Virus record (IMG/VR): IMGVR_UViG_3300032093_000289
Span: 1-41,637 of that record
Origin: a virus
DNA: 41,637 nt
Reading direction: 5' to 3' (one strand)
The translations under genes were made by a program, and so were the position numbers. The notes below the pieces were generated by a model. The model was not told the origin of the DNA, did no database searches, and saw only the letters and a program-made list of their open reading frames with translations. Of this stretch, positions 1 to 41,637 are shown piece by piece (position 1 is the first letter of the stretch; each line of letters opens with the position of its first letter).

Positions 1-253
1 GGACAAGGGCGACGGGCGGCTGTTCGACAAGGTCGTCTACAGCTACGGGGTCGGCGCCGGGATCGACGACGGCTGGCTGTCGCCGCTGATCTCCAAGCGG
101 GCGGCGAGCGAGATCGACGTGGCCGGCGTCGCCCGGCGGGGTGGCGAGTTCGCACCCGGCGCGCTCGAGGCGGCGGCGGACACGGAGGCGCTGACGCGCG
201 CGGCCGTCGAGGAGATGATGGCGTTCGGGCAGGGGCGCCGGTCCTGGCTGGTG
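1..253. repeat. Terminal redundancy, left copy (matches 41385-41637)
   Basis: Bases 1-253 match 41385-41637 with one difference: C at 127, T at 41511. Both fall in the helicase gene and the change is synonymous (Gly GGC/GGT). This is the signature of a circular or circularly permuted genome opened at an arbitrary point, not a biological end, because it cuts through a gene. Unit length is about 41,384 bp. Confidence 0.93.
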
Positions 254-1132
254 TTCTGCGCCGGGGTCAAGCACGCACACCACGTCGCCGAGGCGCTGAA
301 CCGCGCCGGCATCCCGGCCGCCTGCATCACGGGCGACACGGAAGCCAGCACGCGCGACCACCTGATCCGTGAGTTCAAGGCCGGGCGGCTGCGGGCGCTT
401 TCTAACGCAAACGTTTTGACCGTTGGGTTCGATGCTCCGACGATCGACATGATCGTCATGCTGCGACCGACTCTGTCGACCGGGCTGTTCGTCCAGATGG
501 TCGGGCGAGGCACGCGCCTGGCGGACGGCAAGGCCGACTGCCTGATCCTCGACTTCGCGGGCAACTGCCGCCGGCACGGCCCGGTCGATGCCATCGAGGT
601 CGAGAGCAAGCGCAAGAAGGCGCCGGCGGAGGAGGGCGCGGTCAAGCCGGAGACGGTGCGGGCCAAGGAGTGCCCCAACTGCCAGTCCATGGCGGGCCTG
701 TCCGCGCGACTGTGCAAGGTGTGCGGGCACGAGTGGCCGGCGCTGGCCGAGCACGAGGCGGAGGCCGACGACGCGCCGATCCTGAGCCGCGAGGTGAAGG
801 CGGAGTCGAACGATCACCCTGTCGTCGGCTGGACGCCGCGCCGGCACGAGAAGTTCGCCGCGCCGCCGTCGCTCCGGGTCGAGTACCTGGCCGGGCTCCT
901 GTCCGTGTCGGAGTGGGTGGCGCTCGAGCATGGCGGCTACCCGCGGCAGAAGGCGGGCGAGTGGTGGCGCCGACATGGCGGCGACCTGCCCGTGCCCGCG
1001 ACCGTCGACGACGCCATCGTGCGTTTCGGCGAGCTAACCCGTCCGTCTCACATCATCACCCGCCGGAACGGCAAGTGGCACGAGATCACCGGCCGCCGGT
1101 TCGGCGCGGCCCAGCAGGAGGAAGCGGCGTGA
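1..1132 (+). CDS. SF2 DEAD/DEAH helicase, 3' part (gene continues from 40888)
   Basis: This is the C-terminal two thirds of a superfamily 2 helicase whose start is at 40888; joined across the circle it is 542 aa. The RecA2 lobe shows the helicase motif VI-like QMVGRGTR near 500-525. It is followed by a zinc-ribbon-like stretch with two CxxC pairs around 670-730 (CPNC and CKVC). The reading frame is open from base 2. The protein probably unwinds or remodels phage DNA with the primase-helicase downstream; substrate and polarity cannot be read from the sequence. The stop overlaps the GTG start of the next gene (GTGA), so the genes are translationally coupled. Confidence 0.88.
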   Translation, partial: DKGDGRLFDKVVYSYGVGAGIDDGWLSPLISKRAASEIDVAGVARRGGEFAPGALEAAADTEALTRAAVEEMMAFGQGRRSWLVFCAGVKHAHHVAEALNRAGIPAACITGDTEASTRDHLIREFKAGRLRALSNANVLTVGFDAPTIDMIVMLRPTLSTGLFVQMVGRGTRLADGKADCLILDFAGNCRRHGPVDAIEVESKRKKAPAEEGAVKPETVRAKECPNCQSMAGLSARLCKVCGHEWPALAEHEAEADDAPILSREVKAESNDHPVVGWTPRRHEKFAAPPSLRVEYLAGLLSVSEWVALEHGGYPRQKAGEWWRRHGGDLPVPATVDDAIVRFGELTRPSHIITRRNGKWHEITGRRFGAAQQEEAA

Positions 1133-1563
1133 CCCCGGCGCGAGAACACGAACTGCTCGAGCGGATTGACCAGCTGAAGCACGACAACTGGCTGCTCGAA
1201 CGCGAGCTCGGCGCGGTCAAGGAGGCGGACAAGGTGCGCCGGTTCCGCGACGCCCTCGCCCTGACACCCAGCGCGGCCACGGTGCTGACGTCCCTGCACG
1301 CCCTGCGCGGCAAGACGCTCAGTCGCGAGCGGATTCTGGCCATGCTGTACCCGAACGGCGACGAACCGGACGCGGGCAAGGTGCTGGACGTCTTTGTCTG
1401 GAGCATCCGCAAGGCGATCGGCAAGGACGGCGTCGGCGTCACCTGGGGCGTCGGCTGGTTCCTGACCGAGTCCGGGCTGGCCGAGTGCGATCGCATCGCC
1501 GCGCTCGCGCACGTCCCGCCGCGACTGACCACGCGCCACGGCCGCCGGGAGGTGAGCGCATGA
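1129..1563 (+). CDS. Winged-helix DNA-binding protein (OmpR C-terminal-like)
   Basis: 144 aa, GTG start at 1129 overlapping the helicase stop, with a strong GGAGGAA ribosome-binding site at 1117-1123. The first ~35 residues are charged and helical (probable coiled coil). Residues ~45-130 read as a transcriptional-regulator C-terminal winged helix: LTPSAATVLTSL, then LSRERILAML, then a recognition-helix-like VWSIRKAIG, then a wing (WGVGWFLTESG). There is no receiver domain, so it is a stand-alone DNA-binding module. It lies directly before the GcrA homologue, overlapping it, which suggests a paired regulatory role. Candidate activator of late phage genes (inference). Confidence 0.68.
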   Translation: MTPAREHELLERIDQLKHDNWLLERELGAVKEADKVRRFRDALALTPSAATVLTSLHALRGKTLSRERILAMLYPNGDEPDAGKVLDVFVWSIRKAIGKDGVGVTWGVGWFLTESGLAECDRIAALAHVPPRLTTRHGRREVSA

Positions 1564-1883
1564 GCAACCAGCACACCGCCGGCTGGACCGACGAGAGGGT
1601 GGAGGCGCTGCGCAAGCTGTGGGCAGACGGCAAGAGCGCCGCTCAAGTGGCCTCGGCCATCGGCGGCGGCGTCACCCGCTGCGCGGTCATAGGCAAGATC
1701 CACCGCATCGGCATCGCCAACCGCAGCTTCGCAGCCGTCCCCGAGAACGCCCCGCCCCCGCGCCGATCCGCCTTCGCTCTGGCCGAGTTCGACCCCGTGA
1801 TCGCCCGAGTCGTGGCCTCATGGACGGACGAGATCAGCAAGATGAACACAAGCAACGAACAAGATGGGGCGCAAGATGACTGA
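1560..1883 (+). CDS. gcrA: GcrA-family cell-cycle regulator homologue (short form)
   Basis: 107 aa. The N-terminal half is a typical GcrA DNA-binding domain: WTDERVEALRKLW, then GKSAAQVASAIG, then TRCAVIGKIHRIG. In Alphaproteobacteria GcrA joins sigma70 RNA polymerase and stimulates promoters carrying CcrM-methylated GANTC. Cellular GcrA is about 170 aa with a C-terminal sigma-interacting domain. This copy ends after a proline-rich linker and a short tail, so that domain seems missing or replaced. It could compete with host GcrA or act with the winged-helix protein immediately upstream (ATGA overlap). Family call is firm; role is inference. Confidence 0.85.
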   Translation: MSNQHTAGWTDERVEALRKLWADGKSAAQVASAIGGGVTRCAVIGKIHRIGIANRSFAAVPENAPPPRRSAFALAEFDPVIARVVASWTDEISKMNTSNEQDGAQDD

Positions 1884-2103
1884 TGCCACGCCAGTATTCA
1901 AACTCGACGCCGCGTGCGTCCGCGCCGGCGGAGATCGCGGCGGCGCCTACCTCGACGCCATCGGCATCACCGATCTGGCCAAGCTGAACCCCGCCCAGTG
2001 GGAGAAGTTCTGCGGCCTGGTCGTGGCCGCTGCCTTCCACAAGGCCATGGACGGCTGGATCGACACCATCGGCTGCAACACCAGCGACGAGGCGCCGTTC
2101 TGA
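1876..2103 (+). CDS. Small conserved-type phage protein, function unknown
   Basis: 75 aa from ATG 1876, which overlaps the gcrA stop; an in-frame ATG at 1864 would add four residues. Mixed helix with a hydrophobic WEKFCGLVVAAAF segment too short and polar for a clear membrane span. Its stop overlaps the next start (TGATG), placing it inside a tightly coupled helicase-regulator-primase operon. I do not recognise the family. Confidence 0.6.
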   Translation: MTDATPVFKLDAACVRAGGDRGGAYLDAIGITDLAKLNPAQWEKFCGLVVAAAFHKAMDGWIDTIGCNTSDEAPF

Positions 2104-4448
2104 TGAACCCCGCCACCGCCGGCCAGCCGCCCGGCCCGTCGCCGTTCGCTCAGGCCGCGCCAACGCTGCTTGAGCTCGGGTACGCGCCCATACCTTTGCG
2201 ACCACGCGACAAGGCGCCGGGCACGCGCACGCAGGGGCACCTGTGGAAGCTGATGACCGACTGGCCGCGGTTCCGCGATCGCCTGCCGTCCGTGTTCGAG
2301 ATGCGGGCGTGGGCGGCGTGGGACGAGGCCAACGTCGGCATCGTGCTCGGCACCGCCATCGGCCAGCACCGCCTGATCGCCGTCGACATCGACTCCTCCG
2401 ACCATGACGAGGTCGATCAGATCCGCCGGGCATGCCCGTCCTCGCCCATGATCAAGGTCGGGGCCAAGGGGATGACGCTGTTCTACCGGGCGCCGCCGGA
2501 GATCAAGAGCCGGGGCTACAACCTCGAGAACAAGCGGCGCGTTGTGGACCTGCTCACCGGCAACCAGACCCGCCAGACCGTCATGCCCCCGTCGATCCAC
2601 CCCTACGGCCCGACCTACCGCTGGATCAGCGGCCCGGTCGCCGCCGAGGAACTTCCGCTGTTCGACGAAACCTGCCTGGACCGGCTGCACGACACGCTCG
2701 AGAGCATGGGCTGGGGCGGGGAGGTGGCGGAGCATGCGCGCGAGACGCGCCGGCCGTCGTCCGACGTTCACGACGACGATCCTAACCTGTGGCGGGAGAC
2801 CAACGATGCGGCTCTGGCGAACCTGGACGCATGGGTTCCGGCTCTTGATCTGTATGGCCTACGTTCTACGCGACGTGGCGGCTACGAGGCGGTAGCAACC
2901 TGGCGCCCTAGTGGCTCCGGCCAGCCGCTCGAGAAGCGCAAGCTGAACCTGCAAATGCACCCGGACGGCATCCGCGACTTCGGCGCCGACGTTGCCTACA
3001 CCGCGCTCGACCTGCTGTGCGCCGCCAACAACTGGACCCTCGACGACGCCTTCGCCTGGCTGCGCGAGAAGCTGGGGCTCAACGACTCCGCCTTCACCGT
3101 GCCCGCGCCCCCGCCGCGCATGGTCGTCGAGACGGCCAGCGGCGATCTGGTCGAGGAGGCGACCGGAAAGTCCGTAACCCCGAGTCCCCCGGCTTCGCAC
3201 GAGATCCCCGCGCACCTGCTGGCCGCGCCCGGACTCGTGGGCGAGATCGCCCGGTGGATCGTGGACTCGTCATCGCGGCCGCAACCTGGCCTCGCCCTCG
3301 GCGCCGCACTGGCCATCGTCGGAACCGCGGCCGGCCGCAAGTACGCGGGCCCGACGCGCTCGGGCACGCACCTCTATGTCCTTGGCCTCGCGCGCACGGG
3401 CGCCGGCAAGGATCACGCGTTGAACCAGATCAACCGCGTCCTGAACGCCGCGGGCATGGCCGCGCACATAGGGCCTTCGCAGTTCATGTCCCTGTCGGCC
3501 GTCGTTCGCCGGCTGGACCGGGCGCCGTTGACGTGCTGCGCGATGGATGAGTTCGGCGCCTACCTGTCGCGCGTCAACAACCGCAAGGCCTCGCCCCATG
3601 AGCGCGGCGTGTCGCAGGTTCTGCGCGAGGCATGGGGGCGGTCGTTTCAGACCATGACGACTCCCGAATGGGCGGGCGAGCCCGCGCGCACGATCCATGC
3701 GCCGGCCCTGTCGCTGTATGGCGTGTCGACGCACGAGGAATTCTACGCCGCGCTGCAGGGCGCCGACATGCACAACGGATTCCTGAATCGCTTCCTTGTC
3801 CTGTCGACGCAGAATCGCCCGGCATCGGCTGAACCGGTCGCCGATCCTTTCGACGTTCCCGAGTCCATCGAGTCGCAAATGCGGGCCATCTACACCAAGG
3901 GCGGGCCCCTCATGATCGCGAGCTGTCATAGCGGCGCCGCGGAAAAGCCGGCCGTGACCGTGCCCTGGCATAGCGAAGCGGCTAGGCAAGCATGGCTCGC
4001 CTTCGATCGCGACATTGAACGGCGCACGGATGAGACTCCGCTGTTGTCGCGAAGTGTCGAGATGGCGCTGCGCATCGCGACGATTCTGGCCATCGGCCGT
4101 AACTCCGAGTCCCCCGCCGTATCGCTCGAGGACTTCACGTTCGCGCGTGACCTGGCCATGTGGTCGGGCGAGCGCATGATCGCCGAGACGGCGCTTTACG
4201 TCGCCGAGACGGACGCGCAGGCGTCGTCGCAGCTTGTGCTGCGCATCATCGCCCGTCGCGGCCGCATCAGCGCGCGCGACCTGTCGCGGGCGACGCAACG
4301 GCTGAATCAGCGCGAACGGCGTGACGTCCTGGCCGGGCTTGTCGAGGCGGGACTCGTGGATCACTTGCGGGTGCAATCCTCGACTGGCCAGATTGCCAGT
4401 GTCTACGCCATGGCCAGCGACGGGGGAGCGGATCCGGCGGGACCGTAA
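2103..4448 (+). CDS. Bifunctional primase/polymerase - helicase (replicase)
   Basis: 781 aa. Residues ~15-200 are a Prim-Pol (AEP) domain: LGYAPIPLRPRDKAPG, a catalytic DxD in AVDIDSSD (D95, D97), KGMTLFYRA and a late conserved stretch around PPSIHPYG. Residues ~370-700 are a DUF3987-like P-loop ATPase with a Walker A variant GLARTGAGKDH (~427-437) and a Walker B-like CCAMDEFGAYL (~478-488). It should synthesise primers and unwind the origin, then hand over to host DNA polymerase III via the phage clamp at 4538-5962. Start at ATG 2103 is chosen for the TGATG coupling to the previous gene. An upstream in-frame extension exists but overlaps two real genes. Confidence 0.88.
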   Translation: MNPATAGQPPGPSPFAQAAPTLLELGYAPIPLRPRDKAPGTRTQGHLWKLMTDWPRFRDRLPSVFEMRAWAAWDEANVGIVLGTAIGQHRLIAVDIDSSDHDEVDQIRRACPSSPMIKVGAKGMTLFYRAPPEIKSRGYNLENKRRVVDLLTGNQTRQTVMPPSIHPYGPTYRWISGPVAAEELPLFDETCLDRLHDTLESMGWGGEVAEHARETRRPSSDVHDDDPNLWRETNDAALANLDAWVPALDLYGLRSTRRGGYEAVATWRPSGSGQPLEKRKLNLQMHPDGIRDFGADVAYTALDLLCAANNWTLDDAFAWLREKLGLNDSAFTVPAPPPRMVVETASGDLVEEATGKSVTPSPPASHEIPAHLLAAPGLVGEIARWIVDSSSRPQPGLALGAALAIVGTAAGRKYAGPTRSGTHLYVLGLARTGAGKDHALNQINRVLNAAGMAAHIGPSQFMSLSAVVRRLDRAPLTCCAMDEFGAYLSRVNNRKASPHERGVSQVLREAWGRSFQTMTTPEWAGEPARTIHAPALSLYGVSTHEEFYAALQGADMHNGFLNRFLVLSTQNRPASAEPVADPFDVPESIESQMRAIYTKGGPLMIASCHSGAAEKPAVTVPWHSEAARQAWLAFDRDIERRTDETPLLSRSVEMALRIATILAIGRNSESPAVSLEDFTFARDLAMWSGERMIAETALYVAETDAQASSQLVLRIIARRGRISARDLSRATQRLNQRERRDVLAGLVEAGLVDHLRVQSSTGQIASVYAMASDGGADPAGP
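3172..3194 (+). repeat. GANTC-centred repeat, copy 1
   Basis: CCGTAACCCCGAGTCCCCCG starts at 3172. The same 23 bases recur at 4443-4465, and a one-mismatch 20-base form is at 4097-4116. The copies are read in different frames relative to the primase gene, so conservation is at DNA level. Each contains GAGTC (GANTC). Confidence 0.8.
4097..4116 (+). repeat. GANTC-centred repeat, copy 2 (one mismatch)
   Basis: CCGTAACTCCGAGTCCCCCG, differing from the other two copies at one base. It lies inside the primase-helicase gene in a different codon phase. Confidence 0.72.
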
Positions 4449-4465
4449 CCCCGAGTCCCCCGGCT
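4443..4465 (+). repeat. GANTC-centred repeat, copy 3, spanning the primase stop codon
   Basis: Identical over 23 bases to 3172-3194. It contains the TAA stop of the primase-helicase gene and runs into the gap before the convergent dnaN terminator. Confidence 0.8.
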
Positions 4466-4478
4466 CCAAACACGCCAA

Positions 4479-4509
4479 CGCCCCCCGCCGGCATGGCCAG
4501 CAGGGGGCG
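4479..4509. terminator. Candidate bidirectional terminator between primase and dnaN
   Basis: Inverted repeat CGCCCCC (4479-4485) / GGGGGCG (4503-4509) with a 17-base loop in the 89-base gap between convergent genes. No T-run follows, so call is from position and stem only. Confidence 0.4.
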
Positions 4510-4537
4510 ACAGGGGCCCGGATGGGCGGCGCCACGC

Positions 4538-5962
4538 CTACACGCGCAGCGGCATGAGCACGACAAGGCGCCGCGCGTCATCTGCGCAGGACACGCGACA
4601 GGGATGCGAGGGGGCGACGCTATCCAGGGTGACGGACGGGCCCGTCAAGCTGGCCAGCGCGTCGCGCACGTAGGACGCATTGAGTCCCCATTCCAGCGAC
4701 TCGGGCGCAACCGGCGCCGGCTCGCCTTTCTTTCCGTGCGCCTTGCCCCATGCCTTCGCGTCCGCCTTGACGTCAAGAGTCGCGGCCGCCTTCCCGCCAT
4801 CCGTGTTACGCGCCTCCAAGGCGAGGGAGCCGGCCGCGTGGTTAAGTGTGAACCTGACCGCGCGCGAGTCCGTGTCGCAGATCGTCGCGACGTTCGCCAC
4901 GGCCGACGCCAGGCCTGCACGGTCGGCCGTCATCGTGTAGGCGTGCGACGTAGGGATGACTCGCATGTAGTCGGGAAACGATCCGTCGATGAGGCGCGAC
5001 GTCAGGCGCACCGGTCCGGCCGTCGCAGTCACATACTTCGCATTGCCCGTCATCGTCAGCCCGGCGCCGTCGCCACCCATGGCCAAAATCGCCTTGACCG
5101 TATCGCGAGGGATGATGATGCCCCCGACGGGGGATTCCGCGATCAGGGCGCCCGGCTTGGCGTCTAGCGGCTCGCCTTCCCAACGGTGAAGCCTGTGGCC
5201 ATCCGTGGCCACGACGTGAAGCCTGTGGGCGCCGTTGACGGCCGGCCGCGCCAGGTAGGCGCCGTTCAGATAGAAGCGCGTTTCTTCCGCGCTCATGGCT
5301 GGCGAGACAAAGCGCAAGGCCTCGACGATCTCGGCGCCGTCGAGCTCGAGCGGGTAGAGCTCGCCCGTTTCCAGCGTCGGGAAGTCGGCGGGATTGCAGA
5401 TCGTCATGACATGTTGAACGGCGCCGATGATCACGCGCACGCCGGCCGGTGCGTCATCGTATCGCAGCTTTACCGCCTCGCCCTTGCCCGCCTTGGCGAC
5501 CATGGCCAGCAAGTCGCGCACATTCACGCAGGCTTGCCAGTCGCCAATTCCGGGCGCCGTAACGTCGATGGCCAAGGCCTTGTCCAGATCGGAGCACGTC
5601 AGAGTCAGGACGTCGCCGGCCGCTTGCATCAGGACGGTTGACAGGATCGGAATGGTCGAGCGGGCGGGGGAGACCTTGGCCAGCATGCGCAGGGCGCTGG
5701 CCAGGCTGCCGGCCGTCATGTCGAAGTGACCGGCCGTCGCCTTGACCGCGCGCGGCTTTGCGGCCGGCTTGACGGGTTCCGGCAGGGGCTGCGCAGGCGC
5801 GGCCGTGGCCAGGGTGGCGCGGCTCGCACTGGACTCAAGCTCTTGACGCAAGGCCTTGGCCAGCGCGTGGCAGGCTTCGCGCCAGTCGCGGCGCATATGG
5901 GACTCGCATGCCGTAGCGTACATGGCCAGGGCGAATTCGGCGGGATTCGGTTGATCGTTCAT
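4538..5962 (-). CDS. dnaN: DNA polymerase III beta sliding clamp
   Basis: 474 aa. Three clamp repeats are readable from about residue 80 (FDMTAGSLASALRMLAKV) to the typical C-terminal end LVVLMPLRV, which matches the family's terminal MPxR motif. Cellular clamps are about 370 aa. This one has an extra ~75-residue N-terminus (a helical part with YATACESHMRRDWREACHAL, then a Pro/Ala-rich linker). It should tether host Pol III or other clamp-binding proteins to phage DNA; no phage DNA polymerase is present. Start supported by AAGGAG 8 nt upstream. Last gene of the leftward operon that begins near 6957. Confidence 0.93.
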   Translation of the reverse strand: MNDQPNPAEFALAMYATACESHMRRDWREACHALAKALRQELESSASRATLATAAPAQPLPEPVKPAAKPRAVKATAGHFDMTAGSLASALRMLAKVSPARSTIPILSTVLMQAAGDVLTLTCSDLDKALAIDVTAPGIGDWQACVNVRDLLAMVAKAGKGEAVKLRYDDAPAGVRVIIGAVQHVMTICNPADFPTLETGELYPLELDGAEIVEALRFVSPAMSAEETRFYLNGAYLARPAVNGAHRLHVVATDGHRLHRWEGEPLDAKPGALIAESPVGGIIIPRDTVKAILAMGGDGAGLTMTGNAKYVTATAGPVRLTSRLIDGSFPDYMRVIPTSHAYTMTADRAGLASAVANVATICDTDSRAVRFTLNHAAGSLALEARNTDGGKAAATLDVKADAKAWGKAHGKKGEPAPVAPESLEWGLNASYVRDALASLTGPSVTLDSVAPSHPCRVSCADDARRLVVLMPLRV

Positions 5963-5995
5963 CGGTCGGACTCCTTGTCAGGGTTCCGGGCGTGG

Positions 5996-6045
5996 CGCCC
6001 GCGACAGGGGACACCGGCGCTAACACCGGGCCCCTCTCGCGGGCG
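5996..6045. terminator. Long hairpin between dnaN and the upstream gene
   Basis: CGCCCGCGA (5996-6004) pairs perfectly with TCGCGGGCG (6037-6045), and an inner AGGGG (6006-6010) pairs with CCCCT (6031-6035). It lies in the leader of dnaN, just after the stop of the preceding leftward gene. Could attenuate or stabilise the dnaN transcript. No T-run is present. Confidence 0.5.
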
Positions 6046-6663
6046 TCATTCCTTTTCGGCCGTGATATCGAGCGAGGCGCGGCGTTCCGAACGGCCGCCA
6101 TAGGTGCGCGCGATCGTGAAACGCCATCCGGGGAATCTGTCGCGAAGGTAGGCGAGGACTCCCGCGCTGATCTTGTCGCCATATCCGACCTGGCAGCGCC
6201 GCGGCGCGCGGTATCCCAAGGCAGGGATATCGAACAGTGCAATCGGATTCCCGTTGACGTCGTGCGACCAGTCGAACACGCCAGCGCCGAACACGGCCGG
6301 CGGCTCCTCGCGATACACGCCAGTCACGCGGTTGCGGCGCCCGGCTTTCATATCGGCCGCCATTTCGGCGACCTGTTCGGCGTAGTGCGCGGCGATATCC
6401 GCAACAGCGTCGCGCCGATCCTGCACGCGGAACGGGCCGAACGAGTCGGGATACGGCGTGGCGTGCTCGGTCGTGTATTGGCGCGCGCCGGCGTCTGCGA
6501 CACGTTGCCATGCCTTCGCGGCTTTGGTTTCGTCATAGGTTCCGGCCGCGATCTTGCGGGCGAGTCCGATGATCACGGGAACGGCGTGACCGTAGTAGAC
6601 TTCGCGGAAATTGACGGTCGACAGCGCGAGCTCGCGCGCAGTCTCATTGCATGGCGTGGCCAT
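6046..6663 (-). CDS. Phage protein of unknown function in dnaN operon
   Basis: 205 aa from ATG at 6663 (sequence begins MATPCNETARELA), preceded by GGAG at a suitable distance. A longer in-frame start at 6711 would overlap the preceding gene. Mixed alpha/beta composition with no signal peptide or clear membrane span. Segments such as FDIPALGYRAP and RFTIARTYGGRSERR look like a folded soluble domain. Not recognised. Being first large gene before dnaN suggests an early, replication-linked role (inference). Confidence 0.7.
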   Translation of the reverse strand: MATPCNETARELALSTVNFREVYYGHAVPVIIGLARKIAAGTYDETKAAKAWQRVADAGARQYTTEHATPYPDSFGPFRVQDRRDAVADIAAHYAEQVAEMAADMKAGRRNRVTGVYREEPPAVFGAGVFDWSHDVNGNPIALFDIPALGYRAPRRCQVGYGDKISAGVLAYLRDRFPGWRFTIARTYGGRSERRASLDITAEKE

Positions 6664-6667
6664 CGGA

Positions 6668-6805
6668 TCAGACTCCGTATGTGGGGTTGAGAAGGGCGGC
6701 GACGACGACAAGCGCGAAGCCTAGAGCGGCGAAGGCCGCGAAGATCAGGACCGCCTCGCCCAGCAGGTGCAGGACGGTCACGGTGCGGACGGGGGGGCGG
6801 GTCAT
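6668..6805 (-). CDS. Small single-span membrane protein
   Basis: 45 aa, starting MTRPPVRTVTVLHLLGEAV. One or two closely spaced hydrophobic segments (LLGEAVLIFAAFAALGFALV) and a short polar tail. Its start overlaps the stop of the upstream 51-aa gene (ATGA), so it is translationally coupled in the leftward operon. Function unknown. Confidence 0.6.
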   Translation of the reverse strand: MTRPPVRTVTVLHLLGEAVLIFAAFAALGFALVVVAALLNPTYGV

Positions 6806-6957
6806 CGGCTCGCGCCCCACAGCACGGCGACGATGATCGCCACGGCGCCAAGCATGGCGAAACCGTAGAGCGCGGGCGCCAGTGCGGCCGTGCCGATCCA
6901 CAGCGCGGCGCCGGCGATGGCCAGCGACAGAGCCGGGCGGGCTTTCAGAAAGGTCAT
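6802..6957 (-). CDS. Small two-span membrane protein
   Basis: 51 aa starting MTFLKARPALSLAIAG. Two hydrophobic stretches (ALSLAIAGAALWIGTAALA and ALYGFAMLGAVAIIVAVLW). AGGGAGA lies before the ATG, and the ATGA overlap with the next gene supports it. First gene of the leftward operon out of the 6.96-7.45 kb control region. Function unknown. Confidence 0.6.
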   Translation of the reverse strand: MTFLKARPALSLAIAGAALWIGTAALAPALYGFAMLGAVAIIVAVLWGASR

Positions 6958-7200
6958 CTTCGAGTCTCCCTCGCGGTCCCGTTGACCGCCTAGGCGTCAC
7001 CATTAGTCACACCTTCCCATTGTGTCAACAGGTCACATTCGCGGCCGCGGATCAGCCTGGCCAGCCATGGCGGCGCCCGCGCCTACGCGCGAGAGGGTGC
7101 GAGAACTGGCAAGATCAGGGGCGTCAAGGCGTCACTAGAGAGGGGGGCCTGTCAGTGACGCCTTGGGGCGAGATTAAGTGCGGCGTTAACTAAGTGGCCA

Positions 7201-7217
7201 AGGCGTCACTGACGCCT
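7201..7217. repeat. Palindromic operator/iteron-like site
   Basis: AGGCGTCACTGACGCCT: eight-base arms AGGCGTCA and TGACGCCT around one central base. It is the most symmetric copy of the repeated element in the control region. Confidence 0.75.
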
Positions 7218-7262
7218 AAAAAATAGGCAAAATGAAACCCTTACGCCATAAGGGGAAAACAG

Positions 7263-7280
7263 GGCGTCACTGGCGTCACT
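7263..7280 (+). repeat. Tandem 9-bp direct repeats
   Basis: GGCGTCACT occurs twice back to back (7263-7271, 7272-7280). The second copy is followed by AGAG, as is the copy at 7128-7136. Confidence 0.75.
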
Positions 7281-7453
7281 AGAGTCTAATATACCCCCAA
7301 AAAGGTAATATTCCATTGTAGGGTTCATTCTACCCCTGACGTCAGTGACGGGTTGAAATCGGGCCCGGTGAGATGGCTTGACCTGGCCAATGTCACCCAA
7401 CGTCACGGCGTTAAACCGGCGTTGCATGTTGTCGCAGAGTCTCATGGTCACAC

Positions 7454-7807
7454 ATGGCGACGGGAGCGGCCGGCGTGATCAGCTACAGGGCAAGTCCAGC
7501 GAGTGAGTCCGACGTCGCCGAGTCGGCGCCCGTCTCCCCCCCGCCCGTCTACGTCGTCACCAACCGACTCGATATGGCCGGCGCCCTGGCAGAGATCAGG
7601 CGGGCCCGCGGCATGACATGCGAACAGCTGGACGCACATGCCGGGTTCTCCGACCGCTACACGGCGAAGCTGGAACACGGCGACAAGCCATCCGGTCGCA
7701 AGGCGCTTCACCTCTCGGCGATGGGCGAGGTGTGGATTCAGGCCTTGGGATATCGCCTGGTTCTCGCGCCTGTCGAAGTCGCTGATCAGATGCGGGTGAC
7801 GGCGTGA
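7454..7807 (+). CDS. XRE-family helix-turn-helix protein
   Basis: 117 aa. Residues ~38-85 form a helix-turn-helix of the Cro/CI (XRE) type: LAEIRRARGMTCEQLDAHAG, then FSDRYTAKLEHGDKPSGRKA. The first ~35 residues are low-complexity Ser/Pro-rich, so a later start at the Met in DMAGALAEIRR is possible. It is the first rightward gene out of the repeat-rich control region, so autoregulation there is likely (inference). Its stop overlaps the next start (GTGA). Confidence 0.72.
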   Translation: MATGAAGVISYRASPASESDVAESAPVSPPPVYVVTNRLDMAGALAEIRRARGMTCEQLDAHAGFSDRYTAKLEHGDKPSGRKALHLSAMGEVWIQALGYRLVLAPVEVADQMRVTA

Positions 7808-8304
7808 CGTTTGGCGTGCTGGACATGACGACAAGGGATGGCCAGCCGATCCGCAAAGGCCGGATAAGCCCGGCGCTGCGATCCGCAATCATCCTGATCG
7901 TTCATGAGGCGTTGACCGTCGCCGAAGCTGCGAAACGCACGGGATATCAAACGGAGTCGCTGGCCAAGGCGCTGTTGAAGCCGCACGTCCGTCATGAGCG
8001 GGAACGTGTAAAGCGCGCGTGGATGGCCTCGCAGACCGAGAAAGCCTGGCATACGGTCGCCGATCTGGCCACGAACGCGGCATCCGAGGACGTCCGACTC
8101 AAGGCCTCGCGCACCTTCCTTGACGCTGCGGGCGAGCTCACACCGGACGCCAAGGGGCAGGCCGGACCGTCGCAGTTGATCCAGATCATCACGCGAGCCG
8201 TCGATATCGCCGGGCAACCGCTAGACCAGCGGCTGCCCGGCGTCATCGAAGCCCCATCCTACAAGGTGATAGACGCCAAGCCGTCAGACTCGGGTGAAGT
8301 ATGA
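7804..8304 (+). CDS. Probable terminase small subunit
   Basis: 166 aa from GTG 7804 (coupled to the previous stop); ATG 7825 is the alternative start. The layout resembles small terminases: an N-terminal helix-turn-helix region (ISPALRSAIILIVHEALTVA, then AAKRTGYQTESLAKALLKP), a long helical core (ERVKRAWMASQTEKAWHTV) and a C-terminal tail. Small terminases recognise packaging sites. The gene is followed at once by a 221-base non-coding, G-tract-rich stretch that could be such a site. The large subunit is 5 kb away, unusual but not unique. A phage regulator is the alternative. Confidence 0.5.
   Translation: MTFGVLDMTTRDGQPIRKGRISPALRSAIILIVHEALTVAEAAKRTGYQTESLAKALLKPHVRHERERVKRAWMASQTEKAWHTVADLATNAASEDVRLKASRTFLDAAGELTPDAKGQAGPSQLIQIITRAVDIAGQPLDQRLPGVIEAPSYKVIDAKPSDSGEV
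8278..8294 (+). repeat. 17-bp GANTC repeat, copy near 8.3 kb
   Basis: AAGCCGTCAGACTCGGG, identical to 32925-32941. Core GCCGTCAGACTC also occurs at 33078-33089 and 33101-33112. This copy codes the last residues of the small terminase candidate. Confidence 0.75.
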
Positions 8305-8525
8305 CGGGCTTCCCTAGTGCCATGCCGATGAACGGGAGCCGTTTGGCGAGGGGCCATTTGCCAGGGGCGCCCGGTCAAGGGGCGTCGACCCTCCCCCCCA
8401 TGCTGGCCGGCCGTGATCGGGAGGGGGCGGGGGGTAAAATCGGCGCTGCGAGTCCCCGCGTAGGTGTCCCGCCCACAAATTTTCCGACCGATACCCCGTC
8501 ACAAATAGCGACACGGAACCCGACC
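8305..8525. other. Non-coding G-tract region, candidate packaging site
   Basis: No supported gene in 221 bases. AGGGGC occurs at 8349-8354, 8363-8368 and 8378-8383 (14-15 base spacing). CCCTCCC (8389-8395) can pair with GGGAGGG (8419-8425) around a loop holding GGCCGGCC (8405-8412). A G-rich run follows (8419-8434), then AT-richer sequence (TAAAAT, AAATTTT). Position after a small-terminase candidate suggests cos or pac; a terminator plus promoter is the alternative. Confidence 0.4.
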
Positions 8526-8804
8526 ATGACCAAAGACCTTCCCGAGACCATTACCTCGCTGAGTGATGGGGCCTTCTATCTGCTGTCGGCCACGATCGCC
8601 CGGCTGGACGAGGCCGAGTCCGCGTTGGCCGGACTGAACGACCGCCTGTTTGCGGAGGCGTCCATCACGCCTTCTGGCGAGACCGAGCCGAAGGACGTGC
8701 TGCCGCTCGGCGTGGCCAACAACCTCCTCTACCAGCTGGGTCGCCAGTTTCGGCGCGCGGACCGCCTGGCCGCACTTGCCCGCTCTCTGAGCGCGAGGAT
8801 CTGA
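8526..8804 (+). CDS. Small phage protein, unknown
   Basis: 92 aa from ATG 8526 with a GGAA-type ribosome-binding site; the upstream in-frame extension runs through the non-coding G-tract region and is not believable. Helical, amphipathic, acidic first half and basic end (LGRQFRRADRLAALARSL). No membrane span. Function not recognised. Confidence 0.65.
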   Translation: MTKDLPETITSLSDGAFYLLSATIARLDEAESALAGLNDRLFAEASITPSGETEPKDVLPLGVANNLLYQLGRQFRRADRLAALARSLSARI

Positions 8805-8807
8805 CCC

Positions 8808-9107
8808 ATGACCGGAGCGCAACTCCAAGCCGCACGCCTGGACGCCAAGGCCAAGGCCAACGCCGCCTTCTACGCTGGCGTCCGGCCCCACACCAACGCC
8901 ACGACCCGCCGGGCGGCCCTTCGCCGCGGCCGACGCGCCGACGACAGCGCCATGGTCAAGCGCGGCAAGTTCGGCTGGCGGGCCAAGGCCCGCTTTGCTG
9001 GATCATCGGCCATCAAGGTCGACCGCCACATCATCCGCCGCCATGTCATCGGCACCCTCGTTATCAAGCTGCACGCTACCAAGGGCTGGCGTCTGGAAAG
9101 GGCCTGA
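8808..9107 (+). CDS. Small very basic phage protein, unknown
   Basis: 99 aa, starting three bases after the previous stop. Rich in Arg/Lys/Ala (AALRRGRRADD, KRGKFGWRAKARF), consistent with nucleic-acid binding, but no family is recognised. Confidence 0.55.
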   Translation: MTGAQLQAARLDAKAKANAAFYAGVRPHTNATTRRAALRRGRRADDSAMVKRGKFGWRAKARFAGSSAIKVDRHIIRRHVIGTLVIKLHATKGWRLERA

Positions 9108-9110
9108 CCC

Positions 9111-9281
9111 ATGACCTCCGAGACCAACATCACCTACACCAGTACCAAGCCCGCCTGGGCCTTCTTCTTGGACGCCGGCTTCTGGCTCGGCGCCGGCCTG
9201 ACCTTTGGCGCCTTCGTCACGATCGGCGTTCTCAGCATGATCGAGGACGCGGTCGGCTGGCTGTTCGGGGTGCTGTCATGA
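9111..9281 (+). CDS. Small membrane protein
   Basis: 56 aa. One main hydrophobic segment (FWLGAGLTFGAFVTIGVLSM) and a second short one (VGWLFGVLS) at the C-terminus. The stop overlaps the next ATG (ATGA). Part of a run of small coupled genes leading to the lysis cassette. Function unknown. Confidence 0.6.
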   Translation: MTSETNITYTSTKPAWAFFLDAGFWLGAGLTFGAFVTIGVLSMIEDAVGWLFGVLS

Positions 9282-9598
9282 CCCGCCCACTGACCGAGGA
9301 CGACCTGCTGGAGTTCAAGCGCCTGGTGCGCTGGCTGACGGGCGTGACGCTGACGCAGGTGGATGCGGCCAGGGAGCTCGCGGCGATCGAGGCCCGCTAC
9401 ACCGCGCCGGACCCTGAGCTCTCGCCTGCTCCCGACGTGATCCGGTGGACTGGCGGCAAGAACCCCGTGCCGGGCAAGAACGTGCAGGTGGAGCTATGGG
9501 GTGGCGACATCAGCATCCGCAATCGCTCCGAAGATCTGCGCTGGAATCACACGACCGCGCGCACTGGCGACATCGTGGCCTACCGGGTGGTCGAATGA
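9278..9598 (+). CDS. Phage protein of unknown function
   Basis: 106 aa, coupled to the genes on both sides by ATGA overlaps. N-terminal helical half (LTEDDLLEFKRLVRWLTGV) and a C-terminal beta-rich half (VQVELWGGDISIRNRSEDLRW, ending in DIVAYRVV) reminiscent of small phage beta-barrel folds. No catalytic motif seen. Confidence 0.65.
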   Translation: MTRPLTEDDLLEFKRLVRWLTGVTLTQVDAARELAAIEARYTAPDPELSPAPDVIRWTGGKNPVPGKNVQVELWGGDISIRNRSEDLRWNHTTARTGDIVAYRVVE

Positions 9599-9681
9599 CC
9601 GGCGGCTTCATCCTGTCCGTGGCCCTGATCCTGCTGGCGATCACGGCCGTTCTGGTTCTGAAGCCTCCGAGGTGGCCATGA
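9595..9681 (+). CDS. 28-residue hydrophobic peptide
   Basis: Starts MTGGFILSVALILLAITAV: one transmembrane span and a basic C-terminal end. ATGA overlap with the previous gene supports translation. Too short to assign. Confidence 0.45.
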   Translation: MTGGFILSVALILLAITAVLVLKPPRWP

Positions 9682-9874
9682 CGCACCCGCGGCACACCCG
9701 GCACCGTCGATCCAGGTGCTCGATGGCAGCGTCGCCGGCCGGCCCGGTTCTGGCCAGCATGGCGAGGGCTTTGCTGGTTTGCCGGCGGCAGGCGTGTGTG
9801 GCGGTTGCTGACGACTGCGCGGCCCGGACGAGGGCGGCTGTGGCCAGGAACGCGGCGATCATCTCGATCTTCAT
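9641..9874 (-). CDS. Possible opposite-strand small secreted protein (weak)
   Basis: 77 codons on the minus strand; the N-terminus MKIEMIAAFLATAALVRAAQ resembles a signal peptide, and codon third positions are GC-rich as in real genes here. On the plus strand an alternative reading frame (9678-9968, 96 codons) has ATGA/TGATG junctions with both neighbours but an implausible Arg/Cys/His-rich product. One of the two is probably real; I slightly favour the minus strand on composition. Confidence 0.3.
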   Translation of the reverse strand: MKIEMIAAFLATAALVRAAQSSATATHACRRQTSKALAMLARTGPAGDAAIEHLDRRCRVCRGCVMATSEASEPERP

Positions 9875-9967
9875 GCCGGCATCACACGGCAGAGCCCGCC
9901 CGCTGGCAAATACCCAATATGGTGAATGCCTGCGACATCCCGCCGCACCTGTGCGGGTGGCCGCCTG

Positions 9968-10147
9968 ATGCAGCGCCGCTCGATCACTCCGAAGCTGACG
10001 GCTCTGGGCGCGAAGGTGGCGAAGCTGGCGGGTGGCCGCTTGCTGGTTTCCACGCCCGAGGCGGCGACTGTGTTCCGCGAGGACGGGACCAAGGACCCGG
10101 TGCAGCCTGTGCGTAGCGACCCTGAACCTGACACCGGAAAGACCTGA
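9968..10147 (+). CDS. Small phage protein, unknown
   Basis: 59 aa from ATG 9968. Basic N-terminal half (ITPKLTALGAKVAKLAGGR), short beta-like middle and a Pro/Asp-rich tail. No recognised family. Precedes two membrane-protein genes of the lysis region. Confidence 0.5.
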   Translation: MQRRSITPKLTALGAKVAKLAGGRLLVSTPEAATVFREDGTKDPVQPVRSDPEPDTGKT

Positions 10148-10149
10148 CC

Positions 10150-10341
10150 ATGGACCTGCTCACCCTCCTGACGACCGCCTACGTCACCTTCGGCGCCGGC
10201 CTCGTGGTGGGCGTGTACCTGGCCGACGATCCGAGGGACCGCCCGGAGGTCGAGGAGCAGGTCGCGATTGTGGCTGCGGTGCTGCTGACCTGGCCGCTGC
10301 TGCTTCTGTTTCAGGCCTACGCCACGTGGCGCAACCGATGA
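10150..10341 (+). CDS. Two-span membrane protein (holin-like by shape)
   Basis: 63 aa. Spans at LTTAYVTFGAGLVVGVYLA and VAIVAAVLLTWPLLLLFQA separated by a charged loop (DDPRDRPEVEEQ). Stop overlaps the i-spanin start (ATGA). The position next to spanins fits a holin or antiholin, but 12334-12588 has a similar shape closer to the endolysin. Confidence 0.55.
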   Translation: MDLLTLLTTAYVTFGAGLVVGVYLADDPRDRPEVEEQVAIVAAVLLTWPLLLLFQAYATWRNR

Positions 10342-10727
10342 TCACCCGCGTCCTCGCCATCGCTCTGGCCGTCTCGCTCTCGGCGAACGCCCTGCTCGGC
10401 TGGGGCTACTCCGAGTCCCTGAAGACCATCGGCGCCTATCAGGTGGCCGCTCGCAAGGACCGCGACGCCCTGGCCGCGGCCGCGGCGACCATCAAGCAGA
10501 TCTCCGCCGACTCCGACCGGGCGTGGGGCGATCTGGAAGCGGCCTGCAAGACCAACGCGGCGGCGGCGATGAAGGCCGGCCGAACCATCGAGAGGATCGT
10601 CTATGCGCCCCGTGACCCTTCTGCTCCTCGTGGCCTCGTTGGGGCTGGCGAGTTGCGAGACGTTGTCGGCCAGTCTGCCGGCGCGCCCGTGCCCGCCGGA
10701 CGTGAAGGCGGGGAGCTCCGGCCCTGA
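10338..10727 (+). CDS. Rz: i-spanin (Rz-like) inner-membrane lysis protein
   Basis: 129 aa. One N-terminal transmembrane anchor (RVLAIALAVSLSANALLGWG) followed by an alpha-helical periplasmic domain (KDRDALAAAAATIKQISADS). The 3' third contains, in another frame, the start of a lipoprotein gene at 10603. This embedded arrangement is the hallmark of Rz/Rz1 spanins, which join inner and outer membranes in the final step of lysis of Gram-negative hosts. Gene symbol is by analogy. Confidence 0.82.
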   Translation: MITRVLAIALAVSLSANALLGWGYSESLKTIGAYQVAARKDRDALAAAAATIKQISADSDRAWGDLEAACKTNAAAAMKAGRTIERIVYAPRDPSAPRGLVGAGELRDVVGQSAGAPVPAGREGGELRP

Positions 10728-10893
10728 GCCGCGGGTGCCGGACGCTGCCGGGTTCCCGGCGCCGGCGACTGAAGACGAGCGCGTGGCCACGGCCTCGTAC
10801 CTGACATGGCTGGCCGAGTTCTCGGCCTGGGGGCGCGAGGGCAACCGACGCGCGGACAAGAGCGCCGCATGGTGCCGGGAGATCGAGCAATGA
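10603..10893 (+). CDS. Rz1: o-spanin (Rz1-like) outer-membrane lipoprotein
   Basis: 96 aa, starting inside the i-spanin gene in a different frame (125-base overlap). The signal peptide MRPVTLLLLVASLGLASC ends in a lipobox (LASC), so the mature protein starts at Cys18. The mature part is Pro-rich (ARPCPPDV), as is usual for Rz1, then extends further than most into a helical region ending WCREIEQ. Stop overlaps the next gene start (ATGA). Confidence 0.85.
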   Translation: MRPVTLLLLVASLGLASCETLSASLPARPCPPDVKAGSSGPEPRVPDAAGFPAPATEDERVATASYLTWLAEFSAWGREGNRRADKSAAWCREIEQ

Positions 10894-12038
10894 CCAGGGG
10901 TGCGCAGGTCTGCGAGGACGAGGTCCGTCGTGCGATCGAGGTGATTCACGAGTGCCTGGGGGAAGGCTTTCCGCCCAACCCCTCCTCGACAACCCGCGGC
11001 GCTGTTCGTGAGGCGGCCGAGCGCATGGGCATCAGTCGCCAGACGATGGAGAACCGGCTGGCGACGGGGGCGCGCAAGTACGGGCTCAAGTGGAACGAGG
11101 CCTTCTACCGGCCGAAAGCTGGCGCCCCGATCTTCGAGGTCGATAGCCTGCCGGATGACGGCGAGCCAAACGCGCGCGAGCTGATCGACCAGCTGAAGGT
11201 CCGGCACCTGAAGCGCAAGGCGTTTGACGACGCCGCAAAACTTCAGACCCTTCGCATCTCCATGCCCGGCCCCATAGCCGTCGCCTTCTTCGGCGACCCC
11301 CACATCGACGACCCTGGCTGCGCGTGGTCCGACCTCGAGCGCGACATCGCCACCTGCCGGGACACGCCGGGCATGATGGCGGTGAACATCGGCGACACAA
11401 CGAATAACTGGGTCGGGCGGCTGATGGGCCTGTACGCCAATCAGGAGGTCACGAGCCGGCAGGCCCTGACCCTGATCGAGTGGGTGCTGACCGAGATCCC
11501 GTGGCTGGTGACGGTCGGCGGCAATCACGACACCTGGAACACGCAGAAGGGCGACGTGTCCGAGGTGATCCACCGGCTGAAGAAGCTGCCCGGCCTGTAT
11601 GAAAACGTCGGCGCCCGGATGCGGGTGTGCCTGCCCGGTGGCGCGGAGTTCACGATGAACGTCCGCCACGACTTCCCCGGCGGTTCGCAATTCAACCCGG
11701 CTCACGCGCTCGTGCGTCAAACGCTGTTTGACCATCGCGATCACATCCTTGCGTGCGGGCACCGGCACACGAGCGGTTACATCCCAATCTGGCACAACGA
11801 CCCGGCCCGGCTCTGCCACGGGTTCCGGGTCGGGACGTACAAGGACTTCGATCACTACGCCAAGGAGAAGGGGTTCAAGGAGTCCAACTGGGCGCGCTCC
11901 ATGGCCGCCGTCATCGACCCTGACTATGCCGACGACCCCGTCCGCTACATCAAGCCGTTTTTCTCGCTCGAGGAGGCGGCCGAGTACCTGACGTGGCGGC
12001 GCGGCAAGTGGGACGCCGGCCGGAGCGCGGCGGCGTAA
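10890..12038 (+). CDS. Calcineurin-like metallophosphoesterase with N-terminal HTH
   Basis: 382 aa. The N-terminal ~80 residues include a helix-turn-helix-like stretch (AAERMGISRQTMENRLATG). The rest has the ordered metallophosphoesterase motifs: GDPHIDD, NIGDTTNN, GGNHDTW and CGHRHTSG, binding two metals. Substrate is probably a phosphodiester in nucleic acid or a nucleotide (inference). It sits between spanins and holins, an odd place for such an enzyme. Start at 10890 is set by ATGA overlap. A C-terminal ~60-residue tail follows the catalytic core. Confidence 0.83.
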   Translation: MTRGAQVCEDEVRRAIEVIHECLGEGFPPNPSSTTRGAVREAAERMGISRQTMENRLATGARKYGLKWNEAFYRPKAGAPIFEVDSLPDDGEPNARELIDQLKVRHLKRKAFDDAAKLQTLRISMPGPIAVAFFGDPHIDDPGCAWSDLERDIATCRDTPGMMAVNIGDTTNNWVGRLMGLYANQEVTSRQALTLIEWVLTEIPWLVTVGGNHDTWNTQKGDVSEVIHRLKKLPGLYENVGARMRVCLPGGAEFTMNVRHDFPGGSQFNPAHALVRQTLFDHRDHILACGHRHTSGYIPIWHNDPARLCHGFRVGTYKDFDHYAKEKGFKESNWARSMAAVIDPDYADDPVRYIKPFFSLEEAAEYLTWRRGKWDAGRSAAA

Positions 12039-12047
12039 CGCGCACCC

Positions 12048-12057
12048 GTGCGTTGAG
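12048..12057 (+). promoter_or_regulatory. Late motif GTGCGTTGAG, copy 1
   Basis: Ten bases after the metallophosphoesterase stop and 31 bases before ATG 12089. One of six exact copies, all on this strand in the late region. Confidence 0.6.
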
Positions 12058-12088
12058 CAACCGCGCTGTCTGGCCACCATTCGAGGCC

Positions 12089-12337
12089 ATGTCGATCGTC
12101 AATTTCCCGCACCCGGATCCGAGCATGACGCAACCCCATACGCAGGGCGAGCGCGTCGCCACGCTCGAGGCGTGGTCCGCGCAGCACGAACAGCGGTGCG
12201 AGGAGCGGATGACGGACATGAAGGACTTGTTCGTCGAGGTGAAGTCCCGCATCGCCCGCCTCGAGCTTGCCATATGGGCCGCCCTGTTGGCCTTCGCCGG
12301 CTGGGCCGGGGTGCAGCTTTGGGCGACGGTCTCGTGA
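12089..12337 (+). CDS. Holin-associated XhlA-like membrane protein
   Basis: 82 aa from ATG 12089 (GAGG just upstream); ATG 12125 would give 70 aa. A coiled-coil-prone region (ERVATLEAWSAQHEQRCEER, then MKDLFVEVKSRIARLE) precedes one C-terminal span (AIWAALLAFAGWAGVQLWA). This order matches XhlA/haemolysin-type lysis accessory proteins. The stop overlaps the next gene's GTG, and the endolysin follows. Confidence 0.6.
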   Translation: MSIVNFPHPDPSMTQPHTQGERVATLEAWSAQHEQRCEERMTDMKDLFVEVKSRIARLELAIWAALLAFAGWAGVQLWATVS

Positions 12338-12588
12338 TCGACTCGCAAGACCCCCTGCCGGAGTCCAAGTGGACCTGGCGGCGCCTGCTGGTCTTCGGCG
12401 TCACGGTGGCCTGCCTGCTGCTGATCGCAGCGTGCGTCGACCGCGTGCTGGCGAAAGACCTACCCGGTGTCATCTACGCGCTGCTCGGCATGATCGGGCT
12501 GCTGGCGACTTACTACCTGATCGCGCCTTCCGCCGAGCACATCGTCTCAACCGTGCAGGCGTGGCGCCACCGAAAGGACTCCGCGTGA
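12334..12588 (+). CDS. Putative holin, two membrane spans
   Basis: 84 aa, GTG start coupled to the previous stop. Spans at RLLVFGVTVACLLLIAACV and VIYALLGMIGLLATYYLIA, with a basic C-terminal tail (WRHRKDSA). Class II holin topology and direct coupling to the endolysin gene (GTGA) support a role in releasing or activating it. Confidence 0.65.
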   Translation: MIDSQDPLPESKWTWRRLLVFGVTVACLLLIAACVDRVLAKDLPGVIYALLGMIGLLATYYLIAPSAEHIVSTVQAWRHRKDSA

Positions 12589-13115
12589 GGGACAACTTCG
12601 AGCCATGCCTGCAAGTCGTGCTGAAGCACGAGGGCGGCTACGTCGACCACCCGAAGGATCCGGGCGGGGCTACGAACCTGGGCATAACGCTGAAGACCCT
12701 TCAGGCGTGGCGCCAGGGCCCGGTGTCCAAGCTGAACGTGCGCGACCTGACCGTTGTGGAGGCCTCCCGCATCTACCGCGCCTGGTACTGGCAGGCGGTG
12801 CAGGGCGACGTCCTGCCCCCCGGTGTTGACCTCATGGTGTTTGACCTGGCGGTAAACAGCGGCCCGCCCCGTGCGCGGCGCTACCTGCAACTGGCCGTGG
12901 GCGTGCCCGACGACGGCGTGATCGGCCCGCGCACGCTGGATGCGATTCACAAGGCCAAGCCGGGGCAGGTGATCGAGAAGATCCGCCGGCTGCGCAAGAC
13001 CTTCTTCGAGCAGTTGCCGACCTTCAAGACCTTCGGCGAGGGCTGGATGAACCGGCTGCGCGACGTCAACGCCGTGGCCCTGCACATGGACGCCGCGGCG
13101 AATCCTGAAGGTTGA
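12585..13115 (+). CDS. Endolysin, GH108-type muramidase
   Basis: 176 aa. N-terminal glycoside hydrolase 108 signature: KHEGGYVDHPKDPGGATNLG with the catalytic Glu in HEGG. A helical C-terminal peptidoglycan-binding part follows (VGVPDDGVIGPRTLDAI, then KIRRLRKTFFEQLPTF). No signal peptide, so it needs a holin. GTG start overlaps the holin stop. It cleaves the glycan strands of peptidoglycan at the end of infection. Confidence 0.88.
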   Translation: MRDNFEPCLQVVLKHEGGYVDHPKDPGGATNLGITLKTLQAWRQGPVSKLNVRDLTVVEASRIYRAWYWQAVQGDVLPPGVDLMVFDLAVNSGPPRARRYLQLAVGVPDDGVIGPRTLDAIHKAKPGQVIEKIRRLRKTFFEQLPTFKTFGEGWMNRLRDVNAVALHMDAAANPEG

Positions 13116-13163
13116 CACCGGCCGCCGCCGATGTTTCAAATGGTGACGCTGAGGCGTTCTGGA

Positions 13164-13180
13164 CATCCCGCACCGGGATG
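13164..13180. terminator. Small hairpin after endolysin
   Basis: CATCCCG (13164-13170) / CGGGATG (13174-13180) with a 3-base loop, in the 223-base stretch between endolysin and terminase. I see no convincing gene in that stretch. A weak terminator or RNA-processing hairpin. Confidence 0.35.
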
Positions 13181-13297
13181 GGGCTAACCCGCAAGGAGGC
13201 CCAGCGCCAAAGCACCACCGGCAGGCTCGCCGCGGCCGTCAGCTTGGGACTGGGGTTTCTCGGTTGGGCTGGCGGCCGATCCTGTTTCCGCCCGCCT

Positions 13298-13307
13298 GTG
13301 CGTTGAG
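13298..13307 (+). promoter_or_regulatory. Late motif GTGCGTTGAG, copy 2
   Basis: 31 bases before ATG 13339 of the large terminase, the same spacing as copy 1. Flank GCCT before the motif and G after are shared with other copies. Confidence 0.6.
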
Positions 13308-13338
13308 GCCAGCCCCCGCTGGCGGCGTTGTGGCGCCC

Positions 13339-15894
13339 ATGGCACGCGGGAAAACCAGAGCGCAAGTTCAAGCGGCGGCGTCGGAGCCGCGACCGATCAC
13401 GTTCGAGCCGGACGGCTGGACGCTGGATCGCTTCCTCCTCGACAACAGCGACGCGGCGATCATCCAGGGCCCTATCGGCTCGGGCAAGACGCGCGCGGCG
13501 ATCATGCGCATGCTCAGGCATTGCTCGGAGCAGCCGCGCCAGCGGGACGGCAAGCGCCGGTCGCGCTGGATCGTGGTTCGCCAGACCTACCCCGAGCTCA
13601 AGTCGACGACCATCAACGCCTTCCTCGAGACCTTCCCGGACGGCGAGTACGGGACCATGAACTGGTCGCCGCCGTTCACCTACTATTTCGACCACGGCGA
13701 CATCGAGGCCGAGTTCATCTTCCTGGCGCTCGAGAAGGAGGAGGACGTCAAGAAGGTCCGCTCGCTCGAGGTGACGGGCGCCTACGTCAACGAGTTGCAG
13801 TACGTCGTCCTGCCGATCTTCGGCGAGATCAAGTCGCGCACCGGCCGCTACCCGAGCGTCAAGGACGGCGGCTGTACCTGGGCCGGCGTGATCGCGGACA
13901 TGAACGCGCCCGAGGCGCTGCACTGGGTGCCGATCATGTTCGGCCAGACACCCGTGCCGGACTACTTCACGCCGGACGACGTGCGCACGCACAAGCTGCC
14001 GCCCGGCTGGGTGTTGTTCAAGCAGCCGCCCGCGCTGATCGAGGAGATGGGCGATAGCGGCGAGGTGATCGACTACAAGGTCAACCCGGCGGCCGAGAAC
14101 CTGAAGTGGCTGCGCGATTCCGGCGACTATTACGCCAAGCAGATCCACGGCAAGACGAAGGCGTGGATCGACGCCAACCTGCTGAACCGCGCCGCCGCGG
14201 TGATGAAGGGCAGGGCGGTCCACCCGCTGTTCAGCGCCGACCGGCACGTCAGCCGCACGCCGCTGAAGTTCAACCCCGATCTGGACCTGTACGGCGGGTT
14301 CGACTTCGGCCTGACGCCGGCGGCCGTGTTCGGCCAGACGGTGCGCGGCCGCGTCTTCGTGCTGTTCGAGATGTACGCCGAGGACATCGGCTCGATCACC
14401 TTCGCACCCATGGTCCGGCGCGAACTGGCCACCCGGTTCCCCGGCCTCGACTTCGAGCGCGTCAAGCTGTTCGGCGACCCCGGCGGCGACGTGCGCGGCC
14501 AGGCCGACGAGCTCACGGCGTTCCAGATCTTCCGGCGCAACGGCCTGATGATCCAGAAGGCGCCGGGCGCCAACCGCTTCGCGGGCCTGCACGGGCGCAA
14601 GGAGACGGTCGACACGATCCTGAACCGGCAGGTGGACGGCTACCAGGGCCTGCTGCTGGACCCCGGCTGCCGCATGCTCGCGAGCGGCCTGCAAGGCGGC
14701 TACCAGTTCAAGGACGTCCAGTCGCCCACGGGCGTCTACAAGTCCGACCAGGTCATCAAGAACCAATACAGCCACATCTGTTTCGTGGCAGGGACGCCGG
14801 TGCTGACCCCGAAGGGGGAGGTGGCGATCGAGGCGCTGCAAGTTGGCGACCTTGTGCGAACCCCACAGGGCGCGCGCCGGGTTTCGGCGATCATGAGCCG
14901 CGATGCGCCACGACTTGTGCGGGTGACGTTCTCAAACGGCCGGTCTGTTGTTTGCACCCCGGAGCACCCGTTCGCCACGCGCCATTGTGGTTTTGTTGCA
15001 TCCGAAGCATTACAGTATGGGGACGTTCTGGTTTCGGAAGGGCAACCATGGGCCGACCCGCGATACACCCGATCCACGAGTTCAACGGAGTGCGGTACTA
15101 CCGAAAGCCGTCAGGGTACTACAAGGCCGACCACAAGCTCGGCGGCGCGTACCTTCACCGGGTTGTGTGGGCGCATCATCACGGCCCCATTCCGCCGGAT
15201 CATCACGTTCATCACATCGACCACGATCCCACCAACAACGCGATCGAAAACCTCGAGCTTCTCTCCGCGCATGAGCACGCGATTTTCCATTTTCGGGTGG
15301 ACGGCCGACTCAAGGATTACGCGAACGAGGAGTGGATGGCCAAAATCCGCGGCCTCGCGGCCGTGGCTCGGCGAGCCCCCGAGGTGCGAGCAAAAATGTC
15401 CGCAGCCGCAATCCTCGGAGCCCAGCGAGCAGTCCGAGAAGTCCGCGTCTGCGTCGTGTGCGCCAGGGAGTATTCCGGGCAGGTCAACAAGCGAAAGCGC
15501 GGGTACTGCGGAATGTCGTGCCAGGGCATCGCGCGCCGGGCCTCTGGCGTTGATGACGTTGATCGGACGTGCGTTTGCTGCGGCGCCGGCTTTCGGGCGA
15601 ACAAGCACACAAAGAAAGAGACCTGCTCTCAAGGTTGCGCGGGTCGAGTTGCTGCCTCAAGGCGACACGCCAACTCGAGTCTATGATATCGAGGTTGAGA
15701 CCGAACACGTCTTTTACGCGGCCGGCGCGCTCGTCTCCAACTGCGAAGCCTTCCAATACCTGACCCTCGGCATGGGCGAGGGGCAGAATCTGTTCTTCGG
15801 CGAGCAGCGCGCCCGGCCGGTCAACGTCAAGAGCACGGCCCGCATCTTCGACCGCGGCCCACGCCGGCTCGAGTTTTCGAGAGCGCACCGATGA
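13339..15894 (+). CDS. terL: Terminase large subunit, interrupted by an in-frame intein
   Basis: 851 aa before splicing; residues 481-801 (14779-15741) are an intein, leaving a 530-aa ATPase-nuclease. Walker A is GPIGSGKT (44-51); the ATPase acid lies near AYVNELQYV. The RuvC-like nuclease has FDFGLTP and KLFGDPGGDVRG. The final motif reads SHI-CEAFQYL once the intein is removed, and the intein sits between Ile and Cys, next to the presumed metal-binding Glu. Unspliced protein should therefore lack nuclease activity. It cuts and pumps phage DNA into the prohead. Start chosen at ATG 13339; upstream in-frame codons run into the leader with the late motif. Confidence 0.9.
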   Translation: MARGKTRAQVQAAASEPRPITFEPDGWTLDRFLLDNSDAAIIQGPIGSGKTRAAIMRMLRHCSEQPRQRDGKRRSRWIVVRQTYPELKSTTINAFLETFPDGEYGTMNWSPPFTYYFDHGDIEAEFIFLALEKEEDVKKVRSLEVTGAYVNELQYVVLPIFGEIKSRTGRYPSVKDGGCTWAGVIADMNAPEALHWVPIMFGQTPVPDYFTPDDVRTHKLPPGWVLFKQPPALIEEMGDSGEVIDYKVNPAAENLKWLRDSGDYYAKQIHGKTKAWIDANLLNRAAAVMKGRAVHPLFSADRHVSRTPLKFNPDLDLYGGFDFGLTPAAVFGQTVRGRVFVLFEMYAEDIGSITFAPMVRRELATRFPGLDFERVKLFGDPGGDVRGQADELTAFQIFRRNGLMIQKAPGANRFAGLHGRKETVDTILNRQVDGYQGLLLDPGCRMLASGLQGGYQFKDVQSPTGVYKSDQVIKNQYSHICFVAGTPVLTPKGEVAIEALQVGDLVRTPQGARRVSAIMSRDAPRLVRVTFSNGRSVVCTPEHPFATRHCGFVASEALQYGDVLVSEGQPWADPRYTRSTSSTECGTTESRQGTTRPTTSSAARTFTGLCGRIITAPFRRIITFITSTTIPPTTRSKTSSFSPRMSTRFSIFGWTADSRITRTRSGWPKSAASRPWLGEPPRCEQKCPQPQSSEPSEQSEKSASASCAPGSIPGRSTSESAGTAECRARASRAGPLALMTLIGRAFAAAPAFGRTSTQRKRPALKVARVELLPQGDTPTRVYDIEVETEHVFYAAGALVSNCEAFQYLTLGMGEGQNLFFGEQRARPVNVKSTARIFDRGPRRLEFSRAHR
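14779..15741 (+). mobile_element. Intein in the large terminase (321 codons)
   Basis: Begins with Cys1 in CFVAGTPVLTPKG (block A). Block B is VVCTPEHPFAT, with its His codon at 14965-14967. Block F is VYDIEVETEHVFYAAG from 15679, and the element ends ALVSN followed by Cys+1. All splicing blocks are in the terminase frame. The penultimate residue is Ser instead of the usual His. The middle (about 15048-15686), where an endonuclease domain normally sits, is Ser/Thr/Arg-rich with no endonuclease motif in this frame; the HNH gene is there in another frame. Confidence 0.93.
15048..15686 (+). CDS. HNH homing endonuclease nested out of frame inside the intein
   Basis: 212 aa from ATG 15048, in the -1 (+2) frame relative to the terminase/intein. 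GGAAGGG at 15036-15042 lies five bases upstream as a ribosome-binding site. An HNH core follows: HRVVWAHHHGPIPPDHHVHH with His55-His56, then Asn68 and LLSAHEH. Two zinc-finger-like Cys sets come after: C135/C138 with C154/C158, and C175/C178 with C193/C197. The stop at 15684-15686 lies inside the intein block F codons. It should nick or cut an intein-less terminase gene and drive homing of the element. Production by internal initiation is favoured over frameshifting because of the start signals. Confidence 0.9.
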   Translation: MGRPAIHPIHEFNGVRYYRKPSGYYKADHKLGGAYLHRVVWAHHHGPIPPDHHVHHIDHDPTNNAIENLELLSAHEHAIFHFRVDGRLKDYANEEWMAKIRGLAAVARRAPEVRAKMSAAAILGAQRAVREVRVCVVCAREYSGQVNKRKRGYCGMSCQGIARRASGVDDVDRTCVCCGAGFRANKHTKKETCSQGCAGRVAASRRHANSSL

Positions 15895-16319
15895 TCGAGG
15901 AAGTCGAGGTGTCCGGCGTGCCGGGCGCGTGGTTCGTGGCCTTCTACGGCAAGGGCTACCGCCAGCACTGGTGGGACTGGATCCTGCCGATGGATCGGCA
16001 GCACGTCATGGCGTTCGGCTACTCGGCGCACGCGGAGCGGTGGCTGGTCTACGACGTCACCGCCGGCCAGACCTTCATCCGCGCGCTGACGAAAGAGGCG
16101 TTCGTCTCCTGGCTGCGGATCCTGCCGGCGCACCGGAAGATCCTGCTGGTCGAGTCCGGCGTGTTCGAGGCCCCGCCCCGCTGGCGCTTCGGGTTCTGGT
16201 GTGTGCCGGCGGTGGCGCACCTGATCGGTGTGCGATCGCGTGCGTTGAGGCCGGCGGCTTTCTACCGCGATTTGCTTCGTCTAGGCGCCACCCCTGCGTT
16301 TGAGGTCACGCACTCATGA
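15891..16319 (+). CDS. Phage protein of unknown function after terminase
   Basis: 142 aa, coupled to terL by ATGA overlap. Aromatic-rich N-terminal half (HWWDWILPMDRQHVMAFGY) and a beta/alpha pattern (WLVYDVTAG, KILLVESGVFE) suggest a compact soluble domain. Its 3' end contains late motif copy 3, so the codons there are constrained by two functions. Not recognised. Confidence 0.68.
   Translation: MIEEVEVSGVPGAWFVAFYGKGYRQHWWDWILPMDRQHVMAFGYSAHAERWLVYDVTAGQTFIRALTKEAFVSWLRILPAHRKILLVESGVFEAPPRWRFGFWCVPAVAHLIGVRSRALRPAAFYRDLLRLGATPAFEVTHS
16240..16249 (+). promoter_or_regulatory. Late motif GTGCGTTGAG, copy 3 (inside a gene end)
   Basis: Lies in the 3' end of the 15891-16319 gene, 66 bases before ATG 16316. 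A degenerate copy CTGCGTTTGAGG is at 16294-16305. Confidence 0.5.
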
Positions 16320-16627
16320 TGAAGTCCGGCAAGGCCACGAAGGAGAGCGCGGCTGACGCGCGAGCCCGCGCATCTGAGCAGGCGCGCGCCGAGGCGGCGC
16401 AACTGGACGAAACGCAAACGCTGCTGCGCTCGGAAACCCTGCGCCGCATGCGCCGCTTTGGCCAGTTGGCCGGGGCATCGACCAGCCTGGCCGGGTTCTT
16501 CGGCGGTGGAGTCGGCGCCGGCGGCGGCGGCGGAGTCGGCGCTGGCCTTGGCGGCATGGACGGCGGCGGCTACGGCGGCGGGAGCATCGGCGCCGGGCTT
16601 CGAGGACTCCAGATCGGGGCGTTCTAA
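16316..16627 (+). CDS. Small virion-module protein with Gly-rich tail
   Basis: 103 aa. The first ~60 residues are helical and charged (ARASEQARAEAAQLDETQT); the rest is a long Gly-rich tail (GGGVGAGGGGGVGAGLGG). It overlaps the previous stop and ends exactly one base before the portal GTG start. Position in front of the portal is common for small structural or assembly factors; function unknown. Confidence 0.65.
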   Translation: MMKSGKATKESAADARARASEQARAEAAQLDETQTLLRSETLRRMRRFGQLAGASTSLAGFFGGGVGAGGGGGVGAGLGGMDGGGYGGGSIGAGLRGLQIGAF

Positions 16628-18124
16628 GTGGACGTCCTGAAGCGGATCAAGGCCGCCAAGACCGACAGGGACCGACACGGGACATGGATCAACGAGGCCA
16701 TTCGCCTCGCCATGCCTACCTACCGCCGTGTTACCGGATCGTCGTCTCCTCAGGACGCGATGGCCGAGCAGGACGACCTGTTCGACACGACGCTGCAAAC
16801 GGTGCTCGAAGACTTCTCGTCGGACATGATCTCGACCTTCACGCCGCGGCATGAACGATGGGTCCGGTTTGAGCCGGCGGAGGACCTCACCGAAGCGCAG
16901 ATGAAGCAGGTCGCGCCCCAGCTTCGCGCCCTCGAGGATTCCGTCTTCGCCGAGATCGAGCGGTCCAACTACTGGGACGCTGCGCAGGAGTGCTTCTCGT
17001 TCTGGGGCGTGTCGACCATGGCCCTGGCGCTGACGCCCCGCGGGCCGATGGAGCCGCTGCACTTCCAGCCGATCGAGATGCCGGACCTGCTGATCGAGCG
17101 CGGCCCTGACGGATCGCTGACCGGGCGCTGGCGCCAGATGAAACTGGACAAGATGGGCCTGCACATCATGTGGCCCGAGCACTTCCCGATGCCCGGCAAG
17201 CAGGAAAAGAACAAGGTCTCGACGGTCTACGAGGGCTGCGACCGCGACTATTCCATGCCCGGCGAGGAGCGGTGGAACTACCGCATCTTCGTGGACGACA
17301 AGGAAGTGGTGAAGACCAACTGGGTCGGCGCGGGCTCCTGCCCGATCATCGTCTGCCGGTTCCGCCAGCAATCGGACTCGGCCTGGGGCCCCGGCCCGGC
17401 GCACAAGGCGGTGCCCAACGCACGCACGCTGGACGAGCTCGCGTACCTGAATCTCAAGGCGCTGAGTCGCAGCGTCGACCCGCCCGGCTCCTACGAGGAG
17501 GACGGCGTGATCAACATGGAGGCCGGCCTGTCCGCCGGGACGTGGATTCCGCGCGCCTCCGGCTCCAAGGCGCCTGAGCCGATGAAGGTCGAGACGCGCT
17601 TCGACGCGCTGGTTTTCAACGTCGATGCGCTGCGGACCAACATCAAGAAGGCGCTGTACCAGGACCGGCCCGAGCAGCCGGGCGACACGCCGCCGACCGC
17701 CACCCAGTGGATCGACGAGCGGACGTGGAACACGCGCCGGCGCGAACTGCCGCGCGACCGCTGCATCCGCGAATGGGTGCTGCCGATCATCGACCGCGTC
17801 GTCTGGATCAAGGCGCAGCGCGGGGAACTGCCGGCGATCAAGCTGTCGGACGACAAGGCCGTGGCCATCCGCCCGATCTCGCCGTTGTCCAAGGCCAAGG
17901 ATCTCGAGGACATGCAGATCACCCAGCAGGTCCTGTCGCTCGCAAACCTGGTCGGCCAAGCCGTCCAGCAGGGCGTGCCGGTGGACGCCACCGCGACGAT
18001 CGAGCGCCTGAAGGCCACGGCCAAGGAGCGACACCTGATCATGCTGACGCCGGAGCAGATCCAGAACGCGATGGCCACGGCCGCGCAGGTCGGGGGAATG
18101 GGCGATGGCGCAGCCGCGGCGTAA
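16628..18124 (+). CDS. Portal (head-tail connector) protein, T7 type
   Basis: 498 aa, GTG start directly after the preceding TAA. Characteristic features of the T7-like head-tail connector family: an N-terminal helical region with TWINEAIRLAMPTYR, then FSSDMISTFTPRHERW, a middle YWDAAQECFSFWGVST and a C-terminal helical region (LEDMQITQQVLSLANLVGQ). Forms the dodecameric portal ring through which DNA enters and leaves. Followed by overlapping small gene, scaffold and capsid, the T7 order. Confidence 0.9.
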   Translation: MDVLKRIKAAKTDRDRHGTWINEAIRLAMPTYRRVTGSSSPQDAMAEQDDLFDTTLQTVLEDFSSDMISTFTPRHERWVRFEPAEDLTEAQMKQVAPQLRALEDSVFAEIERSNYWDAAQECFSFWGVSTMALALTPRGPMEPLHFQPIEMPDLLIERGPDGSLTGRWRQMKLDKMGLHIMWPEHFPMPGKQEKNKVSTVYEGCDRDYSMPGEERWNYRIFVDDKEVVKTNWVGAGSCPIIVCRFRQQSDSAWGPGPAHKAVPNARTLDELAYLNLKALSRSVDPPGSYEEDGVINMEAGLSAGTWIPRASGSKAPEPMKVETRFDALVFNVDALRTNIKKALYQDRPEQPGDTPPTATQWIDERTWNTRRRELPRDRCIREWVLPIIDRVVWIKAQRGELPAIKLSDDKAVAIRPISPLSKAKDLEDMQITQQVLSLANLVGQAVQQGVPVDATATIERLKATAKERHLIMLTPEQIQNAMATAAQVGGMGDGAAAA

Positions 18125-18395
18125 GTGGTCCGACATGCGCGGCGTCGTTGAGGCGCCGGCGCAGCAGACGGTCGAGGAGCCGATCGAGCAGGTGATGCGT
18201 CGCCTGTTCTGCGCGACCACGGACGGCCAGCGCGTGCTGAACTGGATGCTCGAGCAATCGCACGCGGCCTGCCCGCCCGGCGCATCGGACTGTGCGTTGA
18301 GGGAGAGGGAGGGAGCCCGCAGGTTCATCGCCAACATTCGTGTTCTCACGCAAGGCGATCATGCTGCAAAGCCAGCCCCTCGAAGCGACCCCTGA
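18105..18395 (+). CDS. Bbp19-like small phage protein
   Basis: 96 aa, starting 20 bases inside the portal gene. The core VMRRLFCATTDGQRVLNWM and ending REGARRFIANIRVLTQ resemble the Bbp19 family found between portal and scaffold in T7-like phages. Late motif copy 4 is inside its coding sequence. The 3' end overlaps the scaffold start region by 35 bases. Confidence 0.6.
   Translation: MAQPRRKWSDMRGVVEAPAQQTVEEPIEQVMRRLFCATTDGQRVLNWMLEQSHAACPPGASDCALREREGARRFIANIRVLTQGDHAAKPAPRSDP
18292..18301 (+). promoter_or_regulatory. Late motif GTGCGTTGAG, copy 4
   Basis: Inside the Bbp19-like gene; 59 bases before scaffold ATG 18361 (38 before a possible GTG 18340). Confidence 0.5.
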
Positions 18396-19089
18396 AGCCG
18401 TAGGCGCCACCGCCGCGCCGGCCGAGGCGGTTGTCGCGACCCCGGAAGTCTCCGGCGCCGTCGCGGCTCCGGCCGCCCCGGTTCGTCCTGACGGACTGGC
18501 GGACCAATTCTGGACCGACGGCGTGGGCGTCAACACCGAGGCCCTGGTCGCCAAGGTGTCCGAGTACGAGACCGCTGAGCGCGCACGCGCCGAGGCAATC
18601 CCGGCCGACATCAGCGGCTACAAGCTCGAGACGCCCGAACCGGTGCTGGATCTGGCCGGCAACCCGGTCGGCTTCAACGCCGACGACCCGCTTGCCCAAG
18701 GCGTCCTCGGCGTCCTGCACAAGCACGGCGGCTCTCAGGCCCTCGCCTCCGAACTGCTCGGCGCCTACGCGCAGAGCGTGATCGCCGAGGCCAAGGCCAC
18801 GACCGAAGCTGTCCAGGCTGAAGTCGCCAAGCTGGGCGCCAACGCCGAGGCCCGCATCTCGGCGGTCAAGGCCGCCGTCACCGCTCACGCCCCCGCGCAA
18901 GCGGAGGCGCTGATGGCCGGGCTCGCCAGTGCCGACGCCGTCGTCGCGCTCGAGGCCCTGATTTCCAAGCTGACCGGAGCCGGCATCGCCTCCGCACCCG
19001 TGGTCAAGGCCGATCCCTTTGAGGGTCTGTCCGGCGCCGCCCTGATCGAAGCCCATCGCGCCGCGCAAGCGGCCGGCCGCGCCGCCTAG
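18361..19089 (+). CDS. Capsid scaffolding protein
   Basis: 242 aa from ATG 18361 with AAGG upstream; GTG 18340 is an alternative. Ala/Glu/Pro-rich, acidic, low-complexity N-terminus, a helical centre (ATTEAVQAEVAKLGANAEAR) and a C-terminal helix (AALIEAHRAAQAAGRA), typical of internal scaffolds. Placed directly before the capsid gene. Directs prohead assembly and is then released. Confidence 0.82.
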   Translation: MLQSQPLEATPEAVGATAAPAEAVVATPEVSGAVAAPAAPVRPDGLADQFWTDGVGVNTEALVAKVSEYETAERARAEAIPADISGYKLETPEPVLDLAGNPVGFNADDPLAQGVLGVLHKHGGSQALASELLGAYAQSVIAEAKATTEAVQAEVAKLGANAEARISAVKAAVTAHAPAQAEALMAGLASADAVVALEALISKLTGAGIASAPVVKADPFEGLSGAALIEAHRAAQAAGRAA

Positions 19090-19101
19090 GAGACCTGACA
19101 C

Positions 19102-20022
19102 ATGCCCGCCATCAACCTGATCGAGTACGCCAAGGGCCTCCAGAACCCGCTGGAACGCGGTGTCGTCGAGCTCTATGCGCAGAGCTCCGACATCCTCGCC
19201 GCGATGCCGTTCAAGACGGTCTCCGGCCCGTACCAGTACAGCCGCGAGGCCACCCTGCCGGGCATCGCCTTCCGCGGCATCAACGAGACCTACACCCCGG
19301 ATTTCTCGATCGAGAACCCGCAGGTCGAGCAACTGTTCATCGCCGGCGGCGAGGCCGACGTCGACAACTTCCTGCTCGCTCTGGACACCGGCCGTCGTGG
19401 CCGCGAGGAGTCGCGCAAGATCAAGCAGATGGCGCGCGCCCTGACCTCGAAGGTGCTGACCGGCTCGAACGTGACCGATCCGCGCGAGTTCGACGGCCTG
19501 CAAACCCGCATCGGCTCCGGCCAGACGATCTCCAACTCGGCGACGTCGGGCGGTGGCGCCCTGTCGCTGGCCAAGCTGGACGAGGCGATCGACGCCACGC
19601 AAGAGCCCACCCACCTGATCATGAACCGCTCGCTGCGGCTCCGGTTCCAGGCGGCCCTGCGCGACCAGACGCTGTCCGGCAACATCATGCTCGGCAAGGA
19701 CGACTTCGGCCGCCCGCAACTGAGCTACGGCGGCCTGCCGATCCTGGTCGGCTATGAAGCTGGTCCGGACGCCAAGATCCTGCCCTTCAGCGAAGCCGGC
19801 TCGGGCGGCGGCTCGACCGCCTCCTCGATCTACGCCGTCTCCTTCAAGGAGGGCATGGTCTGCGGCCTTCAACTGGGCGGCATGACGGTCAAGGACCTCG
19901 GCGAGCTCGAGACCGCTCCGAAGCACCGCACCCGCATCGAGTGGTACACCGGCATGTGCGTCGAGAACCCCTACGCGGCCACGCGTCTGACCTCCATCTC
20001 CAACGCCGCGATCGTGGCCTAA
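19102..20022 (+). CDS. Major capsid protein (HK97 fold)
   Basis: 306 aa with GGAG before ATG. Reads as an HK97-fold major capsid of the T7-like alphaproteobacterial phage type: N-terminal arm (NPLERGVVELYAQSSDILA), an E-loop-like beta region, a helical spine (ESRKIKQMARALTSKVL) and a C-terminal domain (HRTRIEWYTGMCVENPYAAT). Expected to be the most abundant virion protein. A strong terminator follows the next gene. Confidence 0.87.
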   Translation: MPAINLIEYAKGLQNPLERGVVELYAQSSDILAAMPFKTVSGPYQYSREATLPGIAFRGINETYTPDFSIENPQVEQLFIAGGEADVDNFLLALDTGRRGREESRKIKQMARALTSKVLTGSNVTDPREFDGLQTRIGSGQTISNSATSGGGALSLAKLDEAIDATQEPTHLIMNRSLRLRFQAALRDQTLSGNIMLGKDDFGRPQLSYGGLPILVGYEAGPDAKILPFSEAGSGGGSTASSIYAVSFKEGMVCGLQLGGMTVKDLGELETAPKHRTRIEWYTGMCVENPYAATRLTSISNAAIVA

Positions 20023-20034
20023 GGATTCACGCAC

Positions 20035-20481
20035 ATGACCCAGCGCCGCTCCTATACCCTCGACGCCGAACTGATCATGAAGGACGCTGGCCTGGTCGCG
20101 GCTGACGCCGCGGCCACGGTCGGCGGCTCCGCCAAGACCCTGAACGTCGGCGAGGCTGCCTTCAAGGGCGTGCTCGTGGTCGACGTGACCGCCATCGAGA
20201 TCGCGTCCAACGACGAACTCTACCGCATCATCGTGCAGGGTTCGACGACCTCGAACTTCGCGGCAACCGAGATCCTCGGGCACCTCGCGCTGGGCGCCAC
20301 CGAGGTTCGCCCCGGCGGCGCCATCGACAGCACCACCGGCCGCTACGAACTCTGGTTCAACAACTGCCAGGACGACGTGACCTACCCGTACATTCGGGTC
20401 TACACGGACGTCTCGGGCGCGGTCGCGACCGGCATCAACTACTCGGCCTTCATCGGCCGCGACTTCCTCACGCACGCCTAG
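20035..20481 (+). CDS. Putative capsid decoration / accessory head protein
   Basis: 148 aa, 12 bases after the capsid stop. Mostly beta-rich (GVLVVDVTAIEIASNDELYR, then IRVYTDVSG). Such genes directly after the capsid usually encode cement or accessory head proteins; the exact family is not recognised. Last gene before the strong terminator. Confidence 0.6.
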   Translation: MTQRRSYTLDAELIMKDAGLVAADAAATVGGSAKTLNVGEAAFKGVLVVDVTAIEIASNDELYRIIVQGSTTSNFAATEILGHLALGATEVRPGGAIDSTTGRYELWFNNCQDDVTYPYIRVYTDVSGAVATGINYSAFIGRDFLTHA

Positions 20482-20510
20482 TCCGCGCTTCCCCGCTTGC
20501 GTGCATGAGT

Positions 20511-20541
20511 AACGCCCCCGACCTCGAAAGTCGGGGGCGTT
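20511..20541 (+). terminator. Strong hairpin terminator after the capsid genes
   Basis: AACGCCCCCGAC (20511-20522) pairs perfectly over 12 bases with GTCGGGGGCGTT (20530-20541); loop CTCGAAA. Its position after the capsid block is like the T-phi terminator of T7, and late motif copy 5 starts one base downstream. Confidence 0.85.
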
Positions 20542-20542
20542 C

Positions 20543-20552
20543 GTGCGTTGAG
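20543..20552 (+). promoter_or_regulatory. Late motif GTGCGTTGAG, copy 5
   Basis: Directly downstream of the 12-bp terminator hairpin and 30 bases before ATG 20583. Confidence 0.65.
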
Positions 20553-20582
20553 GGGTAGGGCGGCGAGAGAGACGGTGTCCGC

Positions 20583-21203
20583 ATGTCGAACTACGCCGCC
20601 CCCATTGAAGTCGTCCAGGCCGCTCTGCACCGGCTTGGCGAAGAAACGATCACCAGCCTGACGGACGGCTCGGCCGCCGCGCTGATCGCTGCCTCGAACT
20701 ACGAGGGGATCGTGCGGGCGGCGCTGACCAAGCACGCCTGGTCGTTCGCCACCTCGACCACGGGGCTGACGCTTCAGGAGACCGTAACGCTGGGGCCGTG
20801 GACGAAGGCGTACACCTTCGTAGATCCGGCGGTCATCAACCTGCGCTATGTCATGGACACGGGCCGGCGCCTGCGCTCTGGCGAATACGAGGCGCAGGGC
20901 GGCCGGGTGCTGACCCGCGTGGCGCTGACCACGCCGCAGGCCGTGGTGACGACCCGCGCCGGCGAGGGCGCGTGGCCCGATGACTTCGCCGAGGCGATTG
21001 TCGTTCGCATGCAGGCCCTGTTCCTCGAGGGGCTGCTGGACCGTTGGCAGGACGCGCGGCTCAAGCAGCGCGACTCCGAGGCCACCATGCTGGGCGCCAT
21101 GCTGCGCGACAAGCGGCAGTCGCCGGGTGTTCAGGTCGAGCAGAACCCGCTGGCCGAAACCTGGCGGGGAGCGCGCTTTGGCGTGATGCGCTCGAGTGGC
21201 TAG
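20583..21203 (+). CDS. Tail tubular protein A (adaptor, T7 gp11-like)
   Basis: 206 aa. The opening PIEVVQAALHRLGEETITSL is typical of tail tubular protein A (adaptor ring below the portal), followed by WSFATSTTGLTL and a helical C-terminal part (FAEAIVVRMQALFLEGLLD). Followed by the nozzle protein with an 8-base overlap, the conserved T7-like order. Confidence 0.86.
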   Translation: MSNYAAPIEVVQAALHRLGEETITSLTDGSAAALIAASNYEGIVRAALTKHAWSFATSTTGLTLQETVTLGPWTKAYTFVDPAVINLRYVMDTGRRLRSGEYEAQGGRVLTRVALTTPQAVVTTRAGEGAWPDDFAEAIVVRMQALFLEGLLDRWQDARLKQRDSEATMLGAMLRDKRQSPGVQVEQNPLAETWRGARFGVMRSSG

Positions 21204-23301
21204 GCGCTGGCAATTCACAAACGACCTTTCGGCCGGCGAGATCGCGCCGCAGTACCTGGTCAGGTCGGACGCCGCCGTGCGCAACCGGGCGGCGAAGCGT
21301 GCGCGGAATGTGCTGCTGTCGCCCGGCGGCGGCTACAGCCGACGCTGGGGCTCGCGATGGCGCGCGGACCTGCCGGGCGACGCCCGCATTGAGTCCATCG
21401 GCGTGGGCGCCTCCGACGCCAAGATCATCGTCTTCATCGACACGAAGTTTCGCGTCTACAATCTCGACGGCACGATGGCCCACGAGGTCACGGGCTGCCC
21501 CTGGGTCACGGCTGATCTGCGCGAGATGCAGATTGCGGCCGAGAACGACCGCATCGTGGTGTGCTCTCAGGCGTTCTTTCCGCAGGTTCTGACCTTCAAC
21601 GGCACCGCGTGGTCGGTGGGCGCCTTCACCTTCGCCGCCGGGGTCAACGGGTCCAGCAGTCGGCCCTACTACCGCTTCGCCGCGGACGGCGTCTCGCTGG
21701 CCCCGTCCGGGTACTCGGGCTCCGTCTCGCTGACCACGTCGGCCGCCTTCTTCGTGGCCAACCACGTCGGCGCCCGCATCCGCTACAGCGGCCAGGAGAT
21801 CACGGTCACGGCCGTCACGAACGGCACGACTGCGACCGGAACTGTCGTAGGTACGCTCTACCCGACCATCACATGCACGGTCGGGTCAACGACGGGCTTC
21901 TACGTCGGCCAGGTGGTCGAGGGAAAGGACACCGAGATTCGCGGCGTGGTGTCGGTCATCACCAATGCCACGACGATGAACGTCCAGTTGATCGAGGGCT
22001 ACACCCCGTTCACCGCGACCGAGAAGCTGACGGGCCCGACCGCGCAGGCGACGCTCTCCGCCGTCACCACCGCCGGCACGCCCGCCGCCACGGTCGACTG
22101 GGACGAGCAGGTCATCTCGGCGGCGCGCGGCTATCCGGGGGCCTGCGCGCTTCACCGGACGCGACTGCTGCTGGGCCGCTTCCCTGCGGTCGAGAACCTG
22201 ATGTGCGCCTCGACGGTGGGCGACGTGACGGACTTCAACGTAGGGACCGGCGCGGACTCGGACGCCATTGTCGAGACGCTGGGGCGCGACACGACGGTCA
22301 AGATCCGCCACTTCGCGTCGACCGAGCAGCTTGTGATCTTCACGGAGGCCGGCCCGTTCTATGTGCCCGAACAGGTCACGGCTCCGCTGTCTCCGACGAA
22401 CCTCGAACTGTTGCAGATCGGGCCGGAGTCGTCCGGGTCGCCGGTCCCGCTTCTGGTCGCCGAGGGCTTCGTGTTCTCGGAGGACGGGTCCGGTCGACTG
22501 ATGGCCGTGGTCCCGACCGGCAACGTGCGCCGCTCGTGGGAGATTTCCGACCTGTCGGAACTGGCCTACCACCTGATGGGCACGCCGGTCGAACTCGAGA
22601 CCGTGCCCGCCTCAAGCCTGACCGACCGACTGGTCTGCCAGCTTCTGTCTGACGGCACGATGGCGGTCATGAACTACCGCCGCGGCGCAGAGAACACGGC
22701 CTGGTCTCTGTGGTCGACCAGCGGCGAGTGGCGCTCAATCGCCGCCGCCGCCGGCAGCCTGTACGTCGTCTCCAAGCGGACGATCAACGGCACGGCCTCC
22801 TACTTCCTCGAGGTCTTCGACCGCACGGTTTACGGCGACGGCGTGCTCACCCTGGCCGGCGTCGGCACCGCTGCGACAAAATACGCGCTGGCCGAGGACA
22901 TGGGGCTTTGGCAGGGGAGCGCCTGGCTGGCGTCCGTCGATCTGAACGCGAGCGGCGTGATCCTCTCGCCTCCGGCGGCGACCGGCGCCGTGCAGTTGGG
23001 CTTCGACTTCACCGATACGGTCGAGCTCGTCCCGCCCATCGACGGCGAGTACGGGCTGCGCCCGAAGATCCGAATCTGCCGTGCGTGGCTTGACGTCCTG
23101 TCGTCCGGCCAAGTGGCGGTGAACGGCTACGCGGGCGCGGGCTACCGCTCCACGGGCGGCATCGGCGGCCCCGTTCCGCTGCACACGGGCCAACTTCTGT
23201 TCAACCTGCTGGGGCGCAGCCGAACGCAAACCCTGACGATCAGCCAGGACCACGGCGAGCCGTTGGAAGTCCGCTCGATCACCATGGAGGTCACGTCCTA
23301 A
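21196..23301 (+). CDS. Tail tubular protein B (nozzle, T7 gp12-like)
   Basis: 701 aa, GTG start overlapping the previous stop. Opens RWQFTNDLSAGEIAPQYLVR, with NVLLSPGGGYSRRWGSRW next, a signature of nozzle proteins. The remainder is beta-propeller-like (RTRLLLGRFPAVENLMCAS, then STEQLVIFTEAGPFYVPEQ). Forms the narrow distal tube of the short tail and the gate for DNA release. Confidence 0.86.
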   Translation: MARRWQFTNDLSAGEIAPQYLVRSDAAVRNRAAKRARNVLLSPGGGYSRRWGSRWRADLPGDARIESIGVGASDAKIIVFIDTKFRVYNLDGTMAHEVTGCPWVTADLREMQIAAENDRIVVCSQAFFPQVLTFNGTAWSVGAFTFAAGVNGSSSRPYYRFAADGVSLAPSGYSGSVSLTTSAAFFVANHVGARIRYSGQEITVTAVTNGTTATGTVVGTLYPTITCTVGSTTGFYVGQVVEGKDTEIRGVVSVITNATTMNVQLIEGYTPFTATEKLTGPTAQATLSAVTTAGTPAATVDWDEQVISAARGYPGACALHRTRLLLGRFPAVENLMCASTVGDVTDFNVGTGADSDAIVETLGRDTTVKIRHFASTEQLVIFTEAGPFYVPEQVTAPLSPTNLELLQIGPESSGSPVPLLVAEGFVFSEDGSGRLMAVVPTGNVRRSWEISDLSELAYHLMGTPVELETVPASSLTDRLVCQLLSDGTMAVMNYRRGAENTAWSLWSTSGEWRSIAAAAGSLYVVSKRTINGTASYFLEVFDRTVYGDGVLTLAGVGTAATKYALAEDMGLWQGSAWLASVDLNASGVILSPPAATGAVQLGFDFTDTVELVPPIDGEYGLRPKIRICRAWLDVLSSGQVAVNGYAGAGYRSTGGIGGPVPLHTGQLLFNLLGRSRTQTLTISQDHGEPLEVRSITMEVTS

Positions 23302-23831
23302 TGGCCCAAGCCGCAGTCCCCATCATGATTGCCGCCACCGCCGCGTCCGCGGGGTCGAAGATACTCGGCGGCATGGCCGAGCGCGATGCGCTGAAGAAGG
23401 AGGCCAGCCTGCTCGAGCAGCAGGCTCGCGACGTGGACCTGCAAGCCATGCAGCGTTCGACGATGCGGCGCGAGCAGCTTCGCTCGGCCATGTCGACGAT
23501 CGAGGCGCGGCGTGCGGCGTCCGGCCTGTCGCTCGACTCGCCTTCCGCCATGGCGATCGGCAAGGAGATCAACCGCCAGACCTTCCGCGACATTTCCATC
23601 GACGACGCCACGGCCGCCAACCAGAAGTTCTCCCTGCGTGAGCAGGCCAAGGCCAAGCGCAAGGGCGCCAAGATGGCGATGATTCAGGGCACCCTCGGCG
23701 CGGTCTCGTCGCTGGGTCAAATGGCCGGTGGCTTCGGCGGCGGCGGCGGCGCCTCGTCGGCCGGCGCTTCCGCCGGCAGCAGCGCCGGCACGTTCGGCAC
23801 AGGCGCATCTGCGACCAGCCGGCTCCGGTAG
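23301..23831 (+). CDS. Internal virion protein (gp14-like)
   Basis: 176 aa. Hydrophobic N-terminal segment (AVPIMIAATAASAGSKILGG), long charged helix (ERDALKKEASLLEQQARDVD) and a Gly/Ala/Ser-rich tail. Size, composition and place after the nozzle match T7 gp14, the smallest ejected core protein, which forms the outer-membrane pore. TAATG overlap with the previous gene. Confidence 0.72.
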   Translation: MAQAAVPIMIAATAASAGSKILGGMAERDALKKEASLLEQQARDVDLQAMQRSTMRREQLRSAMSTIEARRAASGLSLDSPSAMAIGKEINRQTFRDISIDDATAANQKFSLREQAKAKRKGAKMAMIQGTLGAVSSLGQMAGGFGGGGGASSAGASAGSSAGTFGTGASATSRLR

Positions 23832-23843
23832 AGGGCTAGAAAA

Positions 23844-25928
23844 ATGGCTACGGGCACTGGGCCGCTTGCGGTCAACACCGGCACGATGAACACCACGGAC
23901 CTGACGCCGGCGGCGAACATCGAGAGCCTGGGCGACGACTGGGGACGCATCGCCGCGACCTTCGAGCGGTTCGGCGACATGCTCAAGCCGACCCTGAAGG
24001 AGCGCGCCCGCGTGCGCGGCGCCGAGGCCGGTGCGGCTGTGGCGCGCGGCGAGCAGGCCTACAAGTCGCCATGGCTTCTGAACGAGATCAACGCGGAGTT
24101 TGAGGATGCGCAGCGCACGGCGTTCATGGCCGGCATCCGCTCCGACATCGACGTGCGCGAGCGAGAGATTCGCGGGCAGTACCTCTACGACCCGGACGGA
24201 TATCGCAAGGCGACGGACGCCATGGTCAGCGGCTTCGTGCGCGGCGCCCCGGACGTGCTGGCGGTGGATGTTGAGTCCTACGGCAAGACGCGGACTGGAA
24301 ATGGCCTGGAGAGCGTTGTCGCCGCGACGACGACTCGCTCCAACCAGGAGGCGGTGGCGACGGTTACGGCGCGTCAGGCGTCCCTCGAGGAAGACCTGAT
24401 CGACGCAGTGGCGCTGGACGGCGGAGACGTCGGCCCGGAGTATGAGCGGCGGTGGCAGGAATGGCGGGATCTGGAGATCCAGAAAATCACCAACCCGCTG
24501 TTCGCCTACACGCCCGAGCAGTCCGAGATCGCCGAGGGCAGGCTGCTTGAGAAGGTGCAGGGCTCGATCCTGACCCGTGAGGCCGCCCGCGTCTACGACG
24601 AAGCGGGCCGCGGAGCGCCGGGCTACGCTGCGGCCCGAAGGTTCTTGTCTGACGCTGTCGACGGGCGGCCTCCGCAGTCGCGCGCCGGGCCGATGACGGG
24701 CTTCGTCTCGCCGGTCGAGGGCGGGCGGGTGTCGTCGGGCTTCGGTCCGCGCGCCGCACCGGTCGCCGGGGCCAGCACCGACCACAACGGTATCGACTTC
24801 GCGGTCCCCAAGGGCACGCCCGTCAAGGCGGCGGCGCCCGGCGTCGTGGTGTCGGTCTCCGAGGACGGCGCCAGCGGCAAGTTCGTCCGCATCCGCCACC
24901 CGGACGGCACGATCAGCGGCTACGCGCACCTAGACATGCAGGACGTCCAGCGCGGCCAACTCGTCAAGCAGGGCGACATCATCGGCGCGTCCGGCTCCAC
25001 CGGCACGACCAGCGGCCCCAACCTGCACTTCACGCTGTCCAAGGACGGCAAGGCTATCGACCCGGCTGCGCTGCTGGACAGGCCGGGCCCCGAGGCGCTG
25101 GCCGGCGCGGCGGCGCCTGACGCGGCGGCCGATCCGATCCTGGCGGAGATTCCCGCCCCGCGCCGCATGCGCCTGTACCGCACGACGTCGGCCAATCTGG
25201 ACGCCCTCTATGCCGGCGAGCGCGCCACCGCGCAGGCCGAGGCCGCCGCCGAGCGGGAGGAGCAGGCCGCGGAGCGCGAGGCTGCGGACTCGTGGAGGCT
25301 CAAGGTCGTGCTGGGCGAGGCCAGCGAAGCGGACGTCAACGCCGCCACCAACATCGACGATGGGACCAAGGCAAGCCTGATAACCGGCGTCCGCGCCCGC
25401 GCCCGCTCAGAGGCCAGCGCCGCACGCGCCGAGGCGGCGGCTACGCGCACGGCCAGCGTGGCGACCTACAACCAGTACGCCGACCTGGCGCGGGCGGGCA
25501 ACCTGCCGGAAGCCGAGATCGCCGACGCTGTGCAGGCCGGGTTCCTGACCGCCGGGCAGGCTCGGACGCTGAGCACGACGCGCGACCGGGTGCTCGGGCC
25601 GGCGGTGAAGGACGTCATGGCGCCTGTGCGCGATGCCGCCAAGGCGCCGGGGCGTGGCACGCGCGGGACGGCTGCCTCCTTGGCGCGGGCCGACGAACTT
25701 GCGGCCCGGTGGGCCCGCGATAACCCCGGCGCGACGTTTGAGCAGCGGATCGACGCCGGCAAGAAGATCGCGGCCGAGGTGTTCAAGCCGCCGGCCACCG
25801 CCGGCGGCGGCGCCGCTGCGGCTCAGCGGGCCGCGTTGGATCGGCGCCGTGCGTTGGACGCCCGGTACAAGCGCGGAGAGATTAAAGAGGCCGAGTACAA
25901 GAGGCTCCGCAAAGAATTGGACGACTGA
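23844..25928 (+). CDS. Internal virion protein with M23 peptidase domain (gp15-like place)
   Basis: 694 aa. Helical N-terminal ~280 residues, then a peptidase M23 (lysostaphin/LytM) domain at ~285-405: H314 and D318 in DHNGIDF (HxxxD), H362 in YAHLD and H395 in GPNLHFTL. The usual HxH is NxH here (N393), so zinc ligands are kept but the usual catalytic His is replaced. The C-terminal ~280 residues are Ala/Glu/Arg-rich coiled coil. Likely ejected into the host to open peptidoglycan during DNA entry. No signal peptide, as expected for a virion core protein. Confidence 0.82.
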   Translation: MATGTGPLAVNTGTMNTTDLTPAANIESLGDDWGRIAATFERFGDMLKPTLKERARVRGAEAGAAVARGEQAYKSPWLLNEINAEFEDAQRTAFMAGIRSDIDVREREIRGQYLYDPDGYRKATDAMVSGFVRGAPDVLAVDVESYGKTRTGNGLESVVAATTTRSNQEAVATVTARQASLEEDLIDAVALDGGDVGPEYERRWQEWRDLEIQKITNPLFAYTPEQSEIAEGRLLEKVQGSILTREAARVYDEAGRGAPGYAAARRFLSDAVDGRPPQSRAGPMTGFVSPVEGGRVSSGFGPRAAPVAGASTDHNGIDFAVPKGTPVKAAAPGVVVSVSEDGASGKFVRIRHPDGTISGYAHLDMQDVQRGQLVKQGDIIGASGSTGTTSGPNLHFTLSKDGKAIDPAALLDRPGPEALAGAAAPDAAADPILAEIPAPRRMRLYRTTSANLDALYAGERATAQAEAAAEREEQAAEREAADSWRLKVVLGEASEADVNAATNIDDGTKASLITGVRARARSEASAARAEAAATRTASVATYNQYADLARAGNLPEAEIADAVQAGFLTAGQARTLSTTRDRVLGPAVKDVMAPVRDAAKAPGRGTRGTAASLARADELAARWARDNPGATFEQRIDAGKKIAAEVFKPPATAGGGAAAAQRAALDRRRALDARYKRGEIKEAEYKRLRKELDD

Positions 25929-25930
25929 CG

Positions 25931-28900
25931 ATGGCCCTGGCTCCTCAACAGATTTCGTCCGGCGCGGGCTTCGACGAGCCGGCGCCGCTGACTCCCGGCC
26001 AGCGCCAGACGGTTGACCAGCTTGTCGCCGCCGGCGCGACGACTCTGCCGCAGGCGGAGCGGCCGCAAAGCGATACCCGCAGCATCCCCGCAGGCGTGCC
26101 GTCGATCGACGCTCAGGGCCTCGTGCGCGTCGGCGCCTATGAACCGACCGCCTCGTTCGAGGACGAGTACGCTGCGAGGCTGGGCGCGCGCGATGACGCG
26201 GCGTGGAACGCCGAGACGGCTGCGCTTGAGTCCGAGATCGTCGAGATCGAAACGGCGGCCGGGCAGGGCGCCGGACCCCGCACGGCGAATCTGCGCGATC
26301 AGCCACTGACGGCGGACGAGTACGTCGGGCAACTGGCCGTGGTCGGCGGCGCCTTCGGCGACTTCGCGCGCGGCACGATCGTCGAGGGCCTGCCCGCGAT
26401 GGTCTCCGGCGCGAAAGGCTACATAAACGAGACGCTGGACTTCATCGACTTCGCCGGGGACTCCATCGAGAAGTTCGTTCCGGCCACCATTGCCTGGGGC
26501 CCGGACGGCATCGAGCTCACGACTCAGGACAAGGCCGCCGAGAAGCAGGGCAAGAACCCGCTGTTCGGATTCCGGTTCAACGACGCGACCAAGGACAAGC
26601 TCGAGACCAACACCGGCAACTTCATCCGGTCGGGCTCGCAGTTCGTCGCCGGGTTCCTTGGCGCGGGCAAGATCCTGAAGGGCTGGTCGGCGGCGACGAA
26701 GGCCGGCAAGGTCGGCAAGGCCATGGCGCAGGGCGCCATCGCCGACTTCACCGCCTTCGACCCGCACGAGGAGCGGCTGTCCAACTTCCTGTCCGACCTC
26801 GACCCCGACAAGCGCGTCCCGTTCCTCGACTTCCTCGCCGCCGACAAGGAGGACTCCGAGATTGTCGGGCGGGCGAAGAACGCTGTTGAGGGCCTGGGCC
26901 TGGGCGTGGCGACGGACGCGGTCCTGACGAGCCTGCGCGCCATCAGGGCCGGCCGGCAGGCCAAGGCCGCCGTGCGCCAGCAGGCCGCGGCCGAGGGGTT
27001 GCAGATCGATCCGCTGATGCCGCCGGAGCAGTTGGCCGCCGAGGCTGACGCGGAAGTGGCCAAGGTCATGGCCCTGCTCAAGCCAAACTTCGGCCGGAAG
27101 GTCGACGCGGCGGCCCGGTCGGCGGCGCCGGTCAAGCCGGGCGAGGTGACGGGCGCGACCATCGAGCCCAACGTCTTCGACATCGACTTCTCGAAGATCG
27201 AGACGGCGGACGACGTCAAGGGCGTGATCTCCACCATGCTCGAGCGCAATGTCGACCAGGTCGACGCGGCGCGCGGCGGCACGCAGTCGTGGGCGACCAC
27301 GCGCGAGAAGGCCGAGGGGCTGGACTGGGTCGGCAGTATGGCGAAGCGCCGCCAGGGTCAGGCCATGAACGCCGGCGAGATCACCGCCTACCGCGGCGCG
27401 CTCAATTCCAGCGCGACCAAGCTATTGGCGCTGGCCCGCAACGTGCAGGACGCCCCCTCGACGGCCGCGCAGTTCGCGTTCCGCCGGCAGATGGCCATTC
27501 ACAACGCGATCCAGTTGGAGTTCATGGGCGCGCGGGCCGAGGCCGGCCGGGCGCTACAGGCGTTCCAGATGCCGGTCGGCACACCCGCTCGCCAGCTTCG
27601 CGAGATCGACGTCCTGATCGCCGAGCACGGTGGCACGGGCACGTCGCAGGAGCTCGCCGACAAGGTGCTGAAAGCGGCGCGCAAGGGCGACAAGACGCTC
27701 AACGAGGTGGCGCGCATGGGCGTCAACGCCCGCAGCCGCGCCATGGTTAAGACCATCTACACCAACGGCCTTCTGTCCGGGCTCGGCACGCCTATCGTCA
27801 ACGCGGCCGGCAACTCGGTCGCCATGGTCATGAACCTGACCGACCGCTTCGCCTCACCGCGCTGGGCGCGCGCGATGGGCGAGGAGCCGGTGACGGAAGT
27901 GGGCGAGGCCGGGGCCCTGATCACCGGCTACATGGGCGCGATCCGCGATGCGTTCCGCATGCCGCTGACCGATGCGCTGAAGGAGATCACGCCGGACGCC
28001 ATCCGCCAGCAGGGTGTGTTTCGCGCCATGGCGCCGGGGCTCGACAACGCCATGCCTGACGGGATCGTCAAGACGGGGCGCGAGGAGTCGGGCGGCCTGA
28101 CCTACGAGGACGCGGTGACGTCCAAGCCGCTCGGCGCCGCCGCGTGGCGCGTCGACCAGGACAGCAACTTCGGCCGTGCGCTCGACGTCCTACAGGCCGC
28201 CGTCGAGGCGCCGTCGAACATCAACTCCCTCATGGACGACTTCTTCCGCGTGGTCTCGGCGCGGGGCGAACTGCGCGCGCAGGCGTTCCGGCAGGTGCAG
28301 AAGGACATTCGCGCCGGAACAGTGGACAAGGCCGACGCGCAGGCCGCCATCGCCAGGCTGGTCGACAACCCGACCAAGGCCATGCTGGACTCCGCCGAGC
28401 GCGAGATGCGCGAGCTCACCTTCACGCGGGCGGACGGAGAGTTCGAGCGCAAGGTCAACGCCTTCCGCACGATGCTGGACAGCCACGGCCCCGTGCCTCT
28501 CGGCACGATGCTGATGCCGTTCGTCCGCACGCCGGGCAACATCATGTCCTACGCCATCCGCCACTCGCCGCTGGCGCCGTTCTCCGCCCGCCTGCGCAGC
28601 GACATGGCCGAGGGCGGCGCGCGTGGCGAGATCGCCATGGCCCAATGGGCGACCGGGACGGCGGCCTACGCGCTGCTCATGGACATGGCCATGAACGGCG
28701 AGATCACGGGCGGCGGGCCTGGCAACAAGGCGCAGCGCGAGGCCATGATGCGCGCCGACGCGAACGGCAACGTCAACTGGCAACCCTACAGCATGCGAGT
28801 CGGGGACCGCTGGGTCAGCTACGAGCGGCTGGATCCACTCGGCACCGCCATGTCTCTGGCCGCCGACTTCTCCGAGATCCTGTCCAATGAGGACTGGGAC

Positions 28901-29665
28901 ACCGGCCGCGCCGAACAGCCGACCGAGATTGTCGGGCACGTCGTCGGCGCGCTCGGCGAGGCGTTCTTCGACAAGACCATGCTTCGCTCGCTGTTCGACA
29001 CGGTCAAGGCGGTGACGTCCGGCGACCAGGCGCAGGTCGAAACCATGCTCAAGGAGCGGGCTGTCGGCGTCATCCCGTTTTCGTCGGCCTCACGCATGTT
29101 CCGCCGAGGCTCCGACGAGTACATGCGCGAGACGTCCGGCGTGCTGGACAACATCAAGAACACCATCCCCGGCCTGTCGAACAGCCTGCCGCCGGCGCGC
29201 GACCTGTGGGGGCAGGAGCGCACCTACCAGACGGGACTCGGCGTGGGCTATGACATGATCGTTCCGCTGCGCACCCGCGGCGCCGGATCGAACACGATCG
29301 ACCTCGAGATTCTGGATCAGGGCATCACGGTCTCCATGCCGGCGCGTTCGCTGACGGTCGAGACGGACGAGGGCGGCGAGCGGGTGTCGCTGCGGAACCG
29401 GCTGGACGTCTACAGCGACTACGTCGGACTGGCCGGCCAACCGGCGTTCGAGCAGCTTGAGGCCGTCGTCACCGGGAACCACGAGGACAGCGAGTTCTAC
29501 TACTCCCTGTCGGACGGCCCGGACGGCGGCAAGGCCGACTACATCAAGAGCGTGATCAAGGCCCACCGCGAGGAGGCGAAGGCGACGATCATGGAGCTCT
29601 ACGGCGACGATCTGGCGCGGCTGGCCAAGGAGCAGAAGCGCAACCGCGAGGCCGCGCGCGACTAG
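25931..29665 (+). CDS. Large internal virion protein (gp16-like)
   Basis: 1244 aa, the largest gene here, starting two bases after the previous stop. Extended, mostly helical, with no transglycosylase motif seen at the N-terminus; the hydrolase role seems moved to the M23 domain of the preceding protein. Mid-protein helical blocks (AKRRQGQAMNAGEITAYRGA, then FAFRRQMAIHNAIQLEFMGA) and hydrophobic patches (TGTAAYALLMDMAMNG) fit a trans-envelope ejection channel. The position equals T7 gene 16. Confidence 0.78.
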   Translation: MALAPQQISSGAGFDEPAPLTPGQRQTVDQLVAAGATTLPQAERPQSDTRSIPAGVPSIDAQGLVRVGAYEPTASFEDEYAARLGARDDAAWNAETAALESEIVEIETAAGQGAGPRTANLRDQPLTADEYVGQLAVVGGAFGDFARGTIVEGLPAMVSGAKGYINETLDFIDFAGDSIEKFVPATIAWGPDGIELTTQDKAAEKQGKNPLFGFRFNDATKDKLETNTGNFIRSGSQFVAGFLGAGKILKGWSAATKAGKVGKAMAQGAIADFTAFDPHEERLSNFLSDLDPDKRVPFLDFLAADKEDSEIVGRAKNAVEGLGLGVATDAVLTSLRAIRAGRQAKAAVRQQAAAEGLQIDPLMPPEQLAAEADAEVAKVMALLKPNFGRKVDAAARSAAPVKPGEVTGATIEPNVFDIDFSKIETADDVKGVISTMLERNVDQVDAARGGTQSWATTREKAEGLDWVGSMAKRRQGQAMNAGEITAYRGALNSSATKLLALARNVQDAPSTAAQFAFRRQMAIHNAIQLEFMGARAEAGRALQAFQMPVGTPARQLREIDVLIAEHGGTGTSQELADKVLKAARKGDKTLNEVARMGVNARSRAMVKTIYTNGLLSGLGTPIVNAAGNSVAMVMNLTDRFASPRWARAMGEEPVTEVGEAGALITGYMGAIRDAFRMPLTDALKEITPDAIRQQGVFRAMAPGLDNAMPDGIVKTGREESGGLTYEDAVTSKPLGAAAWRVDQDSNFGRALDVLQAAVEAPSNINSLMDDFFRVVSARGELRAQAFRQVQKDIRAGTVDKADAQAAIARLVDNPTKAMLDSAEREMRELTFTRADGEFERKVNAFRTMLDSHGPVPLGTMLMPFVRTPGNIMSYAIRHSPLAPFSARLRSDMAEGGARGEIAMAQWATGTAAYALLMDMAMNGEITGGGPGNKAQREAMMRADANGNVNWQPYSMRVGDRWVSYERLDPLGTAMSLAADFSEILSNEDWDTGRAEQPTEIVGHVVGALGEAFFDKTMLRSLFDTVKAVTSGDQAQVETMLKERAVGVIPFSSASRMFRRGSDEYMRETSGVLDNIKNTIPGLSNSLPPARDLWGQERTYQTGLGVGYDMIVPLRTRGAGSNTIDLEILDQGITVSMPARSLTVETDEGGERVSLRNRLDVYSDYVGLAGQPAFEQLEAVVTGNHEDSEFYYSLSDGPDGGKADYIKSVIKAHREEAKATIMELYGDDLARLAKEQKRNREAARD

Positions 29666-29672
29666 GCCGCCT

Positions 29673-29682
29673 GTGCGTTGAG
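29673..29682 (+). promoter_or_regulatory. Late motif GTGCGTTGAG, copy 6
   Basis: Seven bases after the internal protein stop and 30 bases before ATG 29713 of the tail fibre. Confidence 0.62.
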
Positions 29683-29712
29683 AGGTTGGCCCCATAGCCG
29701 TTTCGTGCGGCT

Positions 29713-31860
29713 ATGGCAAACCTCCCTATCCCCGACGAGACAACCTGGATCAAGTACGCCAGCCAGACGGGCACCGGGCCGTTCAGCTTCTCGTTCTCGA
29801 TCTTCGCCAAGGCGGATCTTCGCGTTAAGGTCGGCTCCACCGAGCTCGAGCAGAGTGGGTTTACGCTCTCGGGCACGTTGATCGACAGCGGCTACGACGG
29901 CGGCTCGATCACGCTGATCACGGCGGCGGCGGCGCAGGACGTGCTGATCTGGCGCGAGGTTACGCCGGCCCGGACGACTGATTTCTCACCGGCGTCTACG
30001 GTGACGATCCTGGCCATCGACGCGGCTCTGGACCGCCTGACCGCGCACGAGCAGGATTCTCGCCGGGACATTCACCGGTCGTTCAAGGTTGCGCTGGGCG
30101 AGACCGGTCCCGAGCGGACATACGCCGCCTTCCTCGCTGATGCCGCCACCGCTGTCTCGGCTGACGCCGTAGCCCTGGTGACGGCGGAGGGTGTGACTCA
30201 GGTTGCGGCGGTTGGATCCGCCGGGACAACCAATGTCGCGTCGGTGAACACCGCCGGCACGACGCAGGTGGCGGCGGTGGCGGCGCAGGGGACTACCTCG
30301 ATCGACGCCGTGTCGACGCAGCAGGGCACCTCTGTCGCCGCCGTGACAACCGAGGGCGACACGCAGGTCGCGCGGGTCGCGGCGACGCCCGGCTCCGGCA
30401 TGTATGTGTCGAAGGCGGCCGGTGATGCGGCAGGGCTGGCGACCGACACGCACTTCATCGTTCCCGGGGCGCCGGGCTCGGGCTTCCTGGTCTACAAGGA
30501 CACCGGCGTCGGCACCTCCACGCTGGTCAACACCCTGACAGACCTGTCGTCGCTCTCCACCCTGGCCACAAAGTCCAGCGTTGAAGATCTGGACGAATGG
30601 GCCGCGCGGGACGACATGCGCCGCAAGATGCAGCGCCAGTGGGACGGGCGCCCGGAAGCGGCCATCGTGGTCTTCGCTCATTCGCAATCGCTGGGAAACT
30701 GGCGCTCGGGAACGGCGGTTTCCGGTACGCAACCGCTCAACTGTTTCATGCTGGTTGGCGGCGCCTATTGCAGTCAGATGGCGTTCTTCGCGACCAATGC
30801 CACCTACCCGATGCGCTACAGCGACGTTTCGTCCGTGGTGGCGTTCGCCGAACCGGCTGGTGGCCAAGGCCCCCTTGGCGGCATTGCCCACGCCCTGAGC
30901 GGCAAGTTCGCGCGGGTCTACCTCTGCTCGCCGGCCATCGGCGCGCGAACGCTGGCGGTGCTGACCCAGGACGGCATTGCGGCCAACGTGCAGGCGGCGC
31001 TCAACTACCTGTGCAAGCACGCCATCGACGCCGGGTATCGCCCGCGTGTCGTGATGCCGGTTTCGCAGGGCGAAGCCGACGCGACGGCCAACACCGGAGA
31101 GACCGCCTACTACGCGCTCGGGTCTGATGCCTATCAGCACGCGCAAATGCTGGCGGTGGATGCGATGGGGGTTCCGGGCGAGCCGGTCCCGCTGTTGTTT
31201 GGCCAGATGATGCAGAGGTCGAACACCGGCGACAAGGACCGGGAAATCATCATGGGCGTCAACCGGCTGGCCGATGATCTGCCCAACGCGATGCTCATCC
31301 CGAGCCATGACTTCGATTACGAAACCGACCGCGTTCACCCGTCAAGCACCGGTTATTTCCAGAAGGGCTATCGCTACGGCTGGTTCGCCAACGAGTTCTT
31401 CCACAACGGGCGTCTGGTTCAGTGGCCCAGGATCGCGCACGTCAAGCAGCTCACCTCGACCAGCTTCCGCGTCTACTGGTCGGATGAAATGGAGCAGCAC
31501 ACCACGACGGGGCCGACCTTCGTCATGGGCGAGAACCTGGACGCCAACTATCTGAAGGGCATCGGCTGGGATGACAACGGCACCCAGCGCGACGTGTCGG
31601 CGGTGACGGACTACGGCGCCTATTCGGACTTCACTGTCGCGACGATCACCGGGACCATCGACCAGCAATGGTGTCTGCACGGGATGCAGCGGACCACTTC
31701 CACGCTGACGGCCGGGCAGGATTACCACTCCGGCACGCTCTATCGGAAGACCACGCGCGCCGCCGGGCCGGAGATGTACGGCCAACCCCTGCAAGCCCTG
31801 TCCACCTACGATCACAGGCCGTGGGCGCGTATCGAGCGCGTCAGGCCGGAGGCCGCCTGA
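29713..31860 (+). CDS. Tail fibre/spike with SGNH carbohydrate-esterase domain
   Basis: 715 aa. The N-terminal ~140 residues are a T7 tail-fibre-type anchor (WIKYASQTGTGPFSFSFSIF, ending with RRDIHRSFKV). Residues ~155-235 are a repetitive stalk with recurring GTTxVAAV-like units. From ~315 there is an SGNH/sialate O-acetylesterase-like domain: HSQSLG with nucleophile Ser326, QGEAD near 452-456 and D539/H542 in DRVHPS. It should bind and deacetylate a host surface polysaccharide. A C-terminal beta region follows (~570-700). Confidence 0.82.
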   Translation: MANLPIPDETTWIKYASQTGTGPFSFSFSIFAKADLRVKVGSTELEQSGFTLSGTLIDSGYDGGSITLITAAAAQDVLIWREVTPARTTDFSPASTVTILAIDAALDRLTAHEQDSRRDIHRSFKVALGETGPERTYAAFLADAATAVSADAVALVTAEGVTQVAAVGSAGTTNVASVNTAGTTQVAAVAAQGTTSIDAVSTQQGTSVAAVTTEGDTQVARVAATPGSGMYVSKAAGDAAGLATDTHFIVPGAPGSGFLVYKDTGVGTSTLVNTLTDLSSLSTLATKSSVEDLDEWAARDDMRRKMQRQWDGRPEAAIVVFAHSQSLGNWRSGTAVSGTQPLNCFMLVGGAYCSQMAFFATNATYPMRYSDVSSVVAFAEPAGGQGPLGGIAHALSGKFARVYLCSPAIGARTLAVLTQDGIAANVQAALNYLCKHAIDAGYRPRVVMPVSQGEADATANTGETAYYALGSDAYQHAQMLAVDAMGVPGEPVPLLFGQMMQRSNTGDKDREIIMGVNRLADDLPNAMLIPSHDFDYETDRVHPSSTGYFQKGYRYGWFANEFFHNGRLVQWPRIAHVKQLTSTSFRVYWSDEMEQHTTTGPTFVMGENLDANYLKGIGWDDNGTQRDVSAVTDYGAYSDFTVATITGTIDQQWCLHGMQRTTSTLTAGQDYHSGTLYRKTTRAAGPEMYGQPLQALSTYDHRPWARIERVRPEAA

Positions 31861-32165
31861 TGACCCGAGAAGAAGCCACAGGGGCCGTTCACGGCCTCGC
31901 CTTCGCTGCTCTGGGTCGGGGGCTATCCCTTGCCGTGGTCTGCGAGACCATGCGCCGAAAAATCGACGCGCTGACCGCTGCCGACCGCAAGCCGGGGGAC
32001 GACGGGGACGCCGGCTTGTTCGGGGTCACGCTCGATGTGGAGCCCGACGCCGCGCTGGCCGATGAACTGGCGTTCTTCCTTGCTGATGCCGACGCCCTGG
32101 CACTGGCCGCCGCTCGCGGAACCCTTGTCGAGATTTCCAGCCCGCTTAGGAGGCCGCAGGCATGA
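31860..32165 (+). CDS. Small protein after tail fibre, unknown
   Basis: 101 aa, TGATG-coupled to the fibre gene and overlapping the next. Helical, acidic (ALADELAFFLADADALALA). Could be a fibre chaperone by position only; family not recognised. Confidence 0.6.
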   Translation: MTREEATGAVHGLAFAALGRGLSLAVVCETMRRKIDALTAADRKPGDDGDAGLFGVTLDVEPDAALADELAFFLADADALALAAARGTLVEISSPLRRPQA

Positions 32166-32926
32166 CGACCTACGCCCACGACCTGACGCTGAACGATATC
32201 CCCGGCCTCGTCACTCGCCACTACGTCTTCCAGAACGACCCGCGCTTCTATGACGACGTGACCGGCGATTTCATTGACCAGTCGCCCCTGTCCACCGGCG
32301 AGCGCAAGCGCAACTGCCGGACGGCCAGTGGAACGCCGACGTGGACCACGTTGGCCGGCAAGGGCGTGCCGGGAATCACGCTGGACCGGACGTGGAAGGG
32401 CTCGATCCTCAACCCGATCCCGTTCGAGGGCGCGATCATCGCCGAGTTCGAGATCTACACGCCCTCGGGCACGGTGACGATCTATCCGTTGATCGCAGAC
32501 GTCGCCGCCAACGCAAACAACGTCTTCAACTGGCGGATTCAGAAGTCTTCCGGCAACGTGAAGATGCTCATCAACAATGCGAGCTACGCGACAAACGACT
32601 TCGGCAACAACACCATTGCGCAGTCTGACCCGGCCATAGCCCTGGGCGGCTGCGATCAGGTCAACAACGTCGCTTACCGCAGCCTCGATGGCTCGACCAT
32701 CACCACGACGGCGGCCTCTGCCGTCACCACGTCCGGCTGGCCGTGCGCGCCCAGCGGGGACCTGCTGTGGCGACTTGGGGACGTCAACAACGACTCCTCC
32801 AACACTGCCCAGGCCGACTACATCAAGCTGCACCGTCTGATGTTCTTGAAGGGCCGGCCGACCACGGCGAAGGACCTGGCCAAGCTGGCGGCGTTCTTCA
32901 CCTCGCGCATCGCGGCGCTGGGTTAA
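32162..32926 (+). CDS. Probable virion/tail-associated beta-sandwich protein
   Basis: 254 aa, ATGA-coupled. Beta-rich with alternating patterns (AEFEIYTPSGTVTIYPLIAD, then VKMLINNASYATND) and the C-terminal DYIKLHRLMFLKGRPTTAKD, resembling concanavalin/LamG-like jelly-roll domains used for carbohydrate binding. Last late gene before the lysogeny module. Its stop is inside the 17-bp repeat at 32925. Confidence 0.58.
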   Translation: MTTYAHDLTLNDIPGLVTRHYVFQNDPRFYDDVTGDFIDQSPLSTGERKRNCRTASGTPTWTTLAGKGVPGITLDRTWKGSILNPIPFEGAIIAEFEIYTPSGTVTIYPLIADVAANANNVFNWRIQKSSGNVKMLINNASYATNDFGNNTIAQSDPAIALGGCDQVNNVAYRSLDGSTITTTAASAVTTSGWPCAPSGDLLWRLGDVNNDSSNTAQADYIKLHRLMFLKGRPTTAKDLAKLAAFFTSRIAALG

Positions 32927-32941
32927 GCCGTCAGACTCGGG
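32925..32941 (+). repeat. 17-bp GANTC repeat, copy near 32.9 kb
   Basis: AAGCCGTCAGACTCGGG, identical to 8278-8294. At the end of the late operon, it contains part of the TAA stop. Confidence 0.75.
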
Positions 32942-33061
32942 CGCCGGCGTAAGGGGTTGCGGGTGGCCTCGCGAGGGGGCAAAGTCAGCGCGACGTCAAG
33001 GAAATCAAGGCCTTACCTCCACTTCCCTGGCGGTTGCCCGCGTGCGATTTCCGTTGCTGTA

Positions 33062-33256
33062 TCACGGTTTCCGGGCGGCCGTCAGACTCTCGTCTGACCG
33101 GCCGTCAGACTCGCGCTCCCGGTTCGTTCTCATGGAGCGCCTAAATTCCCGAAGCTCGGCCATGTCCCTGATCAACCAAACGGCCAAGGATGCGAGCGCG
33201 GCCAACCAGAACACCGCCGAGCCGGCCACGACATAGGCCTCTGAGGCGCTCATCAT
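33062..33256 (-). CDS. Small membrane protein coupled to integrase
   Basis: 64 aa, ATG 33256 overlapping the integrase TGA by one base (TGATG). One transmembrane span (AYVVAGSAVFWLAALASLAV) followed by a very basic, Arg-rich C-terminal tail (ELREFRRSMRTNRERESDGR). The 3' part of the gene carries the GTCAGAC repeat cluster. Function unknown; a superinfection or lysogenic-conversion role is possible (inference). Confidence 0.55.
   Translation of the reverse strand: MMSASEAYVVAGSAVFWLAALASLAVWLIRDMAELREFRRSMRTNRERESDGRSDESLTAARKP
33077..33112. repeat. GTCAGAC cluster next to integrase, candidate att/arm sites
   Basis: GGCCGTCAGACTC occurs at 33077-33089 and 33100-33112 (23-base period), with an inverted GTCTGAC at 33092-33098 between them. 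The core is shared with 8281-8291 and 32928-32938. Its place just past the integrase gene fits integrase-arm or excision sites; GANTC-dependent regulation is the alternative. Confidence 0.5.
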
Positions 33257-34413
33257 CACGCGATCCCCCTCTTGGCCTGCGCGTTGGCGGCAACTTGCCC
33301 GTCGCGCGGCAGGTACAGCGACAGGATCGAGACGATGGACGCCAGGGCGTGCCCGGTGACGGACGCGATCTCCGAGGGCGTGCAGCCGGCGCGGGCCAAC
33401 TGGACGACGCAGGAGTGGCGCAGGCAGCGGAGCAGCAGGTGCTTGCCGTCGACCGCCTTCCGCACCTTGCCGAACGCCTTACCCAGCCGCTCCTCCGAGT
33501 AGGGCTTGCCCGTCGCCTCGTCGCGGAACAGGAACAACTCACCCTTGCCGGCCTCGGCCAGCAGTTCGCGCAGCGCCGCGCTGACGCGGATCGTCACGCT
33601 CGAGCCGGTCTTCGACTGCCGGAACGAGAAGGTGCCCGTGGCCGCGTCGTACTCGGCGCCGGGGCGCATGGCGCGCACGTCCGTCAGGCGCTGGCCGATC
33701 TCCCACTCGAGCAGGATCACCAGCGCCAGGCTCTTGCGCCCGTGCTCGCGGCAGGCCTTGACGTAGAAGTCCACGTCCTCCTGCTCCCATATCGTGACCA
33801 GCGACTCCGAACCCTTGATGCGGATGCCGTCGCAGGGGTTGTCCTGCCGCCAGCCGGCCGCGACCGCTTGATCCATGATCAGGCGCAGCGTCTTCTTCAG
33901 GTGCTGCTTGGTCGCCTGCTGGCCGGGGAACTGGCCGAGCAGATCCTCCACGTCCGAGCGCGTGATCGTCGTGGGGTCCGGGTCGTTCGTGACCTCCGAC
34001 CAGCGCAGGGTGTGGTTGATGTAGGTCTTGTAGTGGGCGACCGACTTGGGCCGCAGGTCGGCGTAGGCGCTCGACTGCTGCCAGAGCCGGATCAGCTTGG
34101 TCAGGGTCCGCTTGTTGGCCGACTCCTCGACCGCGCGCCCGTCGCGTTGACGGATCAGCTTGACGTACAGGTCGGCGGCGTCGCGCTGGATGGCGGCGAT
34201 CTCGTGCCCGTCGTCTAGGTCGCCGCGGCGCCGCGAGTCACTCAGGGGGAGCGGAATGGCCGGCGACCAGCCGGAGGGGCGGAGGCGGGGCGGCACCTCG
34301 AACAGCACGCGGAACGTCCCGTCCGCTCGGGGGCGCACGGTGACATACTTTCCGAGCTCGAGCTTGACGGAAGGCATCCGGGTCGATCTTCCATTGGCTG
34401 GTGGCCGGTTCAT
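33256..34413 (-). CDS. int: Tyrosine recombinase / phage integrase
   Basis: 385 aa from ATG 34413, with GGAGGAA upstream; ATG 34377 is an alternative. A core-binding domain (ADLRPKSVAHYKTYINHTLR) precedes the catalytic domain: Arg in EIGQRLTDVRAM, box RCLRHSCVVQLARAG (the first position of HxxR is Arg, not His), ASVTGH, and Tyr in SILSLYLPRDG. Integrates and excises the prophage. Its 5' end overlaps the HTH gene by 176 bases. Confidence 0.92.
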   Translation of the reverse strand: MNRPPANGRSTRMPSVKLELGKYVTVRPRADGTFRVLFEVPPRLRPSGWSPAIPLPLSDSRRRGDLDDGHEIAAIQRDAADLYVKLIRQRDGRAVEESANKRTLTKLIRLWQQSSAYADLRPKSVAHYKTYINHTLRWSEVTNDPDPTTITRSDVEDLLGQFPGQQATKQHLKKTLRLIMDQAVAAGWRQDNPCDGIRIKGSESLVTIWEQEDVDFYVKACREHGRKSLALVILLEWEIGQRLTDVRAMRPGAEYDAATGTFSFRQSKTGSSVTIRVSAALRELLAEAGKGELFLFRDEATGKPYSEERLGKAFGKVRKAVDGKHLLLRCLRHSCVVQLARAGCTPSEIASVTGHALASIVSILSLYLPRDGQVAANAQAKRGIA

Positions 34414-34594
34414 CATGCTTCCTCCCCAGGGCTTTGAGAACCTCGTCTCGGTCAAACAGGCTTTGGCGTCCGCGATCGACGCGGGCAGGCATCCGGCCGG
34501 CCGCGATGCGCCGGCGAAGCGTCTCCTCGCCAAACCCGGCCAGGTCGCAGACCTGTCGGGTTGTCAGTCGCATCGGCAGGTCGCCCCTGCTCAT
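34238..34594 (-). CDS. Excisionase/AlpA-like helix-turn-helix protein
   Basis: 118 codons from 34594 (AGGGG before ATG). The first ~50 residues are a MerR/AlpA-type winged helix (MRLTTRQVCDLAGFGEETLR, then GRMPARVDRGRQSLFDRDEV). Such small proteins direct excision or regulate integrase. After about residue 60 the frame runs on top of the integrase N-terminus and looks non-native (PPSGRDVPRAVRGAAPPPPL), so the functional product may be shorter, or join int by a frameshift. Confidence 0.65.
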   Translation of the reverse strand: MSRGDLPMRLTTRQVCDLAGFGEETLRRRIAAGRMPARVDRGRQSLFDRDEVLKALGRKHDEPATSQWKIDPDAFRQARARKVCHRAPPSGRDVPRAVRGAAPPPPLRLVAGHSAPPE

Positions 34595-34597
34595 CCC

Positions 34598-34972
34598 CTA
34601 CCCCTTGTCTGAGAGGGCTTGGCGGGTGGCTTCAAGGCCACGGCTGTTATCCGTCATCCATTCGAGATCGGAGAGCGCGACGCCTCGGTTAAGCGCCTCG
34701 TTCATCTGGGCTGGCGAAAGGTCAGTAGCCCGCAGGTTGTGCGTCGTCGTCAGGTCGTGATCGGCGACTTTCAGCGCCCTCTCTAGTTCCTCTATGCGAG
34801 AGGCGAGGCGGGTGATCTCGGCTGCGGCTTCCGGGCCATCCGGGTTGATCAGGTGAGCCTCGGCGCCATAGTCGTCCGCGTCGCAAGGAAGGCTGATCGC
34901 GCCGTAAGGCTCGTGCCAGTCCTCGCGGGTGTGTCGCTCACGGACCAGTCTCTCAACCAGTGTCTTGGTCAT
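34598..34972 (-). CDS. Ea-type small early phage protein, unknown
   Basis: 124 aa. A coiled-coil centre (EAAAEITRLASRIEELERAL) and a C-terminal helical part (LSPAQMNEALNRGVALSDLE). Resembles accessory proteins of lambdoid-type leftward operons only in organisation. Close spacing to genes on both sides. Confidence 0.6.
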   Translation of the reverse strand: MTKTLVERLVRERHTREDWHEPYGAISLPCDADDYGAEAHLINPDGPEAAAEITRLASRIEELERALKVADHDLTTTHNLRATDLSPAQMNEALNRGVALSDLEWMTDNSRGLEATRQALSDKG

Positions 34973-35424
34973 TGGTCGGTTTCCTTGTTCGTCCCGGAGT
35001 TGCCTGCGTGTGGCCCTTCATGGGCGCCAGGGTGAGGGGGGCGAGCGATCCAGAGTTGCGTCATCGGCGAAAGGTGAGGAGCCATCTCGACGCACTTCGC
35101 CAGACCACGCCTCCAAAGTGCTAAAGCTGTAGAATACTGATTGCAGACTTCGATCAGCGCGCTTGGGCCGTCGGCCAAGCGAAAGATAGCGAGCGCAGAC
35201 TCCTGATCTATGCTAAGGGGCCTCCCGGTGAGGGGCTGGAAGGTAAACACGTCCGGCCCCGGCATGGGCCTCAGCCTCGCGCACTGACCCATGCCGACAC
35301 AGGGGCGACACCAGACGTGCGCCGGATCGTTGCCGACTGCGCACTGCAGCTTGACGCCGCCCTCTGTGGCGCGCCCATGAAGCGCGCCCGCTGGGCTACT
35401 CCGGGATGCCTTCTGATCTTCCAT
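34969..35424 (-). CDS. Phage protein with CxxC pair, unknown
   Basis: 151 aa. Contains VWCRPCVGMGQCARLRPMPG, a possible metal-binding or redox Cys cluster, and a helical part (QESALAIFRLADGPSALIE). The ends are Pro/His-rich. Adjacent to the DUF551-like gene. Not recognised. Confidence 0.55.
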   Translation of the reverse strand: MEDQKASRSSPAGALHGRATEGGVKLQCAVGNDPAHVWCRPCVGMGQCARLRPMPGPDVFTFQPLTGRPLSIDQESALAIFRLADGPSALIEVCNQYSTALALWRRGLAKCVEMAPHLSPMTQLWIARPPHPGAHEGPHAGNSGTNKETDQ

Positions 35425-35898
35425 CTACCCCTCCACCGTAGAGGCTGGGGCGTCGGGCAGGGGTATCCAGTGGGTGGGTTCGCCAATCTGGTCGCCGACA
35501 AAGCCCCGCGTCAGGGACCACCGGCATACGGCGTAGTCTCCGGGGTGAACGCCTTGGCGTTCAAATCCCAAAAACGGGCTCCCGTCCTTCGGAGCCGTCT
35601 CGATAGGTTGCCACCCAGCCGGAACCCCGCCACCTCCGAGAAGGGAGAGGATGGCGTCGGCGGCTACACCTTCACGAATAGCAACTTGAACAGCGTCAGC
35701 GTGCGGGTTGCGACTGGCCCAATACATCGCCTCGAAAACGATCCTCGCCACCCCCTCCCTATCGGGGACCACTGAGGGGCGGGTGTTCCAGGCTGTGAGG
35801 GCTTCGGCGAACGCACTGACGTCGGCGATGTAGGCTCCGTTGCGGCCCCGCCGCGTGTTTCGCTCGATGAACGCAACCAGCTTCTCTGTCTCTGTCAC
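35425..35898 (-). CDS. DUF551-like phage protein
   Basis: 157 aa. C-terminal ~60 residues carry the DUF551-type pattern: GWQPIETAPKDGSPFLGFER followed by PTHWIPLPDAP. The N-terminal half is helical (MTETEKLVAFIERNTRRGRN). Such domains are widespread in phage accessory operons with unknown role. The stop abuts the next gene. Confidence 0.68.
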   Translation of the reverse strand: MTETEKLVAFIERNTRRGRNGAYIADVSAFAEALTAWNTRPSVVPDREGVARIVFEAMYWASRNPHADAVQVAIREGVAADAILSLLGGGGVPAGWQPIETAPKDGSPFLGFERQGVHPGDYAVCRWSLTRGFVGDQIGEPTHWIPLPDAPASTVEG

Positions 35899-36154
35899 GG
35901 TGTGGGGTCCTTGGTGATGGCGGCGCGGAGGGCTTCTGTTATCCGCGCGGTGCTTTGATCGCTGTCACTGTCGTGCGAGACGGCCACAAGGCCTCGCTCG
36001 ATGGCGAGATTGAACGTGTCGGTCGGGGCGAAGTCGTCGCAGAAAACATTGAGCGGATTGCCCGGATAGTCGCTGGCGTCCACTACGCCTCCGGCCGCAT
36101 CGAAATTCGAAGGAGCCGGCGGACCCTCTCTCTTGCCTCTAGTTCCTTGGTCAT
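35895..36154 (-). pseudogene. Small early gene apparently split by a frameshift
   Basis: A good start (ATG 36154, AAGGAAG five to six bases upstream) opens MTKELEARERVRRLLRISMR but meets TAG at 36083-36085. The adjacent frame continues as VVDASDYPGNPLNVFCDDFA to a stop at 35895, and reads like one natural ~85-aa protein when the two are joined. So there is a one-base indel, a sequencing error or a programmed shift near 36083-36100. The same second frame is open upstream to a GTG at 36206, but that start lies in the operator region and its product is implausible. Confidence 0.5.
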
Positions 36155-36189
36155 GGCGTCTTCCTTGCCGTCCTCCCAATAGGCGGCAA

Positions 36190-36245
36190 AGGTGACATAC
36201 CGTCACACTATGTCAAGAGCGAAGCGTCACGCTGTGTCACAACGT
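36190..36245. promoter_or_regulatory. Operator-like cluster for the leftward lysogeny operon
   Basis: GGTGACATA (36191-36199), CGTCACACT (36201-36209), ATGTCA (36210-36215), GCGTCAC (near 36225) and TGTGTCAC (36233-36240). The same TCACAC/TGTGTCA elements occur at 7007-7027 before the other leftward operon. Confidence 0.5.
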
Positions 36246-36253
36246 GCTTTTGC

Positions 36254-36343
36254 CTACAGCCAGGCCATGGGGGCGAGAATCATGAGCAGCAGAAGCAGGG
36301 CGATCCCGCGGTAGATCCACATGCGGCGCTGAAACGGGGTCAT
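36254..36343 (-). CDS. 29-residue membrane peptide coupled to the repressor
   Basis: Starts MTPFQRRMWIYRGIAL: basic N-terminus and a single hydrophobic span (IALLLLLMILAPMAWL). Its ATG overlaps the repressor TGA (ATGA), so it is made along with the repressor in a lysogen. Function unknown. Confidence 0.5.
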   Translation of the reverse strand: MTPFQRRMWIYRGIALLLLLMILAPMAWL

Positions 36344-36669
36344 TCGCCGGCCGCCTTGCCGCCGATCAGGACGCGCAGCAGTTGGACGGCCTGCTTGCGT
36401 TGCGGCGCCGACAGGCCGTCGTAGATCGACCATAGCCCGTCCGGGTCGGTCGGGTTGCGCATGATCAGGTCAGCCGGCGAGCAGCGTAGTTCCTCTGCCG
36501 CGCGCTCAAGGAACGGCTGGTCATACCGCCGGCGACCCGTCTCGATCATGGAAATGTACGATCGTTCGAGCCCGATGCGCTCGCTGAATTGCTCCTGGGT
36601 CAGCCCGCGGTGCTTGCGCCACTCCCTGATGAAGTGTCGCGGGCGCTCCGGCTTCAGCCTGTTGGTCAT
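36340..36669 (-). CDS. CI-like prophage repressor (XRE family)
   Basis: 109 aa from ATG 36669. A clear Cro/CI-type helix-turn-helix (FIREWRKHRGLTQEQFSERI, then GLERSYISMIETGRR) occupies the first ~65 residues; a short helical C-terminal part (SAPQRKQAVQLLRVLIGG) may dimerise. No LexA-like autoprotease domain, so induction must differ from lambda CI. Divergent from the Cro-like gene across a 130-base operator region, the standard immunity layout. Confidence 0.82.
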   Translation of the reverse strand: MTNRLKPERPRHFIREWRKHRGLTQEQFSERIGLERSYISMIETGRRRYDQPFLERAAEELRCSPADLIMRNPTDPDGLWSIYDGLSAPQRKQAVQLLRVLIGGKAAGE

Positions 36670-36799
36670 GGTCAGGTCCCCCCTTGAGAGCCTACCACGA
36701 CACGACGCCACAGTGTGTGACTGATTGCCACAAGATACCCCCTTGACGCGAATGTGGCACATGGTCACTCTGACCATCAGACACATCCAAGGGGCGGCG
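36670..36799. promoter_or_regulatory. Immunity operator/promoter region
   Basis: Contains TTGACG (36743-36748), a perfect inverted repeat ATGGTCA-CTC-TGACCAT (36761-36777) and TGCCACA (36726-36732) facing TGTGGCA (36753-36759). These lie between divergent repressor and Cro-like genes. Confidence 0.65.
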
Positions 36800-36991
36800 A
36801 TGAAGCTTCAACAATACATGACCGACAAGGGCATCAAGGACAAGGCGGCGGCTGCCGAGCTTGGCATTGACCGGCCGTATGTCTCGACGATTCGCCGCGG
36901 CCTGCGCGAGCCGTCCCTGCGGCTGGCCTGCCACATCGAGAAGTGGTCCGGCGGCCTTGTGACGCCGCGCGAACTGCTGACGGCGGACTGA
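36800..36991 (+). CDS. Cro-like regulator
   Basis: 63 aa from ATG 36800 with AAGGGG upstream. Helix-turn-helix AAAAELGIDRPYVSTIRRGL, then LACHIEKWSGGLVTPRELL, typical of Cro/YdaS-type anti-repressors. First gene of the rightward early operon; expected to shut off the CI-like repressor promoter at 36670-36799. Confidence 0.78.
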   Translation: MKLQQYMTDKGIKDKAAAAELGIDRPYVSTIRRGLREPSLRLACHIEKWSGGLVTPRELLTAD

Positions 36992-36995
36992 TCAC

Positions 36996-37472
36996 ATGGT
37001 CCGGGGGGCGGCTCAGAGGACGGCAGGCAAGCGGGAAACCGACTTCCAGGCGCTGCATGTGCCCGTGCCGCCGTCCGTCAATTCGCTCTACCGGAACCTG
37101 CCGGGGCGCGGGCGGGTGAAGACCAAGGACTACAGCGCGTGGTTCGCCAACGCCCGCAACGCGGTCCGGCTGCAAAAGCCCGGAGTCGTGCGCGGCGCTG
37201 TCGTGATCGTCCTGTGCGTCGATCGTCAGGGCGTCGGCTCCGATCTGGATAACCGCGTCAAGGCGCTGTTCGACCTGATCGTGAAGATCGGCGTGATCGA
37301 GGACGACTCCAAGGTTCTGGCCTTCTGCACAGCCTGGGCCCCGAAAACACCCGAGAACATCGTCCGCCTCGCCATCATGCGGGCCTGCGACTTCTCCGTG
37401 AAATACCGGCTGCACGCTGACGGCGCGAGCGGCGGCTGGTTCCTTGACGCGCCGAACGAAGGGGAAGGCTGA
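36996..37472 (+). CDS. RusA-family Holliday junction resolvase
   Basis: 158 aa. RusA pattern: VPVPPSVNSLYRNLPGRGRV at the N-terminus, then SDLDNRVKALFDLI and GVIEDDSKV with the catalytic Asp residues. Dimeric endonuclease that resolves branched recombination or replication intermediates before packaging. Overlap-free, four bases after the Cro-like gene. Confidence 0.85.
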   Translation: MVRGAAQRTAGKRETDFQALHVPVPPSVNSLYRNLPGRGRVKTKDYSAWFANARNAVRLQKPGVVRGAVVIVLCVDRQGVGSDLDNRVKALFDLIVKIGVIEDDSKVLAFCTAWAPKTPENIVRLAIMRACDFSVKYRLHADGASGGWFLDAPNEGEG

Positions 37473-37473
37473 C

Positions 37474-38271
37474 GTGGCCATTTCGATTGCAAGTCTCAGG
37501 AAAGTGAAGGTGGATCAGCCGCCTCGCGTCCTGATCTACGGACCCCCGAAGATGGGGAAGACAACCCTGGCGTCCGAGTTCCCGGCGCCCGTGTTCCTGC
37601 AAACCGAGCAGGGGGAAAGCGGCGGCCTCGAGCTCGACTCGTTCGGCCACCTGCAAACCTACGCGGAAGTCGACGAGGCGCTGATCTCGCTGTTCAACGA
37701 GACGCACGCCTTCGCGACGCTCGTGGTCGACAGTCTGTCGGAGCTTGAGAAGCTGATCATCGCCGAGGCGTGCAAGCGCAACGGCTGGAAGAACATCGAG
37801 CAGCCTGGCTACGGCAAGGGCTACGTCGCCGCCGACGCCATCTGGCAGGAGTTCCTGACCGCGATCAACATGCTGCGCAGTCAGCGCGGCATGGCCGTGG
37901 TCCTGATCGCTCACGCCAGCATCGAGCGGTTCGACGATCCGCAGACGCAGTCCTACAGCCGCTATGACATCGACCTGCACAAGAACGTCCGGGCGCTGAT
38001 GCAGCGCGAGGTCGACGCTATCCTGCTGGTCAAGCAGGACGTCTCGCTCCTCAAGGAGAAGACCAGCTTCGGCGGCGAGCGCGCCATCGGCACCGGCGCC
38101 GCGCGCTGGATCTACTGCGAGGGCTCGCCCGCCTACACGGCCGGCAACCGCTACAACATGCCCGACAAGCTGTTGTTCCAACCGGGCAAGGGCTTCGCCG
38201 CCCTGGCCCCCTACTTCCCGCAACCGGCCGCCGGCGAGACCGCCCCGGCCAAGAAAGAGGAGGCGGCCTGA
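37474..38271 (+). CDS. Sak4-like AAA ATPase (phage recombinase-type)
   Basis: 265 aa, GTG start with AAGGGGAAGG upstream. Walker A GPPKMGKTT (23-31), Walker B-like TLVVDSLSELEK, and a conserved GKGYVAADAIWQEFLTAINM plus VVLIAHASIERF, typical of phage RecA-like/Sak4 (AAA_24) proteins. It likely works with the next protein in single-strand annealing or strand exchange. TGATG coupling to that gene. Confidence 0.82.
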   Translation: MAISIASLRKVKVDQPPRVLIYGPPKMGKTTLASEFPAPVFLQTEQGESGGLELDSFGHLQTYAEVDEALISLFNETHAFATLVVDSLSELEKLIIAEACKRNGWKNIEQPGYGKGYVAADAIWQEFLTAINMLRSQRGMAVVLIAHASIERFDDPQTQSYSRYDIDLHKNVRALMQREVDAILLVKQDVSLLKEKTSFGGERAIGTGAARWIYCEGSPAYTAGNRYNMPDKLLFQPGKGFAALAPYFPQPAAGETAPAKKEEAA

Positions 38272-38765
38272 TGGCTGACCTTGGAACCAACTTCGACCCC
38301 GCTTCGGCGCCGCCGAGCGACCGCGACTTCGACCTGATCCCCAACGGCTGGCAACCGGCGCAGGCCATCGAGTCCGACGTCTCGCCGACCAAGGACGGGA
38401 CCGGCACGATCGTCTCGTTCACCTTCGAGATCCTGTCCGGCCAGTACGAGCGCCGGCGCATCTGGAAGCGGATGAACGTGCAGAACAAGTCGGCCGAGGC
38501 GCAGGCCATCGGACAGCGCGAGCTTGCCGACCTGTGCCGGGCGCTCGGCCTGCCGTCCATGGCCAACACCGAGCAGGCGCACGGCAAGCCGCTGATGATC
38601 CGCGTCGGCGTCGAGAAGGGCAAGGACGGCTACGAGGACAAGAACACCGTCAAGGCGTTCAAGCCCTTCGAGCAGGCCGGGTTCGGAGGCGTGTTCGCGC
38701 ATGTCGCCGCGTCGGCTGGCGGCCCCGGCGCTGCTGCGACGGCCCGACCCTGGGGCAGCCGCTAG
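38271..38765 (+). CDS. DUF669 family, probable ssDNA-binding partner
   Basis: 164 aa. DUF669 pattern: GWQPAQAIESDVSPTKDGTG, then FEILSGQYERRRIWKRMNVQ and a C-terminal FKPFEQAGFGG tail. These proteins regularly pair with Sak4-type ATPases and are thought to bind single-stranded DNA. The gene ends before a strong hairpin. Confidence 0.8.
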   Translation: MADLGTNFDPASAPPSDRDFDLIPNGWQPAQAIESDVSPTKDGTGTIVSFTFEILSGQYERRRIWKRMNVQNKSAEAQAIGQRELADLCRALGLPSMANTEQAHGKPLMIRVGVEKGKDGYEDKNTVKAFKPFEQAGFGGVFAHVAASAGGPGAAATARPWGSR

Positions 38766-38773
38766 CCCTGCTT

Positions 38774-38813
38774 CCCCGGCGGGCCTGACTTCCAACGGCC
38801 TCGCCCGCCGGGG
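38774..38813. terminator. Strong intra-operon hairpin
   Basis: CCCCGGCGGGC (38774-38784) pairs perfectly with GCCCGCCGGGG (38803-38813), loop 18 bases, in the 94-base gap after the DUF669 gene. No T-run; could be partial terminator or processing site lowering downstream expression. Confidence 0.6.
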
Positions 38814-38859
38814 CTCCCATCCAACGCTCTGTCAAGAGCATCGCACGAGGACCGTGACG

Positions 38860-39072
38860 ATGAACGCTACCGCCTTGTCTGGCAACCAACCAGCCAACGA
38901 GACTCACTACGACGGCCAAGCCGCTGATTTAGGCTTCTGCGAAGACCTGATCAGCGGCATCGAAGAAGCCGAGGCCGCGTTCCGGCGTGGCAACCGCCCG
39001 GCCGGTGTCGCCGCCCTGGCCGCCGTCGACCGCATGCTGGCCGTCGCTGTCAAGCGGGTGGCCCATGGGTGA
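38860..39072 (+). CDS. Small early phage protein, unknown
   Basis: 70 aa from ATG 38860, GAGG upstream. Helical (FCEDLISGIEEAEAAFRRGN, then GVAALAAVDRMLAVAVKRV). Overlaps the next gene start by 8 bases. No family recognised. Confidence 0.6.
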   Translation: MNATALSGNQPANETHYDGQAADLGFCEDLISGIEEAEAAFRRGNRPAGVAALAAVDRMLAVAVKRVAHG

Positions 39073-39331
39073 GCCCGTCTCCGATCTCCCGGCCATGAAC
39101 GCCGCCGTCGATCGCTGGATCGAGGAGGCCAAGGTCCACGCGGACGGCCCGTTCCACCTGCGGCGCCGCTCGCTGTGGCTGGACGACATGCTCAAGAAGC
39201 TGGCGAACGCCGTCGACCGAGACATGGAGCCCCCGCCCCCGCTGCGCGGCGTGACCGTGTCCGACATTCACAGCGCGCAGGCCCGCCTGCTGGTGGCCGC
39301 GCGGGACATCGAGGAGGGCGCCCGTGGCTGA
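39065..39331 (+). CDS. Small early phage protein, unknown
   Basis: 88 aa. Helical with a central WLDDMLKKLANAVDRD and C-terminal IHSAQARLLVAARDIEEG. Overlaps genes on both sides by 8 bases each. No recognised family. Confidence 0.6.
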   Translation: MGEPVSDLPAMNAAVDRWIEEAKVHADGPFHLRRRSLWLDDMLKKLANAVDRDMEPPPPLRGVTVSDIHSAQARLLVAARDIEEGARG

Positions 39332-40277
39332 CCTTCCCGAGATTGTCCCGCTGACCACGGCCGCCATCTGGTCGGGCTGGGAACGCGAACAGGACCGCAG
39401 CCGCCGCACCTACGTCGGCGCCAGCGTCCTGGGCGACGAGTGCGAGCGCAAGCTCTGGTACTCGTTCCGCTGGGCGCACGAGCCCGAGGTGTTCGACGGC
39501 CGCAAGCTGCGGCTGTTCAACACCGGCCACGTCGAGGAGGACCGGCTGATCGCCGACCTTCGGCGGGCCGGGATCGACGTGCTGGACCGTGACCCGCAGA
39601 CCGGCGGCCAACTGGCCGTGACGTTCGCATGGGGCCACGGCGGCGGGCACATGGACGGCGTCGCCTACGGCGTGCCCGAGGCGCCCAAGACCGACCACGT
39701 CCTCGAAGCCAAGACGCACAATCACAAGTCCTTCACCGCCTTGAAGCGGCTGGGCGTCGCCGGCCACAAGCCCGTCCACATGGCGCAGATGCAAGTCTAC
39801 ATGCACCTGCACGGCACGACCCGCGCGCTCTACCTGGCCGTCAACAAGAACGACGACGAAATCTATACCGAGCGCGTCGAGTACGATCCGGCGCTGTCCC
39901 TGTCGCTCATGGTCAAGGCCGAGCGGATCATCGCCTCGCCCGTGCCGCCGACCAAGGCGCACGAGGACCCCGAGTCCAAGATGGCGTGGGGCTGTCAGTT
40001 CTGCCCGGCCCTGTCGCTCTGCCACCTGGGCGCCATGCCGCTGCGAAGCTGCAGAACCTGCCTGCACGCAACGCCGGAGCAGGACGGTGACGGCCGCTGG
40101 TCCTGCGACCGCCACAAGCGCGACCTGTCTCGCGAGGACCAAGAGGCCGGCTGTCCCAACCACCTGTTCATCCCCGCCCTCATTCCCGGCGAGCAGGACG
40201 ACGCCGACGAGGCGGGCGAGTGGGTGTCCTACCGCATGGCCGACGGCTCCGTCTGGCGGGATGGGGGTGGGGCGTGA
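39324..40277 (+). CDS. PD-(D/E)XK nuclease (Cas4/RecB-like)
   Basis: 317 aa, GTG start. The nuclease core reads GHMDGVAYG then HVLEAKTHNHKSF (Asp, ExK) and AQMQVYMHLHGTTRA. A C-terminal Cys-rich part follows (GCQFCPALSLCH, then SCRTCLHATPEQDGDG), possibly an Fe-S or zinc site as in Cas4-type exonucleases, with extra Cys. Likely the exonuclease partner of the Sak4/DUF669 recombination set. Confidence 0.8.
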   Translation: MADLPEIVPLTTAAIWSGWEREQDRSRRTYVGASVLGDECERKLWYSFRWAHEPEVFDGRKLRLFNTGHVEEDRLIADLRRAGIDVLDRDPQTGGQLAVTFAWGHGGGHMDGVAYGVPEAPKTDHVLEAKTHNHKSFTALKRLGVAGHKPVHMAQMQVYMHLHGTTRALYLAVNKNDDEIYTERVEYDPALSLSLMVKAERIIASPVPPTKAHEDPESKMAWGCQFCPALSLCHLGAMPLRSCRTCLHATPEQDGDGRWSCDRHKRDLSREDQEAGCPNHLFIPALIPGEQDDADEAGEWVSYRMADGSVWRDGGGA

Positions 40278-40891
40278 GGGTGCTTGTAGCCTGCGAATTC
40301 AGCGGCACGGTGCGCGACGCATTCCTCGCCCGCGGACACGACGCATGGTCATGCGACCTGTTGCCCGACGAGAAGGGCAGCAACCGCCACATTCGAGGCG
40401 ACGCACGGGCGATCCTGAATGACGGTTGGGACCTGCTCATGGTCGCTCACCCGCCTTGCACCCGCCTCTGCAACAGCGGCGTCCGGTGGCTGTCCACGCC
40501 GCCGCCGGGGCGCACGACGGAGAGCATGCGGGCCGAACTTGAGGACGGCGCGGCTCTGTTCTCCGACTTCTGGAACGCACCGATTGAGCGCGTCGCTGTC
40601 GAAAACCCGGTCATGCACAGGCACGCCAAGGCGCTGATCAGGAACTACGCCGAGCCGGCGCAGAGCATCCAGCCTTGGCAGTTCGGCCACGGCGAGACGA
40701 AGCGGACGTGCCTCTGGCTGAAGAACCTTCCGCCGCTGGCGCCCACGAACGTCGTCGCCGGCCGTGAGCAGCGGGTCCACCGTATGCCGCCGGGGCCGAA
40801 CCGCTGGGCGGAGCGTTCGCGCTTCTTCCCCGGCATCGCCGCGGCGATGGCCGAGCAATGGGGCGGCTGGGCGATGGGGCGGGCCGCATGA
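40274..40891 (+). CDS. C5-cytosine methyltransferase-like protein (short)
   Basis: 205 aa, GTG start coupled to the previous stop. Shows a motif I-like ACEFSGTVRDAF, motif IV-like AHPPCTRLCNSG (Pro-Cys) and motif VI-like VENPVMH of cytosine-5 methyltransferases. Functional enzymes are usually above 300 aa with a target-recognition domain; none is evident, so it may modify DNA with unusual specificity, act on nucleotides or be inactive. Its stop overlaps the helicase start. Confidence 0.68.
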   Translation: MRVLVACEFSGTVRDAFLARGHDAWSCDLLPDEKGSNRHIRGDARAILNDGWDLLMVAHPPCTRLCNSGVRWLSTPPPGRTTESMRAELEDGAALFSDFWNAPIERVAVENPVMHRHAKALIRNYAEPAQSIQPWQFGHGETKRTCLWLKNLPPLAPTNVVAGREQRVHRMPPGPNRWAERSRFFPGIAAAMAEQWGGWAMGRAA

Positions 40892-41637
40892 TCCAGCTTC
40901 GCCCGTATCAGGCCGCGGCCGTCGACGCCGTCATGGACTACTGGCGTGAGGGGGGCGGAAACCCCCTCGTGGACCTCGCCACCGGACTCGGGAAAAGCGT
41001 CGTCATCGCGTCGATGATCCGCGACCTGGTGACGACGTACCCCGACATGCGAGTCCTGGTCCTGGTTCACGTTCGGGAGCTCGTCTCTCAGGACTTCACC
41101 GCCCTGATCCGTCTGTGGCCCGACGCGCCGGCCGGCATCTACAGCGCCGGGCTGGGCCGCCGGGACACACACCACCGCATCACCTTCGCTGGCATTCAGA
41201 GCGTCTACAAGAAAGCCCGTGAACTGGGCCCGCGCGACCTGGTCCTGATCGACGAGGCGCACCTTGTCCCCAACGGCGGCGAGGGAATGTACCAGCGCCT
41301 GCTCACGGACCTGCGCGAGATGCGGCCGGACCTGCGCGTCGCCGGCTTCTCGGCCACGCCGTACCGCCTCGATAGCGGGCGGCTGGACAAGGGCGACGGG
41401 CGGCTGTTCGACAAGGTCGTCTACAGCTACGGGGTCGGCGCCGGGATCGACGACGGCTGGCTGTCGCCGCTGATCTCCAAGCGGGCGGCGAGCGAGATCG
41501 ACGTGGCCGGTGTCGCCCGGCGGGGTGGCGAGTTCGCACCCGGCGCGCTCGAGGCGGCGGCGGACACGGAGGCGCTGACGCGCGCGGCCGTCGAGGAGAT
41601 GATGGCGTTCGGGCAGGGGCGCCGGTCCTGGCTGGTG
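40888..41637 (+). CDS. SF2 DEAD/DEAH helicase, 5' part (continues at base 1)
   Basis: N-terminal 250 residues of the 542-aa helicase. Walker A is ATGLGKS (31-37), preceded by LRPYQ; DEAH is at residues 122-125 in LVLIDEAH and motif III is SATPYR from 155. Gene runs off the window end and, on the circular genome, continues from the duplicated position at the window start to 1132. ATGA overlap with the methyltransferase-like gene. Confidence 0.9.
   Translation, partial: MIQLRPYQAAAVDAVMDYWREGGGNPLVDLATGLGKSVVIASMIRDLVTTYPDMRVLVLVHVRELVSQDFTALIRLWPDAPAGIYSAGLGRRDTHHRITFAGIQSVYKKARELGPRDLVLIDEAHLVPNGGEGMYQRLLTDLREMRPDLRVAGFSATPYRLDSGRLDKGDGRLFDKVVYSYGVGAGIDDGWLSPLISKRAASEIDVAGVARRGGEFAPGALEAAADTEALTRAAVEEMMAFGQGRRSWLV
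41385..41637. repeat. Terminal redundancy, right copy (matches 1-253)
   Basis: Same 253 bases as the window start except T at 41511 (C at 127). See the left copy for meaning. Confidence 0.93.

What the first reader, a model, noticed from the sequence alone, without database searches (positions are those of the whole stretch)
14779..15741. Terminase intein with an HNH endonuclease gene nested out of frame between its splicing blocks
In classical inteins the homing endonuclease is an in-frame domain between blocks B and F. Here all splicing blocks are in the terminase frame. The segment between them has no endonuclease motif in that frame, but in the -1 frame holds a complete 212-codon HNH gene (15048-15686) with its own ATG and GGAAGGG ribosome-binding site. 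The HNH stop lies within block F, so the gene almost exactly fills the place of the missing domain. The intein frame stays stop-free over all 639 bases, so two proteins share this DNA: a splicing element and a free-standing endonuclease. The endonuclease could be made without waiting for terminase splicing. Such a double-coded arrangement is rare to my knowledge; I cannot check how many cases are reported.
Basis: partly seen in the sequence, partly recalled or inferred. Interest (0 to 1): 0.92.

Follow-up and report, generated by a model that had tools for sequence, protein, structure and literature searches.

The report
Endonuclease gene hidden inside terminase intein
A self-splicing protein insert in a phage's DNA-packaging motor carries a DNA-cutting enzyme encoded in a different reading frame of the same DNA; related phages show that this is a widespread, selected arrangement found with two unrelated nuclease families, and it may bear on how split inteins arise.

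Summary
The TerL ORF carries a 321-aa intein (14779-15741) with all splicing blocks in one frame, and a complete 212-aa HNH_3 gene (15048-15686) lies out of frame between them. In this GC-rich window alone the stop-free intein frame is not beyond chance (P = 0.37). Relatives settle it. 82 non-redundant loci, down to 29% GC, share the arrangement in the same phase. In the overlap HNH identity is 60-81% against 35-66% in the intein frame. Both active sites are conserved. 78/82 have a stop in the HNH frame before the HNH, so it probably initiates internally. A survey seeded only on the splicing domain found 46 of 78 inteins with this HNH, 29 with another nuclease ORF (DUF559, Vsr-like, where tested) in the other phase, 3 mini-inteins and no in-frame nuclease. 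AlphaFold gives a confident splicing fold around a disordered loop where the HNH lies. Near-identical phages with and without the intein imply mobility. Related loci have split inteins with the same HNH between the halves. Most likely: a mini-intein parasitised by an independently translated homing endonuclease. Precedents: the ShiLan out-of-frame HNH (no intein) and an actinobacteriophage intein preprint I could not read.

The parts
13339..15894 (+). terL precursor gene (N-extein 480 aa, intein 321 aa, C-extein 50 aa)
   Evidence: phrog_2 terminase 3.6e-14; homologous TerL in phages
14779..15741 (+). intein, C1 to N321, all splicing blocks in the TerL frame
   Evidence: C1, G31, H63, N321 invariant in 69 aligned inteins
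14779..15036 (+). N-terminal half of the Hint splicing domain (blocks A and B)
   Evidence: HMM; AlphaFold pLDDT 95-98; Foldseek match to mini-inteins
15036..15042 (+). Shine-Dalgarno-like GGAAGGG, 5 nt before the HNH ATG
   Evidence: sequence; SD-like matches of >=4 nt near the start in 49 of 82 nested loci
15048..15686 (+). nested HNH_3 endonuclease gene, 212 aa, -1 frame relative to terL; two Cys4 zinc-finger-like motifs in its C-terminal half
   Evidence: catalytic His/Asn and Cys residues invariant; model pLDDT 93; best PDB match I-HmuI, weak
15061..15603 (+). overlap region read in the intein frame: predicted disordered loop between the two Hint halves
   Evidence: AlphaFold pLDDT about 40-60
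15667..15741 (+). C-terminal half of the Hint domain (blocks F and G); its first 20 bases overlap the HNH 3' end
   Evidence: HMM; TIGR01443
15742..15744 (+). +1 extein Cys codon; Val or Ala in intein-free alleles

Best explanation
A composite mobile element in terL. (1) A Hint mini-intein sits at a conserved C-terminal motif of TerL and must splice for TerL to work (inferred from conserved residues). (2) A homing-type HNH gene occupies the usual endonuclease position of that intein, but out of frame. It is translated separately from its own start codon inside the terL message. (3) The intein frame across the HNH is kept only because terL must be read through; its 180-odd residues form a disordered loop that tolerates almost any sequence. 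(4) The HNH is inferred to cut intein-free terL at or near the insertion site, so that repair copies intein and HNH together and converts the +1 residue to Cys. Steps 1-3 are supported by sequence and structure prediction; cutting and homing are inferred from the mosaic presence of the intein and from the terL association of the HNH family.
For: 93 loci (82 non-redundant) have Hint-N and Hint-C in one stop-free ORF with the HNH in another frame, all in the same phase. The intein frame has 0 stops in all, against 1.9 expected after codon permutation; the same frame has 5.2 in free-standing relatives and 6.8 in split ones. In pairs of relatives HNH identity exceeds intein-frame identity (0.64 v 0.42, 0.70 v 0.42, 0.77 v 0.52) and changes fall mostly at HNH third positions. 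78/82 carry an HNH-frame stop between the Hint-N start and the HNH start. C1, H63, N321 and the HNH catalytic residues are invariant. The Hint halves are confident and the overlap disordered. Intein-free alleles: L210 and L212 against L209, N-extein 94% identical. L026 and L095 share HNH (70%) and Hint (71%) but exteins of only 35%. 25 of 29 TerL-linked free-standing members lie 34-111 nt after or close behind terL.
Against: No expression, splicing or cleavage data. In the window itself the HNH frame is open far upstream, so a frameshift product is not excluded there by sequence alone. The nested class is partly defined by its open frame, so the combined P value is partly circular. SD-like sites are absent near the HNH start in 33 of 82 relatives. 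Most loci are metagenomic contigs, though four nested cases lie in phage records.
Confidence: 0.83

Rival explanations
1. Chance: GC-rich DNA leaves long open frames, so the intein merely overlaps an HNH gene without selection on both.
For: In the window alone 0 stops against 0.8 expected, P = 0.37.
Against: Relatives at 29-45% GC are also stop-free (L203, L091, L204, L011 with P 0.000-0.002) while the third forward frame carries 25-37 stops. Inteins with the other nested ORF are stop-free against 5-12 expected stops each. Free-standing and split relatives do carry stops in that frame.
Confidence: 0.03
2. Sequencing or assembly artefact: a classical in-frame HNH intein with compensating indels.
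For: Would restore the classical architecture.
Against: Same phase in 82 divergent loci from many samples and in named records TJE1, Highwayman and LS06-2018-MD07. The HNH has its own conserved start and its stop falls within or before block F. L002 has a stop codon directly before the HNH ATG.
Confidence: 0.01
3. The HNH is made by -1 ribosomal frameshifting from TerL-intein as a fusion, not by internal initiation.
For: The HNH frame is open for 990 nt upstream in the window.
Against: 78/82 nested loci, including the close L007 and L015 (stop 48 nt upstream), have an HNH-frame stop between the Hint-N start and the HNH start; SD-like sites in 49/82. A shift downstream of the stop remains possible.
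Confidence: 0.06
4. The HNH is a domesticated packaging nuclease working with TerL, as HK97 gp74 does, and homing is secondary or lost.
For: Free-standing members lie directly behind terL in 25 of 29 TerL-linked cases. PMC10448857 notes that packaging and homing readings of terL-adjacent HNH genes are not mutually exclusive.
Against: Sporadic presence between near-identical phages, transfer with the intein between distant TerLs, HNH_3 family and a weak structural match to I-HmuI.
Confidence: 0.12

Closest known systems
[quoted passage not shown] Arsenault, Gosselin and Gogarten 2025, PMC11855218)
   Same: An HNH gene with its own start, out of frame in a stop-free host gene, with mosaic distribution.
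   Different: The ShiLan domain has no splicing domain and no detectable ribosome-binding site; here a complete Hint intein surrounds the HNH, with an SD-like site in many members.
Actinobacteriophage inteins with 'non-canonical architecture' (Gosselin et al. 2025, bioRxiv 10.1101/2025.01.02.630785)
   Same: Cited in PMC11855218 for overlapping reading frames in actinobacteriophages; may describe the same arrangement.
   Different: Not held in the library, so unread; I cannot say what it reports. Here most hits are unnamed viral contigs, and named ones infect Tetrasphaera, Acinetobacter, Vibrio and others.
Fractured genes: split inteins with a homing endonuclease gene between the halves (Dassa et al. 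2009; known to me by citation and memory, not read)
   Same: Same order Int-N, nuclease gene, Int-C. The DUF559/Vsr-like family found here looks like their new endonuclease family (my reading).
   Different: Here the intein is one continuous ORF that overlaps the whole nuclease gene. HNH relatives of the split type do exist.
Classical full-length inteins (PI-SceI type)
   Same: Nuclease at the same place in the Hint fold.
   Different: There the nuclease is an in-frame fused domain; here it is a separate protein in another frame.
Intron-encoded HNH endonucleases (I-HmuI) and collaborative homing of free-standing nucleases
   Same: Independent ORF in a self-splicing element; HNH homing nuclease.
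   Different: Here splicing is at protein level, so the host frame must stay open through the nuclease gene. No Rfam family matched.

Membership tests
Intein (Hint splicing element) | Catalytic residues C1, block B T-x-x-H, C-terminal Asn, +1 Cys/Ser/Thr | tested here: met
   C1, T60, H63, N321, C+1 present; invariant or nearly so in 69 aligned inteins
Intein (Hint splicing element) | Hint fold | tested here: met
   AlphaFold pLDDT about 94-98 for both halves; Foldseek to DnaB and gp41-1 inteins E about 6e-7
Intein (Hint splicing element) | Interrupts a conserved host site that is uninterrupted in relatives | tested here: met
   L208, L210, L211, L212 intein-free at the same site
Intein (Hint splicing element) | Splices | not testable with these tools
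   needs protein work
Classical full-length intein with in-frame homing domain | Endonuclease in the intein frame | tested here: not met
   No nuclease family matches the intein frame; the HNH is in the -1 frame
Split intein / fractured gene | Int-N and Int-C in separate ORFs | tested here: not met
   One ORF 13264-15894 in the window; met in 17 non-redundant relatives
HNH_3 homing endonuclease | HNH_3 domain with catalytic residues | tested here: met
   PF13392 5.6e-17; H55, H56, N68, H77 invariant
HNH_3 homing endonuclease | Cuts the empty allele and drives homing | not testable with these tools
   only mosaic distribution seen
ShiLan-type hidden HNH | Out-of-frame HNH in a stop-free insertion lacking splicing motifs | tested here: not met
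   out-of-frame HNH met, but splicing domain present
Group I or II intron | Ribozyme core around the ORF | tested here: not met
   no Rfam match at E <= 0.1 in 13200-16400

The most novel reading that the evidence does not exclude
Out-of-frame nesting of an independently translated endonuclease in an intact intein is a general third architecture of mobile inteins, reached by at least two unrelated nuclease families, and it is the link between mini-inteins plus free-standing nucleases and split inteins: once the overlap frame gains stops, the gene is already close to a trans-splicing pair with a nuclease between its halves.
Probability: 0.4. Interest if true: 0.9.

Novelty: new variant of a known kind. 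Interest (0 to 1): 0.8.

Why it matters
Textbook inteins carry their homing nuclease as a fused domain, which ties its synthesis to host-gene translation and splicing. Here the two are separate proteins from the same DNA, as in intron homing, but the host frame must stay open through the whole nuclease gene. That gives a long overlapping gene whose second frame is under almost no constraint other than lacking stops. It also means that annotation can list such loci as plain large terminases and miss the nuclease, as in TJE1 and Highwayman. Loci with the same HNH between the halves of a split intein make the origin of split inteins open to direct test. Named phages (TJE1, Highwayman, Vibrio phage 1.194.O) make experiments feasible.

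Tried and rejected
Chance open frame (rejected by relatives, not by the window). Assembly error. Intron (no Rfam match). Single-locus statistics as proof (P = 0.37). A Hint alignment of 20 divergent sequences gave no searchable pattern and was replaced by six closer ones. Dassa 2009, Gorbalenya 1998 and the Gosselin 2025 preprint could not be read. Literature searches for intein plus out-of-frame, alternate, overlapping or different reading frame found as relevant only the ShiLan paper and a genome announcement. The HNH tree mixes nested, split and free classes (20, 13 and 22 changes) and is too weakly supported to give the direction of change. Co-divergence of Hint and HNH is only moderate (Mantel r 0.42, partial 0.25 given extein distance), so partners are probably also exchanged.

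Full report
What is there. The window is a phage contig with primase, exonuclease, terL, connector and major head genes. terL runs from 13339 to 15894 and carries a 321-residue intein, 14779-15741, followed by Cys+1. Intein N- and C-terminal models match the two ends.

Is it more than chance? In the window alone the argument from a stop-free frame fails: permuting synonymous codons of the HNH gives 0.8 stops on average and none in 37% of trials. Related loci decide it. Searches with the HNH family in viral and genome contigs gave about 200 loci. With profiles of the HNH and both Hint halves, 93 loci have the two Hint halves in one open frame around an HNH in another frame, 22 have the halves in separate ORFs with the HNH between, and 53 have no intein detected. 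All 93 are in the same phase. One further locus, L099, shows the other phase, with a frame free of stops against 7.4 expected. Among 82 non-redundant nested loci the intein frame has no stops, which is in part the definition of the class; but free-standing relatives average 5.2 and split ones 6.8 stops in that frame, and the nested set reaches 29% GC. Below about 45% GC the remaining forward frame mostly has 10 to 37 stops.

A control for search bias. A search with the Hint N-half alone, without any nuclease, returned 80 loci. Of 78 complete inteins, 46 carry the HNH nested in the usual phase, 29 carry another ORF nested in the other phase, and 3 are mini-inteins; no in-frame nuclease was seen. 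Nine representatives of the 29 were scanned and all match DUF559 and MTES_1575, a Vsr-like nuclease family, in the nested frame, and Hint or intein families in the host frame (a tenth query, L268, is a mini-intein with a DUF559 remnant). Most of these inteins sit in a helicase-like DExx motif (DLIIVDE|C; my reading of the motif). In the 14 non-redundant ones the intein frame has 0 stops against 5 to 12 expected, P below 0.002 each. So two unrelated nucleases reached the same place in the same kind of intein, in different phases. Vibrio phage 1.194.O has the DUF559 type. Other Hint lineages do have in-frame nucleases: the inteins of phages Cane17 (portal) and PS1 (thymidylate synthase gene) look classical by eye, so the rule is for this lineage, not for all inteins.

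Which frame is selected? Between related nested loci, HNH identity is higher than intein-frame identity over the same bases (0.64 v 0.42; 0.61 v 0.35; 0.70 v 0.42; 0.74 v 0.49; 0.77 v 0.52), and changes concentrate at HNH third positions. In the intein alignment the invariant residues are C1, G31, H63 and N321, all outside the overlap; in the HNH alignment the catalytic His and Asn and seven cysteines are invariant. AlphaFold gives both Hint halves at pLDDT about 94-98 and the overlap at about 40-60, with mini-inteins as best structural matches. The HNH model is confident (93); its best match is I-HmuI, but weakly (E 0.12). The overlap is thus a nuclease gene whose other reading is only a spacer.

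How the HNH is made. In 78 of 82 nested loci the HNH frame has a stop between the Hint-N start and the HNH start, and 49 have an SD-like match of four or more bases. In L002 the codon before the ATG is a stop and AGGAGG stands seven bases upstream. Internal initiation is therefore the best reading. In the window the HNH frame happens to be open for 990 bases upstream, so there the case rests on its close relatives L007 and L015.

Mobility. Intein-free alleles exist at the same site: L208 (87% identical to the window in the N-extein), L210, L211 and L212. L209, with the intein, is 94% identical to both L210 and L212, without it. The +1 residue is Cys with the intein and Val or Ala without. L026 and L095 share HNH and Hint at 70-71% while their exteins share 35%. 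Free-standing members of the HNH family lie 34-111 bases behind terL in 23 of 29 TerL-linked cases and about 615 bases behind it in two more, so the family is tied to terL even without an intein. A plausible course, inferred, is that a nuclease beside terL whose target is the intein site later moved into the intein, as proposed for collaborative homing in introns (discussed in PMC10448857).

Link to split inteins. In 17 non-redundant split loci the Int-C ORF keeps the nested phase relative to the HNH in 15 (P = 4e-6 against one third, not corrected for relatedness), while the Int-N phase is scattered (9, 7, 1). Lactobacillus phage CL2 is an example: its Int-C and TerL end are not annotated. 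This fits common ancestry of nested and split forms; the direction is not shown, and the tree is too weak to tell.

Known or new? Out-of-frame HNH insertion is known from the ShiLan domain, which lacks a splicing domain (PMC11855218). That paper cites a 2025 preprint on non-canonical actinobacteriophage inteins and Gorbalenya 1998 for overlapping frames; neither could be read here, so priority for out-of-frame nucleases inside true inteins is open. I therefore file this as a new variant of a known kind. What I did not find reported in what I could search is its extent, the two nuclease families and phases, the spacer nature of the overlap and the tie to split inteins.

Noticed in passing
L099:2796-3596: Intein in a Planctomycetota MAG with a same-family HNH nested in the opposite phase (rel2), stop-free against 7.4 expected: an independent case.
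   Followed up: partly
L239, L257, L263, L264, L271, L277, L279, L291 and others: Inteins, most in a helicase-like DExx motif, with an out-of-frame DUF559 (Vsr-like) nuclease ORF of about 235-310 aa in the phase opposite to the HNH type.
   Followed up: partly
L305:2001-3071 (Vibrio phage 1.194.O): Helicase-like gene annotated 'coil containing protein' holds an intein with a nested DUF559 nuclease; over 20 sister Vibrio isolates gave the same Hint match.
   Followed up: partly
L220:1670-2771 (Lactobacillus phage CL2) and L217:1936-2604 (Brochothrix phage BL3): Split TerL inteins around an HNH (only the HNH C-terminal part matched in BL3); in CL2 the Int-C plus TerL C-terminal piece is unannotated.
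   Followed up: partly
L237:3001-3399, L296:3001-3381, L268:248-751: Mini-inteins of the same lineage without a full nuclease; L268 keeps a DUF559 remnant out of frame. Possible empty or decayed stages.
   Followed up: no
L032:193-1166: Close relative of nested loci in which the Hint-C block lies in the HNH frame near its 3' end: decay by one indel, or a sequencing error.
   Followed up: no
L216:2375-2984 (Brevundimonas phage Poludnitsa): An unannotated HNH gene lies between terL and portal.
   Followed up: no
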